Part shown: positions 1-64,000 of the stretch, piece after piece
How the letters are laid out: each line of letters begins with the position of its first letter
Position numbering within the stretch: the stretch's first letter is position 1
From: Anaerobium acetethylicum
GTDB taxonomy: Bacteria > Bacillota > Clostridia > Lachnospirales > Lachnospiraceae
DNA: 64,000 bases
Direction: 5' to 3'
Assembly (NCBI RefSeq): GCF_900096945.1
Contig: NZ_FMKA01000001.1
Coordinates: 124,001-188,000, forward strand
The notes under the pieces: generated by a model
The model's database searches: none
Told to the model about the DNA's origin: nothing
Seen by the model: only the letters and a program-made list of their open reading frames with translations
Program-made: the position numbers and the translations under genes

Positions 1-50
1 TAAAAATAATTTTATATATGTAAAATTTGTGTTATAAATGGGTATTTGCA

Positions 51-79
51 TTGCCTTTTCGCCTTTCAGAAGCTATAAT
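51..79 (+). promoter_or_regulatory. Sigma A promoter for mgsA
   Basis: TTGCCT (51-56) and TATAAT (74-79) are separated by 17 bases. The start codon of the methylglyoxal synthase gene follows about 110 bases later. No gene is visible in the first 190 bases of the window. Confidence 0.6.
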
Positions 80-191
80 AATATTTGTGTACGGCACTAC
101 AGAAGCGTTTGCCGGTGTGCCAGCAGCCAACATCCGAAGGGTAAAGGCAGAATGACCGGTGGATAATCATGCAGAGAGAAAGGGAAATTTT

Positions 192-668
192 ATGATACAG
201 GACGATTTCGTAACTTTAACCATTGGAAAACAGAAAAACATAGCATTGATTGCACATGACAGCAAAAAGCCGGAATTGATTGCATGGTGTGATGAAAATA
301 AAGAGATTTTGAAACAGCATTTCTTATGTGGCACAGGCACTACAGCAAGAATGATTACCGATAAGACAGACCTTCCGGTAAAAGGATACAACAGCGGCCC
401 TCTCGGCGGAGACCAGCAGATTGGTGCTAAAATCGTTGAGGGCAAAGTTGACTTTGTTATCTTCTTCTCGGATCCCCTTGCTGCGCAGCCGCATGATCCA
501 GACGTCAAGGCGCTCCTTAGAATCGCACAGGTATATGATATCCCGATGGCGAACAACAAGGCGACTGCCGATTTCATGATTACTTCGAAGTATATGACAG
601 AAGAGTATGATCATGAGATTATCAATTTCAACAAGAATATAGCAAACCGCGCAAAGGAAATGGCATAA
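192..668 (+). CDS. mgsA: Methylglyoxal synthase
   Basis: Cytosolic enzyme converting dihydroxyacetone phosphate to methylglyoxal and phosphate, a bypass of lower glycolysis used when phosphate is short or sugar phosphates accumulate. The 158-residue protein matches the family length (E. coli 152). It keeps the active-site set seen in E. coli MgsA at a constant offset of three: His22, Asp74 in GGDQQ, Asp94, His101 and Asp104 in PHDPDVKALLR. I chose ATG 192 because AGGGA lies seven bases upstream; an in-frame GTG at 159 would add 11 residues but has a poorer ribosome binding site. It has its own promoter and is followed by a hairpin, so it is probably monocistronic. The protein identity is secure; physiological use is inferred. 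Confidence 0.95.
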   Translation: MIQDDFVTLTIGKQKNIALIAHDSKKPELIAWCDENKEILKQHFLCGTGTTARMITDKTDLPVKGYNSGPLGGDQQIGAKIVEGKVDFVIFFSDPLAAQPHDPDVKALLRIAQVYDIPMANNKATADFMITSKYMTEEYDHEIINFNKNIANRAKEMA

Positions 669-698
669 TACGATCTGAATTAAATACTGTAAAACCAG

Positions 699-730
699 GC
701 TGTCCCGGTCCGAAGACCAGGGGCAGCTTT
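699..730 (+). terminator. Probable intrinsic terminator after mgsA
   Basis: Arms 699-710 and 715-727 (GCTG.CCC.GGTC against GACC.GGGGCAGC) fold with a CGAA loop and a bulge, followed by TTT and a T-rich stretch. It separates mgsA from the copper genes. Confidence 0.5.
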
Positions 731-770
731 CATTTGCCTAAGTGTCAATGTGTCAGCACACTAGCACTTG

Positions 771-800
771 TTGACAAAAGGGCATTAACAAGTTTATATT
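771..800 (+). promoter_or_regulatory. Promoter of the copZ-csoR operon
   Basis: Consensus TTGACA at 771-776 and TATATT at 795-800 with an 18-base spacer (TTATAT at 794 gives 17). The CsoR-type operator begins 15 bases downstream, over the expected start of transcription. Confidence 0.7.
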
Positions 801-814
801 AAAGTAAATATCTC

Positions 815-832
815 ACCCTACGGGGGTAGGGT
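815..832 (+). promoter_or_regulatory. CsoR-type copper operator
   Basis: Perfect inverted repeat ACCCTAC-GGGG-GTAGGGT, with the G/C-tract palindrome characteristic of CsoR-family operators. It sits just after the -10 box of an operon that encodes a CsoR homologue, which supports copper-responsive autoregulation. Binding itself is inferred. Confidence 0.75.
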
Positions 833-921
833 TGTGAATTTTGAATACCGCTGTTCAGGGGCTGGAGATATGACCGGCTCAGTAACTGAAAATGAATATT
901 TAAAACCAGGAGGGAATTTAT

Positions 922-1164
922 ATGGATAAGATTATGAACATAAACGGAATGACTTGCGGCCACTGCCAGGCCAGAGTAGAGAACGCTTTGAATGCAATCG
1001 ACGGGGTAGAGGCAAAGGTGGATCTGAAAAAGAAGATTGCGAAGGTCAAAATGGACAGGGAGATTCCTGACGAAGTTCTGAAAGCAGCAGTTGAGGAAGC
1101 CGGTTACGAAGTTGTATCGATTTCAGAAAAGAAGGGACTTTTTTCCCGGAGAGGTAACGATTAG
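922..1164 (+). CDS. copZ: CopZ-like heavy-metal-binding chaperone
   Basis: Small cytosolic HMA-domain protein of 80 residues that would bind Cu(I) through the two cysteines of the GMTCGHC motif (Cys12, Cys15) and pass it to a partner. One HMA fold spans residues 1-68, followed by a short basic tail. A strong AGGAGGG site lies nine bases before the ATG. The csoR gene starts two bases after its stop, and the operon is headed by a CsoR-type operator, so copper is the likely metal. No CopA-type P-type ATPase follows, although that is the usual partner; it must be encoded elsewhere or be absent. Confidence 0.88.
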   Translation: MDKIMNINGMTCGHCQARVENALNAIDGVEAKVDLKKKIAKVKMDREIPDEVLKAAVEEAGYEVVSISEKKGLFSRRGND

Positions 1165-1166
1165 TC

Positions 1167-1430
1167 ATGCAGGCAGATAATGCAAAGATAAGCCGTCTCC
1201 TGAAAACGGCACGGGGACAGATGGACGGCATTCTTAAGATGGTGGAAGAGGACAGGTACTGCGTTGATATTTCTAATCAGATCATGGCTACCGAAGCCAT
1301 CCTTAAGAAGGTCAATAAGGAAGTGCTTAAATCCCATGTGAACTGCTGCCTGAGGGAAGCTGCCGTTAATGGAGACATAGACGGGAAACTGGCTGAAATT
1401 GAGAAGATCATGGACAGTCTGGGAAGATGA
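1167..1430 (+). CDS. csoR: CsoR-family copper-sensing repressor
   Basis: All-helical DUF156/CsoR repressor of 87 residues that dissociates from DNA when Cu(I) binds. The Cys-His-Cys ligand set of copper CsoRs is present as Cys32, His57 and Cys61 (C36/H61/C65 in M. tuberculosis CsoR); an extra Cys60 is adjacent. It starts two bases after the copZ stop, so the two are translationally coupled. The perfect operator at 815-832 is its likely target, giving an autoregulated two-gene copper operon. FrmR/RcnR relatives that sense formaldehyde or nickel are less likely given the ligand spacing and the HMA partner. Confidence 0.88.
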   Translation: MQADNAKISRLLKTARGQMDGILKMVEEDRYCVDISNQIMATEAILKKVNKEVLKSHVNCCLREAAVNGDIDGKLAEIEKIMDSLGR

Positions 1431-1438
1431 CCGAGACG

Positions 1439-1479
1439 AGCAGGTCTGTCACTTTTATCCAAGAGTAGACGGACCTGCT
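1439..1479 (+). repeat. Inverted repeat between csoR and parE
   Basis: AGCAGGTC (1439-1446) and GACCTGCT (1472-1479) form a perfect 8 bp stem over a 25-base loop. No T-run follows, so it is not a standard terminator. It may be an mRNA stem or a protein site ahead of parE; no promoter was found here. Confidence 0.4.
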
Positions 1480-1536
1480 AAAGTGAAATCATAGAAAAAA
1501 TGTAAAATGAAAGACTAAGACAAAAGAGGAATGAAA

Positions 1537-3459
1537 ATGACTAAAAAAGTTACTTACGATGCGGACAGTATTTCGGTATTGGAAGGATTAGAAGCGGTCC
1601 GTAAGAGACCGGGAATGTACATAGGAAGCGTATCCACCAAGGGCCTTAATCATCTCATTTATGAAATCGTGGACAACTCGGTAGATGAACATCTTGCCGG
1701 CTTCTGCGATACGGTCAGGGTCACGCTGGAAAAGAATGGCTCGGCGACTATAGAAGACAACGGCAGGGGTATCCCGGTCGGTATGCATAAGAAAGGCGTT
1801 TCAGCTGAGAGGGTGGTCTTCACGACCCTTCATGCCGGAGGAAAATTCGACTCTTCGGTCTATAAGACAAGCGGCGGGCTCCATGGAGTAGGCTCCTCTG
1901 TCGTAAATGCCCTTTCTGCATATCTTGACATACAGATCAGCAGGGATGGTGCTATCCATCATGACAGATACGAAAAGGGAAATCCGGTGTTAAAGCTTGA
2001 AGATGGCCTTCTTCCAATACTTGGGAAGACCAGGAAGACGGGAACAAAAATCAATTTTCTGCCGGACAACACTATTTTTGAAAAAATCAGGTTCAAATCA
2101 GAGGATATCAAGAGCAGGCTTCACGAGACGGCATATTTGAATCCCGGGCTTACGATCATTTTTGAGGATTTTCGTGGTGAAGAGCCGGAGATGATCACTT
2201 ATCACGAGGAAGACGGGATCATTGGATTTATAAAGGACCTCAATAAGAATAAGGATAAAATGCATGAGCCAGTCTATTTCAAAGGCGAGAGCGAGGATAT
2301 AACCGTGGAGGTGGCATTCCAGTACGTGAACGAATTCCACGAGAATGTTCTTGGATTCTGCAATAATATCTATAACGGAGAGGGCGGAACCCATCTTACA
2401 GGATTCAAGACTGCGTTTACTTCGGTAATGAATCAGTACGCAAGGGAACTTGGCATCATAAAAGAGAAAGATGCTAATTTTACCGGTGCCGATATCAGGA
2501 ACGGAATGAATGCAATTGTTTCCATTAAGCATCCGGCGCCGCGTTTTGAGGGACAGACAAAGACGAAACTTGATAACCAGGATGCATCAAGGGCAGTTGG
2601 AAAAATTACAAGCGAGGAAATACAGAGGTATTTCGATAAAAATCTGGACGATCTTAGAAGCGTCATCTCATGCGCCGAAAAGGCTGCAAAAATCAGAAAA
2701 ACAGAAGAGAAGGCCAAGACGAACCTCCTTTCAAAACCGAAATTTTCTTTCGATTCAAACGGGAAGCTTGCCAACTGTGAAAGCAGAAAACCTGAAGCAT
2801 GTGAGATTTTTATTGTCGAAGGTGATTCTGCCGGAGGTTCCGCAAAAACAGCAAGGAACAGGCATTTTCAGGCCATCCTGCCAATCAGGGGAAAAATCCT
2901 TAACGTTGAGAAAGCCAGCATCGACAAGGTCCTTGCAAATGCTGAAATCAAGACCATGATCAACACATTCGGTTGTGGATTCTCTGAAGGCTATGGCAAT
3001 GACTTTGACATCACAAAGCTGAAATACCACAAGATTATCATAATGGCCGATGCCGATGTTGACGGTTCCCATATCTGCACCCTTCTGCTGACTCTTTTCT
3101 ACCGTTTTATGCCGGAACTTATTTACGAAGGTCATGTTTATATCGCGATGCCGCCGCTTTACAAGGCAATGCCTTCACGTGGGGAAGAGGAATATCTCTA
3201 TGATGACAAGGCGCTGGAAAAATACAGGAAGAAACATAAGGGACCTTTTACACTGCAGCGATACAAAGGACTCGGAGAAATGGATGCGCAGCAGCTGTGG
3301 GAAACCACTCTGAATCCGGAAACAAGAATTTTGAAGCTGGTGGAAATAGAAGACGCCCGGATGGCTTCAGAGGTTACAGAGATGCTGATGGGAACGGAAG
3401 TGCCTCCGAGAAGGGCATTTATCTATGATCATGCCCAGGATGCAGAACTGGATATATAA
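1537..3459 (+). CDS. parE: Type IIA topoisomerase ATPase subunit (topoisomerase IV subunit B, ParE-like)
   Basis: ATP-driven subunit of the decatenating/relaxing topoisomerase, acting with the adjacent A subunit on the chromosome. Visible are the GHKL ATPase motifs (EIVDNSVDE, DNGRGIP, GGLHGVGSSVVNALS), the QTKTKLDN lysine, and the Toprim motifs EGDSAGGSAK, PIRGKILNVEKA and MADADVDGSH. The 640 residues suit ParE/GyrB without an insertion. ATG 1537 is preferred over ATG 1531 because AGAGGA abuts 1531 but stands six bases from 1537. It is paired with a parC-type gene lacking a GyrA box and is not beside recF or dnaA, so topoisomerase IV is more likely than gyrase, though a second gyrase-like pair cannot be excluded. 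Confidence 0.85.
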   Translation: MTKKVTYDADSISVLEGLEAVRKRPGMYIGSVSTKGLNHLIYEIVDNSVDEHLAGFCDTVRVTLEKNGSATIEDNGRGIPVGMHKKGVSAERVVFTTLHAGGKFDSSVYKTSGGLHGVGSSVVNALSAYLDIQISRDGAIHHDRYEKGNPVLKLEDGLLPILGKTRKTGTKINFLPDNTIFEKIRFKSEDIKSRLHETAYLNPGLTIIFEDFRGEEPEMITYHEEDGIIGFIKDLNKNKDKMHEPVYFKGESEDITVEVAFQYVNEFHENVLGFCNNIYNGEGGTHLTGFKTAFTSVMNQYARELGIIKEKDANFTGADIRNGMNAIVSIKHPAPRFEGQTKTKLDNQDASRAVGKITSEEIQRYFDKNLDDLRSVISCAEKAAKIRKTEEKAKTNLLSKPKFSFDSNGKLANCESRKPEACEIFIVEGDSAGGSAKTARNRHFQAILPIRGKILNVEKASIDKVLANAEIKTMINTFGCGFSEGYGNDFDITKLKYHKIIIMADADVDGSHICTLLLTLFYRFMPELIYEGHVYIAMPPLYKAMPSRGEEEYLYDDKALEKYRKKHKGPFTLQRYKGLGEMDAQQLWETTLNPETRILKLVEIEDARMASEVTEMLMGTEVPPRRAFIYDHAQDAELDI

Positions 3460-3490
3460 GCTGAATACGGGTTTCTATAAAAGACCAGTA

Positions 3491-3508
3491 ATCTGGCACA
3501 TGCCAGAT
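3491..3508. promoter_or_regulatory. Perfect palindrome in the parE-parC spacer
   Basis: ATCTGGCA-CA-TGCCAGAT, 8 bp arms around a 2-base centre, lies midway in the 84-base gap between the two subunit genes. It could be an operator, or in RNA a 7 bp stem with an ACAT tetraloop that sets the relative expression of the subunits. Confidence 0.45.
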
Positions 3509-3543
3509 GATATGATATAAATCGAAAGGACCAATAACAGACA

Positions 3544-5784
3544 ATGGAAGAACAGATAATAAAAACGGAATATTCCGACGTGATGCAGAAATCCTACATT
3601 GATTATGCGATGAGCGTCATTGTTGCAAGAGCGCTTCCGGATATACGTGACGGATTGAAACCGGTTCAGAGAAGAACCCTTTATGATATGTATGAGCTTG
3701 GCATCAAATATGACAGGCCATACCGAAAATGCGCCCGTATCGTAGGCGATACGATGGGTAAATACCACCCTCACGGCGACAGCTCGATCTATGATGCCCT
3801 CGTAGTCCTTGCACAGGATTTCAAGAAAGGCAGGACCCTTGTCGATGGCCATGGCAATTTCGGCTCCATCGAAGGCGACGGGGCAGCGGCAATGCGTTAT
3901 ACGGAAGCGAGGCTTGAAAAGATAACTCAGGAAGTCTACCTCGCAGACCTCGACAAGGATGTTGTGGATTTTGTTCCAAACTTCGATGAAACAGAAAAAG
4001 AGCCGGAAGTATTGCCGGTAAAAATACCAAATCTTCTTGTTAATGGTGCGGAAGGCATCGCCGTAGGCATGGCTACAAGCATACCGCCCCACAACCTTGC
4101 AGAAGTTGTGGATGCCGTCAAGGCGTACATGAATAATAATGATATTTCAACTGAAGAACTGATGGAATATATGCCGGGGCCTGATTTTCCTACGGGAGGC
4201 ATCGTGGCAAACAAGGATGAACTCCTTGCCATATATGAAAACGGAACAGGAAAGATAAAAGTCCGCGGGAAAGTCGCGTTTGAAAAGGGGAAAAAAGGCA
4301 AGGATGAACTTGTGATTACTGAAATCCCTTATACCATGGTAGGTGCAAACATCGGGAAATTCCTGAATGATGTAGGCAGTCTGGTAGAAACCAAAAAGAC
4401 CAGCGATATCGTCGATATCTCAAACCAGTCTTCAAAAGAGGGCATCCGCATTGTTCTTGAACTAAAAAAGAATGCAGACCCTGAAAAACTTCTGAACCTT
4501 CTTTACAAAAAGACAAAACTGGAAGATACCTTCGGCGTAAACATGCTGGCGGTATCTGATGGACGTCCTGAAATCATGGGCCTCAGGGAAATAATCAGGC
4601 ATCATGTCGACTTCCAGTACGTAATTGCGGGAAGAAAATACAGAACCCTTCTGAAAAAAGAACTCGATAAAAAGGAAATACAGGAAGGCCTCATCAAAGC
4701 CTGCGACGTAATAGACCTTATCATCGAAATGCTCAGAGGCAGCAAGAACATCAAGGATGCAAAAGATTGTCTCGTGAACGGCAATACCGAAAAAATCAAG
4801 TTCAAAACAAAACAGTCAGAGAAAATGGCTTCCCAGCTCAGATTCACGGAACGCCAGGCAACGGCGATCCTTGAGATGCGCCTCTACAAGCTCATCGGCC
4901 TCGAAATAGAGGCTCTCATAAAAGAGCATAGCGAGACACTGAAAAATATCGAAAAATATGAGGATATCCTCAATAACAGAGTTTCCATGTCAAAGGTTAT
5001 CACCAAAGAACTGGATGCTGTAAAGAAAGAATTTGGGAAACCCAGAAAAACGGCTATTGAAAATGCCAAAGAGGCTGTATATGAGGAAAATAAAATCGTA
5101 GAACAGGAAGTCGTGTTCCTTATGGACCGCTTCGGTTATGCGAAAACCATAGACAAATCGGTTTATGACAGGAACAAGGATGCGGCCGACAGCGAGAACC
5201 GGTATGTGATCCCCTGTATGAACACAGACAGGATCTGCGTATTCACAAGCACAGGCAGGCTGCATCTGATGAAGGTTCTCGATATCCCGTTCGGTAAGCT
5301 CAGGGACAAAGGCACTCCGATCGACAACCTTGGAAATTACGACAGCCGCGAGGAGAATGTCATATATATTGATTCCCTTGAGCGGGTAAAGGAATCCAGG
5401 ATCCTTTATGCAACAAGGCAGGGAATGCTTAAGCGCGTCGAAGGAAACGAATTCGATGTTGCAAAACGAACGGTAGCAGCAACGAAACTCCAGGACGGAG
5501 ATTCTGTCTTATTTGTAGGAATAACACTTGAAAATGAGGATATTGTCCTGCAGACGGAGAAAGGAATATTCCTGAGATATTCCGCCGAAGAAATCCCGTT
5601 TAAGAAAAAGACTGCTGTAGGTGTCAGGGGAATCAAGCTCGATGCCCTGGATTTTGTTGAAAATATTTATCTTATGGAACAGAGAACGGAAAAGGCTGTC
5701 ATGTACGGGGATAAGGAAGTACTTCTTCACAGGCTGAAAGTCGGAAAGCGTGATACAAGGGGAGTCAAAGTAAGACTAACGTAG
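3544..5784 (+). CDS. parC: Type IIA topoisomerase cleavage subunit (topoisomerase IV subunit A, ParC-like)
   Basis: DNA-cleaving subunit: the catalytic tyrosine is Tyr119 in AAMRYTEARL, with the conserved RDGLKPVQRR upstream. The quinolone-determining region reads PHGDSSIYDAL, with Ser80 and Asp84, the wild-type-like residues at the positions where resistance mutations arise. The protein is 746 residues with a C-terminal beta-pinwheel of degenerate blades, and no QRRGGKG-type GyrA box is visible, favouring decatenation over supercoiling. AAAGGA is 13 bases from the ATG, slightly long. It follows parE after an 84-base spacer with a palindrome and is probably cotranscribed. Confidence 0.85.
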   Translation: MEEQIIKTEYSDVMQKSYIDYAMSVIVARALPDIRDGLKPVQRRTLYDMYELGIKYDRPYRKCARIVGDTMGKYHPHGDSSIYDALVVLAQDFKKGRTLVDGHGNFGSIEGDGAAAMRYTEARLEKITQEVYLADLDKDVVDFVPNFDETEKEPEVLPVKIPNLLVNGAEGIAVGMATSIPPHNLAEVVDAVKAYMNNNDISTEELMEYMPGPDFPTGGIVANKDELLAIYENGTGKIKVRGKVAFEKGKKGKDELVITEIPYTMVGANIGKFLNDVGSLVETKKTSDIVDISNQSSKEGIRIVLELKKNADPEKLLNLLYKKTKLEDTFGVNMLAVSDGRPEIMGLREIIRHHVDFQYVIAGRKYRTLLKKELDKKEIQEGLIKACDVIDLIIEMLRGSKNIKDAKDCLVNGNTEKIKFKTKQSEKMASQLRFTERQATAILEMRLYKLIGLEIEALIKEHSETLKNIEKYEDILNNRVSMSKVITKELDAVKKEFGKPRKTAIENAKEAVYEENKIVEQEVVFLMDRFGYAKTIDKSVYDRNKDAADSENRYVIPCMNTDRICVFTSTGRLHLMKVLDIPFGKLRDKGTPIDNLGNYDSREENVIYIDSLERVKESRILYATRQGMLKRVEGNEFDVAKRTVAATKLQDGDSVLFVGITLENEDIVLQTEKGIFLRYSAEEIPFKKKTAVGVRGIKLDALDFVENIYLMEQRTEKAVMYGDKEVLLHRLKVGKRDTRGVKVRLT

Positions 5785-5857
5785 AAATAAGATATATGTA
5801 GCCGGGCAGGATGTGGTTTACATAAAAAACATCCCAAAAAACAGCTATAAAACAGTA

Positions 5858-5886
5858 TTGACAAGTTGAAAGAATAGGCATATATT
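5858..5886 (+). promoter_or_regulatory. Sigma A promoter of the K+ transporter gene
   Basis: TTGACA (5858-5863), 17-base spacer, TATATT (5881-5886). Transcription would start near 5893, giving an 88-base leader. Confidence 0.75.
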
Positions 5887-5901
5887 AACCCTTGCAAGTA
5901 C

Positions 5902-5973
5902 TGATAGGAGGCCGTACCACGTCCTCCTATCATTTATAAAATTATTATGCGAATTTTTCGCAAAAATCCGGAG
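5902..5973 (+). promoter_or_regulatory. Structured leader, possible translational switch
   Basis: TGATAGGAGG (5902-5911) pairs perfectly with CCTCCTATCA (5923-5932), a 10 bp stem at the very start of the predicted mRNA. The TCCTCC in its 3' arm (5922-5927) is also complementary to GGAGGA of the true ribosome binding site (5969-5974). A second small stem, TGCGAA-TTT-TTCGCA (5948-5962), lies between. The two pairings are mutually exclusive, as in a translational switch. No known aptamer was recognised. Confidence 0.5.
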
Positions 5974-5980
5974 GAAGAAA

Positions 5981-7369
5981 GTGAAAGAAAAGATTACGGG
6001 GCTTCATAAATGCCTCACTGTACCGCAGATTATTGCGCTGGGATTTTTTTGTTTTGTATTTGCAGGAGGGTTAATCCTTATGCTCCCCATATGTAGTGCG
6101 GATGGAACTTATACCAATTTTGTTGATACATTATTTACGGCTACATCCGCCGTTTGTGTTACGGGTCTTGTTACAATACCGACTTATTCTCATTGGTCCT
6201 TATTGGGGAAAATAGTAATCATGGTATTGATTCAGCTGGGCGGACTTGGCTTCATGACATGTTTTACAAGCGTCCTGATTCTGTTGGGAAAAAGAATTAC
6301 TTTGAAGGAAAGGATGATTATTCAGGATTCTTTGAATGAATCCAGACTTCAAGGACTGGTCAAACTGGTAATCAGGATTATAAAAGGGACTTTCCTGGTG
6401 GAGGGAATCGGAGCATTTCTGTATTGCTTTGAATTTGTACCAGCTTATGGTTTGATTAAAGGGATAGGCGTATCGATTTTCACAGCGGTTTCAGCGTTTT
6501 GCAATGCAGGCTTCGATGTTATAGGCGATTACAGCCTGATGCCTTTTAATACTGGTTTTTTTGTAAACTATGTTACAATGGCGCTGATTATTACCGGTGG
6601 TATCGGATTTACCGTATGGTGGGACTTATTCAGGGTCGTCAGGCTTCAAAAAGAAAACCGCCTGGGATTCAAGATGAATATCAGGAAACTGACATTGCAC
6701 TCAAAAATAGCCCTGTCTATTACACTTTTTCTTATTTTCGGAGGGGCATTATGCTTTTTCCTTCTTGAATACAGAAATCAAGCAACGATGGGGCAGATGA
6801 ATCTTTACGAAAAAATAACGGCTTCGCTGTTTCAGTCTGTAACTACGAGAACTGCCGGCTTTTTTTCGATACCGCAGGATAAAATGTCGCTGTCATCCCA
6901 GCTTCTTACGGTTGTGCTGATGTTTATAGGTGGTTCACCGGCAGGTACAGCAGGCGGTATCAAGACAGTAACATTTGGCGTTATTATGCTTTCAATCGTT
7001 TCTGTAATAAAGGGTAAGGAGAACACTGAAATCTACAGACGTACCATACCTGCGAATACAGTAAGGAAATCGCTTGCCATCATGATGATCAGTCTTTTTA
7101 CTGTTATTATGGGCACGATGTTCCTTTCTATTACAGAAAGCTCCAGTTCCCTTATGAACGTGCTCTTTGAGGTTGCCTCTGCAATGGCGACTGTGGGGCT
7201 TACGATAGGCGTGACTCCGACCCTTACAGTACCGGGAAAACTTCTGATCATCTTCCTGATGTATATGGGAAGGATAGGGGTTCTGACGATGGCACTTGTT
7301 TTCGGCTTGAAACGAAGAAAAACGAACAACAGTATCAAACTGCCGGAAGAAAATATAATGGTGGGCTAA
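5981..7369 (+). CDS. ktrB: TrkH/KtrB-family K+ transporter, membrane subunit
   Basis: Integral membrane potassium uptake protein of 462 residues built from four M1-P-M2 repeats. The four pore-loop signatures can be read: TSAVCVTGL, SAFCNAGF, TTRTAGFF and SAMATVGLT, each with the selectivity-filter glycine. Length and short N-terminus fit KtrB better than the longer proteobacterial TrkH. It starts with GTG at 5981, seven bases after CGGAGGA. No TrkA/KtrA RCK-domain gate subunit lies next to it, so the regulatory subunit must be elsewhere. It has its own promoter and a structured leader that may control translation. Cation specificity is assigned from the family. Confidence 0.88.
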   Translation: MKEKITGLHKCLTVPQIIALGFFCFVFAGGLILMLPICSADGTYTNFVDTLFTATSAVCVTGLVTIPTYSHWSLLGKIVIMVLIQLGGLGFMTCFTSVLILLGKRITLKERMIIQDSLNESRLQGLVKLVIRIIKGTFLVEGIGAFLYCFEFVPAYGLIKGIGVSIFTAVSAFCNAGFDVIGDYSLMPFNTGFFVNYVTMALIITGGIGFTVWWDLFRVVRLQKENRLGFKMNIRKLTLHSKIALSITLFLIFGGALCFFLLEYRNQATMGQMNLYEKITASLFQSVTTRTAGFFSIPQDKMSLSSQLLTVVLMFIGGSPAGTAGGIKTVTFGVIMLSIVSVIKGKENTEIYRRTIPANTVRKSLAIMMISLFTVIMGTMFLSITESSSSLMNVLFEVASAMATVGLTIGVTPTLTVPGKLLIIFLMYMGRIGVLTMALVFGLKRRKTNNSIKLPEENIMVG

Positions 7370-7375
7370 AAGACC

Positions 7376-7404
7376 TTGCAATTTTTGGAAGGAAGTGCTA
7401 CAAT
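7376..7404 (+). promoter_or_regulatory. Promoter of the rimP-nusA-infB operon
   Basis: TTGCAA (7376-7381), 17 bases, TACAAT (7399-7404). It lies just after the K+ transporter stop codon and before the rimP leader hairpin. Confidence 0.65.
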
Positions 7405-7431
7405 ACCAATAAGGTAATATATTTGACGGAG

Positions 7432-7459
7432 ATAAGAGTGGGCGCAAGTCCACTCTTAT
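7432..7459 (+). promoter_or_regulatory. rimP leader hairpin
   Basis: ATAAGAGTGG (7432-7441) and CCACTCTTAT (7450-7459) form a perfect 10 bp stem with an 8-base loop. It begins about 20 bases into the predicted transcript and ends 34 bases before rimP. A similar stem with GTGGG/CCCAC arms ahead of rimP is common in Firmicutes as I recall, but its role is not something I can state. Confidence 0.6.
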
Positions 7460-7493
7460 TACGTGTATAGACATAAAAAGGAAGGTGTTTTAA

Positions 7494-7961
7494 ATGTCAA
7501 AAAGAGAAAATTATGAAAAAAGAACAGAAGCGATTCTTCAGCCAATCGTGGATTCCATGAATTTTGAACTTGTGGATGTGGAATATGTTAAGGAAGCGGG
7601 ATACTGGTATCTCAGGGTCTATATTGATAAGGAAGGCGGTATCGCCGTTGACGATTGCGAAGCTGTCAGCAGGCAGCTTGGAGAAATCCTTGATAAGGAT
7701 GATTTTATAGATGATGCATACATACTTGAGGTAAGCTCACCGGGTCTTGGAAGACCGCTAAAGAAGGAAAAGGATTTTGTAAGGAGCATGGGGGAAGAAG
7801 TCGAAGTGAGGACATACCGCGCGATCGACCGCCAGAAAGAATTTACCGGAATCCTGAAAGAGTATGACAAAGAAAGCGTTACTTTGGAATTTGAAGATGG
7901 AACCGATATGAAAATAGCAAGAACTGACATTGCTTTGATCAGACTTGCTTTCGATTTTTAA
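7494..7961 (+). CDS. rimP: Ribosome maturation factor RimP
   Basis: Assembly factor for the 30S ribosomal subunit. The 155-residue protein has the two RimP domains: the N-terminal alpha/beta domain with the signature DVEYVKE, LRVYIDKEGG and DDCEAVSRQLGEILD, then YILEVSSPGLGRPLK, and a C-terminal Sm-like beta barrel. AAGGAAGGTG precedes the ATG. It is the first gene of the nusA-infB operon, the usual position in Firmicutes, and nusA starts 19 bases after its stop. Operon expression is set from the promoter at 7376 and a leader hairpin. Confidence 0.95.
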   Translation: MSKRENYEKRTEAILQPIVDSMNFELVDVEYVKEAGYWYLRVYIDKEGGIAVDDCEAVSRQLGEILDKDDFIDDAYILEVSSPGLGRPLKKEKDFVRSMGEEVEVRTYRAIDRQKEFTGILKEYDKESVTLEFEDGTDMKIARTDIALIRLAFDF

Positions 7962-7980
7962 AAACAGGAGGAATATAAAA

Positions 7981-9060
7981 ATGAGTAACGAATTATTAGA
8001 AGCGCTTAATATACTTGAGAAGGAAAAGGATATCAGCAAGGAAACGCTTTTAGAAGCAATCGAAAATTCGCTGATCACAGCATGCAAGAATCACTTTGGA
8101 AAATCTGACAACATCAAGGTCATCATTGACAAGGATACATGCGAATTCAAAGTATTTGCAGAAAAGACCGTTGTAGAAGAAGTGGAAGATGATGTTATGG
8201 AAATCAGCCTTGCAAATGCGAAACTGAAAAACTCCAAATATGAAATTGGCGATATCGTGAACGTGGAGATCAAATCGAAGGAATTCGGCCGTATTGCAAC
8301 ACAGAATGCTAAAAATGTTATTCTTCAGAAAATCAGAGAAGAAGAACGTAAAGTGCTTTTCAACCAGTACTACGGAAAAGAAAAGGATGTTGTGACCGGA
8401 ATCGTACAGCGATATGTCGGAAAGAATGTAAGCATCAACTTGGGAAAAGTTGACGCAATGCTTAACGAAAATGAACAGGTGAAAGGTGAAATCTTTAAAC
8501 CTACAGAGAGAATCAAGCTTTATATTCTTGAAGTCAAGGACAGCCCGAAGGGACCTAAGATTATGGTTTCGAGGACACATCCAGAACTTGTCAAGAGACT
8601 GTTCGAAGCTGAAGTTACAGAAGTCAGGGACGGAACTGTTGAAATCAAGAGCATCTCAAGGGAAGCTGGTTCAAGAACGAAAATAGCAGTATGGTCAAAC
8701 AATCCTGATGTTGATCCTGTTGGAGCATGTGTCGGAATTAACGGCGCAAGGGTAAATGCAATCGTGAACGAGCTTCGCGGAGAAAAAATCGACATCATCA
8801 ACTGGAGCGATAATCCTGCCGTATTGATTGAAAATGCACTGAGTCCTGCAAAAGTCGTATCTGTAATTGCAGATGCTTCAGAAAAGAGCGCTAAAGTAGT
8901 AGTGCCTGATTATCAGCTTTCCCTTGCTATCGGCAAAGAAGGACAGAATGCCAGACTTGCTGCCAGACTTACAGGGTATAAGATTGATATCAAAAGCGAA
9001 ACACAGGCAAGAGCTTTTGGGGATGATTTTGATGCAGAAATCGGCGAGATTGAAGAATAA
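7981..9060 (+). CDS. nusA: Transcription termination/antitermination factor NusA
   Basis: RNA-polymerase-associated factor that promotes pausing and modulates termination and antitermination. The 359-residue protein has an N-terminal polymerase-binding domain (1-125), an S1 domain (about 130-200) and two KH domains (about 200-345). It lacks the C-terminal acidic repeats of the E. coli protein, as is normal in Firmicutes. ATG 7981 is chosen because AGGAGG lies eight bases upstream; the frame is open for 12 codons further 5' but overlaps rimP. It sits between rimP and ylxR, in the conserved operon order. Confidence 0.95.
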   Translation: MSNELLEALNILEKEKDISKETLLEAIENSLITACKNHFGKSDNIKVIIDKDTCEFKVFAEKTVVEEVEDDVMEISLANAKLKNSKYEIGDIVNVEIKSKEFGRIATQNAKNVILQKIREEERKVLFNQYYGKEKDVVTGIVQRYVGKNVSINLGKVDAMLNENEQVKGEIFKPTERIKLYILEVKDSPKGPKIMVSRTHPELVKRLFEAEVTEVRDGTVEIKSISREAGSRTKIAVWSNNPDVDPVGACVGINGARVNAIVNELRGEKIDIINWSDNPAVLIENALSPAKVVSVIADASEKSAKVVVPDYQLSLAIGKEGQNARLAARLTGYKIDIKSETQARAFGDDFDAEIGEIEE

Positions 9061-9123
9061 TGAAAGACATAATCCTGAATAACTGCAAACAGTCAAAATT
9101 ATAAAAAACTAGGAAGTGATAAT

Positions 9124-9402
9124 TTGAGCGTGAATAAAAAGGTTCCGATGCGTCAGTGCATTGGATGCTGCGAAATGAAAAACAAACGAGAGATGTTGCG
9201 GATTTTAAAGACAACTGAAGGCGAAATAACAATAGATGTGACTGGCAAAAAAAATGGCAGGGGTGCGTATATATGCGCTTCAAAGGAATGCTTTGAAAAA
9301 GCTGTGAAAAACAGAGGGCTGGAACGCTCTTTTAAGATGAGTATTCCAAAAGAAGTATACGAAAACCTGGAGAAGGAGCTGAATGATATTGAAACAAAAT
9401 AA
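9124..9402 (+). CDS. ylxR: YlxR (DUF448) RNA-binding protein
   Basis: Small basic protein of 92 residues belonging to the YlxR/RnpM family, reported in Firmicutes to bind the RNase P RNA and modulate RNase P and also described as nucleoid associated. The signature PMRQCIGCCE and GKKNGRGAYIC is clear. It starts with TTG at 9124, five bases after AGGAAGTG; an internal GTG at 9130 is the alternative. It overlaps the next gene by 20 bases, indicating translational coupling within the nusA-infB operon. Confidence 0.9.
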   Translation: MSVNKKVPMRQCIGCCEMKNKREMLRILKTTEGEITIDVTGKKNGRGAYICASKECFEKAVKNRGLERSFKMSIPKEVYENLEKELNDIETK

Positions 9403-9718
9403 AGTCCTGTCTCTGATCGGCCTGGCAACGAAAGCTGGAAAAGTTGCGAGCGGCGAGTTTTCAACGGAAAAAGAAGTAAAATCAGGTAAAGCCAAGCTTG
9501 TAATTGTAGCAGAGGATGCATCTGATAATACCAAAAAAATGTTTAATAATATGTGTACTTACTATAAAGTGCCTTTATACTTTTTTGGTGCAAAAGCAGA
9601 CCTGGGTCATGCAATGGGGAAAGAAATCAGAGCCTCTTTAGCATTGCTGGATGACGGATTCGCGAAGGCCATAGAAAAGCAACTGGATAACGGAACAACA
9701 ACAGAATTACGGAGGTAG
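9383..9718 (+). CDS. ylxQ: L7Ae-family ribosomal-type protein YlxQ
   Basis: Kink-turn RNA-binding protein of the L7Ae/L30e family, 111 residues, with the characteristic [15 protein letters not shown] start, [14 protein letters not shown] and the [21 protein letters not shown] segment. The role in bacteria is not firmly settled; binding of kink-turn RNAs is expected. ATG 9383 follows GAAGGAG and lies within the end of ylxR. It is five bases upstream of infB. Confidence 0.9.
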
Positions 9719-9723
9719 TAAGT

Positions 9724-12351
9724 ATGTCAAAAATACGAATACATGAGTTAGCGAAGCAGATAGATAAGTCCAGCAAGGACATTATAAATATATTGAAGGA
9801 TTCAAATGTGGAGGTTCTGAATCACATGAGCACACTGACCGATGAGAACGTGGATCTTGTGAAAAAGGCATTTACAAAAACGGAGACAAAACCAGTTCAG
9901 AGCACGGAAAGCAATGTACCTGAAGAAAAGAAGTCAAACATTTCACAGGTTTATCATCCACAGAACAGCAGGGCTGGAGTAAGACCACAGGGCGGACAGT
10001 CTCAGGGACAAAGACCGGCACGGGGCGGACAGACCCAGGGACAGAGACCGGCTCAGGGCGGACAGACCCAGGGACAGAGACCGGCTCAGGGCGGACAGAC
10101 CCAGGGACAGAGACCGGCTCAGGGCGGACAGACTCAGGGACAGAGGCCGCAGGGCGGACAGACTCAGGGACAGAGACCTCAGGGCGGACAGACTCAGGGA
10201 CAGAGACCTCAGGGCGGACAGACCCAGGGACAGAGACCTCAGGGCGGACAGACCCAGGGACAGAGACCTCAGGGCGGACAGACCCAGGGACAGAGACCGC
10301 AGGGCGGACAGACCCAGGGACAGAGGCCACAGGGCGGACAGACTCAGGGACAGAGACCGCAGGGCGGACAGACCCAGGGACAGAGGCCACAGGGCGGACA
10401 GACTCAGGGACAGAGACCGCAGGGCGGACAGACTCAGGGACAGAGGCCAGCACAGGGCGGACAGGCTCAGACAGGTGGCAACCGTCCAAACAGCAATCGT
10501 CCGAACAGCAAAAGACCAAACCAGGGCAGAAACAATTACAGAGGAAACAGGAATGCACAGCCACAGCAGCAAGCAGCACCAGTTGTAAAAGAAGAGGTGG
10601 TCAAGACAATCGCATTGCCTGAAATGCTTACAATAAGGGATCTTGCTGAAGCCATGAAAATGCCTGCAGCGGTTCTTGTCAAGAAGCTTTTCCTGCAGGG
10701 AACAATGGTAACTGTCAACCAGGATATTACTTATGAAACTGCAGAAGAAATCGCACTCGAATTCAACTTTATTGTTGAACCTGAAGTAAAGATAGATGTA
10801 ATAGAAGAACTCCTGAAAGAGGAAGAAGAAGATGAAAGCAAAATGGTTTCAAGACCTCCTGTAATCTGTGTAATGGGCCATGTTGACCATGGAAAGACTT
10901 CCCTTCTTGATGCAATCAGAAAGACTCACGTTACAGACAAGGAAGCCGGCGGAATCACACAGCATATTGGTGCTTATGTAGTTAGCCGCGGCGGACAGAA
11001 GATCACCTTCCTTGATACGCCGGGACATGAAGCCTTCACTTCAATGCGAATGAGAGGTGCAAACTCAACAGATATCGCAATCCTTGTAGTCGCAGCAGAT
11101 GATGGTGTCATGCCGCAGACAGTTGAAGCGATTAACCATGCAAAAGCGGCAGGAATCGAGATCATTGTTGCGGTAAACAAAATCGATAAACCAAGTGCAA
11201 ATATTGAAAGAGTTAAACAGGAACTTACAGAATACGAATTGATTGCTGAAGACTGGGGCGGAAGCACGATTTTTGTACCGGTATCTGCACATACAGGTGA
11301 AGGAATCGAACAGCTTCTTGAAATGATCCTTCTGACCGCAGAAATGTGTGAACTGAAGGCTAATCCTAAGAGAACAGCAAGAGGTCTTGTAATCGAAGCT
11401 GAACTTGACAAAGGAAAAGGACCTGTTGCAACCATACTTGTGCAGAAAGGTACCCTGAGAGTCGGAGATCCTATAGCTGTCGGACCATGCCACGGCAAAG
11501 TCCGCGCGATGGTTGATGACAAGGGAAGAAGAATCAAAGAAGCAGGACCTTCAACGCCAGTTGAAATTTTAGGGCTTAATGATGTGCCTAATGCAGGCGA
11601 AATATTCGTAGTAACAGAAAATGACAAAGAAGCAAGAAACTTTGCAGAGACATTTATTTCTGAAGGCAGAGAAAAACTTCTTGATGATACAAAAGCAAAA
11701 CTTTCATTAGATGGCTTATTCTCACAGATCCAGGCTGGAAATGTGAAGGAATTAGGAATTATTGTTAAAGCAGACGTTCAGGGTTCGGTTGAAGCCGTAA
11801 AACAGAGTCTTGTAAAACTTTCTAATGAAGAAGTCATTGTTAAGGTAATCCACGGCGGCGTTGGCGCAATCAATGAATCAGACGTTATGCTTGCATCAGC
11901 ATCTAACGCAATCATAATCGGTTTCAATGTTCGTCCGGATCCTATGGCAAAGAGCTTCGCAGACCGTGAAAAAGTTGACTTGAGGTTATACAAAGTAATC
12001 TATAACGCAATCGAAGATGTGGAATCAGCCATGAAGGGTATGCTTGAACCGATATTTGAAGAGAAAGTACTCGGACATGCAGAAATCAGACAGACATTTA
12101 AAGCTTCCGGAATTGGAACGATTGCAGGTTCTTATGTACTCGATGGCCTTTTCCAGAGAGGCTGCAGCGTAAGAGTTACCAGAGACAAGGAACTTATTTT
12201 CGAAGGACCTCTTGCTTCATTAAAGAGATTCAAGGATGACGTTAAAGAAGTAAAAGCAGGATATGAATGTGGTCTTGTATTTGAAAAATTCAATGACGTT
12301 AAAGAACTTGATATGGTGGAAGCTTATACAATGGTAGAAGTGCCAAGATAG
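9724..12351 (+). CDS. infB: Translation initiation factor IF-2 with long repeat linker
   Basis: GTPase that brings initiator tRNA to the ribosome. The 875-residue protein has an N-terminal IF2N domain (about 1-55), a long low-complexity Gly/Gln/Arg-rich linker (about 60-285), a second IF2N domain (about 295-345), the G domain (G1 GHVDHGKTS at 384-392, [12 protein letters not shown]), and beta-barrel domains to the end. The linker holds 15 near-identical copies of [10 protein letters not shown]. This part is disordered and variable in length across species, while the catalytic part is conventional. AGGTAGTAAGT upstream gives the start at 9724. Confidence 0.96.
9988..10449 (+). repeat. 15-copy tandem repeat inside infB
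   Basis: Fifteen in-frame units encode (A)[10 protein letters not shown]: one 30 bp unit, four 33 bp units carrying an extra Ala codon, then ten 30 bp units. The last four 30 bp units form a 60 bp higher-order repeat (10321-10380 and 10381-10440 are almost identical), which points to recent slippage or unequal exchange. Silent differences (GGACAGACT/GGACAGACC; GAGGCC/GAGACC) mark individual units. Confidence 0.95.
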
Positions 12352-12387
12352 AGGACGGGATTTTATTCTGTCGCTGACTAATCAGGT

Positions 12388-12427
12388 GAGGACAAGTGAC
12401 GGCTAAGCCGGCATTTGTTCTCCTTTT
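12388..12427 (+). terminator. Possible weak terminator or processing hairpin after infB
   Basis: GAGGACAA (12388-12395) pairs with TTGTTCTC (12415-12422) with one G-T pair, enclosing a small CGGC-TAA-GCCG stem, then CTTTTG. It lies in the unusually long 179-base gap between infB and rbfA and may reduce read-through. Confidence 0.4.
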
Positions 12428-12530
12428 GACAATTATTTGTGCGTATCATCCAACTATATGAAGAAAGATAAATGCTAAGGCAGGGACGAGAAACAGACGG
12501 TTCCTGACGGAAAGAAGCATGGTGGGAATA

Positions 12531-12962
12531 ATGAGAAAAAATAGTATAAAAAATACCAGGATTAACGGAGAAGTCCAGAAGGAACTCAGCAATATCATAC
12601 GCGGTGAAATCAAGGATCCGAGAATCAATCCTATGACTTCGGTGGTTGCCGTGGAAGTGGCTCCGGACCTGAAGAGCTGCAAGGCTTACATCAGTGTTCT
12701 TGGCGATACTGATTCACAGAAATCAACATTAGAAGGCTTAAGAAGTGCTGAAGGGTATATCCGATCAAAGCTGGCAAGGACGATTAATTTAAGGAATACT
12801 CCGGTTATTAAATTCATCCTTGACCAGTCTATCGAATATGGCGTCAATATGTCTAAATTAATTGATGATGTTACAAGGAAACCAGATGATTCAAAAGAAG
12901 CTGACGCAGCTGACGGCTTCGATGAATCCGTGGAATCCGAAGAAACAGAATCAGAAGACTAA
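12531..12962 (+). CDS. rbfA: Ribosome-binding factor A
   Basis: Small KH-fold protein needed for 16S rRNA 5'-end maturation and 30S assembly. Residues 1-115 match RbfA (MRKNSIKNTRING, ELSNIIRGEIKDPRI, CKAYISVLG); the acidic tail of about 27 residues is extra and probably disordered. ATG 12531 gives the usual MRKNS start; ATG 12519 would add four residues and also has a usable ribosome binding site. The gene is 14 bases upstream of nrnA, the normal Clostridia arrangement. Confidence 0.93.
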   Translation: MRKNSIKNTRINGEVQKELSNIIRGEIKDPRINPMTSVVAVEVAPDLKSCKAYISVLGDTDSQKSTLEGLRSAEGYIRSKLARTINLRNTPVIKFILDQSIEYGVNMSKLIDDVTRKPDDSKEADAADGFDESVESEETESED

Positions 12963-12976
12963 AAGGATGATGAAAT

Positions 12977-13945
12977 ATGAATAAACTAGCACCGGAATTA
13001 AAGGGAGTTAAGTCTGTGGCAATAGCAGGACACATAAGGCCCGACGGCGACTGTGTCGGCTCCTGCATGGCCATATATAATTATATTTGTGATAATTTCC
13101 CAAACATTGAGGCCGATGTTTATTTAGAGGAAATCCAGAACGTATTTTCATTTATCAAAAATACGGACAACATTATTTCGGTTTTTGACAGCGATGAAGA
13201 ATACGATCTCTGCATCGTGGTTGATTGCAGCGATCTGAACAGGCTTGGAGATGCGAAAAAATATTTTGAAACGGCGAAGAAAACGATCTGCATCGACCAC
13301 CATATCAGCAATCAGAGTTATGCCGATATTAACTATATCATTCCAGATGCCAGTTCGACATGTGAACTTGTATATGGGCTTTTAGAGGAATCGTGTATAG
13401 ACAAAGCCATCGCCGAGGCAATCTATACCGGAATGGTACATGATACGGGCGTTTTCCAGTACACGAATACATCTGAAAAAACCATGAATATAGCAGGAAA
13501 GCTTATGAGCAAGGGGATTGAGTTTTCGAAAATCATCGATGACACCTTCAATAAGAAAAGCTATGTGCAGAACCAGATTCTTGGAAGAGCGCTGCTCGAA
13601 AGCATTCTCCTCCTTGACGGGAAATGTATCGTGTCAGGGCTCACGCGGAAGGAAATGGTATTCTACGGAGTGACCCATCAGGATTTCGACGGAATCGTAA
13701 GCCAGCTCAGGGTGACCGAGGGCGTGGAATGTGCCATTTTCCTATATGAGACAGGTAACCATGAATTTAAGGTGAGCCTTAGGTCCAGCGACAAGGTGGA
13801 TGTAAGCAGGATCGCCTACTATTTCGGAGGTGGAGGCCATGTAAGGGCGGCAGGGTGTACGATGGCGGGTACAATGCATGATGTCATCAACAACCTTACT
13901 TCCCAGATTGAACTTCAGCTTTTACAGGAGAAGATTTGTGATTAA
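12977..13945 (+). CDS. nrnA: Bifunctional oligoribonuclease/pAp phosphatase NrnA (DHH family)
   Basis: Cytosolic DHH-DHHA1 phosphoesterase of 322 residues that degrades nanoRNA and, in homologues, hydrolyses pAp and pGpG/pApA. Motifs HIRPDGD (metal binding), DCSD, DHH (ICIDHHISN) and the C-terminal substrate loop GGGGHVRAAG are all present. AAGGATGATG lies before the ATG. The last eight bases overlap truB. Substrate preference among oligoRNA, pAp and dinucleotides cannot be decided from sequence. Confidence 0.92.
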   Translation: MNKLAPELKGVKSVAIAGHIRPDGDCVGSCMAIYNYICDNFPNIEADVYLEEIQNVFSFIKNTDNIISVFDSDEEYDLCIVVDCSDLNRLGDAKKYFETAKKTICIDHHISNQSYADINYIIPDASSTCELVYGLLEESCIDKAIAEAIYTGMVHDTGVFQYTNTSEKTMNIAGKLMSKGIEFSKIIDDTFNKKSYVQNQILGRALLESILLLDGKCIVSGLTRKEMVFYGVTHQDFDGIVSQLRVTEGVECAIFLYETGNHEFKVSLRSSDKVDVSRIAYYFGGGGHVRAAGCTMAGTMHDVINNLTSQIELQLLQEKICD

Positions 13946-14846
13946 CGGAATAATTAACGTATACAAGGAGAAAGGCTTCACATCCCACGATGTGGTTGCA
14001 AAACTTAGAGGTATACTGAGACAGAAGAAAATCGGCCATACAGGAACACTGGATCCTGATGCAGAAGGCGTGCTTCCGGTCTGCCTTGGCAAAGGAACGA
14101 AACTCTGCGATATGCTGACTGACAAAGACAAAATCTATGAGGCGACCCTCCTGCTTGGAATTACAACAGATACCCAGGATACTTCAGGGAAAATCCTGCA
14201 GGAATCAGCGGTTTCTGTATCAGAAGACCAGGTAAGGGAAGCCATTATGGGCTTTGTCGGAGACTATGACCAGATTCCGCCGATGTATTCAGCATTAAAG
14301 GTAAATGGTAAAAAACTGTATGAGCTGGCAAGGGAAGGCGTGGAAATCGAACGCCAGCCAAGACGCCTTCATATATATGATATCACAATCGAAGAGATCA
14401 GCCTGCCGAGAGTAAGGATGAGCGTATCATGTTCAAAAGGCACCTACATCAGGACGCTCTGCCACGATATCGGGCATAAGCTTGGAACCGGCGGGTGCAT
14501 GGAGAAGCTTCTCCGTACAAAAGTGGGACGTTTTTTGATAGTGGACAGCCTGAAGCTTAATGAAATTGAAGAACTGAGAGACCAGGACGGGCTGGAGGGA
14601 TGCATCATACCAATTGACGAGATGTTCACGGACTATCCTGCCGTGACTGTTTCAGAGGAATTCAATAAATTGCTTTACAATGGAAATGCGTTCCTCGAGG
14701 AACATATCCTGAAAAGGGAAGGGACAGAAGGCGCGGACAGGACCATCAGGGTATACGATGAAGAAGCCAGTTTCATCGGCGTCTATAAGTTTGATGAAGA
14801 AAAGAGCCAGTACAGGCCGGTGAAGATGTTTTTTGGGAGTAATTAG
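13938..14846 (+). CDS. truB: tRNA pseudouridine-55 synthase TruB
   Basis: Isomerises U55 of tRNA T-loops. The 302-residue protein begins with the family's typical INGIINVYKEKGFTSHDVV and has the catalytic Asp39 in GHTGTLDPDAEGVLP, followed by the C-terminal PUA-like region. I place the start at GTG 13938: AGGAG stands seven bases upstream and the reading then begins as in homologues. It overlaps the nrnA stop by eight bases (GTGATTAA), and ribF begins directly after its stop, so the three genes are tightly coupled. Confidence 0.95.
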   Translation: MINGIINVYKEKGFTSHDVVAKLRGILRQKKIGHTGTLDPDAEGVLPVCLGKGTKLCDMLTDKDKIYEATLLLGITTDTQDTSGKILQESAVSVSEDQVREAIMGFVGDYDQIPPMYSALKVNGKKLYELAREGVEIERQPRRLHIYDITIEEISLPRVRMSVSCSKGTYIRTLCHDIGHKLGTGGCMEKLLRTKVGRFLIVDSLKLNEIEELRDQDGLEGCIIPIDEMFTDYPAVTVSEEFNKLLYNGNAFLEEHILKREGTEGADRTIRVYDEEASFIGVYKFDEEKSQYRPVKMFFGSN

Positions 14847-15797
14847 ATGAATTATATTGCGGACACCACGAATTTTAAAATTGAAGAAAAGACAGCAGTA
14901 ACACTTGGAAAATTTGATGGGCTCCATAAGGGCCATCTGAAGCTGATCAAGAAGATTCTGACAAAACGCGAACAGATGAAGACTGTGATTTTCACGTTTT
15001 CTATCGCTCCTGCCGAACTCCTGAATCATAAGTCTGCCGAACTGCTTTTAACAAATGAGGAGCGCAGGACATTTGTGGAACAGTTAGGGCTGGATTATCT
15101 TGTCGAATATCCTTTCGACATGAAGATAGCGTCCATGGAGCCTGAAACCTTCATTAAGGAAATCCTTGTGGATAAGCTCAATGCCGGATATATTGCGGTT
15201 GGAACTGATTTCAGATTCGGCCATAAAAGAAAAGGCGACTACAGACTTCTTGAAAAACTAAGCAAAAAGTATGGATTTATTCTTGAAGTGGTCGATAAGG
15301 AGATGTTTGAAGGTGAGGAGATCAGCAGCACTCTTGTCAGGAAGGAAGTCAGCCTTGGAAATATGGAAAAGGTTAACTGCCTTCTGGGGCATCCTTTTTC
15401 CGTAATCGGAGAAGTTCTCCATGGCCGTAAAATCGGCAGGACTATTGGAATGCCGACAACAAATCTTGTTCCGCCCTGCCGCAAGCTTCTCCCGCCTAAC
15501 GGTGTCTATGCGTCGAAAACAGTTATCGATGGCAGAAGCTACATCGGCGTTACGAACATAGGCCACAAACCTACCGTAGGCAGGGAAATTGAAAAAGGCG
15601 TCGAGACATATATTTTTGATTTTGAGGGAAACCTTTATGAAAAAATAATAGAGGTTCAGCTGTTCCGGTTTGAACGTCCGGAGGAAAAATTCGAATCGCT
15701 GGATGCCCTGAAAGAACAGCTGGAGCGTGATATCCAGTTCAGCAGGGACTATTTCGTTACTGCTCACAGCACGAACAGTAACCCTGTTTCCAGATAA
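14847..15797 (+). CDS. ribF: Bifunctional riboflavin kinase/FAD synthetase
   Basis: Converts riboflavin to FMN and FMN to FAD. The nucleotidyltransferase domain (1-170) shows LGKFDGLHKGH and GTDFRFGHKRKGD; the flavokinase domain (180-300) shows GRTIGMPTTNL and PPNGVYAS. The 316-residue length is typical, but the last 13 residues (VTAHSTNSNPVSR) lie in a dispersed palindrome (15755-15796) and are not family-like, so the natural C-terminus seems to have been replaced by repeat sequence. The ATG follows the truB stop with no gap; GGGAG within truB serves as ribosome binding site. Confidence 0.94.
   Translation: MNYIADTTNFKIEEKTAVTLGKFDGLHKGHLKLIKKILTKREQMKTVIFTFSIAPAELLNHKSAELLLTNEERRTFVEQLGLDYLVEYPFDMKIASMEPETFIKEILVDKLNAGYIAVGTDFRFGHKRKGDYRLLEKLSKKYGFILEVVDKEMFEGEEISSTLVRKEVSLGNMEKVNCLLGHPFSVIGEVLHGRKIGRTIGMPTTNLVPPCRKLLPPNGVYASKTVIDGRSYIGVTNIGHKPTVGREIEKGVETYIFDFEGNLYEKIIEVQLFRFERPEEKFESLDALKEQLERDIQFSRDYFVTAHSTNSNPVSR
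15755..15796 (+). repeat. Dispersed palindromic element (family iii) in the ribF 3' end
   Basis: GTTACTGCTC (15756-15765) and GAACAGTAAC (15773-15782) form an inverted repeat with one mismatch, followed by a GTTTC and AGATAAAA segment. The same core and right flank occur in the palindrome at 19850-19913, so both belong to one family. This copy supplies the last codons and stop of ribF. Confidence 0.6.
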
Positions 15798-15822
15798 AAA
15801 AGGTTAACATAATTATTAATGG

Positions 15823-15851
15823 TTGACAATAATACTCCTGATTGTTATAAT
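15823..15851 (+). promoter_or_regulatory. Consensus sigma A promoter of the NlpC/P60 gene
   Basis: TTGACA (15823-15828), exactly 17 bases, TATAAT (15846-15851): full consensus. Transcription would start near 15858. Its spacer carries one arm of a long inverted repeat whose other arm covers the ribosome binding site. Confidence 0.9.
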
Positions 15852-15904
15852 AACTTGGTAATATATTTAACAATTTCGTAACATTTAAAGAACAATCAGG
15901 AGTA
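15833..15904 (+). promoter_or_regulatory. Inverted repeat joining promoter spacer and ribosome binding site
   Basis: TACTCCTGATTGTT (15833-15846) is the exact reverse complement of AACAATCAGGAGTA (15891-15904). The left arm lies between -35 and -10; the right arm contains the AGGAG of the NlpC/P60 gene. RNA made from this promoter lacks the left arm, while RNA reading through from ribF contains both and would sequester the ribosome binding site. Confidence 0.7.
15867..15883 (-). promoter_or_regulatory. Candidate WalR (YycF) box
   Basis: On the minus strand the sequence reads TGTTAC-GAAAT-TGTTAA, an exact match to the published WalR consensus TGTWAH-N5-TGTWAH. It covers about +9 to +25 of the predicted transcript. 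WalRK controls peptidoglycan hydrolases in Bacillus and relatives; a site downstream of the start would favour repression. Confidence 0.5.
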
Positions 15905-15908
15905 AAAA

Positions 15909-16961
15909 ATGAAGAAAAGAATTATGAAAGCCTGTGGAGCATTGCTAATAGCAGGCGCTTTAACATCTGGGATGGGCATGAATGCAAAGGCAGATTTGAT
16001 AGATAAACTGAGTGTTGTTCCATATGCCGGTGTGGCAGCTACGTTGAACGAATACTATGGTTCGGCAGCGCTGAAATCAGCGGTAAATCTGGATGCAGTC
16101 ACTGCAGCACCTGTTATTTCAATCGTCAGCGGCTATACAAACCTTGGCGTATCCAAGGCTGATGAGGTCAACGTCAGAGAGGCGGCATCCGAAGCAGCTG
16201 CCATTGTCGGCAGACTGAGCGTGAATGACGGCTGTGAAATCCTTCAGGTAACAGGAGAATGGTCCTGGATCCAGTCTGGAAAAGTAACGGGATTTGTAAA
16301 GAATGAATTTCTGTATACCGGAGCCGAAGCCAATGTGGCAGCAGCAGGGGCGCTTGTTTCAAAAGCGACTGTAAACACCGCTACGCTTAAGGTGAGAGAG
16401 CAGGCCAACGTTGAGTCCGGCGTTCTCAGCCTTGTTGCGGCAGGCCAGGAACTGCAGGTTTTAGAAGACCAGGGCGAATGGATCAAGATTTCGATAAACG
16501 GCGGCGAAGGATATGTTTCGAAGCAATATGTGACCATGTCAAGCTCGCTATCAACAGCAGCGACTATGACCGAGCTACAGTACGGCGAAGGCGTTTCTGA
16601 TGTGAGAGCATCGATGGTCGAATATGCAAAGCAGTTTCTCGGAAACAGATATGTATGGGGCGGAACAAGCCTTACAAATGGAACGGACTGTTCCGGATTC
16701 ACCATGTCAATCTACAAGCATTTTGGGATTTCGATCAACAGGACATCGCGTGAGCAGGTAAAAAATGGAACGAGGATTGATGTGGCAGATGTTAAGCCGG
16801 GAGATCTTATTTTCTACGCCAGAGGCGGTACCATCGAACATGTTGTTATGTACATAGGGAATGGACAGGTAATACATGCAAGTTCTGCAAAGACAGGAAT
16901 CAAGATTTCTGAAACGTATTACAGGACACCTGTAGCTGCTGTCAGAATCATTAACGATTAA
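15909..16961 (+). CDS. Secreted SH3-NlpC/P60 cell-wall endopeptidase
   Basis: Exported peptidoglycan hydrolase of 350 residues. A signal peptide spans about 1-28 with cleavage after NAKA. Two bacterial SH3 domains follow (about 78-137 and 150-205), each with a VNVREAAS/LKVREQAN-like start, then an NlpC/P60 domain (about 235-350) with the catalytic set Cys261 (NGTDCSGF), His311 (TIEHVVMY) and His323 (QVIHAS). Such enzymes cleave the gamma-D-Glu/diamino acid bond of stem peptides. It has a full-consensus promoter, a candidate WalR box and an unusual promoter-RBS inverted repeat, suggesting tight control. Exact bond cleaved and role in growth or separation are inferred. Confidence 0.92.
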   Translation: MKKRIMKACGALLIAGALTSGMGMNAKADLIDKLSVVPYAGVAATLNEYYGSAALKSAVNLDAVTAAPVISIVSGYTNLGVSKADEVNVREAASEAAAIVGRLSVNDGCEILQVTGEWSWIQSGKVTGFVKNEFLYTGAEANVAAAGALVSKATVNTATLKVREQANVESGVLSLVAAGQELQVLEDQGEWIKISINGGEGYVSKQYVTMSSSLSTAATMTELQYGEGVSDVRASMVEYAKQFLGNRYVWGGTSLTNGTDCSGFTMSIYKHFGISINRTSREQVKNGTRIDVADVKPGDLIFYARGGTIEHVVMYIGNGQVIHASSAKTGIKISETYYRTPVAAVRIIND

Positions 16962-17013
16962 TAAGTATAAAATGGTGCCAGAATCATTAATGATCAAATA
17001 GGAATAAAATGGT
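16943..17013 (+). repeat. Imperfect tandem duplication across the NlpC/P60 stop codon
   Basis: CAGAATCATTAACGAT at 16943 recurs as CAGAATCATTAATGAT at 16979, and the following AATAAAATGGT-like segment is also repeated, giving a unit of about 36 bases. The first copy contains the stop codon, the second is non-coding. Confidence 0.6.
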
Positions 17014-17041
17014 TTACATGGCAACGCCCTTATGATATACT
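17013..17041 (+). promoter_or_regulatory. Promoter of rpsO
   Basis: TTTACA (17013-17018), 17 bases, TATACT (17036-17041). The leader of about 85 bases holds the palindrome ATCAGCTGAT (17057-17066) and TTAGTATA (17097-17104), which is complementary to the -10 region. S15 often represses its own mRNA through the leader; no known S15 motif was recognised. Confidence 0.7.
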
Positions 17042-17132
17042 AATCAAGTATGAGAAATCAGCTGATATTCAGAAATTGGACACTCCGACCTTTTTCTTAG
17101 TATACGGCGGTTAAAAACAAGGAGGAAATACA

Positions 17133-17399
17133 ATGATAGCAAAAGACAAAAAAACAGCCATTATGGCAGAATTCGCAAGAACACCTGGCGACACTGGTTC
17201 ACCAGAAGTTCAGATCGCTGTTTTAACAGCAAGGATCACAGAATTAACTGAGCATTTAAAAGTGCATCAGAAAGATCATCATTCAAGAAGAGGTCTTCTC
17301 AAAATGGTAGGACAGAGAAGAGGATTACTTGCTTATTTAAAGAAAACTGATATTGAAAGATACCGTACTTTAATCGAACGTCTTGGAATCAGAAAGTAA
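17133..17399 (+). CDS. rpsO: 30S ribosomal protein S15
   Basis: Primary 16S rRNA-binding protein of the 30S central domain. The 88 residues match the universal length, with [32 protein letters not shown] and the C-terminal [17 protein letters not shown] precedes the ATG by seven bases. It has its own promoter and a strong terminator, with pnp next, the same rpsO-pnp order as in many bacteria. Confidence 0.97.
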
Positions 17400-17410
17400 T
17401 TCTTAGCTAT

Positions 17411-17451
17411 ATGAAAGAAAGAGGCGGAGTAATCCGCCTCTTTCTCTTCAT
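17411..17451 (+). terminator. Strong intrinsic terminator after rpsO
   Basis: AGAAAGAGGCGGA-GTAA-TCCGCCTCTTTCT forms a 13 bp stem that extends with one bulge to ATGAA/TTCAT. The 3' arm is itself T-rich (CTCTTTCTCTT). Some read-through into pnp is likely, as no clear pnp promoter was found. Confidence 0.85.
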
Positions 17452-17466
17452 GTATCAAAGGCGTTG

Positions 17467-17627
17467 AAGTGGCGAATCCACTTTATTTGGCATCGATTGA
17501 TTTATCTGGCAGAGGACTATTTCCGAGACCACTGAAAAGCTTATTTTACACAAAGGCCAAGTAGGCTTTTCAGTAGTTTCGGCATCTTCTGCCAGCAGAT
17601 TCACTATAGGGATTGTTTCGGCAATCC
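17467..17627 (+). promoter_or_regulatory. Structured pnp leader with long double-stranded stem
   Basis: Three stems precede pnp. First, AAGTGG/CCACTT (17467-17483). Second, a 90-base hairpin: CTGGCAGA (17506-17513) with TCTGCCAG (17588-17595), an internal loop, then an 18 bp stem 17523-17540/17565-17582 with one G-U and one C-A. Third, GGATTG/CAATCC (17610-17627). The long stem resembles the RNase III-cleaved leader through which E. coli PNPase represses its own mRNA; similarity of mechanism is inferred. Confidence 0.65.
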
Positions 17628-17689
17628 GGACATTATGAACGGCGAATACCTGATGGTAAGTGCCGTGGAAAATTAAAGGAGATAAGACT

Positions 17690-19777
17690 ATGTTTAAGAG
17701 TTTTTCAATGGATTTAGCCGGAAGACCGCTTGTTGTTGAAATCGGCAGAGTGGCAGCGCAGGCAAACGGAGCAGCATTAATGCATTATGGGGACACTGTT
17801 GTATTATCAACTGCAACTGCATCAGAAAAGCCAAGGGAAGGTATCGATTTTTTCCCATTAAGCGTTGAATACGAAGAAAAATTATATTCAGTAGGAAGAA
17901 TCCCAGGAGGATTCAATAAAAGAGAAGGTAAAGCTTCCGAAAATTCTGTTCTTACATCAAGGGTTATCGACAGACCGATGAGGCCTTTATTCCCAAAAGA
18001 CTACAGAAATGACGTTACATTAAACAACCTCGTAATGAGCGTTGACCAGGACTGCAGCCCTGAGCTTACAGCTATGTTAGGTTCTGCAATCGCAACCGTA
18101 GTTTCAGACATCCCATTCGACGGACCTACAGCTGCAACAATGGTAGGTATGATTGATGGAGAAATGATCTTCAACCCTACAAATGCGCAGAAGGCAGTTT
18201 CAGACCTTGCCCTTACAGTTGCATCAACAAGGGATAAAGTAATCATGATCGAAGCAGGCGCTAATGAAATTGATGAAGATAAGATGATTGAAGCTATCTT
18301 TGCTGCACATGAACTCAACCAGAAGGTTATCGCTTTCATTGACACGATCGTAGCTGAATGCGGAAAGCCAAAACATGCATATACAAGCTGTGAAGTTCCT
18401 GCAGATCTTTATGATGCCATGGTTGCATTCATCACTCCTGAAGCAATGGAAACTGCTGTTTTCACAGATGAAAAGCAGGTAAGAGAAGAAAATATCAGAG
18501 TAATCAAAAACAGCCTGGAAGAACATTTTGCAGAAGTTAATCCGGAATGGATTCCGTTTATCGAAGAAGCTGTTTATAAATTTCAGAAGAAGACTGTACG
18601 TAAAATGATCTTAAAGGATCAGAAACGTCCAGACGGAAGAGCAGTAACTGAAATCAGAAAATTAGCTGCAGAAGTGGACCTTCTTCCAAGAGTTCATGGA
18701 TCAGGCATGTTCACAAGAGGACAGACTCAGGTCATGACAATCACAACACTTGGCACATTAACTGATGCACAGAGACTGGACAGTCTTGATGAAAATGAAA
18801 AGTCAAAGAGATACATGCACCATTACAACTTCCCTTCATACTCGGTAGGTGAAACAAAACCTTCAAGAGGACCGGGAAGACGTGAAATCGGACACGGAGC
18901 CTTAGCAGAAAAAGCACTCGTTCCTGTTCTTCCATCAGAAGAAGAATTCCCATATGCAATCCGTACTGTTTCGGAAATCATGGAATCAAACGGATCTACT
19001 TCACAGGGAAGCATCTGTGCATCTTCATTATCATTGATGGCTGCCGGCGTTCCAATCAAGGCTGCTGTTGCAGGTATTTCAGTAGGGCTTGTAACTGGAG
19101 ATACTGATGACGATTACATCGTACTTACAGATATCCAGGGGCTTGAAGACTTCTTTGGAGACATGGACTTCAAGGTTGCCGGCACCCATAAGGGAATCAC
19201 AGCAATCCAGATGGATATCAAGATCCACGGCCTTACAAGAAAGATTGTTGAAGAAGCAATCAGGAAAACCAAGACTGCAAGAACATACATCTTAGATGGA
19301 GTAATGAATCCTGTTATCGCGGAGGCAAGGCCGGAAGTTGGAACATATGCTCCGAAGATCATCCAGATTCAGGTTGATCCTGCGAAAATCAGCGAAATCA
19401 TCGGACAGAAGGGCAAGACAATCAATAAGATTATTGATGAGACAGGCGTTAAGATCGACATCACTGATGACGGAAAAGTATCCGTTTGTGGCGTTGAAGC
19501 TGAAGGAATCAACAGGGCTCTTGAAATCATCAAGACAATTACCCAGGACATTGAAGAGGGACAGATATTCACGGGCAAGGTCGTAAGAATCATGCAGTTC
19601 GGCGCTTTCGTAGAACTCGCGCCAAACAAGGACGGACTTGTTCATATATCAAAGCTCGCGAAAAACAGAGTCGAAAAAGTTGAAGATGTTGTCAATATCG
19701 GCGATATTGTTACCGTAAAAGTTATTGAAGTCGACAAGATGGGCAGAATCAACTTAAGCATCAAGGACGTGGAATAG
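17690..19777 (+). CDS. pnp: Polyribonucleotide nucleotidyltransferase (PNPase)
   Basis: Phosphorolytic 3'-5' exoribonuclease of the RNA degradation machinery. The 695-residue protein has two RNase PH domains (about 1-215 and 310-540) around a helical domain, then a KH domain (PAKISEIIGQKGKTINKI) and an S1 domain (FTGKVVRIMQFGAFVEL). ATG 17690 has AAAGGAGA seven bases upstream and starts MFKSFSMDLAGRPL as in homologues. It follows rpsO and carries a 5' leader with a long stem, suggesting autoregulation. A GC-rich terminator follows. Confidence 0.96.
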   Translation: MFKSFSMDLAGRPLVVEIGRVAAQANGAALMHYGDTVVLSTATASEKPREGIDFFPLSVEYEEKLYSVGRIPGGFNKREGKASENSVLTSRVIDRPMRPLFPKDYRNDVTLNNLVMSVDQDCSPELTAMLGSAIATVVSDIPFDGPTAATMVGMIDGEMIFNPTNAQKAVSDLALTVASTRDKVIMIEAGANEIDEDKMIEAIFAAHELNQKVIAFIDTIVAECGKPKHAYTSCEVPADLYDAMVAFITPEAMETAVFTDEKQVREENIRVIKNSLEEHFAEVNPEWIPFIEEAVYKFQKKTVRKMILKDQKRPDGRAVTEIRKLAAEVDLLPRVHGSGMFTRGQTQVMTITTLGTLTDAQRLDSLDENEKSKRYMHHYNFPSYSVGETKPSRGPGRREIGHGALAEKALVPVLPSEEEFPYAIRTVSEIMESNGSTSQGSICASSLSLMAAGVPIKAAVAGISVGLVTGDTDDDYIVLTDIQGLEDFFGDMDFKVAGTHKGITAIQMDIKIHGLTRKIVEEAIRKTKTARTYILDGVMNPVIAEARPEVGTYAPKIIQIQVDPAKISEIIGQKGKTINKIIDETGVKIDITDDGKVSVCGVEAEGINRALEIIKTITQDIEEGQIFTGKVVRIMQFGAFVELAPNKDGLVHISKLAKNRVEKVEDVVNIGDIVTVKVIEVDKMGRINLSIKDVE

Positions 19778-19818
19778 TTTTCGCTTCCATGAATGGAGAC
19801 TGCTTATAAATTTCATTG

Positions 19819-19848
19819 CCGCCGCGGGGTGTCCTGCGGCGGTTTTTT
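19819..19848 (+). terminator. Intrinsic terminator after pnp
   Basis: CCGCCGCGGG (19819-19828), GTGT loop, CCTGCGGCGG (19833-19842), then six T residues (19843-19848). Confidence 0.92.
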
Positions 19849-19849
19849 A

Positions 19850-19913
19850 ATCTCACAGGTAACTGCGTTACTGTTCACTCCGTGAACAGTAACGCAGTTT
19901 CGTCCTATGAGAT
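19850..19913. repeat. Long palindromic element (family iii)
   Basis: An 18 bp perfect stem, AACTGCGTTACTGTTCAC (19861-19878) with its exact complement at 19882-19899 and a TCC loop, lies inside outer arms ATCTCACAGG (19850-19859) and CCTATGAGAT (19904-19913). It starts two bases after the pnp terminator T-run. The core and right flank match the end of ribF (15755-15796). Confidence 0.8.
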
Positions 19914-19931
19914 AAAAAAATCTCCCTTCCC

Positions 19932-19970
19932 TTGACAATAACCATGTGGATATTATACAATTACATGGTT
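19932..19970 (+). promoter_or_regulatory. prfC promoter overlapped by an operator-like dyad
   Basis: TTGACA (19932-19937) and TATACA (19954-19959), 16-base spacer. AACCATGT (19940-19947) and ACATGGTT (19963-19970) form an 8 bp inverted repeat centred on the -10 box, the layout of a repressor site. The regulator is unknown. Confidence 0.55.
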
Positions 19971-20040
19971 TGTGGCAATAGAAAGGTTCGAGATGATTTT
20001 TATTGCATTTTAGCCCTCGGGGCAATTAGGAGGATTCACT

Positions 20041-21627
20041 TTGTTAAAACTGAGTAAAGAAATAAAGAAAAGAAGAACGTTCGCGATTATATCCCATCCC
20101 GATGCTGGAAAGACCACGCTTACAGAGAAGTTCCTGCTTTATGGAGGAGCGATCAACATGGCCGGTTCTGTAAAAGGAAAGGCAACTGCAAAGCATGCTG
20201 TTTCCGACTGGATGGAAATTGAAAAAGAAAGAGGTATTTCCGTAACTTCTTCCGTGCTTCAGTTTAATTACGACGATTTCTGCATAAATATACTGGATAC
20301 ACCAGGACATGATGATTTCTCGGAAGATACATACAGGACCCTTATGGCGGCTGATTCAGCCGTAATGGTTATCGATGCATCGAAAGGTGTTGAGAAGCAG
20401 ACAAGAAAGCTGTTCAAAGTATGCCTTTTAAGGAATATTCCGGTTTTTACCTTCATCAATAAAATGGACAGGGAGGCAAACGACCCGTTTGAATTGCTTG
20501 ATGAAATAGAAAAGGAACTTGGTATTAAAACATGCCCTGTGAACTGGCCAATTGGCTGCGGTAAGGATTTCAAAGGGGTCTATGACAGAAAAACGAAGAT
20601 AGTAACTACTTTTTCAGGTACTTCCAGAGGACAGAAAGAAGGCGCTTCCAGCGAGGTGTCAGTAAACGATCCCGATCTAATCAGAATCATCGGCCAGGAC
20701 TACAGGGATGAGCTCATGGACAATATCGAACTTCTTGACGGAGCAAGTGATGAATTTGACATGGAGCTTGTCAGCAGCGGGAAACTATCACCAGTTTTCT
20801 TCGGATCTGCGCTTACAAACTTCGGTGTTGAGATATTCCTCCGAAACTTCCTCAAGATGACGAGTCCGCCACTTCCAAGGATGTCAAACAAGGGTCTGAT
20901 TGATCCGGTCAACGAGAAATTTTCAGCTTTCGTATTCAAGATCCAGGCGAACATGAACAAAGCCCACAGGGACAGAATCGCATTCATGAGAATATGTTCG
21001 GGAAAATTCGAAGCAGGAATGGAAGTATACCATGTACAGGGCAACAAGAAAATCCGCCTTTCCCAGCCTCAGCAGCTCATGGCCCAGGAAAGAAAAATCA
21101 TAGAAGAGGCTTACGCAGGTGATATAATTGGCGTATTCGATCCGGGTATTTTTTCTATAGGCGACACACTCTGTGTTTCTGCAGAGAAATTTGAATATGA
21201 AGGAATCCCTACCTTTGCGCCTGAACATTTCGCCCGTGTACGCCAGGTCGATACCATGAAGCGCAAGCAGTTCATCAAAGGCATCAGCCAGATTGCACAG
21301 GAAGGTGCAATCCAGATATTCCAGGAATTCAACACAGGAATGGAAGAAATCATCGTGGGTGTTGTCGGCGTCCTTCAGTTTGAAGTACTCCAGTACCGTC
21401 TTGAAAACGAGTATAACGTTGAAATCCGTATGGAAAGGCTCCCTTATGAGCATATCCGCTGGATTGAGAATAAGGATACTGATATGAACAAACTGATGGG
21501 AACTTCAGATATGAAAAAAATCAAAGATCTGAAGGGAAATCCGCTGCTTCTATTTGTAAACAGCTGGAGCATCGGCATGACAATTGACAGGAATCCAGGG
21601 CTGAAACTATCTGAATTCGGCCGCTAA
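20041..21627 (+). CDS. prfC: Peptide chain release factor 3
   Basis: GTPase that recycles RF1/RF2 from the ribosome after termination. At 528 residues it matches RF3 (529 in E. coli), with G1 SHPDAGKTTLTEK, the effector region EIEKERGISVTSS, DTPGHDDF and NKMD. Translation appears to start at TTG 20041, with AGGAGG seven bases upstream and no better in-frame start. It is monocistronic by context, lying between its own promoter with an overlapping dyad and the promoter of the Asp23 gene. EF-G is excluded by length and by the RF3-type SVTSSVLQF. Confidence 0.95.
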   Translation: MLKLSKEIKKRRTFAIISHPDAGKTTLTEKFLLYGGAINMAGSVKGKATAKHAVSDWMEIEKERGISVTSSVLQFNYDDFCINILDTPGHDDFSEDTYRTLMAADSAVMVIDASKGVEKQTRKLFKVCLLRNIPVFTFINKMDREANDPFELLDEIEKELGIKTCPVNWPIGCGKDFKGVYDRKTKIVTTFSGTSRGQKEGASSEVSVNDPDLIRIIGQDYRDELMDNIELLDGASDEFDMELVSSGKLSPVFFGSALTNFGVEIFLRNFLKMTSPPLPRMSNKGLIDPVNEKFSAFVFKIQANMNKAHRDRIAFMRICSGKFEAGMEVYHVQGNKKIRLSQPQQLMAQERKIIEEAYAGDIIGVFDPGIFSIGDTLCVSAEKFEYEGIPTFAPEHFARVRQVDTMKRKQFIKGISQIAQEGAIQIFQEFNTGMEEIIVGVVGVLQFEVLQYRLENEYNVEIRMERLPYEHIRWIENKDTDMNKLMGTSDMKKIKDLKGNPLLLFVNSWSIGMTIDRNPGLKLSEFGR

Positions 21628-21639
21628 AGCAAAAATTAA

Positions 21640-21667
21640 TTGCAATAATTGCCAGCTTTGCTATAAT
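21640..21667 (+). promoter_or_regulatory. Promoter of the Asp23-family gene
   Basis: TTGCAA (21640-21645), 16 bases, TATAAT (21662-21667). AGGAGG and ATG follow at 21687 and 21701. Confidence 0.65.
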
Positions 21668-21700
21668 AGTAATAGGAAACATTCTTAGGAGGTTGTGAAA

Positions 21701-22087
21701 ATGTCAAAAGAAGAGAACAGAAACACACATATGATTCACGCAGACGGAAAAATCGGGGAAGTACAGATTGCTGATGAAGTGGTTGCTATAATTGCCGGAC
21801 TTGCCGCAACAGAAGTTGAAGGTGTAGGTTCAATGGCCGGAAATATTACAAATGAGCTTGTAGCTAAGCTCGGCATGAAGAACCTTTCAAAAGGTGTCAG
21901 AGTTGAAGTCTTAGACGGCAGTGTAAATGTCGACCTTGCTCTTAACCTGGAGTATGGTTACAATATACCTGCGACATCTGCAAAAGTACAGGAGAAGGTC
22001 AAGACAGCTATAGAGAATATGACAGGACTGGAAGTTGCTGATGTGAATATCAGGGTTGCAGGCGTAAATATGGAAAAAAACAAATAA
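21701..22087 (+). CDS. Asp23/Gls24-family envelope stress protein
   Basis: Protein of 128 residues from the Asp23/Gls24 (DUF322) family, with GEVQIADEVVAIIAGLAATEV-like start, VEVLDGSVNVDLALNLEYG and TGLEVADVNIRVAGV. Family members such as S. aureus Asp23 and B. subtilis YloU are abundant, some are membrane anchored, and they are linked to envelope stress; the exact function is unknown. ATG 21701 is preferred to GTG 21695 because AGGAGG stands eight bases before it. It is followed by a terminator hairpin and then nusB, as in many Clostridia. Confidence 0.9.
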   Translation: MSKEENRNTHMIHADGKIGEVQIADEVVAIIAGLAATEVEGVGSMAGNITNELVAKLGMKNLSKGVRVEVLDGSVNVDLALNLEYGYNIPATSAKVQEKVKTAIENMTGLEVADVNIRVAGVNMEKNK

Positions 22088-22119
22088 TCTTTATAACTTG
22101 TCAAATTGTATTATAATGC

Positions 22120-22152
22120 GGGGTGTCTGACGGAAAGACATCCCTTTTCTTT
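22120..22152 (+). terminator. Terminator or attenuator between the Asp23 gene and nusB
   Basis: GGGGTGTCT (22120-22128) pairs with AGACATCCC (22136-22144) with one G-T, followed by TTTTCTTT. A TATAAT sits just upstream at 22112, so the hairpin could instead act as a leader element, but no convincing -35 was found. Confidence 0.7.
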
Positions 22153-22224
22153 AAGATTAAAAAATGCAATTTCCAGCCTGGTCGGCTGAACATTGCAAAA
22201 AATCCATTCCGGGAGGAAATAGAA

Positions 22225-22632
22225 ATGACCAGAAGAGAATTAAGAGAAAATGTATTCAAATTATTGTTCCGATTAGAGTTTAATAGTCTGGACGAAATGC
22301 CGGAACAGGTGAAACTGTATTTTGACTGGCATGAGGAGCTTGATGAAAAAGAACATAAATATATCGAGGACAAATATAATGCAATCCTCAGCAAACTTGA
22401 TGAAATAGACAAAGATATCGAGGCTGCGTCCGAAGGATGGAAATTATCCCGTATGGGAAAAGTCGATCTGACGCTTATCCGTCTTGCGGTGTATGAAATG
22501 AAATATGACCCTTCAGTGCCGACCGGCGTTGCAATCAATGAGGCGGTAGAGATTTCAAAGATTTTCGGCGGAGACGAATCGCCGGCTTTCATTAACGGAA
22601 TTCTTGCCAAACTGGTGCCTGCTGAAGCATAG
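22225..22632 (+). CDS. nusB: Transcription antitermination factor NusB
   Basis: All-helical RNA-binding factor for rRNA antitermination, 135 residues. The start MTRRELRENVFKLLF and the C-terminal VAINEAVEISKIFGGDESPAFINGIL are diagnostic. ATG 22225 follows GGGAGGAAATAGAA; the frame is open upstream but lacks a ribosome binding site there. It heads the nusB-xseA-xseB-ispA-dxs-tlyA-nadK-argR-recN series, and no strong promoter was seen apart from read-through past the hairpin at 22120. Confidence 0.95.
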   Translation: MTRRELRENVFKLLFRLEFNSLDEMPEQVKLYFDWHEELDEKEHKYIEDKYNAILSKLDEIDKDIEAASEGWKLSRMGKVDLTLIRLAVYEMKYDPSVPTGVAINEAVEISKIFGGDESPAFINGILAKLVPAEA

Positions 22633-22688
22633 AAGAAGGCACTGAGGCTGAAAACTGTCGGCTTCGATAAAAACCAGGGAGGATGGAC

Positions 22689-23906
22689 ATGCAGAATATA
22701 TATACAGTAGGACAGGTGAACGCCTATATCAAGAATATGTTCGCCCAGGATTTTATGCTGGGCCGTATATATATAAAAGGCGAGGTATCAAACTGTAAGT
22801 ATCATACCTCCGGCCATATTTATTTCACGCTGAAAGATGAGACCGGAACCATTGCCTGCGTCATGTTTGCAGGGCAACGGAGCGGGCTTGCTTTTTCGAT
22901 GAAGGAAGGGCAGAAAGTCATCGTTCTGGGGAGCGTCAGCATCTATGAAAGAGATGGCCGCTACCAGCTTTATGCGAAAGAGATTTTGTTAGAAGGTTCA
23001 GGGCTTCTCTATCAGAAGCTGGAAGAACTCAAGAAAAAGCTTGAAGAAATGGGGATGTTTTCTCAGGAATACAAACAGCCCATTCCAAGATATATAGAAA
23101 AGCTGGGAATTGTTACCGCTTCGACTGGAGCGGCAGTAAGAGACATTATAAATATTGCAAAAAGACGAAATCCCTATCTCCAGATTATCCTGTACCCTGC
23201 CCTTGTGCAGGGAGAAGGAGCCGCAGAGAGCATTGTGAAGGGAATCGAGACCCTTGACAGATATAGGGTCGATACGATCATTATTGGCCGTGGTGGAGGC
23301 TCCATAGAGGATCTTTGGGCATTTAATGAGGAAATAGTAGCAAGAGCAGTTTTTCAATGCAGTACACCCATCATTTCAGCCGTCGGACATGAGACTGATA
23401 CGACCATATCGGATTATGTGGCTGATTTAAGGGCACCGACCCCTTCGGCAGCGGCAGAACTTGCAGTATTCGATTACGGAGCGCTGCAGGAAAAGCTGTG
23501 GGACTATCAGCGCAGGATGGGAAGCCTGCTAAAAAACAAACTCATCTATATAAGAAGCATCGCAGAGAACTACAGTCTGAAGCTGAATTATTTAAGTCCT
23601 GTGAGCCAGATACGGGAAAAACGCCAGTATGCGGCAGATCTTGAAAACAGGCTTCAGGAAAACATGAAAAAATTAATATTGAATAAAAGATATCAGCTTG
23701 ATATTTACATAGAGAAAATGAATGGACTTTCTCCGCTTCAAAAGCTTAACCAGGGTTATTCTTTCGTGGCAGATGAGCGGGGCATGGCAGTGACTGATGT
23801 GGAGCAGGTTAAAAAAGACGACCTGCTCAGGATTCATGTTGCGAACGGCGAGATCAGTGCAAAAGTTCTTGATAAAGTGAAGATGAGGAGAAATCATAAT
23901 GGATAA
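22689..23906 (+). CDS. xseA: Exodeoxyribonuclease VII large subunit
   Basis: Catalytic subunit of the single-strand exonuclease VII. The 405-residue protein has an N-terminal OB fold (1-100: TVGQVNAYIK, GEVSNCKYHTSGHIYFTLKD), the catalytic domain (LGIVTASTGAAVRDI, IIGRGGGSIEDLWAFNEE, SAVGHETD) and a C-terminal coiled region. ATG 22689 stands six bases from AGGGAGG; ATG 22683 directly abuts it. Its end overlaps xseB by eight bases, which supports coupled synthesis of the two subunits. Confidence 0.95.
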   Translation: MQNIYTVGQVNAYIKNMFAQDFMLGRIYIKGEVSNCKYHTSGHIYFTLKDETGTIACVMFAGQRSGLAFSMKEGQKVIVLGSVSIYERDGRYQLYAKEILLEGSGLLYQKLEELKKKLEEMGMFSQEYKQPIPRYIEKLGIVTASTGAAVRDIINIAKRRNPYLQIILYPALVQGEGAAESIVKGIETLDRYRVDTIIIGRGGGSIEDLWAFNEEIVARAVFQCSTPIISAVGHETDTTISDYVADLRAPTPSAAAELAVFDYGALQEKLWDYQRRMGSLLKNKLIYIRSIAENYSLKLNYLSPVSQIREKRQYAADLENRLQENMKKLILNKRYQLDIYIEKMNGLSPLQKLNQGYSFVADERGMAVTDVEQVKKDDLLRIHVANGEISAKVLDKVKMRRNHNG

Positions 23907-24105
23907 AGAAATGACCTTAGAGGAAGCTTTTGTAGAATTGGATGAAATGATTAAGAAACTCGAAGACAGAAGCATCACGCTTGAGGATTCTTTTCAGGAA
24001 TATGACAAGGGAATGAAGCTTTTAAAATATTGCAATGATAAAATCGACAAGGTCGAAAAGAAAATACTTATCATAAATGAAGATGGTGAAACACATGAAT
24101 TTTAA
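23899..24105 (+). CDS. xseB: Exodeoxyribonuclease VII small subunit
   Basis: Small helical subunit of exonuclease VII, 68 residues, with the family pattern TLEEAFVELDEMIKKLED and LEDSFQEYDKGMKLLKYCNDKID. It begins inside the end of xseA (ATGGATAA overlap) and overlaps the following prenyl synthase start by 11 bases. Confidence 0.93.
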   Translation: MDKEMTLEEAFVELDEMIKKLEDRSITLEDSFQEYDKGMKLLKYCNDKIDKVEKKILIINEDGETHEF

Positions 24106-24982
24106 TGAAGAAATATCAGCAAAGACTTCAGAAATCGAAACTATCATAAGGAAATATCTCCCTGCTGAGGAAGGGTATCAGAAGACGGTAATCGAGGCTA
24201 TGAACTACAGCATACTGGCTGGAGGAAAAAGGCTTCGTCCGATGCTGATGCAGGAAACTTACAGGCTGTTCGGAGGCCAAAGCGAGGTCATTGAACCTTT
24301 TATGGCTGCTATGGAGATGATACACACCTATTCCCTTGTCCATGACGATCTTCCGGCAATGGATAATGACGAGTACAGAAGAGGCAGGAAGACGACCCAT
24401 GTCGTATTCGGGGAAGCGATGGGAATCCTGGCGGGCGATGCCCTTCTGAACTATGCATTTGAAACGGCAGTGCTTGCATTCGACAAGGAACCGGATAACA
24501 GGAATATCGGCAAGGCCCTTGCAATCCTTGCAAAGAAGTCTGGCATATACGGCATGATAGGAGGGCAGACTGTGGATATCGAAGCAGTTGCCACATCAAT
24601 CGAAAAAGATCAGCTGGATTTCATATACAAACTAAAGACCGGTGCGCTAATTGAAGCAGCCATGATGATAGGGGCTATTCTGGCCGGAGCCACTGACGAG
24701 GAAGTGGCGAAAATGGAAGGCGTGGCAGCTGATGTCGGGCTTGCGTTCCAGATACAGGATGACATTCTGGATGTAACGAGCACTGTTGAGGTGCTTGGCA
24801 AACCGATAAGAAGCGACGAAAAGAACCAGAAGACAACATATGTGACTTTGAACGGCATAGACAAAGCAAGGGACTATGTGGCTGAGATTTCCGCAAGGGC
24901 TATAGCGAGCCTGGAAGACCTGCAGCCTGAAAAAGGATTTTTATCTGAGTTAATCTTCCGGTTAATCGGCCGCGAAAAATAA
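24095..24982 (+). CDS. ispA: Polyprenyl (farnesyl/geranylgeranyl) diphosphate synthase
   Basis: Trans-prenyl chain-elongating enzyme making farnesyl diphosphate-type precursors for undecaprenyl phosphate and quinones. The 295-residue protein has GGKRLRP, the first aspartate-rich motif DDLPAMDND and the second QIQDDILD. ATG 24095 follows GGTGAAACAC and lies within the last codons of xseB. Its neighbour dxs makes DXP for the same isoprenoid pathway. Chain length (C15 or C20) cannot be fixed by eye. Confidence 0.92.
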   Translation: MNFNEEISAKTSEIETIIRKYLPAEEGYQKTVIEAMNYSILAGGKRLRPMLMQETYRLFGGQSEVIEPFMAAMEMIHTYSLVHDDLPAMDNDEYRRGRKTTHVVFGEAMGILAGDALLNYAFETAVLAFDKEPDNRNIGKALAILAKKSGIYGMIGGQTVDIEAVATSIEKDQLDFIYKLKTGALIEAAMMIGAILAGATDEEVAKMEGVAADVGLAFQIQDDILDVTSTVEVLGKPIRSDEKNQKTTYVTLNGIDKARDYVAEISARAIASLEDLQPEKGFLSELIFRLIGREK

Positions 24983-25047
24983 AGAAATTTCTTTGCACAT
25001 TTATTTGTGTCTTTTTCCAAGAGGCAGGAAAGGTCATGGTATAAAGT

Positions 25048-26925
25048 ATGATATTGGAAAAAATAGATCAGCCCAATGACATTAAAAAACTGAATAATGA
25101 GGAACTGCACCAGCTGGCGGAAGAAATCCGCAGGTTCCTGATTGAGAAGATCAGTATAAGCGGCGGTCATCTGGCTTCCAATCTGGGCGTTGTCGAGCTT
25201 ACTATGGCAATGCACCTTGCATTCAGCCTTCCTGAAGATAAAATGATCTGGGACGTGGGCCATCAGGCCTATACCCATAAGCTTCTGACTGGAAGAAAAG
25301 CAGGTTTTGACGAACTCCGGAAATTCGGTGGTATGAGCGGATTCCCTAAACGAAAGGAAAGTGATTGCGATTCTTTTGATACAGGGCATAGTTCGACTTC
25401 TATCTCTGCAGGTCTTGGGTATGTGATGGCAAGGGATATACTCGGATGTACGAATAAAGTCGTTTCTGTAATAGGCGATGGGGCCCTTACCGGAGGCATG
25501 GCTTATGAGGCGCTTAACAATGCAGGGCAGATAAAAACCAATTTTGTCATTGTTCTCAATGACAACGAGATGTCGATTTCCCAGAATGTAGGGGCAATTT
25601 CCAAGATGCTTGGCAATATCAGGACTGCATCAGCATATAACGAGCTAAAAAATGATGTCACCGCAACACTTGCAAAAATCCCAGTCTATGGAGACAGGAT
25701 GATACAAAAGATCAAGCAGACCAAAAGCAGCCTGAAGCAGCTTGTGATTCCGGGCATGTTTTTCGAAAATATGGGGATCACCTATCTGGGACCTGTTGAC
25801 GGCCACAATATCCAGCAGATGGTCCGGGTATTCAGGGAAGCAAAAAAAGTAAATGGCGCAGTTCTGGTACATGTACTTACTAAAAAAGGGAGAGGTTACC
25901 TCCCTGCAGAAAGGCATCCTGCAAGATTTCACGGGGCAGAACCCTTCCAGATAGAAACAGGCCTGCCCAAAAGCCGAAGGACAACACCAAATTATACGGA
26001 TGTGTTCTCGACAATCATGAGAAAACTGGGCGACCGCGACGACAAGGTTGTAGCAATAACGGCTGCAATGGCTGAAGGAACGGGGCTTAAAAGATTTGCA
26101 AATATGTTCCCGGAAAGATTTTTTGATGTGGGCATAGCGGAGGAGCATGCAGTTACTTTTGCGGCGGGTATGGCAGCTGCAGGGCTGAAGCCGGTCGTGG
26201 CGGTTTATTCCTCTTTTCTGCAGAGGGCATATGACCAGGTCCTTCATGATGTGTGCATACAGAACCTGCATGTCGTGTTCGCAATCGACAGGGCAGGACT
26301 TGTGGGAAGCGACGGGGAGACCCATCAGGGGCTGTTTGATCTGTCATTCCTTACAAGTATACCGAACATGACTATCCTGGCACCAAAGAATATGTGGGAA
26401 TTATCGGATATGATGAAATTTGCCGTTAACTTTGAAGGACCAATCGCAGTCAGATATCCGAGGGGCACAGCTTATCAGGGCCTCCATGACTTCAGACCTC
26501 CAGTTGAGTACGGAAAAAGTGAAATCATTTATGATGAAGACGGCATTGTCCTTCTTGCCGCAGGAAGCATGGTAAAGGTTGCCGAACAGGTCCGACAGAC
26601 ACTTAAGGAGATCGGGTATAACTGCAGTCTTGTAAATGCAAGATTCCTGAAGCCGATTGATGAAAAGACGATTTCGGAAATTGCGAAGGACCATAAGCTC
26701 ATCGTGACGCTTGAGGAGAATGTCATCAACGGCGGTTTCGGCGAGCACGTGCTCAGATATGTAAACGAGACAGGGCTTGACGTGGCTGTACGGATCATAG
26801 CGATTCCGGATGAATACATTGAGCATGGAAATGTGGATCTGCTGAAAAAGGAAGTCGGAATCGATGCGGAATCCATTACCAAAAGAATTATAGCAGATTA
26901 CATTTTGCTTGGAGAAAATACATAG
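25048..26925 (+). CDS. dxs: 1-deoxy-D-xylulose-5-phosphate synthase
   Basis: Thiamine diphosphate enzyme joining pyruvate and glyceraldehyde-3-phosphate, the entry step of the MEP isoprenoid pathway. The 625 residues include GHQAYTHKLLTGR, the ThDP motif GDGALTGGMAYEALNNAG, the transketolase-type pyrimidine domain with IAEEHAVTFAAGMA and DRAGLVGSDGETHQG, and the C-terminal domain. The start at 25048 has only a distant AGGAAAGG, so its ribosome binding site is weak. It follows ispA by 65 bases. Confidence 0.95.
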   Translation: MILEKIDQPNDIKKLNNEELHQLAEEIRRFLIEKISISGGHLASNLGVVELTMAMHLAFSLPEDKMIWDVGHQAYTHKLLTGRKAGFDELRKFGGMSGFPKRKESDCDSFDTGHSSTSISAGLGYVMARDILGCTNKVVSVIGDGALTGGMAYEALNNAGQIKTNFVIVLNDNEMSISQNVGAISKMLGNIRTASAYNELKNDVTATLAKIPVYGDRMIQKIKQTKSSLKQLVIPGMFFENMGITYLGPVDGHNIQQMVRVFREAKKVNGAVLVHVLTKKGRGYLPAERHPARFHGAEPFQIETGLPKSRRTTPNYTDVFSTIMRKLGDRDDKVVAITAAMAEGTGLKRFANMFPERFFDVGIAEEHAVTFAAGMAAAGLKPVVAVYSSFLQRAYDQVLHDVCIQNLHVVFAIDRAGLVGSDGETHQGLFDLSFLTSIPNMTILAPKNMWELSDMMKFAVNFEGPIAVRYPRGTAYQGLHDFRPPVEYGKSEIIYDEDGIVLLAAGSMVKVAEQVRQTLKEIGYNCSLVNARFLKPIDEKTISEIAKDHKLIVTLEENVINGGFGEHVLRYVNETGLDVAVRIIAIPDEYIEHGNVDLLKKEVGIDAESITKRIIADYILLGENT

Positions 26926-26996
26926 GGATTTCTAAACCTGCCAAAGGCTTTCAGCGGATTTAAAACAGGGAAACTTATAGAAAAAGAGGATAGAAC

Positions 26997-27866
26997 ATGA
27001 AAGAGCGTTTGGATGTGCTCCTGGTAAACAGGCAGCTTGCAGAATCAAGAGAAAAGGCAAAGGCCATCATAATGTCAGGAAACGTATTCGTTAACGGAGA
27101 ACGGGAAGACAAAGCAGGGTCTGCTTTTGACGACAAATCGGAAATTATAATAAAAGGCAATACATTGAAATATGTCAGCCGTGGAGGTCTTAAGCTTGAG
27201 AAGGCCATGGCTAATTTTGGCGTGGAAATCGAAGGAAAAGTCTGCATGGATGTAGGTTCTTCAACCGGCGGATTTACGGACTGCATGCTTCAGAACGGTG
27301 CAGTAAAGGTTTATTCCGTGGACGTAGGGCATGGTCAGCTGGCATGGAAGCTCCGTCAGGACCCAAGAGTCGTATGCATGGAAAAAACAAATATCCGCTA
27401 TGTGCTGCCGGAGCATATTGAAGACAGGATCGCATTTGCTTCGATTGACGTTTCCTTTATTTCACTGACAAAAGTGCTGGGACCGGTTAAGAACCTTCTG
27501 ATGCCGGATGGGCAGATTGTATGCCTGATCAAGCCGCAGTTCGAAGCGGGCAGAGAAAAGGTAGGCAAAAAAGGAGTAGTAAGAGACAAGGCGGTGCACG
27601 TAGAGGTGATCGAAAAGGTGATCGGTTTTGCGGAAAGCATTGGATTTGAAATTTTGAATCTTGATTTTTCACCAATCAAAGGACCTGAAGGAAATATTGA
27701 ATATCTTCTATATCTGCAGAACCATGGTGAAAGAGAAGACGGCACTCCTGCAGTCAGCAGTTCAGAAGAAGCGGAGAACAAGGCATTCGAAGCGGACAAA
27801 TCAGCCGGAATCAGGACGACAATAGACATAAAAGCAATTGCAAATAGAGCACACGAGACCCTCTGA
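26997..27866 (+). CDS. tlyA: TlyA-family rRNA (cytidine-2'-O)-methyltransferase
   Basis: The 289-residue protein has an N-terminal S4 RNA-binding domain (1-65: RLDVLLVNRQLAESREKAKAI) and an FtsJ/RrmJ-like SAM methyltransferase domain (VCMDVGSSTGGFTDCML, SIDVSFISL, LIKPQFEAGRE). Homologues methylate 16S and 23S rRNA and affect capreomycin sensitivity; the older name is haemolysin A. A tail of about 40 residues after the methyltransferase core is acidic and not family-typical. The position between dxs and nadK is conserved in Clostridia. Confidence 0.92.
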   Translation: MKERLDVLLVNRQLAESREKAKAIIMSGNVFVNGEREDKAGSAFDDKSEIIIKGNTLKYVSRGGLKLEKAMANFGVEIEGKVCMDVGSSTGGFTDCMLQNGAVKVYSVDVGHGQLAWKLRQDPRVVCMEKTNIRYVLPEHIEDRIAFASIDVSFISLTKVLGPVKNLLMPDGQIVCLIKPQFEAGREKVGKKGVVRDKAVHVEVIEKVIGFAESIGFEILNLDFSPIKGPEGNIEYLLYLQNHGEREDGTPAVSSSEEAENKAFEADKSAGIRTTIDIKAIANRAHETL

Positions 27867-27922
27867 TTCTGACAGGGAGATTGTATTTCCAGCTTATGTG
27901 TGCGAAAGGACGGTATTCCGGG

Positions 27923-28786
27923 ATGAATAAATTTTATATAATCACGAACAGCCAGAAAGACCAGAATCTTGAAACCACAAAAAAAATCCGGGATTATCTG
28001 GTGGCTCAAGGCAAGGAGTGCACCATACAGGATGATATCGGAGCCGGCGAGGTTCTTGATTACAAATATACGAATGCAGACCTTATTCCGGATGATATCG
28101 AATGCGTGCTTGTGCTCGGCGGAGACGGAACGATGATTCTGGCTGCAAGAGACATCGTTGATAAAGACATTCCCTTGCTAGGTGTAAATCTCGGGACTTT
28201 GGGATATCTTGCGGAGATCGACAAACAGGCAATTATACCTGCACTCGACAGCCTCATTAAGGATGAGTACCAGGTTGAAGAGCGCATGATGCTTGAAGGG
28301 ATCGCCTACCATCATCAGAAGGTGATTATGGAGAATATTGCCCTGAACGACATCGTGATCGGCAGATATGGATCGCTCCATGTGATAAACTTCAATCTCT
28401 ATGTCAATGAACAGTACCTGAATTCCTATATCGCTGATGGTATCATTATTTCGACAGCCACAGGTTCTACCGGATACAATATGTCAGCCGGAGGGCCGAT
28501 CGTGGCGCCGAATGCTTCTACAATCATTATAACGCCTATCTGCCCCCACACTCTGAATACAAGAAGCATCGTATTGTCAGCAGATGACAAGGTCATAATC
28601 GAAATCGGCAAGAAGCGTAAAACCTATACAGATGAAGCGGTGGCTGTTTTTGATGGCAGCCAGTCAATCAGGCTGACATCCGGTGACAGGATAGAGATAT
28701 TCAGATCGTCAAAGAAGACCAGGATATTGAAAATAAGCAAAATCAGCTTTTTAGAAAATCTTCGAAAAAAAATGGGTAATAATTAG
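27923..28786 (+). CDS. nadK: NAD kinase
   Basis: Phosphorylates NAD to NADP. The 287 residues carry the GGDGT nucleotide motif (LVLGGDGTMILAARD), LGVNLGTLGYLAEI and the substrate motif STATGSTGYNMSAGGPI. ATG 27923 gives the family-like MNKFYIITN start; the ribosome binding site (GAAAGGA) is about 14 bases upstream, rather far. argR follows after nine bases. Confidence 0.94.
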   Translation: MNKFYIITNSQKDQNLETTKKIRDYLVAQGKECTIQDDIGAGEVLDYKYTNADLIPDDIECVLVLGGDGTMILAARDIVDKDIPLLGVNLGTLGYLAEIDKQAIIPALDSLIKDEYQVEERMMLEGIAYHHQKVIMENIALNDIVIGRYGSLHVINFNLYVNEQYLNSYIADGIIISTATGSTGYNMSAGGPIVAPNASTIIITPICPHTLNTRSIVLSADDKVIIEIGKKRKTYTDEAVAVFDGSQSIRLTSGDRIEIFRSSKKTRILKISKISFLENLRKKMGNN

Positions 28787-28795
28787 GAGGATGCA

Positions 28796-29254
28796 ATGAA
28801 GATAGCGAGGCATACAAAAATTGTTGAACTAATAAATAAATACCATATCGAAACGCAGGAAGAACTGGCGGATAAACTGAACGAAAGCGGCTTCAATGTT
28901 ACACAGGCAACTGTTTCAAGGGATATCAGGGAACTTAAACTGACAAAGGTTGCTGTCGATGGCGGCCGGCAGAAATACGTCGTTCTTCAGGGGCAGGAAA
29001 GCTGGATGAGCGACAAATACATCCGAGTACTCAAGGATGGTTTCGTATCCATGAATATGGCGCAGAATATTCTTGTAATTAAGACGATTTCAGGAATGGC
29101 AATGGCAGTGGCTGCGGCCCTTGATGCAATGCAGTGGAGTGAAATCGTAGGGTGTATAGCAGGAGATGACACGATAATGTGCGCAATCAGAAGCGTAGAA
29201 GATACCCTTACAATAATGGACAAAATCAGTAAAATAATGGCAAACAGGCTGTAA
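28796..29254 (+). CDS. argR: Arginine repressor/regulator ArgR
   Basis: Hexameric arginine-responsive transcription factor, 152 residues. The N-terminal winged helix (1-65) includes QATVSRDIRELKLTKV, and the C-terminal oligomerisation/arginine domain includes GCIAGDDTIMCAIR with the aspartate pair that binds arginine. AGGAGG precedes it by six bases. The nadK-argR-recN order is conserved in Firmicutes. No arginine genes are in the window. Confidence 0.94.
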   Translation: MKIARHTKIVELINKYHIETQEELADKLNESGFNVTQATVSRDIRELKLTKVAVDGGRQKYVVLQGQESWMSDKYIRVLKDGFVSMNMAQNILVIKTISGMAMAVAAALDAMQWSEIVGCIAGDDTIMCAIRSVEDTLTIMDKISKIMANRL

Positions 29255-29322
29255 CTACCGGCTCTGAAAGAGAATATCATTGGGGAATGATTGAGAGTGC
29301 TGCATGCATAAGGAGTGGGATC

Positions 29323-31017
29323 ATGTTATTAAATCTACATGTAAAAAATTTAGCGCTGATTGATGAGGCCGATGTATATTTCAACGAAGGGCTTAATATC
29401 CTTACAGGTGAAACAGGAGCCGGAAAATCCATCATAATCGGTTCAATTAACCTCGCTCTGGGCGGCAAGGTTTCAAAGGACATCATACGCGAATCAGCGG
29501 AATATGCTCTTGTTGAGCTTGTTTTCCAGCTGGAAGACGGCGCCCTGATTGATAAGATCAAGGCTCTGGATGTAATGGTGGAGGAAGACAGACAGATTAT
29601 ATTATCCAGAAAAATAATGAAGGGGAAAAGCGTCAGCAAAGTTAACGGAGAAACCGTAACGGCATCAGCGCTTAAATCGATAGGAGAACTCCTGATCGAT
29701 ATCCATGGACAGCATGAACACCAGTCCCTTCTGAATAAGAAAAAGCATCTGGAGATATTAGATGAATTTGCAAAAAAAGAACTCGGGCAATTAAAAGACC
29801 AGCTTTCTAAAAGCTACAGGTCTTATCTGGAGATCAGGGAAGAATACGAAAACTCAATTCTTGATGAAGACCAGAGGGCAAGAGAACTGGCTTTTGCAGA
29901 ATTTGAAACAGGGGAGATAGCGGCTGCATGCCTTGTTCCCGGTGAAGATAAGGACCTCGAGGCTAAGCACAGACGGCTTCTCAATGGCAAGAAAATCATG
30001 GATGCAGTCAAAGAGGCCTACAACCTCTCTATCAACGATGAGTCCGATTCAGCCATGATCCGCATTGGCAGGTCCGTTCGTGAAATAGGAAGTGTCGTTG
30101 AATACGACAGCAGTCTTGAAGGAATACTTTCCCAGCTTGAAGAAATTGATGCCCTTCTGAATGATTTCAGCAGGGATCTGACTGATTATGCCAGCCAGAT
30201 CGACGTTGACAGCGACAGCTTTTTTGAGACAGAGGAAAGGCTTAATACCATTCATCATTTGAAATCAAAGTATGGGGATACCATCGAAAAAGTACTTGCA
30301 TATCAGGCTGAAAAGGAAAAACGGCTGGAGCAGCTCAGGGATTACGAAGCTTATATAGAAAAACTTTCGAACCGTCTGAAAAAGGAAGAAGAGAACCTGC
30401 TTCAGCTGTCAGACAGAATATCGGAAATCAGGAAAGGGTATGCACTGAACCTGGTTGAAAGCGTCAGGGAAGCGCTGGTTGAGCTGAATTTCCTGGAGGT
30501 CAGGTTCGAAATGAAGTTTACCAGGCTTGACCATTTTACGGCGAACGGCACGGATGAAGCCGAATTCATGATTTCTACGAATCCGGGGGAGAAGCTCAGA
30601 CCACTTGGAAGTGTTGCTTCAGGCGGAGAATTATCAAGAATCATGCTTGCCGTCAAGACAGTGCTTGCAGATAAGGATGCTACTGACACCCTGATTTTCG
30701 ACGAGATCGATACGGGAATCAGCGGAAGGACTGCGCAGATGGTTTCGGAGAAACTTGCAGTCATAGGGAGGGCGCACCAGGTAATCTGCATCACCCATCT
30801 TCCTCAGATTGCGGCAATGGCGGACAGCCATTATGCCATAGAGAAGAATATAAAGAATAATGGTACGATCACTTCAATCAGAAAACTGAATGATGAAGAG
30901 ATTATCGCTGAACTTTCGAGAATACTTGGAGGCGCATCCATTACAGATAAAGTTACTCAAAGCGCAAGGGAAATGAAAGAACTTGCAGCACAAAAAAAGG
31001 CAGCCATGGGAATCTGA
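29323..31017 (+). CDS. recN: DNA repair protein RecN
   Basis: SMC-like ATPase for double-strand-break repair, 564 residues. Walker A GETGAGKS near residue 30, long coiled coils (about 150-370), the signature SGGELSRIMLAVK, and Walker B LIFDEIDTGISGRTAQ. ATG 29323 is eight bases after AGGAG; an upstream in-frame ATG at 29287 lacks a good site. It ends the nusB-recN gene series. The usual next genes in sporulating Clostridia, spoIVB and spo0A, are not here; glgA follows. Confidence 0.95.
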   Translation: MLLNLHVKNLALIDEADVYFNEGLNILTGETGAGKSIIIGSINLALGGKVSKDIIRESAEYALVELVFQLEDGALIDKIKALDVMVEEDRQIILSRKIMKGKSVSKVNGETVTASALKSIGELLIDIHGQHEHQSLLNKKKHLEILDEFAKKELGQLKDQLSKSYRSYLEIREEYENSILDEDQRARELAFAEFETGEIAAACLVPGEDKDLEAKHRRLLNGKKIMDAVKEAYNLSINDESDSAMIRIGRSVREIGSVVEYDSSLEGILSQLEEIDALLNDFSRDLTDYASQIDVDSDSFFETEERLNTIHHLKSKYGDTIEKVLAYQAEKEKRLEQLRDYEAYIEKLSNRLKKEEENLLQLSDRISEIRKGYALNLVESVREALVELNFLEVRFEMKFTRLDHFTANGTDEAEFMISTNPGEKLRPLGSVASGGELSRIMLAVKTVLADKDATDTLIFDEIDTGISGRTAQMVSEKLAVIGRAHQVICITHLPQIAAMADSHYAIEKNIKNNGTITSIRKLNDEEIIAELSRILGGASITDKVTQSAREMKELAAQKKAAMGI

Positions 31018-31066
31018 TTATTACAATATATGATATGAGGTTGAATAAGTAAGGGAGGAATATTTT

Positions 31067-32503
31067 ATGAAAAAAGTACTATTTGTAGCATCGGAGGCAG
31101 TTCCGTTTATAAAGACCGGAGGGCTTGCAGATGTTGTCGGCTCACTGCCAAAATGTTTCAATAAAGAAGAATACGATGTGAGGGTCATAATTCCAAAATA
31201 CACCTGTATTTCTGAAGAATATAAGAACATGATGGAATACAAAGCGCATTTCTACATGGATCTTGCATGGAGAAGACAGTACGTGGGAATCCTTGGACTG
31301 GAATATGAAGGAATCCAGTTCTATTTTATTGATAATGAGTATTATCTGGGAGGTGTAAAACCTTACGGAAATGCTTATGAGGACATTGAAAAATTTGCTT
31401 TCTTTTCAAAAGCGGCACTTTCAGCATTGCCTGTTATTGGCTTCCAGCCGGATATTGTTCACTGCCACGACTGGCAGACAGGTCTTATTCCGGTATTCCT
31501 CAAGGACAGGTTCCACGAGGGAGAATTCTTTTCTAATATGAAATCGATCATGACCATACACAATCTGAAATTCCAGGGAAAATGGGATTATGAGACTGTA
31601 ATGGATATAACAGGACTTCCTGAATATTATTTTGCGCCGGATAAGCTGGAAGCCTACGGAGATGCCAATTTCCTGAAAGGCGGCATCGTGTATGCGGATG
31701 CAGTAACGACTGTGAGCAGCAGCTATGCTGAAGAAATCAAATCTCCGTTTTATGGAGAAAGCCTTGACGGCCTCATGCGTGCGCGAAGCAATGTGCTCTC
31801 TGGAATCGTGAACGGCATCGATTATGAAGAGTATGATCCGGCGACGGATACATACATCACCCAGAATTACAATGCCATTAATTTCCGCAAGGAAAAAATC
31901 AAAAACAAGAGAGCTCTCCAGCAGGAACTTGGACTTGAAGTCAATGATAAGAAATTCATGGTAGGAATCGTTTCAAGGCTTACAGACCAGAAAGGGCTCG
32001 ATCTCATCGAGTGCGTTATGGATGATCTCTGCGCTCTTGACCTTCAGCTTGTGGTTCTGGGAACGGGCGATGAAAAATACGAGAATATGTTCAGGCATTA
32101 TGACTGGAAATACAATGACAAGGTATCTGCCAACATCTTTTACTCAGAGGCCATGTCACATAAAATCTATGCGTCATGTGATGCATTTCTGATGCCATCG
32201 CTGTTCGAGCCATGCGGACTCAGCCAGCTTATGAGCCTGCGTTATGGAACCGTGCCGATTGTCCGTGAAACCGGGGGACTGAAGGATACCGTTGAACCTT
32301 ACGATCAGCACAATAATTCGGGAACGGGATTTTCTTTCACAAACTACAATGCTCATGAAATGCTTGATATCATAAAGTATGCACTCCATGTATATACAAA
32401 CCGTAAGAGGGAATGGAATAAAATCATCGACAGAGGAATGGCAGCAGATTTCTCCTGGAATACCTCAGCTAGAAAATACGAAGAATTATATAACAGATTA
32501 TAA
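31067..32503 (+). CDS. glgA: Glycogen synthase (ADP-glucose)
   Basis: GT5 glycosyltransferase that extends alpha-1,4-glucan from ADP-glucose. The 478-residue protein has the N-terminal KTGGLADVVGSLP loop that binds ADP-glucose and the C-terminal domain with PSLFEPCGLSQL and RETGGLKDTV. Ribosome binding site AAGGGAGG is close to the ATG. No other glycogen genes (glgB, glgC, glgD, glgP) are nearby, so it is separated from its pathway partners. A terminator follows. Confidence 0.95.
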   Translation: MKKVLFVASEAVPFIKTGGLADVVGSLPKCFNKEEYDVRVIIPKYTCISEEYKNMMEYKAHFYMDLAWRRQYVGILGLEYEGIQFYFIDNEYYLGGVKPYGNAYEDIEKFAFFSKAALSALPVIGFQPDIVHCHDWQTGLIPVFLKDRFHEGEFFSNMKSIMTIHNLKFQGKWDYETVMDITGLPEYYFAPDKLEAYGDANFLKGGIVYADAVTTVSSSYAEEIKSPFYGESLDGLMRARSNVLSGIVNGIDYEEYDPATDTYITQNYNAINFRKEKIKNKRALQQELGLEVNDKKFMVGIVSRLTDQKGLDLIECVMDDLCALDLQLVVLGTGDEKYENMFRHYDWKYNDKVSANIFYSEAMSHKIYASCDAFLMPSLFEPCGLSQLMSLRYGTVPIVRETGGLKDTVEPYDQHNNSGTGFSFTNYNAHEMLDIIKYALHVYTNRKREWNKIIDRGMAADFSWNTSARKYEELYNRL

Positions 32504-32512
32504 ATCAATGAA

Positions 32513-32551
32513 AGGCGCCCCGAATCCGCCAGGATCAGGGTGTCTTTTTTT
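32513..32551 (+). terminator. Intrinsic terminator after glgA
   Basis: GGCGCCC (32514-32520) pairs with GGGTGTC (32538-32544) with two G-T pairs, inner ATCC/GGAT stem, then a run of seven T residues. Confidence 0.75.
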
Positions 32552-32565
32552 GCTTTATATGGGTG

Positions 32566-32826
32566 GAGTGTCAAAAGCCCCTTTACAGAATAGAATTCGT
32601 CAATTTGCACAGTTTTCGACAATGCGGACGCGATGCAAAACATGTTCATTCGCAGCGCGCTCTCGCTTAGATGAAGACGTAGTGGTACATAGGGCCGCAG
32701 AATACGCGGCCCAAATACCAACGTCTTCATAAAGCTGCTCATTGAACCATGTTTTCCATCGCTGTGCTGCAGCTGGTGAGTGTGCAAATTGACGAAGCCG
32801 AGGTTTACGAAGGGCTTTTGACACTC
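32566..32826. repeat. Hairpin element with terminal inverted repeats, copy 1 (family i)
   Basis: 261 bp between glgA and the chemoreceptor gene, almost wholly self-complementary. Nested arms from outside in: GAGTGTCAAAAGCCC (32566-32580/32812-32826), TTCGTCAATTTGCAC (32596-32610/32782-32796), GCGATG-AAAACATG with one mismatch (32630-32644/32748-32762), GCAGC/GCTGC, ATGAAGACGT (32671-32680/32721-32730), GGTA/TACC, and the tip stem GGGCCGC/GCGGCCC (32692-32698/32706-32712). A second copy is at 58735. It has no protein-coding signature that survives comparison. The structure suits a MITE-like non-autonomous element or a structured RNA. The rest of the 518-base gap holds the glgA terminator and the chemoreceptor leader. 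Confidence 0.85.
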
Positions 32827-32884
32827 TAAGCTTAATAGAAAATTTCTCGAATTTCCAATTAAGCAAATGCTCTTGGAATTGCGG

Positions 32885-32912
32885 TTAAGTTTTTATGGGA
32901 AATTACCGATAA
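32885..32912 (+). promoter_or_regulatory. Sigma D (flagellar-type) promoter of the chemoreceptor gene
   Basis: TTAAGTTT (32885-32892), 12 bases, ACCGATAA (32905-32912). The flagellar sigma consensus is TAAAGTTT-N10-12-GCCGATAA/T; each half differs at one position. The gene 110 bases downstream is a methyl-accepting chemotaxis protein, a usual member of that regulon. Confidence 0.65.
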
Positions 32913-33021
32913 GAGAATTGAAGATATTCAAATGCTCCTATTGGGGGGATTTTGAGCACTTATTTTATCGGCCATGCAGATTTCATAACAATTTGGCTAA
33001 AGAGTATGGAGGATTGACAAC

Positions 33022-34821
33022 ATGTTGGAATTACTAGGAAAAAAAATCAAAGTAAGGCTGGAGGGTTTAAAGAAAATCAAGGTACCTGGGAAATTTAATT
33101 TTCGGATCATCAGATTGTACACAAATCTGAAGATAAAAAACAAATTGCTGAGTTCATTTTTTCTTGTCACGATACTGGTGTTTGTGGCAGGCTCGTCAGG
33201 AATACAGGGAATGATGAAGATTCAAAATAATGCACGCAGGATGAACGATGAAATGCTGACTTCAATCAGCCTGTTAAAAGAAATTCAGGTTAATGAAACT
33301 ATGAACAGGGCCAATTTGATTTCTGTTTCATATACAACGGCAAAACCGAAAATTGAGACCCTGGCAGAAGCACTGACCGAAAAGCAGAACTCTATAAGTG
33401 AACTTATTGCAGAATTCCAGAAAATGGACATGACAAAAAAAGAACAGGAATTGTTTGACGAATTTAAAATTTTGAACGATTCATTTGTTGAATCGACTAA
33501 AAAGGTATGCGATTTTTCTTTGAATGGCAAGAAGGACGAAGCAACAAATGAGATGTTCAATGGAAGCACGATCGTTTCAAATATGAATGGCATACTGAAT
33601 CTTTTAGTTACGTATAATGAAAAGCAGGCTGTAGAGCTGAATGATGAAAATGAGGCTTTGTTTTCTTCCATTTCTTTGCGGTTATATCTGACTATGGCCT
33701 TTTCGATTCTGGTTTCCATAATACTTGCTGTAATAACGGCAAGGTATATAAGTGGAAAATTGAATAAGATACGTATTCTGGCAGATGCCATGGGAAATGG
33801 AGATCTGACACAGAAAATCGACATCCAGTCAAAGGATGAAATAGGACAGATCTGTACCTCTATGAATGCATCCATGGAAAAAATGAAAGAGACCATCATC
33901 CTCGTCATGGATGAGATTCAGACATTAAGCGCATCGGGAGAAGAACTTTCAGCTACATCTGAAGAACTGCTGGCTACCATGGAAAACATAAAAGCAAATA
34001 CCGAGGAAATGGTCCTGGAGACAGATGAACTTGGAAGCGCGGCAGCAAAAATCAATTCCTCAAAAGATGAAATTACCATCACAACAGATGAGCTTTCAGA
34101 AAAAGCAATCGAGCAGGATAAATCTGCTGGCGAAATCGGTAAAAGAGCATTGGAAATCAGGGAAAACGGGGTAGAGTCAGCAAAAAGCGCAAGCGCAATG
34201 TATGAGAAAAATTCCAAAAACCTGAAGAACTCCATAAGTGCAGGAAGCGTTGTAAATGAAATTAAGGTAATGGCAGATACCATCGGGGATATCGCAAGCC
34301 AGACAAATCTGCTTTCTCTGAACGCTTCAATCGAAGCTGCGAGAGCAGGAGAAGCAGGCAGGGGATTTGCTGTGGTTGCCAATGAAATCAGAAAGCTTGC
34401 AGAGCAGAGCGGTGTCGCAGTAACCCATATCAGGAGCGTTACTGCTCAGGTGCAGGAAGCTTTTCAGGATATATCGAAGAGCTCAAATGAAGTTCTGGCA
34501 TTCCTGATTGATAAGGTAAATCCTGATTATGAACAGATGGTTACAATAGGAGAGACCTATAGCTCTGATGCCCAGTTCTTTGAAAAAATGGCTGGAGAGC
34601 TGATGCAGTCAACACAGACTATGATAAAATCGGTAGCCAATGTATCCGTAGCTGTCCAGGGGGTTACAGATACCAGCCAGCAGACTGTGGAGCGGACAAA
34701 TGATATCCTTTCAAGCATCACACAGGCAACTGTTGCCGTAGAAGAGGTTACAAAAACAACCCAGGAACAGGCTGAGCTGGCAGAAAGAATCAGCAGCCTT
34801 GTCCAAAAATTCAGAGTATGA
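33022..34821 (+). CDS. Methyl-accepting chemotaxis protein
   Basis: Membrane chemoreceptor of 599 residues. TM1 at about 40-62, an extracytoplasmic four-helix-bundle-type sensor (about 63-216), TM2 at about 217-238, HAMP (239-291), and a cytoplasmic signalling domain with the conserved hairpin tip [20 protein letters not shown] near 425-445 that contacts CheA/CheW. There is no C-terminal CheR-docking pentapeptide. The ligand is unknown. A basic N-terminal stretch of about 35 residues precedes TM1. A flagellar-type promoter and a strong bidirectional terminator frame it as a single gene, implying a motile organism. Confidence 0.93.
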
Positions 34822-34845
34822 TCATTCAATAGAGCAAAAACATAA

Positions 34846-34886
34846 ACAAGCGGCAAAATCCAGAGTCAGTGGATTTTGCCGCTTGT
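34846..34886. terminator. Bidirectional terminator between the chemoreceptor gene and rqcH
   Basis: A 17 bp perfect stem (34846-34862 and 34870-34886; inner sequence GGCAAAATCCA) over a 7-base loop. T-rich sequence follows on the minus strand and a weaker one on the plus strand, serving the two convergent genes. Confidence 0.9.
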
Positions 34887-34957
34887 CTTATATCAGAAGG
34901 AAGCATATTGCATTTGCTGTGCACAGGAGCTGGGTTGAAGCACATCGTCCCGAATAG

Positions 34958-36691
34958 CTAAACCTGCTGAATGCCTGAGATATCAGGATCTATCATGAGT
35001 GAATAATTTGTATAGTAGACAACGAAGCCTGGTTTTCCGCCGCCTGGCTTCTTGACGTTTTTCTTTTCCGTATAATCGATCTCTACTTTCTGTCCGTTTC
35101 GGCCGCTTGAATAATATGCGGCGAGCCTTCCAGCTTCTTCGAAGGTTCTGTCGGGAAGCTTGTCGCCGTTTGTTTTGACAATCACATGGGAGCCGGGGAT
35201 GCCCTTTGCGTGGAACCACCAGTCTTCCCCTATGGCAAACTTGAAGGTAAGTTCATCATTCTGAAAGTTATTCTTGCCGACATACATATGATATCCGTCA
35301 CTTGAAATATAATGGAAAGGCTTGCTTGTTATCTTAGTCTTCTTTGCTGTGTGCTTTCTCCTGATATAGCCGTAATCCATCAGTTCTTCCTTAAGCTGGA
35401 CGAGATCCTCTTCAGCCAGGGCGATATCGAGAGCCGTGCTGATAGACTCCAGATGCCTGATTTCTTCCTCTGTTTCCTGAATCAGCTTTGAAAGTGCCTC
35501 GTAGGTCCTCTTGAGCTTGTTATATCTGTCGAAATACTTTTTTGCATTTTCAAGAGGGGTCAGATCGGGATCCAAAGGGATGTTTATAGTCTCGCCGTCA
35601 TAATAATTTACGGCTTCAAGAGATTTTGCGTTGTCCTGAAGGCTGTAGCCATAGGTATTTATGAGTTCGCCGTATATCCTGTATTTGTCTTTTTTTTCAG
35701 TGTCCTTCATCTGCTTCAGCTGAAGTTCGAGCTTTTTGCGGTTACGCTCCAGCGCAGTCTGTACAATCTTACGAAGGTCTACGGATTTCTGGCGTATCCT
35801 GGTCAGGGTATTCTTTTCGGAGTAGTAGGTTTCCAGAACCTCTGAAATACTGCTGAATGTCACCGTTTTCAGGTCGGCATACTGGGAAAGTCTGATGCTT
35901 GAAAACTCTACAGGATCTTTGCCGTTATAAATGATTGCCGGCTCAAATTCTCCGTTTCTGACATCGTCCATGAATCTGACAAAGGTATGGCTAAGGTGAA
36001 GCATTTCGTCAGGGGTAAGAGCCGATGCCGGAAGCCCGGAATCCAGCGAAGCACGGAAGCAGATTTCTTCAGCAGCCAAAGGGCTTATCCCGGTGTACGA
36101 TGTATAGATGGCTTTTGAAAGAGGAACAGGTTTTGATAGCACGTTCTTTTCAAAATCCTCTGGACCGGCAGAAAGAGGATCCGATTTCTGCTGGGTTTCA
36201 GGGATGAAATAAGTGCGTCCAGGAAGGACCTCCCTTACCGAACTTACCTGCCCGGAAATATGTTTAATGCTGTCTATGATCATATCCTCATCATTGCAGA
36301 AGATGATGTTGCTGTGTTTGCCCATGATCTCAACGATAAGGGTCTTGCGGCAGAGGTCGCCAAGCTCATTCAGGTGTTCAATCTGGAAATTAATGATACG
36401 TTCCAGTCCTGGCTGTGTGATAGAGACAATCCTTCCGTTGCTCAGATGCTTGCGCAGAAGCATGCAGAAGTTCGGAGCCGTCATTGGGCTCGGCTTGTTT
36501 TCACTGGTGAGATAGACCAATGGAAGGCTGGCGCTCGCTGATAGCAGAAGCCTGTATTGCTCCCTGTTGTTTTTGATTGTCAGAAGCAGCTCATCGTTTT
36601 CAGGCTGCGCGATTTTGTATATTCTCCCGTTTAATAAATAATCATTGAGATCCTTAACTATATTTGCAATTACAATTCCGTCTAATGCCAT
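34958..36691 (-). CDS. rqcH: NFACT-family ribosome rescue protein RqcH (fibronectin-binding A-like)
   Basis: Ribosome-associated quality-control factor; B. subtilis RqcH recruits tRNA-Ala to stalled 50S subunits and adds C-terminal alanine tails. The 577-residue protein has the NFACT-N domain (start MALDGIVIANIVKDLN, LLRKHL.NGRI), helix-hairpin-helix and coiled-coil segments (about 280-430), and the C-terminal NFACT-R domain (GEDWWFHAKGIPGSHVIVK). Older annotation calls it fibronectin-binding protein. AAGGAGATAATAC precedes the ATG on the minus strand. It has its own promoter, and its 5' leader contains a fragment of a dispersed repeat. Convergent with the chemoreceptor gene. Confidence 0.92.
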   Translation of the reverse strand: MALDGIVIANIVKDLNDYLLNGRIYKIAQPENDELLLTIKNNREQYRLLLSASASLPLVYLTSENKPSPMTAPNFCMLLRKHLSNGRIVSITQPGLERIINFQIEHLNELGDLCRKTLIVEIMGKHSNIIFCNDEDMIIDSIKHISGQVSSVREVLPGRTYFIPETQQKSDPLSAGPEDFEKNVLSKPVPLSKAIYTSYTGISPLAAEEICFRASLDSGLPASALTPDEMLHLSHTFVRFMDDVRNGEFEPAIIYNGKDPVEFSSIRLSQYADLKTVTFSSISEVLETYYSEKNTLTRIRQKSVDLRKIVQTALERNRKKLELQLKQMKDTEKKDKYRIYGELINTYGYSLQDNAKSLEAVNYYDGETINIPLDPDLTPLENAKKYFDRYNKLKRTYEALSKLIQETEEEIRHLESISTALDIALAEEDLVQLKEELMDYGYIRRKHTAKKTKITSKPFHYISSDGYHMYVGKNNFQNDELTFKFAIGEDWWFHAKGIPGSHVIVKTNGDKLPDRTFEEAGRLAAYYSSGRNGQKVEIDYTEKKNVKKPGGGKPGFVVYYTNYSLMIDPDISGIQQV

Positions 36692-36721
36692 GTATTATCT
36701 CCTTATAAATGAATTCAAGTG

Positions 36722-36763
36722 CCTGGACTATATCCTTCATAGTCACAAATGATGCACACAAAC
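36722..36763 (+). repeat. Fragment of the 143 bp element (family ii), in the rqcH leader
   Basis: The stretch ATCCTTCATAGTCAC, then ATGATGCACACAAA, matches the left third of the elements at 45313 and 46814 with few changes. The end repeat itself is missing. It lies within the predicted 5' untranslated region of rqcH. Confidence 0.75.
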
Positions 36764-36765
36764 TA

Positions 36766-36794
36766 ATCATATAGAAAAGCCAAAATATTGTCAA
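36766..36794 (-). promoter_or_regulatory. Promoter of rqcH
   Basis: On the minus strand TTGACA (36794-36789), 17 bases, TATGAT (36771-36766). It is about 75 bases upstream of the rqcH start. Confidence 0.7.
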
Positions 36795-36878
36795 GGGAAG
36801 CAAAAGTCAGCTGATCGCTCAGTGCTCTGAACAAGCAGCAGGCCTGTCTGTTTGACGAAACAAAGAATTGTGTTTTCC

Positions 36879-36907
36879 TTGACGACAATTTTCAAATGAA
36901 TTATAAT
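36879..36907 (+). promoter_or_regulatory. Promoter of the yicC-remA-gmk-rpoZ operon
   Basis: TTGACG (36879-36884), 17 bases, TATAAT (36902-36907), 44 bases before the yicC start. Confidence 0.8.
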
Positions 36908-36950
36908 GTAATATAGCTATGACCAATAACAGCAAAGAGAGTGAACTATT

Positions 36951-37829
36951 ATGATTAGAAGTATGACCGGTTTCGGCAGGAACGAGGCCTCCGACGGTTT
37001 AAAGAAGATAACCGTGGAGATGAAGGCTGTCAACCACAGGTATTTGGACATAAACATCAAGATTCCTAAGAAACTTAGTTTTTTTGAGTCATCCATACGA
37101 AATCTGTTGAAGAAGTACCTTGAAAGAGGTAAGGTGGATATATTCATTTCTTATGAAGATCTTACCGAAAGCAAACTGTCATTAAAGTATAATTCGGGGC
37201 TTGCAAAGGAATATCTCGGTTATCTTAACCAGATGTCAGAAGAACTGGGGCTGAGAAACGATGTCAGTGTATCTGTTTTATCCCGTTATCCTGAAGTTTT
37301 CGTTATGGAAGAGCAGGAACTTGACGAGGAAGAATTCTGGAAGCTTTTAGAGAAGGCCATATCAGGGGCTGTCCAGCAGCTGGCAGGCACCAGGGAAAAA
37401 GAAGGTGAAAGCCTGAAAACAGACCTGATGAAGAAACTTGACGAGATGTCTGAACAGGTTCAGTATATTGAAGAGCGTTCGCCGGACATGCTCAAAGAGT
37501 ACCGTGCAAAGCTCGAAGAAAAAGTCAGAGCCCTTCTGGAAGATACCCAGATCGACGAAAACAGGATGGCCGCTGAAGTGGTCCTCTATGCAGATAAGAT
37601 ATGCGTAGACGAAGAAATTGTGAGGCTCAAAAGCCATGTCGACCACATGAGGGAGACGCTCAATGAAGGCGTAAGCGTAGGAAGAAAGATGGATTTCATA
37701 GCCCAGGAAATGAACAGAGAAGCAAACACCATTCTTTCCAAGGCCAATGACCTGACGATTTCGAACAAGGCAATAGACCTTAAGACTGAAATTGAAAAAG
37801 TAAGGGAACAGATTCAGAATATCGAATAG
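36951..37829 (+). CDS. yicC: YicC/YloC-family endoribonuclease
   Basis: Conserved protein of 292 residues with the N-terminal signature MIRSMTGFGRNE and VNHRYLDI, and the C-terminal DUF1732 segment (EGVSVGRKMDFIAQEMNREANTILSKAND). Members of this family have been shown to be endoribonucleases acting on specific RNAs. It heads the operon with remA, gmk and rpoZ, the standard Firmicute arrangement. RNA targets here are unknown. Confidence 0.92.
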   Translation: MIRSMTGFGRNEASDGLKKITVEMKAVNHRYLDINIKIPKKLSFFESSIRNLLKKYLERGKVDIFISYEDLTESKLSLKYNSGLAKEYLGYLNQMSEELGLRNDVSVSVLSRYPEVFVMEEQELDEEEFWKLLEKAISGAVQQLAGTREKEGESLKTDLMKKLDEMSEQVQYIEERSPDMLKEYRAKLEEKVRALLEDTQIDENRMAAEVVLYADKICVDEEIVRLKSHVDHMRETLNEGVSVGRKMDFIAQEMNREANTILSKANDLTISNKAIDLKTEIEKVREQIQNIE

Positions 37830-37919
37830 GATGTCCCGTAAAATAAGGGCTTCAGCCATGAACAAATGCATTCTCGGCTCTGAAGCAGAACGAATAAAAA
37901 ACAGCAAGGTGGGTTAAAT

Positions 37920-38192
37920 TTGGCGAGACTGATCAATGCCGGATTCGGCAATATGGTAAACACCAGCAAGATTGTTGCTGTCGTAAGTCCCGAGTCTGCA
38001 CCCGTCAAAAGGCTGGTGCAGAGTGCGAAGGATGAGGGACGCGTGGTAGATGCCACCCAGGGCAGAAGAACAAAGGCCGTCATATTCGTAGACGGCGGGC
38101 AGATTATCTTATCGGCGCTTCAGCCTGAAACCATTGCAAACCGGTTTAATCCGGGAAGAGAAACTGAGATAAAGGGTGATGGAAATGAATAA
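37920..38192 (+). CDS. remA: RemA-family DNA-binding regulator (DUF370)
   Basis: Small protein of 90 residues. B. subtilis RemA (89 residues) activates extracellular-matrix and osmoprotection genes by wrapping promoter DNA. The start [27 protein letters not shown] and [10 protein letters not shown] are family hallmarks. Translation starts at TTG 37920 after AAGGTGGG. Its last eight bases overlap gmk. In this phylum the gene is often kept for genomic context even where biofilm roles are unknown. Confidence 0.92.
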
Positions 38193-38817
38193 AAAAGGAA
38201 TTCTGACAGTGGTTTCCGGATTTTCAGGTGCCGGAAAAGGCACTCTTATGAAGGAACTGCTGAAGAAGTATGACGGCTATATGCTGTCAATATCAGCAAC
38301 CACAAGAAAACCGCGTGAGGGCGAAGTCGACGGAAGGGAATATTTTTTCAAACAGACTGAAGAATTTGAAAAGATGATTCAGGATGGGCAGTTCATAGAA
38401 TATGCGAATTACGTCGGCAATTATTATGGAACGCCGAAGGCTTACGTCGATGAGCAGCTTGCAAAAGGCAAAGACGTAATTCTTGAAATTGAGATACAGG
38501 GAGCCTTGAAGGTGAAGGAAAGATTCCCAGACACGCTTCTGCTTTTTGTAACTCCTCCTGCAGCTGATGAGCTTGAGAGGAGGCTTGCAGGACGCGGAAC
38601 CGAGGATGAGAAGACGATCCGGAACAGGCTCTGCAGGGCATATGAGGAAGCGGAAGGCGTCGAAGAATATGACTACCTTCTGATCAATGATAAGCTCGAG
38701 GAGTGCGTGGATATGATGCATAACATCATACAAAGCGAGCATTACAGAACATCAAGAAATATAGAACTCATAAAAAACATACGAGAAGAACTTAAATGTT
38801 TTTCGGAAGGAGAATAA
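38185..38817 (+). CDS. gmk: Guanylate kinase
   Basis: Phosphorylates GMP to GDP in purine nucleotide synthesis. The 210 residues have the P-loop GFSGAGKGT, the GMP-binding [20 protein letters not shown], and the lid region. ATG 38185 is chosen because AAAGGG is eight bases upstream; ATG 38179 is too near it. It overlaps remA by eight bases and is two bases before rpoZ. Confidence 0.95.
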
Positions 38818-38819
38818 AT

Positions 38820-39116
38820 ATGTTACATCCATCATACACAGATTTAATGAATGTAGTAAACAGCGAAGTGGAAATAGGAGAACAGCCTGTTGTAAACAGC
38901 AGGTATTCAATTGTCATAGCTACATCAAAACGTGCAAGACAGATTATTGGAGGCGAAGAGCCGCTGGTAAATGGTGCTGGTAAAAAGCCGCTTTCAATAG
39001 CAATCGAAGAACTTTACAAATCAAAAGTAAAGATCGTCGGAGATGAAGAAGACGAAGAAGCAAATGAGAACAGAACGTTCTCTTCAGAAGAAGTTTCATT
39101 AAACGTAGAAGAATAA
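38820..39116 (+). CDS. rpoZ: RNA polymerase omega subunit
   Basis: Small assembly subunit of RNA polymerase, 98 residues, beginning MLHPSYTDLMNVVNSE as in Clostridia, with SRYSIVIATSKRARQI and KPLSIAIEELYKSKVKI. The acidic C-terminal tail is typical. GGAAGGAG precedes ATG 38820 and is partly inside the end of gmk. A terminator follows, so the operon ends here rather than continuing to priA. Confidence 0.94.
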   Translation: MLHPSYTDLMNVVNSEVEIGEQPVVNSRYSIVIATSKRARQIIGGEEPLVNGAGKKPLSIAIEELYKSKVKIVGDEEDEEANENRTFSSEEVSLNVEE

Positions 39117-39133
39117 TTTCCATTTAAAAAGAG

Positions 39134-39175
39134 ACGGCCCGCAGCTCAGGTTCCAATACCTGAATTGCGGGCCGT
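39134..39175. terminator. Bidirectional terminator between rpoZ and the ABC-F gene
   Basis: ACGGCCCGCA/TGCGGGCCGT (10 bp) with an inner CAGGT/ACCTG stem. TTTG follows on the plus strand; the minus strand continues into a T-rich run, so it can serve both convergent genes. Confidence 0.88.
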
Positions 39176-39210
39176 TTGTTATCTCAAAGGAATATTCGTG
39201 CTGTTCTCTC

Positions 39211-40767
39211 TTAGAAAATTTTAGTAGTCCACTTTGTACAGTCCCAGACATCCGTTACCCAGCCTTCAAAGAATTCAGGCTCGTGGCAGATCAGAAGGAT
39301 GCTTCCCTTGTAAGCCTTCAGGGCCCTCTGCAGCTCCTCCTTCGCATCCACGTCAAGGTGGTTAGTAGGCTCGTCAAGAAGCAGTATATTGGATTCCCGG
39401 TTGATAAGCTTGCAAAGCCTTACTTTCGCCTGCTCGCCACCGCTGAGTACCCGAACCTGGCTTTCTATGTGCTTTGTGGTAAGACCGCATTTTGCAAGGG
39501 CGGAACGTACCTGGTACTGGGAATAAGAAGGGAACTCTTTCCATATTTCCTCTATACAGGTAGTCGTGTTTCCCGGCGCCATTTCCTGTTCGAAATATCC
39601 GATGTGGAGATAGTCGCCGAGGACGGCTTCGCCGCTCAGAGGCTTGATCAGGCCAAGGATGCTCTTTAAAAGGGTGGTCTTTCCGATACCATTTGCGCCT
39701 GTAAGGGCAATTTTCTGTCCCCTCTCCATGGAAAGGTTGAGTGGTATGGAAAGTGGTTCGTCATATCCGATTACCAGTTCATTGGTCTGGAAAATGTATT
39801 TTCCGGCAGCCCTTGCTTCTTTAAAGTTGAATTCCGGCTTCGGTTTTTCTGCAGCAAGTTCAATGACATCCATCTTGTCCAGCTTCTTCTGTCTTGACAT
39901 AGCCATGTTTCTGGTGGAAACCCTTGCCTTGTTGCGGGCAACGAAATCCTCAAGTTCGCTGATTTCCTGCTGCTGCCTTTTGTATGCGGATTCAAGCTGT
40001 GATTTCCTCATTTCATGGACTTCGACGAATTTATCATAATCACCGACATACCTGTTCAGTTCCTGGTTTTCCATATGGTAGATCAGGTTGATGACGCTGT
40101 TGAGGAAGGGAATATCATGTGAAATCAGGATGAAGGCGTTTTCATATTCGTTGAGATAACGCTTCAGCCATTCGATATGCTGTACATCAAGGTAGTTTGT
40201 AGGCTCGTCGAGAAGAAGAATGTCAGGCTTTTCAAGAAGAAGCTTTCCAAGAAGAACCTTTGTCCTCTGTCCGCCGCTCAGATCGGTCACGTCCTTGTCA
40301 AGGCCGATGTCATCAAGACCGAGAGCCCTTCCGACTTCTTCGACTTTTGAATCTATTATATAGAAATCATGCATTGTCAGAAGATCCTGGATTGTACCGA
40401 GTTCCTCCATCATGGCATTGAGCCCGTCTTCGTCGGCCTCCCCCATCTGGTCGCAGATCTGGTTCATTTTCTCTTCCATTTCAAAGAGATATGAGAATGC
40501 AGACTTCAGGACGTCGCGGATCGTCATTCCCTTTTCGAGGGCCGTATGCTGGTCGAGATAGCCGACTCTCACATTTTTTGACCATTCCACCTTGCCGTCG
40601 TCCGGCTGCAGCTTTCCAGTCACGATGTTCATGAACGTAGATTTTCCTTCTCCATTGGCACCGATCAGGCCGATGTGTTCGCCTTTTAAGAGGCGGAAGG
40701 ATACATTGTTAAATATGGCACGGTCACCAAAACCGTGGCTTAAATTGGAAACAGTTAATATGCTCAT
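39211..40767 (-). CDS. ABC-F family ATPase (ribosome-associated)
   Basis: Soluble protein of 518 residues with two ABC domains and no membrane segments. Walker A motifs GANGEGKST and GANGIGKTT, signatures LSGGQRTKV and LSGGEQAKV, Walker B LLLDEPTNYLD and LLLDEPTNHLD, and the inter-domain linker (about 240-310) with charged helices. ABC-F proteins act at the ribosomal E site as translation factors or antibiotic-protection proteins. The short linker and overall look resemble YkpA/YbiT housekeeping types rather than Vga/Msr resistance types, but this is not certain. AAGGAG is six bases from the start at 40767. Confidence 0.9.
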   Translation of the reverse strand: MSILTVSNLSHGFGDRAIFNNVSFRLLKGEHIGLIGANGEGKSTFMNIVTGKLQPDDGKVEWSKNVRVGYLDQHTALEKGMTIRDVLKSAFSYLFEMEEKMNQICDQMGEADEDGLNAMMEELGTIQDLLTMHDFYIIDSKVEEVGRALGLDDIGLDKDVTDLSGGQRTKVLLGKLLLEKPDILLLDEPTNYLDVQHIEWLKRYLNEYENAFILISHDIPFLNSVINLIYHMENQELNRYVGDYDKFVEVHEMRKSQLESAYKRQQQEISELEDFVARNKARVSTRNMAMSRQKKLDKMDVIELAAEKPKPEFNFKEARAAGKYIFQTNELVIGYDEPLSIPLNLSMERGQKIALTGANGIGKTTLLKSILGLIKPLSGEAVLGDYLHIGYFEQEMAPGNTTTCIEEIWKEFPSYSQYQVRSALAKCGLTTKHIESQVRVLSGGEQAKVRLCKLINRESNILLLDEPTNHLDVDAKEELQRALKAYKGSILLICHEPEFFEGWVTDVWDCTKWTTKIF

Positions 40768-40909
40768 TGCAGACTCCTTAATTTTTTTACATGTGTGATC
40801 AGGGATGGGACAAATCACCCGTTACCCCGCAGTTCGAAATATCCAAACAGTTTTCATTTTACAATAATTCCGTCTATTTTCCTAGTAGTTTTGTAAATTT
40901 TCTTCGTGG

Positions 40910-40938
40910 TTGACCTTTTTGGCCTAAAAGGTTAGAAT
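40910..40938 (+). promoter_or_regulatory. Promoter of rimO-pgsA-cinA
   Basis: TTGACC (40910-40915), 17 bases, TAGAAT (40933-40938). A small TGCGA/TCGCA stem lies in the leader at 40974-40990. Confidence 0.7.
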
Positions 40939-41035
40939 GTCTTAAGAAGGTTAAATGGGGCTTATAACCATATGCGAGAAGTTTTCGCACATTTGATTGG
41001 GAAACAGCTCATGAGATTATTTAAGGAGATTATTT

Positions 41036-42373
41036 ATGAAATTATTTTTTGTATCCCTCGGATGCGATAAGAACCTCGTTGACACAGAGGTAATGCTAGG
41101 GCTTTTAGCCGAAAATGGTTTTTCGTTTACAGATGATGAAACGGATGCGGACGTTATAGTCGTCAACACCTGCTGTTTTATCAATGATGCGAAAGAAGAG
41201 AGCGTTAATACAATTCTGGAAATGGCGGAGCACAAAAAGTCCGGCAAATGCAAGGCCCTTATCGTGGCCGGCTGTCTCGCACAGCGGTATAAGGACGAAA
41301 TCCAGCAGGAAATCACAGAAGTCGATGCCATATTGGGAACCAGCACCTATGATGAAATCGTTGCAATCGTGAAGGAAGTTCTTGAAGGAAAGCATATCAG
41401 CATGTTCCACGACCTTGCTGCGCTTCCTGATACAGAAGGAAAGAGAATCATTACCACAGGCGGACACTATGCGCATCTGAAGATTGCAGAGGGCTGTGAC
41501 AAGCACTGCACTTACTGCATCATCCCTTCTATCAGGGGCAGCTATAGAAGCGTGCCGATAGAAAGGCTTGTCAGGGATGCTGAAAAGCTGGCAGCCCAGG
41601 GCGTAAAGGAACTGATCCTTGTCGCACAGGAGACAACCCTTTATGGAATGGATATTTACGGTGAAAAGAGCCTTCCGAAACTATTAAGGGCGCTCTGTAA
41701 AATCAGCGGACTCAGATGGATCAGGATTCTTTACTGCTATCCTGAGGAAATCACGGATGAACTCATTCAGGTAATGAAGGAAGAATCAAAAATCTGCCAT
41801 TATCTGGATCTTCCTATACAGCATGCTGCGGATGAAATACTGAAAAGAATGGGCCGCCGGACAAACCAGGCACAGCTCAGGGATATAGTCGGCAAGCTCA
41901 GGAAGGAGATTCCTGACATTGCAATCAGGACAACGCTGATTACCGGATTTCCGGGCGAGACGCAGGAGCATCACGAGGAACTTCTAGACTTTGTGGATGA
42001 GATGGAATTCGACCGCCTTGGCGTATTCAAGTATTCGCCAGAAGAAGACACGCCGGCTGCATCTTTTGAAAATCAGGTGGATGAAGAGACGAAGGACGCG
42101 CGCCGTGAGGAAATCATGGAACTGCAGCAGGAAATCGCCTTTGAAAAGTCTGAGGCAATGGTCGGCCGTGAACTGGTTGTCATGATCGAAGGCAAACTGG
42201 CAGATGAGAATGCTTATATAGCCAGAACTTACAGGGATGCACCCGACATCGACGGATATATTTTTATCCATACGGGAGAACAGTTAATGTCCGGAGATTT
42301 TGCAAAAGCGAAAGTTACCGGCGCAGTGGAATATGATTTAATAGGAGAGCTTGCAGATGAATTTACCAAATAA
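41036..42373 (+). CDS. rimO: Ribosomal protein S12 methylthiotransferase RimO
   Basis: Radical SAM enzyme that methylthiolates an aspartate of ribosomal protein S12. The 445-residue protein has the UPF0004 domain with three cluster cysteines (SLGCDKN, NTCCF, AGCLAQR), the radical SAM motif CDKHCTYC and a C-terminal TRAM domain. The start MKLFFVSLGCDKNLVDTEVMLG is the RimO rather than the MiaB pattern. AAGGAG lies eight bases from ATG. It overlaps pgsA by 17 bases; rimO-pgsA-cinA is a conserved Clostridia order. Confidence 0.93.
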   Translation: MKLFFVSLGCDKNLVDTEVMLGLLAENGFSFTDDETDADVIVVNTCCFINDAKEESVNTILEMAEHKKSGKCKALIVAGCLAQRYKDEIQQEITEVDAILGTSTYDEIVAIVKEVLEGKHISMFHDLAALPDTEGKRIITTGGHYAHLKIAEGCDKHCTYCIIPSIRGSYRSVPIERLVRDAEKLAAQGVKELILVAQETTLYGMDIYGEKSLPKLLRALCKISGLRWIRILYCYPEEITDELIQVMKEESKICHYLDLPIQHAADEILKRMGRRTNQAQLRDIVGKLRKEIPDIAIRTTLITGFPGETQEHHEELLDFVDEMEFDRLGVFKYSPEEDTPAASFENQVDEETKDARREEIMELQQEIAFEKSEAMVGRELVVMIEGKLADENAYIARTYRDAPDIDGYIFIHTGEQLMSGDFAKAKVTGAVEYDLIGELADEFTK

Positions 42374-42902
42374 ACTTACAATACTCAGAGTGTGCATGAT
42401 ACCGTTTTTCCTTGTGTTCATGCTTACAGACATAGCCGGAGACGCTGGAAGATATATAGCCGCTGCGATCTTCATCGTTGCCAGCATGACAGACTGGTTT
42501 GACGGATATCTTGCAAGAAAGCATAACCTTGTGACAAACTTCGGAAAATTCATGGATCCCCTTGCTGATAAGCTTCTCGTCTGTGCTGCAATGATATGCC
42601 TGATTGAAACGGGCAATCTTCCTGCATGGATCGTAGTGGTCATCATCAGCCGCGAATTCATCATCAGCGGATTCCGTCTGATTGCTTCAGACAACGGAAT
42701 TGTAATCGCAGCCAGCTACTGGGGAAAATTCAAGACCGTTTCCCAGATGGTCATGATCATACTTCTGATCATCAACCTTGCAAGTCCTGTATTTGATGTT
42801 CTTGAAACTGCTTTCGTTTATATTGCACTTGCGCTTACAATCATATCACTGGTTGATTACGTTGTTAAAAACAAGACCGTACTGAGCGAAGGAGGAAAAT
42901 AG
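42357..42902 (+). CDS. pgsA: CDP-diacylglycerol-glycerol-3-phosphate 3-phosphatidyltransferase
   Basis: Integral membrane enzyme of phosphatidylglycerol synthesis, 181 residues, about six hydrophobic segments. The CDP-alcohol phosphatidyltransferase motif D-x2-DG-x2-AR-x8-G-x3-D-x3-D is complete (TDWFDGYLARKH...GKFMDPLADK). ATG 42357 stands nine bases from AGGAG; TTG 42351 is too close. It starts inside the end of rimO and abuts cinA. Confidence 0.93.
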   Translation: MNLPNKLTILRVCMIPFFLVFMLTDIAGDAGRYIAAAIFIVASMTDWFDGYLARKHNLVTNFGKFMDPLADKLLVCAAMICLIETGNLPAWIVVVIISREFIISGFRLIASDNGIVIAASYWGKFKTVSQMVMIILLIINLASPVFDVLETAFVYIALALTIISLVDYVVKNKTVLSEGGK

Positions 42903-44150
42903 ATGAAAGCCGAACTGATTTCAGTTGGGACGGAACTGCTGCTAGGGAATATCGTAAATACCAATGCAAGCTTTCTGGCGGAACAATGTGCCCGTCTGGG
43001 CATCTCGGTCTATTACCAGAGCGTCGTAGGCGACAATAAGGAAAGGCTTTCGGAAACTCTGAAAACCGCCCTTTCCCGTTCGGATGTTGTCATTCTTACA
43101 GGCGGATTAGGCCCTACAAAGGACGATCTGACAAAAGAAACGGTCGCAGAAGTGCTTGGCAGGCAACTGGTAGAAGATGCACACAGCCGAAAGAGGATCG
43201 AAGCCTATTTTGCAGGTTCCCGTCACAGGATTATTCCTGATAATAACTGGAAGCAGGCACAGATTCCGGAAGGTGCGATTGCTGTCGACAATGAAAACGG
43301 CACCGCGCCTGGCATAATTGCAGAACATAATGGGAAGACGGTCATTATGCTGCCTGGCCCGCCAAACGAGATGATTCCTATGTTCACCATCTCCATTGCG
43401 CCATTTCTGAACAGGCTGCAGCCGGAAGTCATATATTCGCAGACAGTTAAGATTTGCGGGCTTGGAGAAAGCCTTGTGGAGACCATGATTGGAGACCTTA
43501 TTGACGGACAGAGCAACCCTACTGTTGCACCCTATGCGAAGACCGGAGAGGTACATCTTCGGATTACGGCAAAGGCACCGGATAAAGAGAGTGCCTTCAG
43601 GCTTATTGAGCCTGTTTCAGCTGAACTTGCAAAGCGGTTTGGGAACCACATCTATTCAACAGATGACAAGGAAACTCTGGAGGAGTCCATTGCCAGTCTG
43701 CTGAAAAAAAAGAATCTCACGATTGCGACTGCAGAGTCATGCACGGGTGGACTGGTCTCAGGCAGGCTGGTAAACGTTCCAGGCGTATCAGATGTGTTTA
43801 AGGCAGGATTCGTTACTTATGCCAACGAAGCAAAGACCGAATTTCTTGGAGTAAGCGAAGAGACGCTCCGTGCATACGGCGCCGTCAGCGAACAGACAGC
43901 AGAAGAGATGGCACGTGGAGGCGCTTCAAAGGCTGGATGCGATCTCTGCATATCTGTTACCGGAATTGCAGGACCTGACGGGGGCACTGACGATAAGCCA
44001 GTGGGGCTTGTGTATATGGGCTGCTTCCTGAATGGAAAGGTTACTGTCAGAAAGTTCATTTTCAAGGGGAACCGGTCAAAAATCCGCGAAAATGCAGTGG
44101 TAAATGCCCTGATATTTGTGAGAGACTGTATCCTGGAAGATATAGAATAG
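42903..44150 (+). CDS. cinA: CinA-family competence/damage-inducible protein (NMN deamidase-type)
   Basis: Two-domain protein of 415 residues: an N-terminal MoaB/COG1058 pyrophosphatase-like domain (VGTELLLGNIVNTNA, TGGLGPTKDD, LPGPPNEM) and a C-terminal CinA/PncC nicotinamide-nucleotide deamidase domain (ATAESCTGGLVSGRL, SVTGIAGPDGG). Activities shown in homologues are ADP-ribose pyrophosphatase and NMN deamidase, both in pyridine nucleotide salvage. It starts directly after pgsA. recA, which often follows, is absent; a terminator comes next. Confidence 0.93.
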   Translation: MKAELISVGTELLLGNIVNTNASFLAEQCARLGISVYYQSVVGDNKERLSETLKTALSRSDVVILTGGLGPTKDDLTKETVAEVLGRQLVEDAHSRKRIEAYFAGSRHRIIPDNNWKQAQIPEGAIAVDNENGTAPGIIAEHNGKTVIMLPGPPNEMIPMFTISIAPFLNRLQPEVIYSQTVKICGLGESLVETMIGDLIDGQSNPTVAPYAKTGEVHLRITAKAPDKESAFRLIEPVSAELAKRFGNHIYSTDDKETLEESIASLLKKKNLTIATAESCTGGLVSGRLVNVPGVSDVFKAGFVTYANEAKTEFLGVSEETLRAYGAVSEQTAEEMARGGASKAGCDLCISVTGIAGPDGGTDDKPVGLVYMGCFLNGKVTVRKFIFKGNRSKIRENAVVNALIFVRDCILEDIE

Positions 44151-44161
44151 TAAAAATACGG

Positions 44162-44219
44162 ACCCTGTTTCCGGTATCCCCGGGCTTCATCTGAGCCCCC
44201 TGGATGCCTGAGACAGGGT
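44162..44219 (+). terminator. Terminator-like long hairpin after cinA
   Basis: ACCCTGTTTC (44162-44171) pairs with GAGACAGGGT (44210-44219) with one wobble, enclosing GGTATCC/GGATGCC and GGGCT/AGCCC stems. Followed by TCTATAATTTC, only moderately T-rich. Confidence 0.7.
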
Positions 44220-44230
44220 TCTATAATTTC

Positions 44231-44259
44231 TTGATTTTGGATAATTACTGTGATAAACT
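44231..44259 (+). promoter_or_regulatory. Weak promoter candidate for the CFI-box gene
   Basis: TTGATT (44231-44236), 17 bases, TAAACT (44254-44259). Start of transcription would lie about 120 bases before the gene. Confidence 0.35.
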
Positions 44260-44386
44260 AATAGACAGCTATGGAATGGAACGCCGATGTGCGCCTTTTT
44301 GCCAAAACATGATGAGGTTTTGAGCTGGATACCGGCGATATGATTGTGATAAATTTACCAAAACTACAGTAATTGGAGGAAATAGA

Positions 44387-45316
44387 ATGACTTTTAAAGA
44401 AGCAAAATGTCCTGAGTGCGGAGGTGCCCTTCAGATTCCGGATAATCTGGAGAAGGTTATCTGCATGTACTGCGGCAGCGAGATCACAGCGGCAATGGCT
44501 GTAAGGGCTGCAGAACTACAGGCAGAAGAGGACAGTGCGGATCCGGATAAATTTGACGATTATTTGAGGATTGCAACGGACAGGCTGCCTGGCATGCTCC
44601 TTAATACGGAACATGCATTCGAAAATTTCAAAAAGGATAAATATCCTGGAGCTTTCAGGGATTTTTGTGAGCGAAATGATTATGTCATGGAGGCAATTGA
44701 TAAGGGTTATCAATTGTCAAAGGACAAACCGGAGTATCTGAGAGGGATTTCCAGTGACTTCGTAAAAAAAGTGGATGAAAATCTTCAGCAGATTGGCAGA
44801 AAAAAGGCCATAGAAAGCAAACTGGTTGACTATAATTTTATTATGGCAACCTATGTGACTCCAAGCCTTCTTGAATACGGCACATCATCAACTGCGGCAC
44901 TTGCAGATGAAATACTTGCAAGCTGGAAGATCCAATTCCCAAAAACAAATCTTGGGAAAGCAGGGTTTGAGGAGATCAACAACGGATTCAGGAAGAAGTT
45001 GTGCTATATAACAACAGCTGTATGCGAAAGCTTTGGAAAACCTGATGACTGTTATGAACTTACCCTTCTGAGAAGCTACCGCGATACATATCTGCAGAAC
45101 CAGTCCGAGGGCGAACTTCTTATAAAGCAGTATTATGACATTGCGCCGACCATTGTCAAACGCATCAATAAGCTGCCTGATCACAAAGAAGTCTACCTTG
45201 GCATATGGAAGGCTTATATAGAACCCTGCATCAGGCTTATTGAAGAAAACAAAAATGCGAAATGCCAGGAAGTGTATACAAAAATGGTAATGGAGCTTAA
45301 AGAAAAATATAAGTAA
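44387..45316 (+). CDS. Zinc-ribbon protein with C-terminal CFI-box domain, function unknown
   Basis: Cytosolic protein of 309 residues. The N-terminus is a zinc ribbon with two CxxC knuckles (CPECGG at 8-13 and CMYCGS at 27-32). A helical middle region (50-195) has no recognised family. The C-terminus begins CYITTAVCESFGKPDDCYEL and continues with LLRSYRDTYL and YYDIAPTIVKRIN, the pattern of the CFI-box C-terminal domain found in many Clostridia proteins of unknown role. No membrane segment or signal peptide. Its stop codon lies inside the end repeat of the downstream dispersed element, so the natural 3' end may have been altered. Function cannot be assigned. Confidence 0.8.
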   Translation: MTFKEAKCPECGGALQIPDNLEKVICMYCGSEITAAMAVRAAELQAEEDSADPDKFDDYLRIATDRLPGMLLNTEHAFENFKKDKYPGAFRDFCERNDYVMEAIDKGYQLSKDKPEYLRGISSDFVKKVDENLQQIGRKKAIESKLVDYNFIMATYVTPSLLEYGTSSTAALADEILASWKIQFPKTNLGKAGFEEINNGFRKKLCYITTAVCESFGKPDDCYELTLLRSYRDTYLQNQSEGELLIKQYYDIAPTIVKRINKLPDHKEVYLGIWKAYIEPCIRLIEENKNAKCQEVYTKMVMELKEKYK

Positions 45317-45455
45317 CTATTCAGGACTACGTCCTTCATAGTCACATATGATGCACACAAATTGCAAAATCAGCAATTTGGGGCACGAATGTCTCAGGTT
45401 TTTATGCAACATCAGCATAAAAACACCTCGCGAGACAGGGGGTCTGAACATTTAA
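45313..45455 (+). repeat. 143 bp dispersed element, copy A (family ii)
   Basis: Begins GTAACTATTCAGGAC and contains two internal hairpins: AAATTGC/GCAATTT and GTTTTTATGC/GCATAAAAAC, the latter framed by TGTCTC/GAGACA. The right end repeat has decayed. About nine of ten positions match copy B at 46814 across the first 127 bases. Same orientation as copy B; metY lies between them. Confidence 0.88.
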
Positions 45456-45487
45456 AAAATATACCCGATAGCGAAAGGACACACATT

Positions 45488-46774
45488 ATGATGAATAAAA
45501 ATTACAGGCCAGAAACAAAATGCATACAGTCCGGATGGCAGCCGAAAAATGGGGAACCAAGAGTGCTCCCGATTTATCAGAGCACGACTTTTAAATATGA
45601 GACAAGCGATCAGATGGGTCGCCTTTTTGACCTGGAGGATGAGGGCTATTTCTATTCACGTCTTCAGAATCCTACAAATGATGCTGTTGCGTCCAAGATT
45701 GCAGATCTTGAAGGCGGTGTCGCAGCAATGCTCACTTCATCGGGACAGGCTGCCAACTTCTTTGCCATATTCAACATCTGCTCGGCAGGCGACCATGTCG
45801 TAAGCTCTTCGACAATCTACGGCGGAACACACAATCTTCTTGCAGTTACCCTGAAGAAGCTTGGAATCTCCTCCACCTTTATTAATCCTGATGCTTCAGA
45901 GGAGGAGATTGCAGCTGCTTTTCAGCCAAACACCAAAATACTGTTTGCAGAAACGATTGCAAATCCAGCACTTGTCGTTCTTGACATTGAAAAATTCGCA
46001 AAGATTGCCCACAGCCAGGGAGTACCGCTGATCGTAGACAATACCTTTGCAACTCCAATAAACTGCAGGCCTTTTGAGTGGGGTGCTGACATCGTAACGC
46101 ACTCTACCACGAAATACATGGATGGCCATGCGGTAAGCCTTGGCGGATGCATTGTTGACAGCGGCAATTTCGACTGGGATGCCCATGCTGACAAGTTCCC
46201 AGGCCTGACTGAGCCTGACGATTCCTACCATGGAATTACCTATACCGAAAAATTCGGAAAAGCAGCCTACATCACAAAGGCAACTGTTCAGCTTATGAGA
46301 GACCTGGGTTCAGTCCAGTCTCCCAACAATGCCTTTCTTCTGAATATTGGTCTGGAAACCCTTCATCTCAGGGTCCCGAGACATTGTGAGAATGCCCAGG
46401 CGGTAGCTGAATTCCTGGAAAGCAACGATAAGGTTGCCTGGGTCAATTATCCCGGATTAAAGAGCAACAAGTATTATGACCTGGCAAAGAAATACATGCC
46501 GACAGGAACCTGCGGCGTCATTTCATTTGGCTTAAAAGGTGGAAGGGAAGTGACGCCCGGGTTCATGGACAGCCTTGAACTTGCTGCCATCGTGACTCAT
46601 GTTGCAGATGCGCGTACATCTGTACTGCATCCGGCGAGCCATACGCACAGACAGATGAACGATGAACAGCTTGCAGAAGCAGGCGTCGATCCTGCCCTGA
46701 TCAGGCTTTCTGTAGGGATTGAGAATGTTCAGGATATCATTGCTGATTTACAGCAGGCTCTTGATAAAATCTGA
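45488..46774 (+). CDS. metY: O-acetylhomoserine sulfhydrylase
   Basis: PLP enzyme that makes homocysteine (or methionine directly) from O-acetylhomoserine and sulfide. The 428-residue length fits MetY. Motifs include YSRLQNPTNDAV, SSGQAANFFAIFNICSAGD, DNTFATPINCRPFEWGADIV and the PLP lysine in HSTTKYMDGHA. ATG 45488 follows GAAAGGA by eight bases; the frame continues upstream into the repeat element but that part is not protein-like. The gene is enclosed by two direct copies of the 143 bp element, which may let it be lost or moved by recombination. No S-box or T-box was seen upstream. Confidence 0.93.
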   Translation: MMNKNYRPETKCIQSGWQPKNGEPRVLPIYQSTTFKYETSDQMGRLFDLEDEGYFYSRLQNPTNDAVASKIADLEGGVAAMLTSSGQAANFFAIFNICSAGDHVVSSSTIYGGTHNLLAVTLKKLGISSTFINPDASEEEIAAAFQPNTKILFAETIANPALVVLDIEKFAKIAHSQGVPLIVDNTFATPINCRPFEWGADIVTHSTTKYMDGHAVSLGGCIVDSGNFDWDAHADKFPGLTEPDDSYHGITYTEKFGKAAYITKATVQLMRDLGSVQSPNNAFLLNIGLETLHLRVPRHCENAQAVAEFLESNDKVAWVNYPGLKSNKYYDLAKKYMPTGTCGVISFGLKGGREVTPGFMDSLELAAIVTHVADARTSVLHPASHTHRQMNDEQLAEAGVDPALIRLSVGIENVQDIIADLQQALDKI

Positions 46775-46785
46775 TAAGCTGAAAG

Positions 46786-46813
46786 AAGAGAATCACTGCA
46801 AGGTGGTTCTTTT
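46786..46813 (+). terminator. Terminator after metY
   Basis: AAGAGAATCAC (46786-46796) pairs with GTGGTTCTTTT (46803-46813), 11 bp including wobbles, 6-base loop, ending in TTTT. Element copy B starts at the next base. Confidence 0.7.
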
Positions 46814-46956
46814 GTAACTATTCAGGACTACGCCCTTCATAGTCACCGATGATGCACACAAATTGCAAAATCAGCAATTTGGCGCACGCATGTCTCGTGT
46901 TTTTATGCAAATTCAGCATAAAAACACCTTGCGAGGCAGGGATTTTGAATAGTTAC
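46814..46956 (+). repeat. 143 bp dispersed element, copy B (family ii)
   Basis: Complete copy with perfect 11 bp terminal inverted repeats GTAACTATTCA and TGAATAGTTAC. Internal hairpins AAATTGC/GCAATTT and GTGTTTTTATGC/GCATAAAAACAC. No coding potential. It fits a MITE-like non-autonomous element; no transposase with these ends is present in the window. Confidence 0.9.
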
Positions 46957-46962
46957 GTTCTT

Positions 46963-46996
46963 TTTATCTCATGGGACAGTTTGTCGATGAGATAAA
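46963..46996 (+). repeat. Inverted repeat upstream of the FtsK/SpoIIIE gene
   Basis: TTTATCTCAT (46963-46972) and ATGAGATAAA (46987-46996) with a 14-base centre. The arms and the CAGTTTGTC.ATGAGATAAA right side resemble the outer part of the palindrome at 19850-19913, so this may be a shortened member of family iii. Confidence 0.5.
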
Positions 46997-47073
46997 GAAT
47001 GCTCGGTGTGGAGCCACCCGCGCAATGGAATTGGGTCGTAAAGGCACCGCGCTAAGCAGGAGAGGAACAATGG

Positions 47074-49776
47074 ATGACTACTAATACAAAAAACATAAAC
47101 AAAACCAGGAACGCTGGTCCGAAATCCCAGGCTAAAAAGACAGCAGCAAAGAAGACACAGGCAAAAAAAACACAGACAAACAGAACACAGACAAAGAGAA
47201 CCGCAGCCCGCAGGATAACGGCTCCGGAGCCGGCAGGCGCACCTGGACATGGCTTAAAGGACGAAGTGGTGCTCCTTGGAGTACTGGCAGTATCCATTCT
47301 CCTTGCCATCAGCAGTTTCGGAGCCGGCGGCCTTTTTGGAAGGTACATAAGCGGGTTTCTGTTCGGAATGTTCGGAATCATGGCATATCTGTTTCCGTTC
47401 CTGCTTTTCCTTGGAGCTGCGTTTGCTGTTTCCAATAGAAACAACCGCATCGCCCATATAAAAATCGCGGCAGAAATTCTGCTTTTCATAGTCATGTGCA
47501 CCTTTATGCAGCTGATATCCACTGGTCGAGACGGCCTGCCTGGATTATCAGAATATTACAGAGTTTCTTCGCTTGAAAAAAAGGGTGGCGGCTTGATCGG
47601 CGGCCTCCTGGCGGATCTGTTGACGCCTGCATTCGGTCTGGCAGGAGCCTATGTCGTAATCATCATAGGAATCATTATCTGCGTAGTGATGATTACTGAA
47701 AAGTCCTTTTTCAGAGGCGTTAAAAAAGGAAGCTCAAAAGTATATGTCTCAGCCAGGGATGACGTCGCAAAGAGAAAAGAGAGGCATAAAGCCAGCCAGG
47801 AAGCCAGGGCACTCAGAAAAGAGCTCAGGATGGAGAAGAAGGTTTCGGGTGTCGCAATTGACACGAAAATCACGGCGGAGGCACCGGAAGCGGATGAGAT
47901 CCATGAGATTTCTGAAGCATTCCCAGAAACAGCATTTGACACTCCTGCAATAGAACTGGCTGCACTGCCGGAAGAACAGCTGCTGGCCTATGGAGAAGAC
48001 ATGTATGATTTCGAGGCTGTCTTTGCGTACGACCATGAGATGGCCGGCCAGGAACAGACAGCGTTTTTTGGAATCGATGCAGTTCCTGAGCAGGACGGTA
48101 CCCAGGGCAACCCATGTTTTGCGCCTGAAACAGGTGCATCATCCGGTCAGGACGGCGAAGAGGAGGAGGAAATCCCCTTCCAGGAAGCTGATCCTATGGA
48201 TAACAGGGCTGATCAGGAGCCGCCTGCGGCAGAAGCGGCAGTTAAACAACCAGCTGCTTCAGACCAGCAGGAGGAATCCGGAATTCTTCAGGAACCTGCT
48301 GATTCACCTGTCAAATATGAATTCCCGCCAATTGACCTCCTGCATAAAGGGTCAAAAAAATCGGCTGCAGGAAATGAGAAGCATCTCAGGGAGACAGCAA
48401 TAAAGCTTCAGAAAACCCTTGAGAACTTCGGTGTCGGAGTTGCTGTCACAAATGTAAGCTGCGGTCCATCCGTAACAAGATATGAGCTTCAGCCGGAACA
48501 AGGCGTAAAGGTAAGTAAAATTGTGAGCCTTGCCGATGATATTAAACTGAATCTTGCTGCTGCTGACATCAGGATAGAAGCTCCAATCCCTGGAAAGGCA
48601 GCCGTTGGCATAGAAGTGCCGAATAAGGAAAACAGCGCAGTTATGCTGAGGGATCTTCTGGAGTCGGATGAATTCAGAAAACATCCGTCAAACATAGCCT
48701 TTGCAGCTGGAAAAGACATATCGGGGCAGGTAGTGGTAACGGACATTGCAAAGATGCCCCACCTTCTGATAGCGGGTGCGACCGGCTCTGGTAAATCGGT
48801 ATGTATCAACACGATCATCATGAGCATTCTGTATAAGGCAGATCCGGCGGATGTCAAGCTCATCATGATTGATCCCAAGGTTGTCGAGCTCAGCGTCTAC
48901 AACGGAATCCCTCATCTTTTCATTCCGGTCGTTACAGACCCTAAAAAAGCAGCCGGAGCCCTTAATTGGGCTGTTGCAGAAATGACGGAGCGATACAAAA
49001 AATTCGCTGACCTGAATGTAAGGGATCTGAAGGGATATAATGAAAAAATCGAAACGATTAAGGATATCGAAGAAGATGGCAAACCGGAAAAGCTTCCGCA
49101 GATCGTCATTATCGTAGATGAGCTTGCAGACCTGATGATGGTTGCTCCGGGCGAGGTAGAGGATGCCATCTGCAGGCTGGCGCAGCTTGCCAGAGCAGCC
49201 GGGATCCATCTTGTCATTGCGACACAGAGACCTTCTGTCAATGTCATCACCGGTCTGATCAAGGCGAACATGCCTTCGAGGATTGCATTCTCCGTATCGT
49301 CAGGAGTCGATTCCAGGACAATCATAGACATGAACGGTGCTGAAAAGCTTCTCGGCAAGGGCGATATGCTTTTCTACCCTTCCGGTTACCAGAAACCAGC
49401 CAGGGTGCAGGGCGCCTTCGTTTCAGACGGAGAGGTTGGGGATGTCGTTAATTTTCTGACAAGCAAGCACTCTGCTGTCGTATATAACAGCGATATCGAG
49501 ACGAAAATCAACAGTGCCCAGGCATCCGCAGAGAGCGGCTCAGCATCTGCAGAACGGGATGCCTATTTTACAGATGCCGGGAAATTCATAATTGAAAAAG
49601 ATAAGGCATCTATCGGCATGCTTCAGCGCGTTTTCAAAATTGGGTTCAACAGGGCCGCCAGAATCATGGACCAGCTTTCTGAAGCCGGCGTCGTAGGTGA
49701 TGAGGAAGGAACGAAGCCCAGGAAGGTTCTCATGTCAATAGAAGAATTCGAAGAATATATTGACGAATATATTTAA
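47074..49776 (+). CDS. ftsK: DNA translocase of the FtsK/SpoIIIE family
   Basis: Membrane-anchored motor that pumps chromosomal DNA through the division septum. The 900-residue protein has a Lys/Thr/Gln-rich N-terminus (1-50), four membrane segments (about 65-215), a long acidic linker (about 250-430), the alpha/beta motor with Walker A GATGSGKSV at 567-575 and Walker B VIIVDELADLMM, and a C-terminal winged-helix gamma domain (GFNRAARIMDQLSEAGVVG) that reads polar sequences. It could be named SpoIIIE; sporulation cannot be inferred from it alone. ATG 47074 follows AGGAGAGG; ATG 47070 opens a four-codon frame only. Confidence 0.92.
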   Translation: MTTNTKNINKTRNAGPKSQAKKTAAKKTQAKKTQTNRTQTKRTAARRITAPEPAGAPGHGLKDEVVLLGVLAVSILLAISSFGAGGLFGRYISGFLFGMFGIMAYLFPFLLFLGAAFAVSNRNNRIAHIKIAAEILLFIVMCTFMQLISTGRDGLPGLSEYYRVSSLEKKGGGLIGGLLADLLTPAFGLAGAYVVIIIGIIICVVMITEKSFFRGVKKGSSKVYVSARDDVAKRKERHKASQEARALRKELRMEKKVSGVAIDTKITAEAPEADEIHEISEAFPETAFDTPAIELAALPEEQLLAYGEDMYDFEAVFAYDHEMAGQEQTAFFGIDAVPEQDGTQGNPCFAPETGASSGQDGEEEEEIPFQEADPMDNRADQEPPAAEAAVKQPAASDQQEESGILQEPADSPVKYEFPPIDLLHKGSKKSAAGNEKHLRETAIKLQKTLENFGVGVAVTNVSCGPSVTRYELQPEQGVKVSKIVSLADDIKLNLAAADIRIEAPIPGKAAVGIEVPNKENSAVMLRDLLESDEFRKHPSNIAFAAGKDISGQVVVTDIAKMPHLLIAGATGSGKSVCINTIIMSILYKADPADVKLIMIDPKVVELSVYNGIPHLFIPVVTDPKKAAGALNWAVAEMTERYKKFADLNVRDLKGYNEKIETIKDIEEDGKPEKLPQIVIIVDELADLMMVAPGEVEDAICRLAQLARAAGIHLVIATQRPSVNVITGLIKANMPSRIAFSVSSGVDSRTIIDMNGAEKLLGKGDMLFYPSGYQKPARVQGAFVSDGEVGDVVNFLTSKHSAVVYNSDIETKINSAQASAESGSASAERDAYFTDAGKFIIEKDKASIGMLQRVFKIGFNRAARIMDQLSEAGVVGDEEGTKPRKVLMSIEEFEEYIDEYI

Positions 49777-49808
49777 AGTGTGTTAAACATATATTGGATA
49801 AAATTTAG

Positions 49809-49838
49809 AACCATTCAGGACAATGGCACTGAATAGTT
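49809..49838 (+). repeat. Internally deleted element of family ii
   Basis: AACCATTCAG (49809-49818) and CTGAATAGTT (49829-49838) are the two end repeats of the 143 bp element, one base changed, with only 10 bases between. It lies between the translocase gene and fhs. TTGCCA overlapping its right end and TATTAT at 49861 could form a weak promoter for fhs. Confidence 0.6.
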
Positions 49839-49892
49839 GCCAAAATCTAATAATTAAAAATATTATTTGCTATAGAAAGGCGTGGCGCAGGA

Positions 49893-51563
49893 ATGAAAAC
49901 AGATATACAGATAGCTCAGGAAGCAAAAATGGTCCATATCAATGAAGTGGCAGCTAAACTTCAGGTGGATGCAGATGATTTGGAATTATACGGGAAACAT
50001 AAGGCTAAACTTTCCAATGAATTATGGGAAAAGGTCAAAGACAGAAAAGATGGAAAACTCATCCTGGTAACAGCAATCAATCCGACTCCGGCTGGAGAAG
50101 GGAAGACTACAATAACAGTTGGCCTCGGGCAGGCCTTTGGAAAACTTGATAAGAAGGCTGTAATAGCCCTCAGAGAGCCTTCCTTAGGACCATGCTTCGG
50201 AATCAAGGGCGGAGCCGCAGGCGGCGGTTACTCCCAGGTAGTTCCGATGGAGGATCTGAATCTGCATTTTACGGGAGATTTCCATGCGATCACTTCGGCC
50301 AACAATCTTCTTGCGGCTTTGCTTGACAATCATATTCATCAGGGCAATGCGCTCAGAATAGACACCAGACAGGTTGTATGGAAAAGATGTGTGGATATAA
50401 ACGACCGTGTGCTCAGGAATGTTGTCGTCGGTCTTGGAAACAAGATGGATGGCGTCGTTCGTGAAGACCATTTTGTCATAACCGTGGCATCTGAAATCAT
50501 GGCAGTTCTCTGCCTTGCAGATGATATGGATGATCTGAAGAAGCGTCTGGGCGAAATCATCGTGGCTTATAACTTTGACGGCGAGCCTGTAACGGCTGCT
50601 GATCTGAATGCGACTGGTGCTATGGCAGCGCTGCTTAAGGATGCAATGAAGCCGAACCTGGTGCAGACCCTGGAACATACACCTGCCATCATTCACGGCG
50701 GACCTTTTGCAAATATCGCTCACGGCTGCAACAGCGTACGTGCTACGAAATTAGGATTAAAACTCGCAGATATCGTTGTTACTGAGGCGGGATTCGGAGC
50801 CGATCTCGGAGCCGAAAAATTCCTCAATATCAAATGCAGGAAAGCCGGCCTTAAGCCCGATGCCGTTGTTCTTGTAGCAACTGTACGTGCCCTTAAATAT
50901 AATGGCGGAGTTCCAAAGGCAGAGCTTGGGGAAGAGAACCTCGAAGCGCTCAGCAAGGGAATCGTCAACCTCGAAAAGCACATTGAAAACCTGCAGAAGT
51001 TTGGAGTGCCGATTGTCGTTACGCTGAACTCCTTCATTACAGATACTGCAGCAGAAAATGAGTTCATAAGAAAATTCTGTGAAGACAGAGGTTGTGATTT
51101 CGCGCTTGCAGAAGTATGGGAAAAAGGAGGAAATGGCGGAATTGCCCTTGCGGAAAAAGTACTTGAAACTCTTGCAAACAAAGAAAGCCATTTCAAGCCT
51201 CTCTACGAAGACAGCCTTCCATTAAAAAAGAAAATCGAAATGATTGCAAAAGAAATCTACGGCGCAGACGGCGTCGATTTCGATCCGGCAGCTGCAAAAT
51301 CGTTGAAAAAGATGGAAGAGATGGGATTCGGAAAATTCCCTGTGTGCATGGCAAAAAACCAGTACTCCTTATCCGACAATGCCTCTTTGTTAGGACGTCC
51401 TCAGGGATTCAGGGTTCATGTGCGTGAAGCCTATGTATCAGCCGGTGCAGGATTTGTAGTAGCCCTCACAGGTGCTGTCATGACAATGCCAGGACTGCCG
51501 AAAAACCCGGCAGCAAACTGCATCGACATAAACGACGAAGGAATGATCACAGGGCTCTTTTAA
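49893..51563 (+). CDS. fhs: Formate-tetrahydrofolate ligase
   Basis: ATP-dependent synthesis of 10-formyl-tetrahydrofolate from formate. At 556 residues it fits the monofunctional bacterial enzyme, with the P-loop [37 protein letters not shown] and [15 protein letters not shown] upstream is rather far (12 bases) from the ATG. folD follows after 67 bases, giving the two folate steps that feed purine synthesis and, in acetogens, the methyl branch of the Wood-Ljungdahl pathway. No other pathway genes are near, so acetogenesis is not implied. Confidence 0.96.
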
Positions 51564-51630
51564 CACTGCCTGTTTTTCAATCATTAAAAAATATCAGACG
51601 AAACTGTTTTCAAAGACAAAGGAGAATATT

Positions 51631-52470
51631 ATGGCATTTATTATCGATGGCAAGGCAATATCAGCAAAAATCAAAGATGAATTAAAAGAAGAAGTAGCTG
51701 CATTGAAAGCGGCCGGCAGGGAAATCGCCCTGGCCGTTATCCAGGTCGGAAGTGATCCTGCATCTTCAGTATATGTGAACAACAAGAAGAAGGCATGTGC
51801 GTATATCGGCATTGAATCCTTATCCTATGAATTTGCAGAAGACATCACCCAGGAAGAGCTGCTTGAACTGATCGCGGAGCTCAACGGCAGGGAAGATGTA
51901 AACGGGATCCTTGTACAGCTTCCTCTTCCTAAGCACATCAATGAAGAACTGGTAATCAATGCAATCTCTCCTGAAAAGGATGTTGACGGATTCCATCCTG
52001 CAAGCGTCGGCGCTATGTGTATCGGTCAGCCGGGATTTCTTTCCTGTACTCCGGCAGGTATCATCCAGCTTTTGAAACGGTCGAATATCGAAATAGAAGG
52101 TAAAAACTGTGTTGTAATCGGCAGAAGCAACATCGTAGGAAAACCTATGGCACTTCTTCTTCTGAGAGAGAACGGCACTGTGACCATCGCTCATTCAAGG
52201 ACAAAGGATCTGAAAGCAGTGGCAAAAGCTGCCGATATCCTGATAGTAGCCATTGGAAAACCAAAATTCATCAATAGCGAATATGTGAAGGATGGTGCAG
52301 TGGTAATCGATGTAGGAATCCACCGTGATGAAAACAACAAATTGTGCGGCGACGTGGATTATGACGACGTTATCGAAAAAGTCAGTGCCATCACACCTGT
52401 CCCGGGAGGCGTAGGTCCTATGACCATAGCAATGCTCATGAACAACTGCGTGGAGTCGGCCAGGGGATAA
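51631..52470 (+). CDS. folD: Bifunctional methylenetetrahydrofolate dehydrogenase/cyclohydrolase
   Basis: Interconverts 10-formyl-, methenyl- and methylene-tetrahydrofolate with NADP(H). The 279-residue protein has the active-site lysine region SSVYVNNKKKACAYIGI, GILVQLPLPKHI, PEKDVDGFHP and the Rossmann motif VVIGRSNIVGKPMALLL, ending TPVPGGVGPMTIAMLM. AAAGGAG lies before the ATG. It forms a functional pair with fhs. Confidence 0.96.
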   Translation: MAFIIDGKAISAKIKDELKEEVAALKAAGREIALAVIQVGSDPASSVYVNNKKKACAYIGIESLSYEFAEDITQEELLELIAELNGREDVNGILVQLPLPKHINEELVINAISPEKDVDGFHPASVGAMCIGQPGFLSCTPAGIIQLLKRSNIEIEGKNCVVIGRSNIVGKPMALLLLRENGTVTIAHSRTKDLKAVAKAADILIVAIGKPKFINSEYVKDGAVVIDVGIHRDENNKLCGDVDYDDVIEKVSAITPVPGGVGPMTIAMLMNNCVESARG

Positions 52471-52487
52471 GACCAGGAGGGTAACAT

Positions 52488-53654
52488 ATGTTTTGTGCGA
52501 AATGCGGAACTGAGCTGGAAGAGGGAAAACTTTTTTGTCCCAATTGCGGCAGGGGAGTTCAGATTGTGCCGGACTATAACCCAATGGAAGAAGTATATAA
52601 GAAAAAAGTCGCTGAAACGGTCGGTATCATGACCGATGAGACAAAAACGGAAAAACCTGCAGCTGCAGACGTCCATACTGGCGGAAGAAAGACTACAGCA
52701 AAAAAAGGAAGGGAAGAATTCAGCCAGATTGCTGTGTTCGTACTCCTGATTTTTGCTGGAATTGCAGTCTGGATCGTAATTGCATCCGTCCGAAAGGGCG
52801 TGGAAACGGAAAACTCCTACCAGTACAACCTTGCTAAGGCGCAGGAGCATGCAGAGGGCGGAAGATACGACATGGCAATACGCTATGCGGTGAAAGCCTC
52901 CGGGCTTTTAAAAAGCTCAGAAGACACGGCTGCCTATGCCGAAGCCATGGAGTTTTGCGGCTGGCTGTATCATCAGAACGGCGATATGAAAAATGCAGTT
53001 TTATCTTATAAATATGCAATCAATGCTGATTCCGGCTGTACGAAAGCCTGCTATCAGCTGATCGATATTTATGAAACGGAAAAGGATTATGAAAGCCTTT
53101 CGAAAATGGCAGCCTCAGCAGAAGACCCTGAAGTGAAGGAAATACTGGAAAAATATGAGGCTGTCGTGCCTGTTTTCAGCATGGAGGAGGGGCTTTACCA
53201 GGAACCTGTGGAACTCACCATGGCTGCAGGCCGGGGTGAAAAGATTTACTATACTCTGGATGGAACAGTTCCTGGCGAAACCAGCCCCCGGTACGAAGCT
53301 GCCATAAGCCTGCCGGAAGGTACGACGATCGTAAGGGCTGTACTGCAGAACAGCTTTGGTATAGTTGGAGGAGAGACAGCAAAGACCTATACAGTGGCAA
53401 TTCCCTCCCCGGAATCTCCGGATGTGGTTCCCGTTAGCGGGATCTACGGTCCGGGTACCTTGATTGAAATCGAAGTGCCGGAAGGCTGCAGGGCATACTA
53501 TACGCTGGATGGCAGCGAGCCCACAGCAGCCTCAGCTGAATATGAAGGACCAATTCCGATTCCTGAAGGGAATCACATATTTTCTGCTATATTAGTGAAT
53601 AAATATGAGAAAATAAGCATGGTCGCAAAAAGAAGCTATGTACGCAGACCATAG
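52488..53654 (+). CDS. Zinc-ribbon membrane protein with TPR-like and chitobiase-type C-terminal repeats
   Basis: Protein of 388 residues of unknown function. An N-terminal zinc ribbon (MFCAKCGTEL...LFCPNCGRGV) faces the cytosol, one membrane segment spans about 81-102, a TPR-like helical region (about 110-210) follows, and two repeats end the protein (about 225-300 and 310-385), each with the YYTLDGT/S-P motif of the CHB_HEX_C-type beta domain. The topology puts the repeats outside. AGGAGGG is close to the ATG. It follows folD by 17 bases but is probably functionally unrelated. Two other zinc-ribbon proteins of unknown role occur at 44387 and 63034. Confidence 0.82.
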   Translation: MFCAKCGTELEEGKLFCPNCGRGVQIVPDYNPMEEVYKKKVAETVGIMTDETKTEKPAAADVHTGGRKTTAKKGREEFSQIAVFVLLIFAGIAVWIVIASVRKGVETENSYQYNLAKAQEHAEGGRYDMAIRYAVKASGLLKSSEDTAAYAEAMEFCGWLYHQNGDMKNAVLSYKYAINADSGCTKACYQLIDIYETEKDYESLSKMAASAEDPEVKEILEKYEAVVPVFSMEEGLYQEPVELTMAAGRGEKIYYTLDGTVPGETSPRYEAAISLPEGTTIVRAVLQNSFGIVGGETAKTYTVAIPSPESPDVVPVSGIYGPGTLIEIEVPEGCRAYYTLDGSEPTAASAEYEGPIPIPEGNHIFSAILVNKYEKISMVAKRSYVRRP

Positions 53655-53668
53655 CTTCTTTTTCTTTT
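53627..53668 (+). terminator. Terminator overlapping the end of the zinc-ribbon gene
   Basis: AAAAAGAAGCTATG (53627-53640) pairs perfectly with CATAGCTTCTTTTT (53650-53663), followed by CTTTT. The stop codon lies in the 3' arm, so the last codons (KRSYVRRP) double as the stem. Confidence 0.88.
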
Positions 53669-53737
53669 ATTAATAAACTATATAAATATTCATTAAAAAT
53701 GATAACAAGCAAAAAGCAGAAATCATGCAAAAGACCG

Positions 53738-53766
53738 TTGCACTTGATTGGCATTTAAGATAAACT
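53738..53766 (+). promoter_or_regulatory. Promoter of the nucleoside ABC importer operon
   Basis: TTGCAC (53738-53743), 17 bases, TAAACT (53761-53766). The leader is about 50 bases, too short for a purine riboswitch, and none of its conserved motifs was seen. Confidence 0.55.
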
Positions 53767-53822
53767 GAACAACATGAGCAGTTTTATGAACAATAATAAT
53801 GTGCAAAATTGGAGGAACCAAA

Positions 53823-54971
53823 ATGAAGAAAAAACTTTTATCCCTTATTTTAACAGCAGTGATGGCAGCGTCAGTATTGACAGCATGCGGCACAGCAGAT
53901 AGCAAGGATTCATCAACGGCAACCGAATCGACTGAAAAAGAAGCAATCGCGCTTGAAGATTTCAAGGTCGGCGTAATCCATATCGGTGACCCTGCAGACG
54001 GATCAGGTTATTCCTTTACCCATGATCAGGGTATTGTTGAAATGCAGGAAGAATTAGGACTTGAAGACAGCCAGGTGATTCGCAAGAACAATATTGCTGA
54101 CGGAGATGCCGTTGCTACCAGAACTGCAATCGAAGAATGCATCGAAGAAGGCTGCCAGCTTATCTTTGGCACAAGCTGGGGATATATGGATACAATGGAA
54201 GAACTTGCAGAAGAATACCCTGAAGTTATGTTCTCCCATGCAACAGGATATAAGAGCAATGGAACAAACTTCAACAACTATTTCGGAAGAATCTACCAGG
54301 CTCGTTTCCTTTCAGGTATTGCCGCAGGCATGAAGACAGAAACCGACAAGATCGGTTATGTGGCTGCAATGGACAACCAGAATTCAGAAGTAACAGGCGG
54401 AATCAATGCCTTCGCTATGGGTGTTGAATCAGTGAATCCTGATGCGGTCATCTATGTAAAGGTAACAAATACATGGTTCGACCCTACTTTAGAAGGACAG
54501 GCGGCAGAAGCGCTCCTCGACATGGGCTGTGATGTAATCGCACAGCACCAGGATACAACTGCTCCACAGCTTGCAGCACAGAACAGAGGCGCTTGGAGCT
54601 GCGGATACAATTCAGACATGACAAAAGATGCACCGAAAGCTCACCTTACAGCACCTATCTGGAACTGGGGCGTATACTACACCCTGACAGCAAAAGCTGT
54701 AATGGAAGGAACATGGGATGCAGCAAATTACTACGGCGGAATGGATGACGGTCTGGTCGACATTTCACCTTTGTCAGAAAACTGTGCTGAAGGAACTGCT
54801 GAAAAAATCGAAGAAGCAAGGGCAAAAATCCTTGACGGATCTTTAAAGATCTTTGAAGGTTCATTATTCGATAATGAAGGAAACGAAGTCTGTAAAGAAG
54901 GCGAAACGATTTCAGATGCCGACATTACAGGAAACATGACATGGTACTATAAGAATGTCGAAGTAAAATAG
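53823..54971 (+). CDS. BMP-family ABC transporter substrate-binding lipoprotein
   Basis: Membrane-tethered binding protein of 382 residues. The signal peptide ends in the lipobox LTAC (Cys at about 22), followed by a Ser/Thr-rich spacer and the BMP (basic membrane protein/PnrA-like) domain: VGVIHIGDPADGSGYSFTHDQG, LIFGTSWGYMD, HATGYKSNGTNFNNYFGRIYQARFLSGIAAG. Relatives (B. subtilis NupN, Treponema PnrA) bind purine nucleosides, so a nucleoside is the likely ligand. ATG 53823 follows GGAGGA. It is first in the operon with an ATPase and two permeases; a strong hairpin after it may raise its yield relative to them. Confidence 0.93.
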   Translation: MKKKLLSLILTAVMAASVLTACGTADSKDSSTATESTEKEAIALEDFKVGVIHIGDPADGSGYSFTHDQGIVEMQEELGLEDSQVIRKNNIADGDAVATRTAIEECIEEGCQLIFGTSWGYMDTMEELAEEYPEVMFSHATGYKSNGTNFNNYFGRIYQARFLSGIAAGMKTETDKIGYVAAMDNQNSEVTGGINAFAMGVESVNPDAVIYVKVTNTWFDPTLEGQAAEALLDMGCDVIAQHQDTTAPQLAAQNRGAWSCGYNSDMTKDAPKAHLTAPIWNWGVYYTLTAKAVMEGTWDAANYYGGMDDGLVDISPLSENCAEGTAEKIEEARAKILDGSLKIFEGSLFDNEGNEVCKEGETISDADITGNMTWYYKNVEVK

Positions 54972-54974
54972 TTT

Positions 54975-54993
54975 GTAACTATTCAGGACTATG
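54975..54993 (+). repeat. End fragment of the 143 bp element (family ii)
   Basis: GTAACTATTCAGGACTA is the exact left end of elements A and B. It sits four bases after the lipoprotein stop codon and is cut off by the adjacent hairpin. Confidence 0.7.
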
Positions 54994-54996
54994 TGC

Positions 54997-55037
54997 AATA
55001 CCCCCAGCTTTCGCTTCTGTTGGAAGCAGGGGGTATT
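54997..55037 (+). promoter_or_regulatory. Intercistronic hairpin after the lipoprotein gene
   Basis: AATACCCCC (54997-55005) and GGGGGTATT (55029-55037), with inner stem GCTTC/GAAGC. No T-run follows, so partial termination or protection of the upstream mRNA end is more likely than full termination. Confidence 0.65.
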
Positions 55038-55112
55038 CTTGCATGTAACAGACACTTGACTGCCAGCCATCGGGTACCGGCAGTTGCCAACTACTTTCTA
55101 ACAGGTGAAATT

Positions 55113-56651
55113 ATGCAAAAAGAAAAAACACATGCAACAGCCATAGAACTCAAAGGCATCACAAAGACCTTCGGTTCTGTAGTTGCCAACAATCAAATAG
55201 ACCTGTCCGTCCGGAAGGGTGAAATTCTTGCACTTCTCGGAGAAAACGGTTCAGGCAAAACGACTCTGATGAACATGCTTTCAGGCATATACCGTCCTGA
55301 CAGCGGTTCTGTTTTATTGAACGGCGAAGCCGTAACCATCAATTCCCCTGAGGATGCCATAGAATTCGGAATCGGGATGATCCATCAGCACTTCAAACTT
55401 GTTGACGTCCTCTCTGCAACAGACAACATCATGCTTGGTGTTAAAGGCGGGAGCAGATGGCTTAAGAAGACCCGGTCAGACAAAATCCAGGAAATCAGCA
55501 GACATTTCGGCCTGGACATCAGCCCTGAGAAAAAAATATACCAGATGTCAGTCGGTGAAAAGCAGACTGTAGAAATTCTGAAGGTCATGTACAGGAACGC
55601 AAATATTCTGATCCTGGATGAGCCTACAGCAGTTCTAACCCCTCAGGAGACAAAGAAACTGTTTGACATCCTGCGCAGGATGAAAGCTGAAGGCTGCGCG
55701 ATTATCATCATCACCCATAAGCTGAATGAGGTAATGGAAATCAGCGACAGGGTCACCATTTTAAGAAAAGGCGAGAGCATTGCGACTGTCGAGACAGCGG
55801 AAACGAATGCCCATGAGCTTACAGAGCTTATGGTGGGACGTCCTGTCGAACTTTCTATCGATCGTCCGGAAAACGGATTCGAAGAGACGCTGCTTGAGGT
55901 CCACCACCTGACAGTTGCAAACGAAGAAGGGTTTGAAGCAATCCAGGACATCAAATTCGAATTGAAACGCGGTGAAATCCTTGGTGTTGCCGGCATAGCC
56001 GGAAGCGGACAGAAGGAGCTTTGTGAAGCCATGGCAGGACTTCTGCCTGTTAGTAAGGGCGCGATCCTTTACAACAAGGAAAATATCATCGGAAAATCGC
56101 CTGAAGAAATCATAAAAATGGGCATCAGCATGAGCTTCATACCTGAAGACCGTCTGGGCATGGGGCTTGCAGCTTCCATGGGAATGGTAGACAACATGAT
56201 GCTTAAGACCTACAAAAAGAACAAAGGACCTTTTGTCAGCAGAAAAGAAGCAAGGGAACTTTCAAAAAGACTGATCAAGCAGCTTGGAATCGTTACTCCG
56301 GGCGTTGACACCCCTGTAAGACGTCTGTCCGGCGGTAATGTCCAGAAAGTGCTTTTAGGAAGGGAAATAGAATCGAATCCGAATGTCCTTATTACAGCTT
56401 ATGCTGTCCGTGGATTGGACATCAATTCCTCTTATACCATATATGATTCCCTTAACGAGCAGAAACAGAAGGGTGTCGGTATTCTGTTTATCGGCGAGGA
56501 CCTTGACGTCATGCTGGAACTGTGCGACCGCATCATGGTCTTATGTCATGGCAAAGTTACCGGAATTGTAGAGGCAAAAACATCGACCAAAGAGGAGATC
56601 GGTCTTTTAATGACCGGAGGATCAGGAAAGGAGGGCAGCGCAGATGCGTGA
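55113..56651 (+). CDS. ABC importer ATPase with two nucleotide-binding domains (nucleoside type)
   Basis: Fused ATPase of 512 residues energising the adjacent permeases. NBD1 has Walker A LGENGSGKTT, signature MSVGEKQTVEI and Walker B LILDEPTAVLTP. NBD2 has a less canonical Walker A region (AGIAGSGQKEL), signature LSGGNVQK, and a degenerate Walker B (NVLITAYAVRGLD) without the catalytic DE pair, as is usual in this RbsA/NupO-like family. ATG 55113 follows AGGTGA; an ATG at 54993 would start inside the repeat and hairpin and is unlikely. It overlaps the next gene by eight bases. Confidence 0.92.
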   Translation: MQKEKTHATAIELKGITKTFGSVVANNQIDLSVRKGEILALLGENGSGKTTLMNMLSGIYRPDSGSVLLNGEAVTINSPEDAIEFGIGMIHQHFKLVDVLSATDNIMLGVKGGSRWLKKTRSDKIQEISRHFGLDISPEKKIYQMSVGEKQTVEILKVMYRNANILILDEPTAVLTPQETKKLFDILRRMKAEGCAIIIITHKLNEVMEISDRVTILRKGESIATVETAETNAHELTELMVGRPVELSIDRPENGFEETLLEVHHLTVANEEGFEAIQDIKFELKRGEILGVAGIAGSGQKELCEAMAGLLPVSKGAILYNKENIIGKSPEEIIKMGISMSFIPEDRLGMGLAASMGMVDNMMLKTYKKNKGPFVSRKEARELSKRLIKQLGIVTPGVDTPVRRLSGGNVQKVLLGREIESNPNVLITAYAVRGLDINSSYTIYDSLNEQKQKGVGILFIGEDLDVMLELCDRIMVLCHGKVTGIVEAKTSTKEEIGLLMTGGSGKEGSADA

Positions 56652-57750
56652 GTCTAGTTCTAAACGACATTATAACGAACCATTGGCAAGAATAGTAAAG
56701 AAAGACGCAATGTCGAACCAGCGCATGGCTGCCTATTCTGTGTTTGCACTAATCCTGGCCATAGCCGCTGGCGGTGTATTCATATTTTCCCTTGGCTATA
56801 ATCCTTTCAAGGTATATGCAACTATCGTAAGCGGGGCATTCAGAAGTTCCATTTCAACACAGGGTACAATCAAAATCGCCATTCCCCTGCTGATTGCATC
56901 TCTCGGAATCACGCATGCCTTTAAAATGCAGTTCTGGAATATCGGTGCCGAAGGGCAGATCATCATGGGCGGGATTTTTGCAACCTATTTTGCCCTGTTC
57001 CATAGCGACTGGCCTCACTGGCTGCTTATGCTGGTAATGTGTGCTGCGGGCATGCTGGGCGGCGGCTTATGGGCCCTGATACCGGCTTTCTTCAAAACAA
57101 AATATGGAACCAACGAGACCCTGTTCACGCTTATGCTGAACTACATTGCCCTCTATATGATAAAGTATCTGGCAGAAGGTCCCTGGCTTGATCCCAAAGC
57201 ATCTGGTTTTCCAAAGATTGCATCCTTTGAAAAGAATGCAAGGCTTGACGAGGTATTTGGGGTACATGCAGGATGGATCATCGGGCTGGTGCTTGTAGGT
57301 GTAGTCTATTTCTATCTGAAATATTCCAAGCAGGGTTATGAGATTGCTATTGTCGGTGAGAGCGAGAATACGGCCAGGTATGCAGGTATGAACGTTAAGA
57401 AGATCATCATGAGGACGATGTTCTTAAGCGGTGCAATCTGCGGTATTGCCGGGATGACTCAGGTCAGCGGCGCTGCATATACTCTTAGTGAAGGAGTTGC
57501 AGGCGGTGTTGGCTTCACGGCAATCATAGTCGCATGGCTTGCAAAGCTCAATCCGTTCGTCATTCTGTTAGTAACCATTGGATTCAGTGTTCTGGAAAAA
57601 GGTTCCAGCGTTATGCAGAGCTCCTTCGGACTGCCGACTTCGGTTTCTGATATCCTGCAGGGAATCATCCTGTTCTTCATATTAGGCTGTGACTTCTTTA
57701 CGCGCTATAAACTGATTTTCCGAAAGGGAGGGCAGAAAAATGATAATTAA
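56644..57750 (+). CDS. ABC importer permease 1 (nucleoside type)
   Basis: Integral membrane permease of 368 residues, about 9-10 hydrophobic segments, of the BPD_transp_2 family (branched-chain amino acid/ribose/nucleoside type). The GAEGQIIMGG motif and the EAA-like loop (VGESENTARYAGMNVKKI) are present. It overlaps both neighbours (8 and 11 bases). With permease 2 it forms the heterodimeric channel; resemblance to B. subtilis NupP suggests nucleosides. Confidence 0.9.
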   Translation: MRESSSKRHYNEPLARIVKKDAMSNQRMAAYSVFALILAIAAGGVFIFSLGYNPFKVYATIVSGAFRSSISTQGTIKIAIPLLIASLGITHAFKMQFWNIGAEGQIIMGGIFATYFALFHSDWPHWLLMLVMCAAGMLGGGLWALIPAFFKTKYGTNETLFTLMLNYIALYMIKYLAEGPWLDPKASGFPKIASFEKNARLDEVFGVHAGWIIGLVLVGVVYFYLKYSKQGYEIAIVGESENTARYAGMNVKKIIMRTMFLSGAICGIAGMTQVSGAAYTLSEGVAGGVGFTAIIVAWLAKLNPFVILLVTIGFSVLEKGSSVMQSSFGLPTSVSDILQGIILFFILGCDFFTRYKLIFRKGGQKNDN

Positions 57751-58690
57751 TTTCTTATTCGCCGCTATCAAGGCGGGCACCCCGCTGCTGTTCGGAACAA
57801 CCGGCGAAATCATGACCCAGAAGACCGGGAACCTGAACCTTGGTGTTGAAGGCATGATGTTCATGGGTGCTTTCGTAGGCTTCTTTACCGGATACAAGAC
57901 AGGAAGTATTACACTTGCGCTGCTGGCTGCATTCGCAGTCGGTGTGTTTGCGGCATTGATTTATGCATTCCTCACTGTATCTTTAAGAGCCAATCAGAAT
58001 GTAACCGGTCTTACGCTTACCATCTTTGGAACCGGTTTCGCACAGTTCTTTGGAGAGAGGATGATTGCAGCTGCGCCTGACAAATCTCCTAAGCTTCCAG
58101 CGGAACTTGTGGCTGCTCTTTCAGAGAAGGCAATCCCGCTCCTGGGTGATATCCCTTATATTGGAAAACTTCTGTTTTCACACAATATAATCGTATACCT
58201 GGGTGTATGTATCGCTTTCATTTGCGGAATTTATATAAACAGAACAAAAGCCGGACTTAACATGCGTGCAGTCGGCGAAAATCCTGCTGCAGCTGATGCT
58301 GCGGGAATCAATGTCACTGCAGTGAAATACATCCATATCCTTGCTGGCGGCGGTATCTGCGGCATCGGCGGGGCGTACCTGTCACTGATCAATGGCGGCG
58401 GTGTATGGAACAACAGCTGCGTAAACGGACAGGGATGGATTGCGGTTGCGCTCGTTATATTCGCAAGCTGGAGCCCCGTCAAGGCAATCCTCGGTTCCCT
58501 TATTTTCGGCGCATTCAGCGTACTGCAGTTTTATGTCCCTAAGGATATTATTGAACTACCGAATGCATTTTACATTGCGCTTCCGTTCCTAATTACCATC
58601 ATCGTGCTGGTGTTCACTTCCATGAAGAAGTCAAAGGAAGGCGCACAGCCGGCCGGATGCGGAATCAATTACTTCAGAGAAGACAGATAG
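57740..58690 (+). CDS. ABC importer permease 2 (nucleoside type)
   Basis: Second BPD_transp_2 permease, 316 residues, with LNLGVEGMMFMGAF and the loop AVGENPAAADAAGINV that contacts the ATPase. NupQ-like. It starts inside permease 1 and ends the operon; a terminator with an ATT loop follows after a few bases. Substrate assignment rests on the BMP-type binding protein. Confidence 0.9.
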   Translation: MIINFLFAAIKAGTPLLFGTTGEIMTQKTGNLNLGVEGMMFMGAFVGFFTGYKTGSITLALLAAFAVGVFAALIYAFLTVSLRANQNVTGLTLTIFGTGFAQFFGERMIAAAPDKSPKLPAELVAALSEKAIPLLGDIPYIGKLLFSHNIIVYLGVCIAFICGIYINRTKAGLNMRAVGENPAAADAAGINVTAVKYIHILAGGGICGIGGAYLSLINGGGVWNNSCVNGQGWIAVALVIFASWSPVKAILGSLIFGAFSVLQFYVPKDIIELPNAFYIALPFLITIIVLVFTSMKKSKEGAQPAGCGINYFREDR

Positions 58691-58695
58691 GTTAG

Positions 58696-58722
58696 CAGCT
58701 CCCGCATTGCGGGGGCTGTTTT
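58696..58722 (+). terminator. Terminator of the nucleoside importer operon
   Basis: CAGCTCCCGC (58696-58705), ATT loop, GCGGGGGCTG (58709-58718), then TTTT. Ten base pairs with one wobble. Confidence 0.92.
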
Positions 58723-58734
58723 CCATATAGGTAT

Positions 58735-58966
58735 TTAGTGTCTGAAGCCCTTTTGCTAGAGGACGTGATGCAAAACATGTTCATTCGCAGCGCGCTCTCG
58801 CTTAGATGAAGACGTAGTGGTACGTAAGGACGCAGAGTACGCGTCCTAAGTACCAACGTCTTCATAAAGCTGCTCATTGAATCATGTTTTGTATCACTGC
58901 ATGGTAGCTGGCGAATGTATAAATTGATGAAGCGGTACGTTACAGGAAGGCTTTAGACACGCTAAC
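58735..58966. repeat. Hairpin element with terminal inverted repeats, copy 2 (family i)
   Basis: 232 bp matching the element at 32566. Ends TTAGTGTCTGAAGCC (58735) and GGCTTTAGACACGCTAA (58950-58966) are imperfect inverted repeats. The central part (58770-58890) is nearly identical to copy 1 except at the hairpin tip, where AGGACGC/GCGTCCT (58827-58833/58841-58847) replaces GGGCCGC/GCGGCCC with pairing kept. The left inner arm of copy 1 (about 30 bases) is deleted here. Confidence 0.85.
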
Positions 58967-59197
58967 TATATTGGACATTCTTCAAACTTGCCATATATTA
59001 GAAACACTTCGTATGGACACAGAGTTCCATGCATCCCGTTATGCAGTTTGCATGGAAAAGGGCTATTTTTGTTTGTGTGGTGCGGACATAAGTTTGACAG
59101 ATGAAGAATTTTCGGGGAAAATACACAAAAAAACGGCGCTTTGCATTTATATAAATACACTATAGTGCATAAACTTTTGCGCCCCACCCACAAACAG
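58967..59197. other. Intergenic stretch without recognised feature
   Basis: Between the hairpin element and the nfnA promoter. A 64-codon open frame from TTG 58971 has no ribosome binding site and no family resemblance. GGCGC/GCGCC (59135/59179) frames AT-rich sequence with the palindrome CACTATAGTG. I see no supported gene. It might be the remnant of a decayed gene or element. Confidence 0.5.
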
Positions 59198-59226
59198 TTG
59201 ATATTTCAACTTTTTTGCTTTATTAT
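59198..59226 (+). promoter_or_regulatory. Promoter of nfnAB
   Basis: TTGATA (59198-59203), 17 bases, TATTAT (59221-59226). AGGAGG lies before the nfnA start at 59318. Confidence 0.5.
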
Positions 59227-59317
59227 ATTAAAGATAGTTTTTTTTTACGATAGGATATCCGGCAAGGCGAGAAAAGACAGCCTGCTGCCATATTAATATT
59301 TATTTAGGAGGATACAT

Positions 59318-60208
59318 ATGTATAAGATTACGAAAGCAGAGATGCTTGCAGACAAGATATTCCTGATGGATGTCGAAGCTCCCCGCGTTGCAAAAAATTG
59401 CGAACCTGGGCAGTTCATCATAGTAAAAGCCGGCGAAAAAGGAGAGCGAATTCCTTTGACAATCTGCGATTATGACAGAGAAGCAGGAACAATTACAATT
59501 GTATTCCAGACAGTCGGTGCATCAACAGAGAAGATGGCATCCTTAAAAGCAGGAGATTATTTCGATGATTTCGTAGGCCCACTCGGACTGCCTTCAGAAT
59601 TCATCCATGAAGATATAGAAGAACTCAAAAAGAAAAAAATCCTTTTCGTTGCAGGCGGAGTTGGAACAGCTCCTGTATATCCGCAGGTAAAATGGATGCA
59701 TGAACACGGAATCGATGTTGATGTTATCGTAGGTGCAAAGACGAAAGATATGCTGATTCTTGAAGAAGAAATGAAAGCAGTCGCAGGAAACCTCTATGTA
59801 ACGACAGATGACGGTTCTTATGCAAGAAAAGGCATGGTAACGGAAGTGATCAAGGATCTCGTAAACAATCAGGGCAAGACCTATGACGTATGCGTTGCAA
59901 TCGGTCCATTGATCATGATGAAATTCGTTGCCCTCCTTACAAAAGAGCTTAACATCCCAACAGTAGTAAGCCTTAACCCGATCATGGTTGACGGAACCGG
60001 AATGTGCGGAGCATGCCGCGTTACAGTGGGTTCAGAAGTCAAATTCGCATGTGTTGACGGTCCTGAATTCGACGGACACCTTGTAAACTTTGATGAAGCC
60101 ATGAAGAGACAGCAGACCTATAAGACAGCAGAAGGAAGAGCGATGCTTAAGGCTGTTGAAGGAGACACACATCACGGCGGATGTGGAAACTGCGGAGGTG
60201 ACGAATAA
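59318..60208 (+). CDS. nfnA: NfnA: ferredoxin-NADP+ oxidoreductase small subunit (FAD/NAD, 2Fe-2S)
   Basis: Small subunit of the electron-bifurcating NADH-dependent reduced ferredoxin:NADP+ oxidoreductase. The 296-residue protein has an FNR-like FAD domain (RIPLTICDYD), an NAD domain (LFVAGGVGTAPVYPQ) and a C-terminal 2Fe-2S cluster region (GMCGACRVTVGSEVKFACVDGPEFDGHLV). The same fold occurs in PyrK and in SudB; pairing with the following 460-residue GltD-like gene identifies it as NfnA/SudB. Its stop overlaps the nfnB start by one base (TAATG). Confidence 0.92.
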   Translation: MYKITKAEMLADKIFLMDVEAPRVAKNCEPGQFIIVKAGEKGERIPLTICDYDREAGTITIVFQTVGASTEKMASLKAGDYFDDFVGPLGLPSEFIHEDIEELKKKKILFVAGGVGTAPVYPQVKWMHEHGIDVDVIVGAKTKDMLILEEEMKAVAGNLYVTTDDGSYARKGMVTEVIKDLVNNQGKTYDVCVAIGPLIMMKFVALLTKELNIPTVVSLNPIMVDGTGMCGACRVTVGSEVKFACVDGPEFDGHLVNFDEAMKRQQTYKTAEGRAMLKAVEGDTHHGGCGNCGGDE

Positions 60209-61590
60209 TGGATATTTTAAAGAAGGTTCCTGTAAGGGAACAGGATGCAAAAGTAAGAGCAAAAAACTTCGAAGAAGTCTGCTTAGGATATAATCTGGAA
60301 GAAGCAATGGAAGAGGCAAAAAGATGCCTCAACTGCAAGAATGCAAAATGCATCAAGGGATGCCCTGTATCAATCGATATCCCAGCCTTCATCCAGGAGG
60401 TTGCTGCTGGAAACATCGAAGAAGCGGCAAAAATAATCGCAGAATCATCATGCCTCCCAGCTGTATGCGGACGTGTATGTCCTCAGGAAAGCCAGTGTGA
60501 AGGCGTCTGCATCAGAGGCATCAAGGGCGAACCTGTATCAATTGGAAAGCTTGAAAGATTCGTTGCAGACTGGTCAAGGGAACACAACATCGTTCCTGAA
60601 AAACCGGAAAAGACAAACGGAATCAAAGTTGCCGTAATCGGTTCAGGTCCTTCCGGCTTGGCATGTGCAGGAGACCTTGCAAAGAAAGGCTATGAAGTTA
60701 CGATCTTTGAAGCCCTTCATGAAGCAGGCGGCGTTCTCGTATACGGAATTCCTGAATTCCGTCTTCCAAAAGAAACAGTTGTAAAGACTGAAATCGACAA
60801 CGTCATAAAGCTGGGCGTAAAGATCGAGACAAATGTAATCATTGGAAAATCGATCACCATAGACGAGCTTTTCGAAGAAGGCTTCAAGGCTGTATTCATC
60901 GGTTCAGGCGCAGGCCTTCCTAAGTTCATGGGAATCCCTGGTGAAAACGCAAACGGCGTATTCTCTGCAAACGAATACCTGACAAGAAACAACCTGATGA
61001 AGGCATTCGAAACCGACTCTGACACTCCGATCTACAGAGGAAAGAAAGTCGCTGTCGTAGGCGGCGGAAACGTTGCAATGGATGCGGCAAGGACAGCATT
61101 AAGGCTTGGAGCTGAAGTGCACATCGTATACAGAAGAAGCCAGGACGAGCTTCCTGCAAGGGTTGAAGAAGTCCATCACGCAATCCAGGAAGGAGTCATT
61201 TTCGATCTCCTTACAAATCCTGTTGAAATCCTCGTAAGCGAAGACGGATGGGTAAAAGGAATGAAATGCGTGAAGATGGGTCTTGGAGAACCTGATGCAT
61301 CTGGAAGAAGAAGACCTATGGAAATACCGGGTTCAGAATTCGAAATGGAACTTGACGCAGTGATCATGTCACTGGGAACATCACCAAATCCACTCATCTC
61401 TTCTACAACAGAAGGACTTGAAGTAAACAAATGGAAATGCATCGTAGCTGACGAGGAATTCGGAAAGACTTCCAAGGAAGGTGTATTCGCAGGCGGAGAT
61501 GCAGTTACAGGAGCCGCAACAGTAATTCTTGCCATGGGCGCCGGAAGAGCCGGAGCAAAAGGCATAGACGAATACTTATCAAAAAAGTAA
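60208..61590 (+). CDS. nfnB: NfnB: NADPH-dependent ferredoxin-NADP+ oxidoreductase large subunit
   Basis: Flavoprotein of 460 residues, often annotated as glutamate synthase small chain (GltA/GltD-like). Two 4Fe-4S clusters sit in the N-terminus (CLNCKNAKCIKGCPV and LPAVCGRVCPQESQCEGVC), followed by an FAD site (GSGPSGLACAGDLAKKGYEV) and an NADPH site (GGGNVAMDAARTALRLGAEV). The adjacent nfnA and absence of a glutamate synthase large subunit point to NfnAB, which couples NADH, NADPH and ferredoxin pools in anaerobes. Coupled to nfnA by a one-base overlap. Confidence 0.92.
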   Translation: MDILKKVPVREQDAKVRAKNFEEVCLGYNLEEAMEEAKRCLNCKNAKCIKGCPVSIDIPAFIQEVAAGNIEEAAKIIAESSCLPAVCGRVCPQESQCEGVCIRGIKGEPVSIGKLERFVADWSREHNIVPEKPEKTNGIKVAVIGSGPSGLACAGDLAKKGYEVTIFEALHEAGGVLVYGIPEFRLPKETVVKTEIDNVIKLGVKIETNVIIGKSITIDELFEEGFKAVFIGSGAGLPKFMGIPGENANGVFSANEYLTRNNLMKAFETDSDTPIYRGKKVAVVGGGNVAMDAARTALRLGAEVHIVYRRSQDELPARVEEVHHAIQEGVIFDLLTNPVEILVSEDGWVKGMKCVKMGLGEPDASGRRRPMEIPGSEFEMELDAVIMSLGTSPNPLISSTTEGLEVNKWKCIVADEEFGKTSKEGVFAGGDAVTGAATVILAMGAGRAGAKGIDEYLSKK

Positions 61591-61754
61591 GAAACGGGTT
61601 TTCAGACAGTAACGATGCAGGCGGCCAGCCTGCCGGAACTGTTCTCACCGGAGACCCGGACAACGTCTTTTACAGATGGAAGTAGCGTTCAGAAGGTGGC
61701 TGCCTGCCAATGCGGCAGAACGGCTGCTTCACCGGAATCAGAAGGAGGAACAGC

Positions 61755-62054
61755 ATGGTAAATCATTTCGTTTTTTGGAATTTTCAGGAGCAGTTAAGCA
61801 GTGAAGAGAAAAGGGAAGCCGCTCTGAAGATCAAGGAATCTCTTGAAGGCCTTAAAAATAAGATCGACGGCATAATCAATGTACAGGTTGTAATCGATCC
61901 TCTCGATTCAAGCAACAGGGATATTGCACTGATCAGTACTTTTGACAGCAGGGAAAGCCTCCGTGCCTACCAGGAACATCCAGACCATAAGGAAGCAGGC
62001 GCTTTCATCAAGTCTGTTACATGTGACAGGACCTGCGTTGATTTTGAAGAATAA
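61755..62054 (+). CDS. Dabb-family (stress-responsive A/B barrel) protein
   Basis: Small protein of 99 residues with the Dabb dimeric alpha/beta barrel pattern: start MVNHFVFWNF, middle ALISTFDSRESLRAYQEHPDHKEAGAFI. Members are small dimeric proteins of mostly unknown role. ATG 61755 follows AAGGAGG; upstream in-frame codons lack a ribosome binding site. It lies between nfnB and a terminator. Function is unassigned. Confidence 0.88.
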   Translation: MVNHFVFWNFQEQLSSEEKREAALKIKESLEGLKNKIDGIINVQVVIDPLDSSNRDIALISTFDSRESLRAYQEHPDHKEAGAFIKSVTCDRTCVDFEE

Positions 62055-62070
62055 ATGCAACTGCGACGAA

Positions 62071-62106
62071 GGGGCTGCCTGCTATTGTACGGCAGCTCCT
62101 TTTTTT
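62071..62106 (+). terminator. Terminator after the Dabb gene
   Basis: GGGGCTGCC (62071-62079) and GGCAGCTCC (62091-62099), nine pairs with one wobble, followed by seven T residues. Confidence 0.92.
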
Positions 62107-62124
62107 GAAAAGTGAGTGGGAAAA

Positions 62125-62931
62125 ATGAAAAGAAAAATTATATTTTTTGATATTGACGGAACCATATTGACAGAAGATACACGCATAATTCCAGACAGCG
62201 CTGTAAATGCTATCAGGGAGGCCAGGAAAAACGGTCATCTGGCTTTCATCAATACAGGAAGAACCTTTGTGAATATCGAGGAACGAATCAAAGAGATCGG
62301 TTTCGACGGCTATGTGTGCGGATGCGGAACCTATATCAATATCGACGGAAAAGTGCTCCTCGAGAAACCGATTCCAAAGGATACCTGCCGGGATATCATA
62401 AATAAACTCAGGGAATGCAAAATAGAAGCGCTCCTGGAAGGCCTGGAAGATATTTATTTCGACAATGCTGAATTTACAGACAAAGAAATGTTCAAGATGA
62501 AGCAGCGTTTTGAAAAGAAGGGCCTGGGAATCAGCAAAAACTGGAACAGCGAAGGAATTCAATTCGATAAAATTTTCGCTGTTGAAGATGAACAATGCAA
62601 TATGCAGGGATTCAGATCGTATTTTGAGAAAGAGTTTGATTTCATCGACCGCGGACAGAATCGCTGGGAGATCATACAGAAGGGATATTCGAAGGCAACA
62701 GGAATCGAATATCTATTGAATTACTATAACATCCCCCGTGAAAATTCCTATGCCGTTGGCGACAGCTCGAATGATTTGTCGATGCTGGAATATGTAGAAA
62801 ATGCCATCGCGATGGGGAAGAGCGATAAGTGTGTATTTAAAATCGCTTCATTCATAACCAAAGACATAAATGATCATGGAATCTGGCATGCGCTGAAGCA
62901 TTACCGGATCATTATGCCAGGCACTGTATAA
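62125..62931 (+). CDS. HAD-superfamily (Cof-type, IIB) sugar-phosphate phosphatase
   Basis: Cytosolic phosphatase of 268 residues. Motif I FFDIDGTIL with the nucleophile and acid aspartates, motif II FINTGRT, motif III lysine region and motif IV GDSSNDLSML; a C2B cap lies between (about 80-190). Such enzymes hydrolyse sugar phosphates, flavin or pyridoxal phosphates with broad specificity; the substrate is unknown. ATG 62125 is preferred over GTG 62116. The stop codon lies at the beginning of a duplicated hairpin. Confidence 0.88.
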   Translation: MKRKIIFFDIDGTILTEDTRIIPDSAVNAIREARKNGHLAFINTGRTFVNIEERIKEIGFDGYVCGCGTYINIDGKVLLEKPIPKDTCRDIINKLRECKIEALLEGLEDIYFDNAEFTDKEMFKMKQRFEKKGLGISKNWNSEGIQFDKIFAVEDEQCNMQGFRSYFEKEFDFIDRGQNRWEIIQKGYSKATGIEYLLNYYNIPRENSYAVGDSSNDLSMLEYVENAIAMGKSDKCVFKIASFITKDINDHGIWHALKHYRIIMPGTV

Positions 62932-63014
62932 AAAATATTCTGCATCCTTTGCAACATGGATGCACAGTATAAAAAATACCCTGCATCCTTTGTAACATGG
63001 ATGCAGGGTATTTT
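62926..63014. terminator. Tandemly duplicated terminator between convergent genes
   Basis: A 41-base unit (TATAAAAAATA, then CTGCATCC-loop-GGATGCA) occurs at 62926 and again at 62967. The second hairpin is much longer: 16 bp arms 62973-62988/62999-63014 ending in AAAA/TTTT, effective in both directions. The first stem is shorter and less perfect. Confidence 0.85.
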
Positions 63015-63033
63015 CATACTGAAAGCAGGAAGC

Positions 63034-63885
63034 TTATTCAAAAATTTTCTGATAGAGGTCTTCCGTAATCTTGTCAAGATAAGATTCATCCAGGTTTTCG
63101 TAGGTGGTGCTGATGATCTCTTTGATCTTTTCACAGCGTCTGAAATATCTTACTTCATCAGATATCTTTTCATCATTGGCAGTATCTGCCGAGACTTCGA
63201 AGGCTTCCTTTGAAAAACCCTTTATAAACCAATCCATGATCGCTTCGGTCAGTTCCTTTTCTTCGACTGCTTCTTTCGCAAGGACTTTGGCACTCTTGAA
63301 GGAATAGACTGATATCACGAGGAAGATGACGAACATTGCTCCCATTACGATATAGATCAGGTATTTAGACCCGCCGGCCAGGTTGAGGGGGATCACGTTG
63401 GTGGCAACGAGAAACAGTGCAATCAGCCCGATCACGCCCACGAGCAAAAATGTATAAGCAGAGGAAATGACCTCATCATAACGGTCTGCTTTTTTCACAT
63501 AGGCGAACGCTGGCTTTTCCTTAGCTTTTTCAGGCAGAGCAGGAGATTCTTCCGTATCTTCAGCCACCATTGCGCCTTCGCTTTCCGCCAGCATTTTTTC
63601 CTTTGTGTTCTTGAAGACGTTCGTATATTTCATGGCTTCCCGGTCATATTTCTCGGGTGCAAGGACTTCATACATGGCATACTCTTCGTTGTATGCAACC
63701 TGTACGCCTGTTATATTTGAATATGCAAGGAATTCAGCCAGCTCCTTGGCCAGCTCTTCTTCAGCAAAAAGAAGGGTCGACATTTTCTCTTCCAGAGGCA
63801 GTTCCTCAACAAGTTCAACATGGCAGTCGGCACATTCAGTGATGCCTTCTACATATTCGTTTTTACAATTTGGACACCAGGGCAT
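63034..63885 (-). CDS. Zinc-ribbon membrane protein, function unknown
   Basis: Protein of 283 residues. The N-terminal zinc ribbon reads MPWCPNCKNEYVEGITECADCHVELV; residues 35-90 form a small domain resembling the DUF2007 type (ELAEFLAYSNITGVQVAYNEEYAMYEVLAPE); a charged stretch follows; two membrane segments lie at about 140-162 and 172-195; the C-terminal 80 residues are helical and acidic. AGGAG lies nine bases before the ATG on the minus strand. It is convergent with the HAD gene. I do not recognise a function; similar architectures are common in Lachnospiraceae-type genomes. Confidence 0.8.
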   Translation of the reverse strand: MPWCPNCKNEYVEGITECADCHVELVEELPLEEKMSTLLFAEEELAKELAEFLAYSNITGVQVAYNEEYAMYEVLAPEKYDREAMKYTNVFKNTKEKMLAESEGAMVAEDTEESPALPEKAKEKPAFAYVKKADRYDEVISSAYTFLLVGVIGLIALFLVATNVIPLNLAGGSKYLIYIVMGAMFVIFLVISVYSFKSAKVLAKEAVEEKELTEAIMDWFIKGFSKEAFEVSADTANDEKISDEVRYFRRCEKIKEIISTTYENLDESYLDKITEDLYQKIFE

Positions 63886-64000
63886 TATTTTAATCTCCTT
63901 TATGTTATGTATTCTAAACCATTCAGTTTTTCGTTCTTTCTGGGGCGCCGGACTGATACTTTCGTATGAAAGGCCGCATTTCAGACGGTTCCAGAAAGCA

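Follow-up and report, generated by a model that had tools for sequence, protein, structure and literature searches.

A promoter spacer complementary to the downstream ribosome-binding site may insulate an NlpC/P60 hydrolase gene of Anaerobium acetethylicum from read-through

A cell-wall hydrolase gene that sits within a run of housekeeping genes and has its own strong promoter raises the question of how its expression could be confined to that promoter if transcripts also arrive from the gene upstream. We examined such a gene of the NlpC/P60 type (hereafter nlpC) in a 64,000-nucleotide stretch of the A. acetethylicum genome (the window). The gene order is infB-rbfA-nrnA-truB-ribF-[nlpC]-rpsO-pnp, in which infB, rbfA, nrnA, truB, rpsO, and pnp were named by eye from their translations. 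The ribF gene is co-directional with nlpC, the intergenic region spans 111 nt, and a scan of positions 14000-17500 lists nothing resembling a terminator from the end of ribF up to the nlpC promoter. An Rfam scan of 14800-17700 returned six matches, all under the gathering score and none within 15402-16931. Elsewhere in the gene run, the infB-like protein (window 9724-12351) carries a long run of repeats near its N-terminus. The features of the locus are:

14847-15797, plus strand: ribF, riboflavin kinase/FAD synthetase (Pfam FAD_syn and Flavokinase), the end of the upstream run and the source of read-through RNA
15823-15828, plus strand: −35 hexamer TTGACA (promoter scan)
15833-15846, plus strand: 5′ arm, complementary to the ribosome-binding site (anti-RBS), TACTCCTGATTGTT, in the spacer, its final base being the first base of the −10 hexamer; expected solely in read-through RNA
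15846-15851, plus strand: −10 hexamer TATAAT, preceded by TG at 15843-15844
15858, plus strand: predicted transcription start, 7 nt past the −10 hexamer
15858-15863, plus strand: GTAATA half-box upstream of the WalR-type dyad; similar sequences are found in many relatives
15867-15883, minus strand: WalR-type box TGTTACGAAATTGTTAA, a 12/12 match with TGTWAH-N5-TGTWAH, located in the loop that separates the arms
15891-15904, plus strand: 3′ arm AACAATCAGGAGTA, over the Shine-Dalgarno sequence (SD) AGGAG at 15898-15902
15909-16961, plus strand: NlpC/P60 cell-wall hydrolase gene, with ATG at 15909 (Pfam NLPC_P60 7.6e-27; SH3_3 2.9e-21, two stretches)
17013-17041, plus strand: promoter-like site, 10/12, preceding rpsO (17133-17399)

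The two arms form an inverted repeat of 14 nt that is 100% complementary, with 44 nt between the arms and 58 bp between their centers. It is the sole inverted repeat in 15600-16100 according to a repeat search with a 12-nt minimum. The left arm takes up most of the 17-nt spacer of the TTGACA/TATAAT promoter, which scores 12/12 and is the only site with such a score listed in 14000-17500. Both the coordinates and the score agree with the initial annotation of this DNA, which had described a perfect 14-bp repeat with one arm in the spacer of a full-consensus promoter and a second arm that overlaps AGGAG ahead of the NlpC/P60 gene. As the repeat has a 44-nt loop and no U-run, it does not appear among the listed intrinsic terminators, which are defined by a GC stem with a short loop and a U-run. 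By eye, the start of the NlpC/P60 gene looks like a signal peptide. A weaker promoter-like site (TTAACA-18-AATAAT, 10/12) is located just upstream, at 15804-15833, and RNA initiated from it would hold only part of the 5′ arm.

RNA folding predictions give the two possible transcripts of nlpC very different ribosome-binding sites (RBSs). In the read-through RNA, the SD is unpaired with a probability of about 0 and the opening of 15896-15911 is predicted to cost 12.4-12.5 kcal/mol, whereas in the RNA from the local promoter the SD is open and the predicted cost of opening the same region is 1.1-1.3 kcal/mol. When the 5′ arm of the read-through RNA was shuffled 200 times, the cost averaged 3.5 kcal/mol (sd 0.56) and reached 5.2 kcal/mol at most. 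The folds as a whole are less distinctive: the z-score of the 181-nt read-through RNA is a modest −2.2, with 4 of 200 shuffles folding as well or better, and that of the local RNA is −0.6. The folding comparison proposed in the initial annotation thus came out as envisaged at the level of prediction, with the SD hidden in the read-through RNA and free in the promoter-proximal one.

With slightly better than even confidence, we read the locus as a T4 gene e-like insulation of a WalR-type-controlled hydrolase gene that is located inside a housekeeping operon. In this model, the strong promoter of nlpC would be controlled through the WalR-type box in its start region, and RNA that reads through from ribF, presumed to be ample, would escape this control. 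In such RNA, the spacer (15833-15846) would pair over 14 bp with the RBS (15891-15904) and translation of the hydrolase would be shut, whereas local RNA starting at about position 15858 would lack the 5′ arm and stay open for translation. Selection would also maintain the pairing in this species.

A chance origin of the 14-nt match is unlikely. When the 111-nt intergenic region was dinucleotide-shuffled 20,000 times, an inverted repeat of at least 14 nt turned up in 6 of the shuffled sequences. We also compared the 85 nt upstream with the RBS for the 359 SD-preceded genes of the window and a further 400 kb of the same contig (464 kb, nlpC included), and the longest perfect complement measured 14 nt at nlpC and 3-8 nt at all other genes. 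The duplex of the nlpC arms has an energy of −21.9 kcal/mol, and the lowest of 3,540 cross-pairs between 60 promoter regions and the RBSs of other genes has −21.4 kcal/mol. These figures uphold the earlier assertion that a 14-base match is improbable by chance, with the caution that the nlpC repeat was chosen from a scan. The improbability is also tempered by similar repeats on the same contig: perfect repeats of at least 14 nt with 20-100-nt loops number one in the window, which is the nlpC repeat, and four in the 400 kb. We rejected the arms as a genome-wide regulator motif. Exact copies of the arm string occur only twice genome-wide, in each case at nlpC, and 62 further places match it with one or two mismatches; these 64 places compare with 21 for a reversed control, an excess that we attribute to the SD-like content of the string.

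The sequence of the arms is not maintained in relatives. At 61 other NlpC/P60 promoters, the longest perfect complement between promoter and RBS was 4-7 nt (33-60% identity in the matched stretch), and this perfect-stretch measure revealed no excess in these 61 relatives (mean shuffle p 0.58). The same-genome paralogue L071 is without the device (−0.6 kcal/mol). The comparison with related species that had been suggested as a check therefore spoke against conservation of the arms, the source genus being represented in it by one genome. The arm sequence appears to be unconserved outside the genus, and at such a distance a lineage-specific device would remain compatible with this result. The initial idea that read-through RNA hides the ribosome site consequently stands in part: it holds in computation and is in keeping with the lack of a terminator-like site before the promoter, and it is weakened by the unconserved arms and by the paralogue.

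After the null result of the perfect-stretch measure, we adopted a measure based on opening energy and then applied it to fresh data. A promoter was scored as hiding its RBS if the energy of opening the RBS region (−14 to +3) was at least 4 kcal/mol higher in the read-through RNA than in the local RNA and if shuffling of the upstream part gave a p of at most 0.05. This rule was fixed before the fresh loci were fetched. The discovery set began with 75 loci, each represented by a single NlpC match (tblastn E ≤ 1e-35). Removal of three L071 duplicates gave 72 distinct loci, and ten of these, in which no promoter reached 10/12, were also left out, so that 62 promoters including that of the window remained (L028 was without a start). 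Fresh set 1 comprised 80 regions in list order, with G079, G076, G355, G295, and G304 skipped (contig end or cut gene); 18 of the 80 were dropped as they had no such promoter, and 62 were retained. Fresh set 2 was added under the same rule after the result of set 1. Its 80 regions were hand-picked roughly in list order (72 and 8 from two match lists), 23 were dropped and 57 had a promoter of at least 10/12, and many of the genes in it are paralogues from genomes that had contributed before. In set 1, 95 control promoters entered the fold test and 88 remained in a recount with another ORF filter, which was used for the box comparison described below. The starts of genes, the promoters, and the transcription starts were all predicted (L364 has a TTG start).

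In the discovery set, 8 of the 61 NlpC/P60 promoters other than that of the window were scored as hiding (9/62 with the window), and the rule picked out 4 of 55 control promoters from the source genome itself and none of 36 full-consensus controls (37 promoters minus one NlpC paralogue). We also replaced the upstream part of each NlpC/P60 gene with those of other NlpC/P60 genes. For this, two near-identical loci (L079 and L035) were additionally left out, and 11 of the remaining 60 genes exceeded all 30 replacements, where about two were expected. Across the discovery data, an excess was seen with duplex energies as well as with opening energies. Hiding recurred in fresh set 1, in 9 of 62 NlpC/P60 promoters versus 5 of 95 others (one-sided Fisher 0.046), and in fresh set 2, in 8 of 57 versus 4 of 88. 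The pooled fresh sets gave 17/119 versus 9/183 (0.0047). Most control promoters are weaker, 10/12 matches, and with promoters of at least 11/12 only, the pooled figures were 15/106 versus 2/55 (0.031). In set 1 taken by itself, the comparison restricted to at least 11/12 was non-significant (7/59 versus 2/29, p 0.38), as was a rank-sum comparison of the energy differences (0.14). By this rule, the RBS is hidden in read-through RNA for roughly one NlpC/P60 gene in seven and for one in twenty of the others, an about three-fold excess; 155 of 180 NlpC/P60 promoters do not hide it.

The position of the 5′ arm varies. In 19 folds (ten from the discovery set, including the window and L042, which failed the shuffle threshold, and nine from set 1), it was found mainly in the spacer in six, in the −10 hexamer or between it and the start in five, and either overlapping the −35 hexamer or farther upstream in eight. 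In the fresh sets, hiding was scored for 15 of 95 NlpC/P60 genes that follow a co-directional gene and for 1 of 23 that follow a divergent one, plus one gene without a neighbor in the fetched stretch. A shuffle p of at most 0.05 taken alone displayed no such contrast (24/95 versus 5/23), and these counts are small. Among fresh loci with a co-directional neighbor within 450 nt, an upstream terminator-like site was present at 0 of 13 that hide the RBS and at 7 of 76 others, numbers too few to be conclusive about terminators as an alternative means of insulation.

Two control genes have strong pairing of their own. L296, a control gene that starts with MHSYDKQYLELIEEILTKGYYDTNR and is thymidylate-synthase-like by eye, has a 10/12 promoter and exhibited the largest read-through hiding tested (+18.75 kcal/mol). 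In the source genome (G000 C50, around 516803, minus strand), a gene that starts with MKIETIFEKKKPVLSFEIFP and resembles methylenetetrahydrofolate reductase by eye has a duplex between its RBS and upstream region of −24.0 kcal/mol, stronger than that of nlpC though imperfect. It is one of the four own-genome controls scored as hiding (+6.2 kcal/mol) and perhaps has a riboswitch-like leader.

Within other genera, chosen because one member had been scored as hiding (g14, g15, g16, g121, and g198), the pairing is either general or patchy. All four g14 species examined hide the RBS, with 10/12 promoters and opening energies of 11.5-13.8 kcal/mol versus 4.6-5.7 kcal/mol in the local RNA. The NlpC protein of one of them, L006, is 77-80% identical to those of the other three. 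Its RBS is hidden by its own upstream region (13.4 kcal/mol) but not by those of the other g14 species (6.1-6.7 kcal/mol; local 4.9). Conversely, the RBS of L356 is hidden better by the other three upstream regions (14.5-15.9 kcal/mol) than by its own (11.5 kcal/mol), and re-matching in g14 is therefore demonstrated for one lineage and not throughout. Both g121 species (59% identical) hide the RBS, with 10.5 and 9.8 kcal/mol for their own pairs and 7.3 and 5.2 kcal/mol for swapped ones. The proportion is one of five species in g15, one of two in g16, and one of two in g198, where an ACTCCTG/CAGGAGT pair is nonetheless present in both species. Among the seven newly analyzed members, L354, L355, and L364 were scored as hiding, and L357, L359, L361, and L362 were not.

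The conserved DNA site at this locus is the WalR-type box between the arms, which did not figure in the initial annotation. Scored against the B. subtilis WalR consensus as quoted in the available part of PMC9210968, an exact TGTWAH-N5-TGTWAH box is carried by 118 of 181 NlpC/P60 promoters (window included) versus 1 of 176 others. In 95 promoters the exact match follows the −10 hexamer at a distance of up to 45 nt, and in 23 it precedes the −35 hexamer by up to 40 nt; none has the box in both places at exact match, and seven do at 11 of 12. GTAAYA boxes commonly follow the promoters of NlpC/P60 relatives. The shorter pattern TAAYA-N5-GTAAYA alone is unenriched genome-wide (16 matches versus 33 for the reversed control); the box is informative only at promoters.

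These counts suggest that WalR or a like regulator may act at the nlpC promoter. In C. difficile, as reported in the available part of PMC9210968, overproduction of WalR lowers expression of the NlpC/P60 gene cd630_27680 about 4-fold, and two WalR sites are predicted some 100 nt ahead of its start codon. In B. subtilis, yocH is activated and iseA repressed by WalR, according to the available part of PMC7299342. The nlpC promoter resembles these WalR-controlled promoters in having a TGTWAH-N5-TGTWAH box at an NlpC/P60 gene, and differs in that its putative box is just downstream of the −10 hexamer and is accompanied by an extra half-box. A further difference is the RBS-hiding repeat, as none is described for WalR-controlled promoters in the portions of PMC9210968 and PMC7299342 that were available. 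The ribF-linked genes themselves are not uniform: the box is upstream in L010, L075, L078, and L085 and downstream in L013, L031, L032, and L072. A change in box placement could possibly convert a given gene from a repressed into an activated version, or the reverse.

A separate element was noticed in the leaders of L004, L010, L075, L094, L209, L220, L238, and L085, which have in common a promoter-proximal terminator-like hairpin, AACAGTAG...CTACTGTT, followed by a T-run. These leaders belong to upstream-box promoters (among the seven that were scanned, L220 has an 11/12 box and the other six an exact one; L085 was assigned by eye). No Rfam match is listed over the hairpin in L004, L010, L075, L085, or L094, and the shared hairpin is a candidate new attenuator.

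How the repeat itself is to be explained depends on the weight given to these observations. The insulation mechanism is supported by the over-representation in the family and by the finding that every g14 and g121 species examined has such a pairing, in part through re-matched sequence. It is weakened by the unconserved arms, by L071, by the mixed results in g15, g16, and g198, and by the 155 promoters that fail the rule. The main rival, which we judge rather unlikely, is a neutral coincidence, in which the match is due to chance or to a quasi-palindrome (template-switch) mutation that copied the RBS into the weakly constrained spacer, so that the RNA folds but the fold is unselected. Unconserved arms and a paralogue without the device speak for such an origin, as do the four long-loop perfect repeats of at least this length in 400 kb and the selection of the site from a scan; moreover, the arms include sequence that is constrained for other reasons, namely TTGTTATAAT in the promoter and AGGAG. 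A coincidence is harder to reconcile with the rarity of the match, both in shuffles, where any placement counted, and among genes, where 1 of 359 has it and the next best reaches 8 nt, and with the about three-fold family excess in fresh data and the pairing by differing sequences in every g14 and g121 species examined.

Three other explanations appear far less probable. That the promoter is merely WalR-type-controlled and the repeat is a passenger is a very improbable reading, which draws on the frequency of the exact box at NlpC/P60 promoters but leaves the excess of RBS-hiding read-through folds unexplained; box control and insulation may both hold. We consider it highly improbable that the hairpin of the read-through RNA is a site for a double-strand RNase or a 3′-end former that splits ribF from the nlpC-rpsO mRNA. 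The intergenic RNA does contain a 14-bp helix, yet its loop is 44 nt long and no U-run follows, and in relatives that hide the RBS it is the hiding that recurs while helix length, loop, and the place of the 5′ arm vary. The least probable explanation is a DNA-level one, raised as an alternative in the initial annotation, in which the arms are operator halves for looping or for a dimeric repressor. The arms lie on either side of the −10 hexamer and the start, with a center-to-center distance of 58 bp, but they are not palindromic themselves (by eye), the 61 other promoters have no comparable pair, the genome holds only the two exact copies, and the conserved candidate site is the WalR-type box between them. 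This alternative consequently found no support.

The transposase genes of IS10 and IS50 are shielded from outside transcription by a fold of the read-through RNA over the ribosome site. Read-through RNA folded onto the ribosome site is also what is predicted for nlpC, while IS10 and IS50 differ in being mobile elements in which the arm comes from the element end. The closest parallel, already drawn in the initial annotation, is gene e (lysozyme) of phage T4, for which the available part of PMC3014915 reports that long early transcripts hide the RBS, cutting lysozyme synthesis 100-fold, and that transcripts from the late promoter, from which the 5′ strand is absent, undergo translation. The same source names further cases of the gene-e-type leader, namely soc, 49, I-TevI, and mobE of Aeromonas phage Aeh1. 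The parallel stands for the layout, in that the SD of nlpC is predicted to lie in a stable helix of the longer RNA and the proximal RNA lacks the 5′ strand, and it extends to the product, a cell-wall-degrading enzyme. The 100-fold effect on translation belongs to T4 (PMC3014915, available part), and the block at nlpC is a predicted one. Moreover, nlpC is a gene of a bacterial chromosome with a housekeeping-type promoter instead of early and late phage timing, and its 5′ arm is embedded in the spacer between −35 and −10, with a transcription-factor-type box in the 44-nt loop. In the full-text literature searched, with subscription papers mostly outside it, no paper was found that by its title or the start of its abstract describes promoter-borne RBS hiding for a cell-wall hydrolase or bacterial equivalents.

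Combining these findings, we tentatively suggest, at somewhat less than an even chance, that WalR-type-controlled NlpC/P60 genes in the family of A. acetethylicum and its neighbors repeatedly gain, lose, and regain an anti-RBS strand in or near their own promoter (in the spacer, in the −10 hexamer, or just upstream of the −35 hexamer). The promoter DNA would double as an RNA insulator, and the pairing would be kept by altered matching sequences and hence be invisible to conservation. If promoters do carry the anti-RBS strand, control of transcription would be coupled to translation, with only the RNA from the regulated start being read. A regulated autolysin gene could in this way reside in a translation operon with no need of a terminator ahead of it (terminator-like sites precede 7 of 89 co-directional NlpC/P60 loci). 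It would further mean that read-through seen by RNA-seq does not imply expression of the hydrolase, and that the promoter of such a gene provides a compact layout for an insulator.
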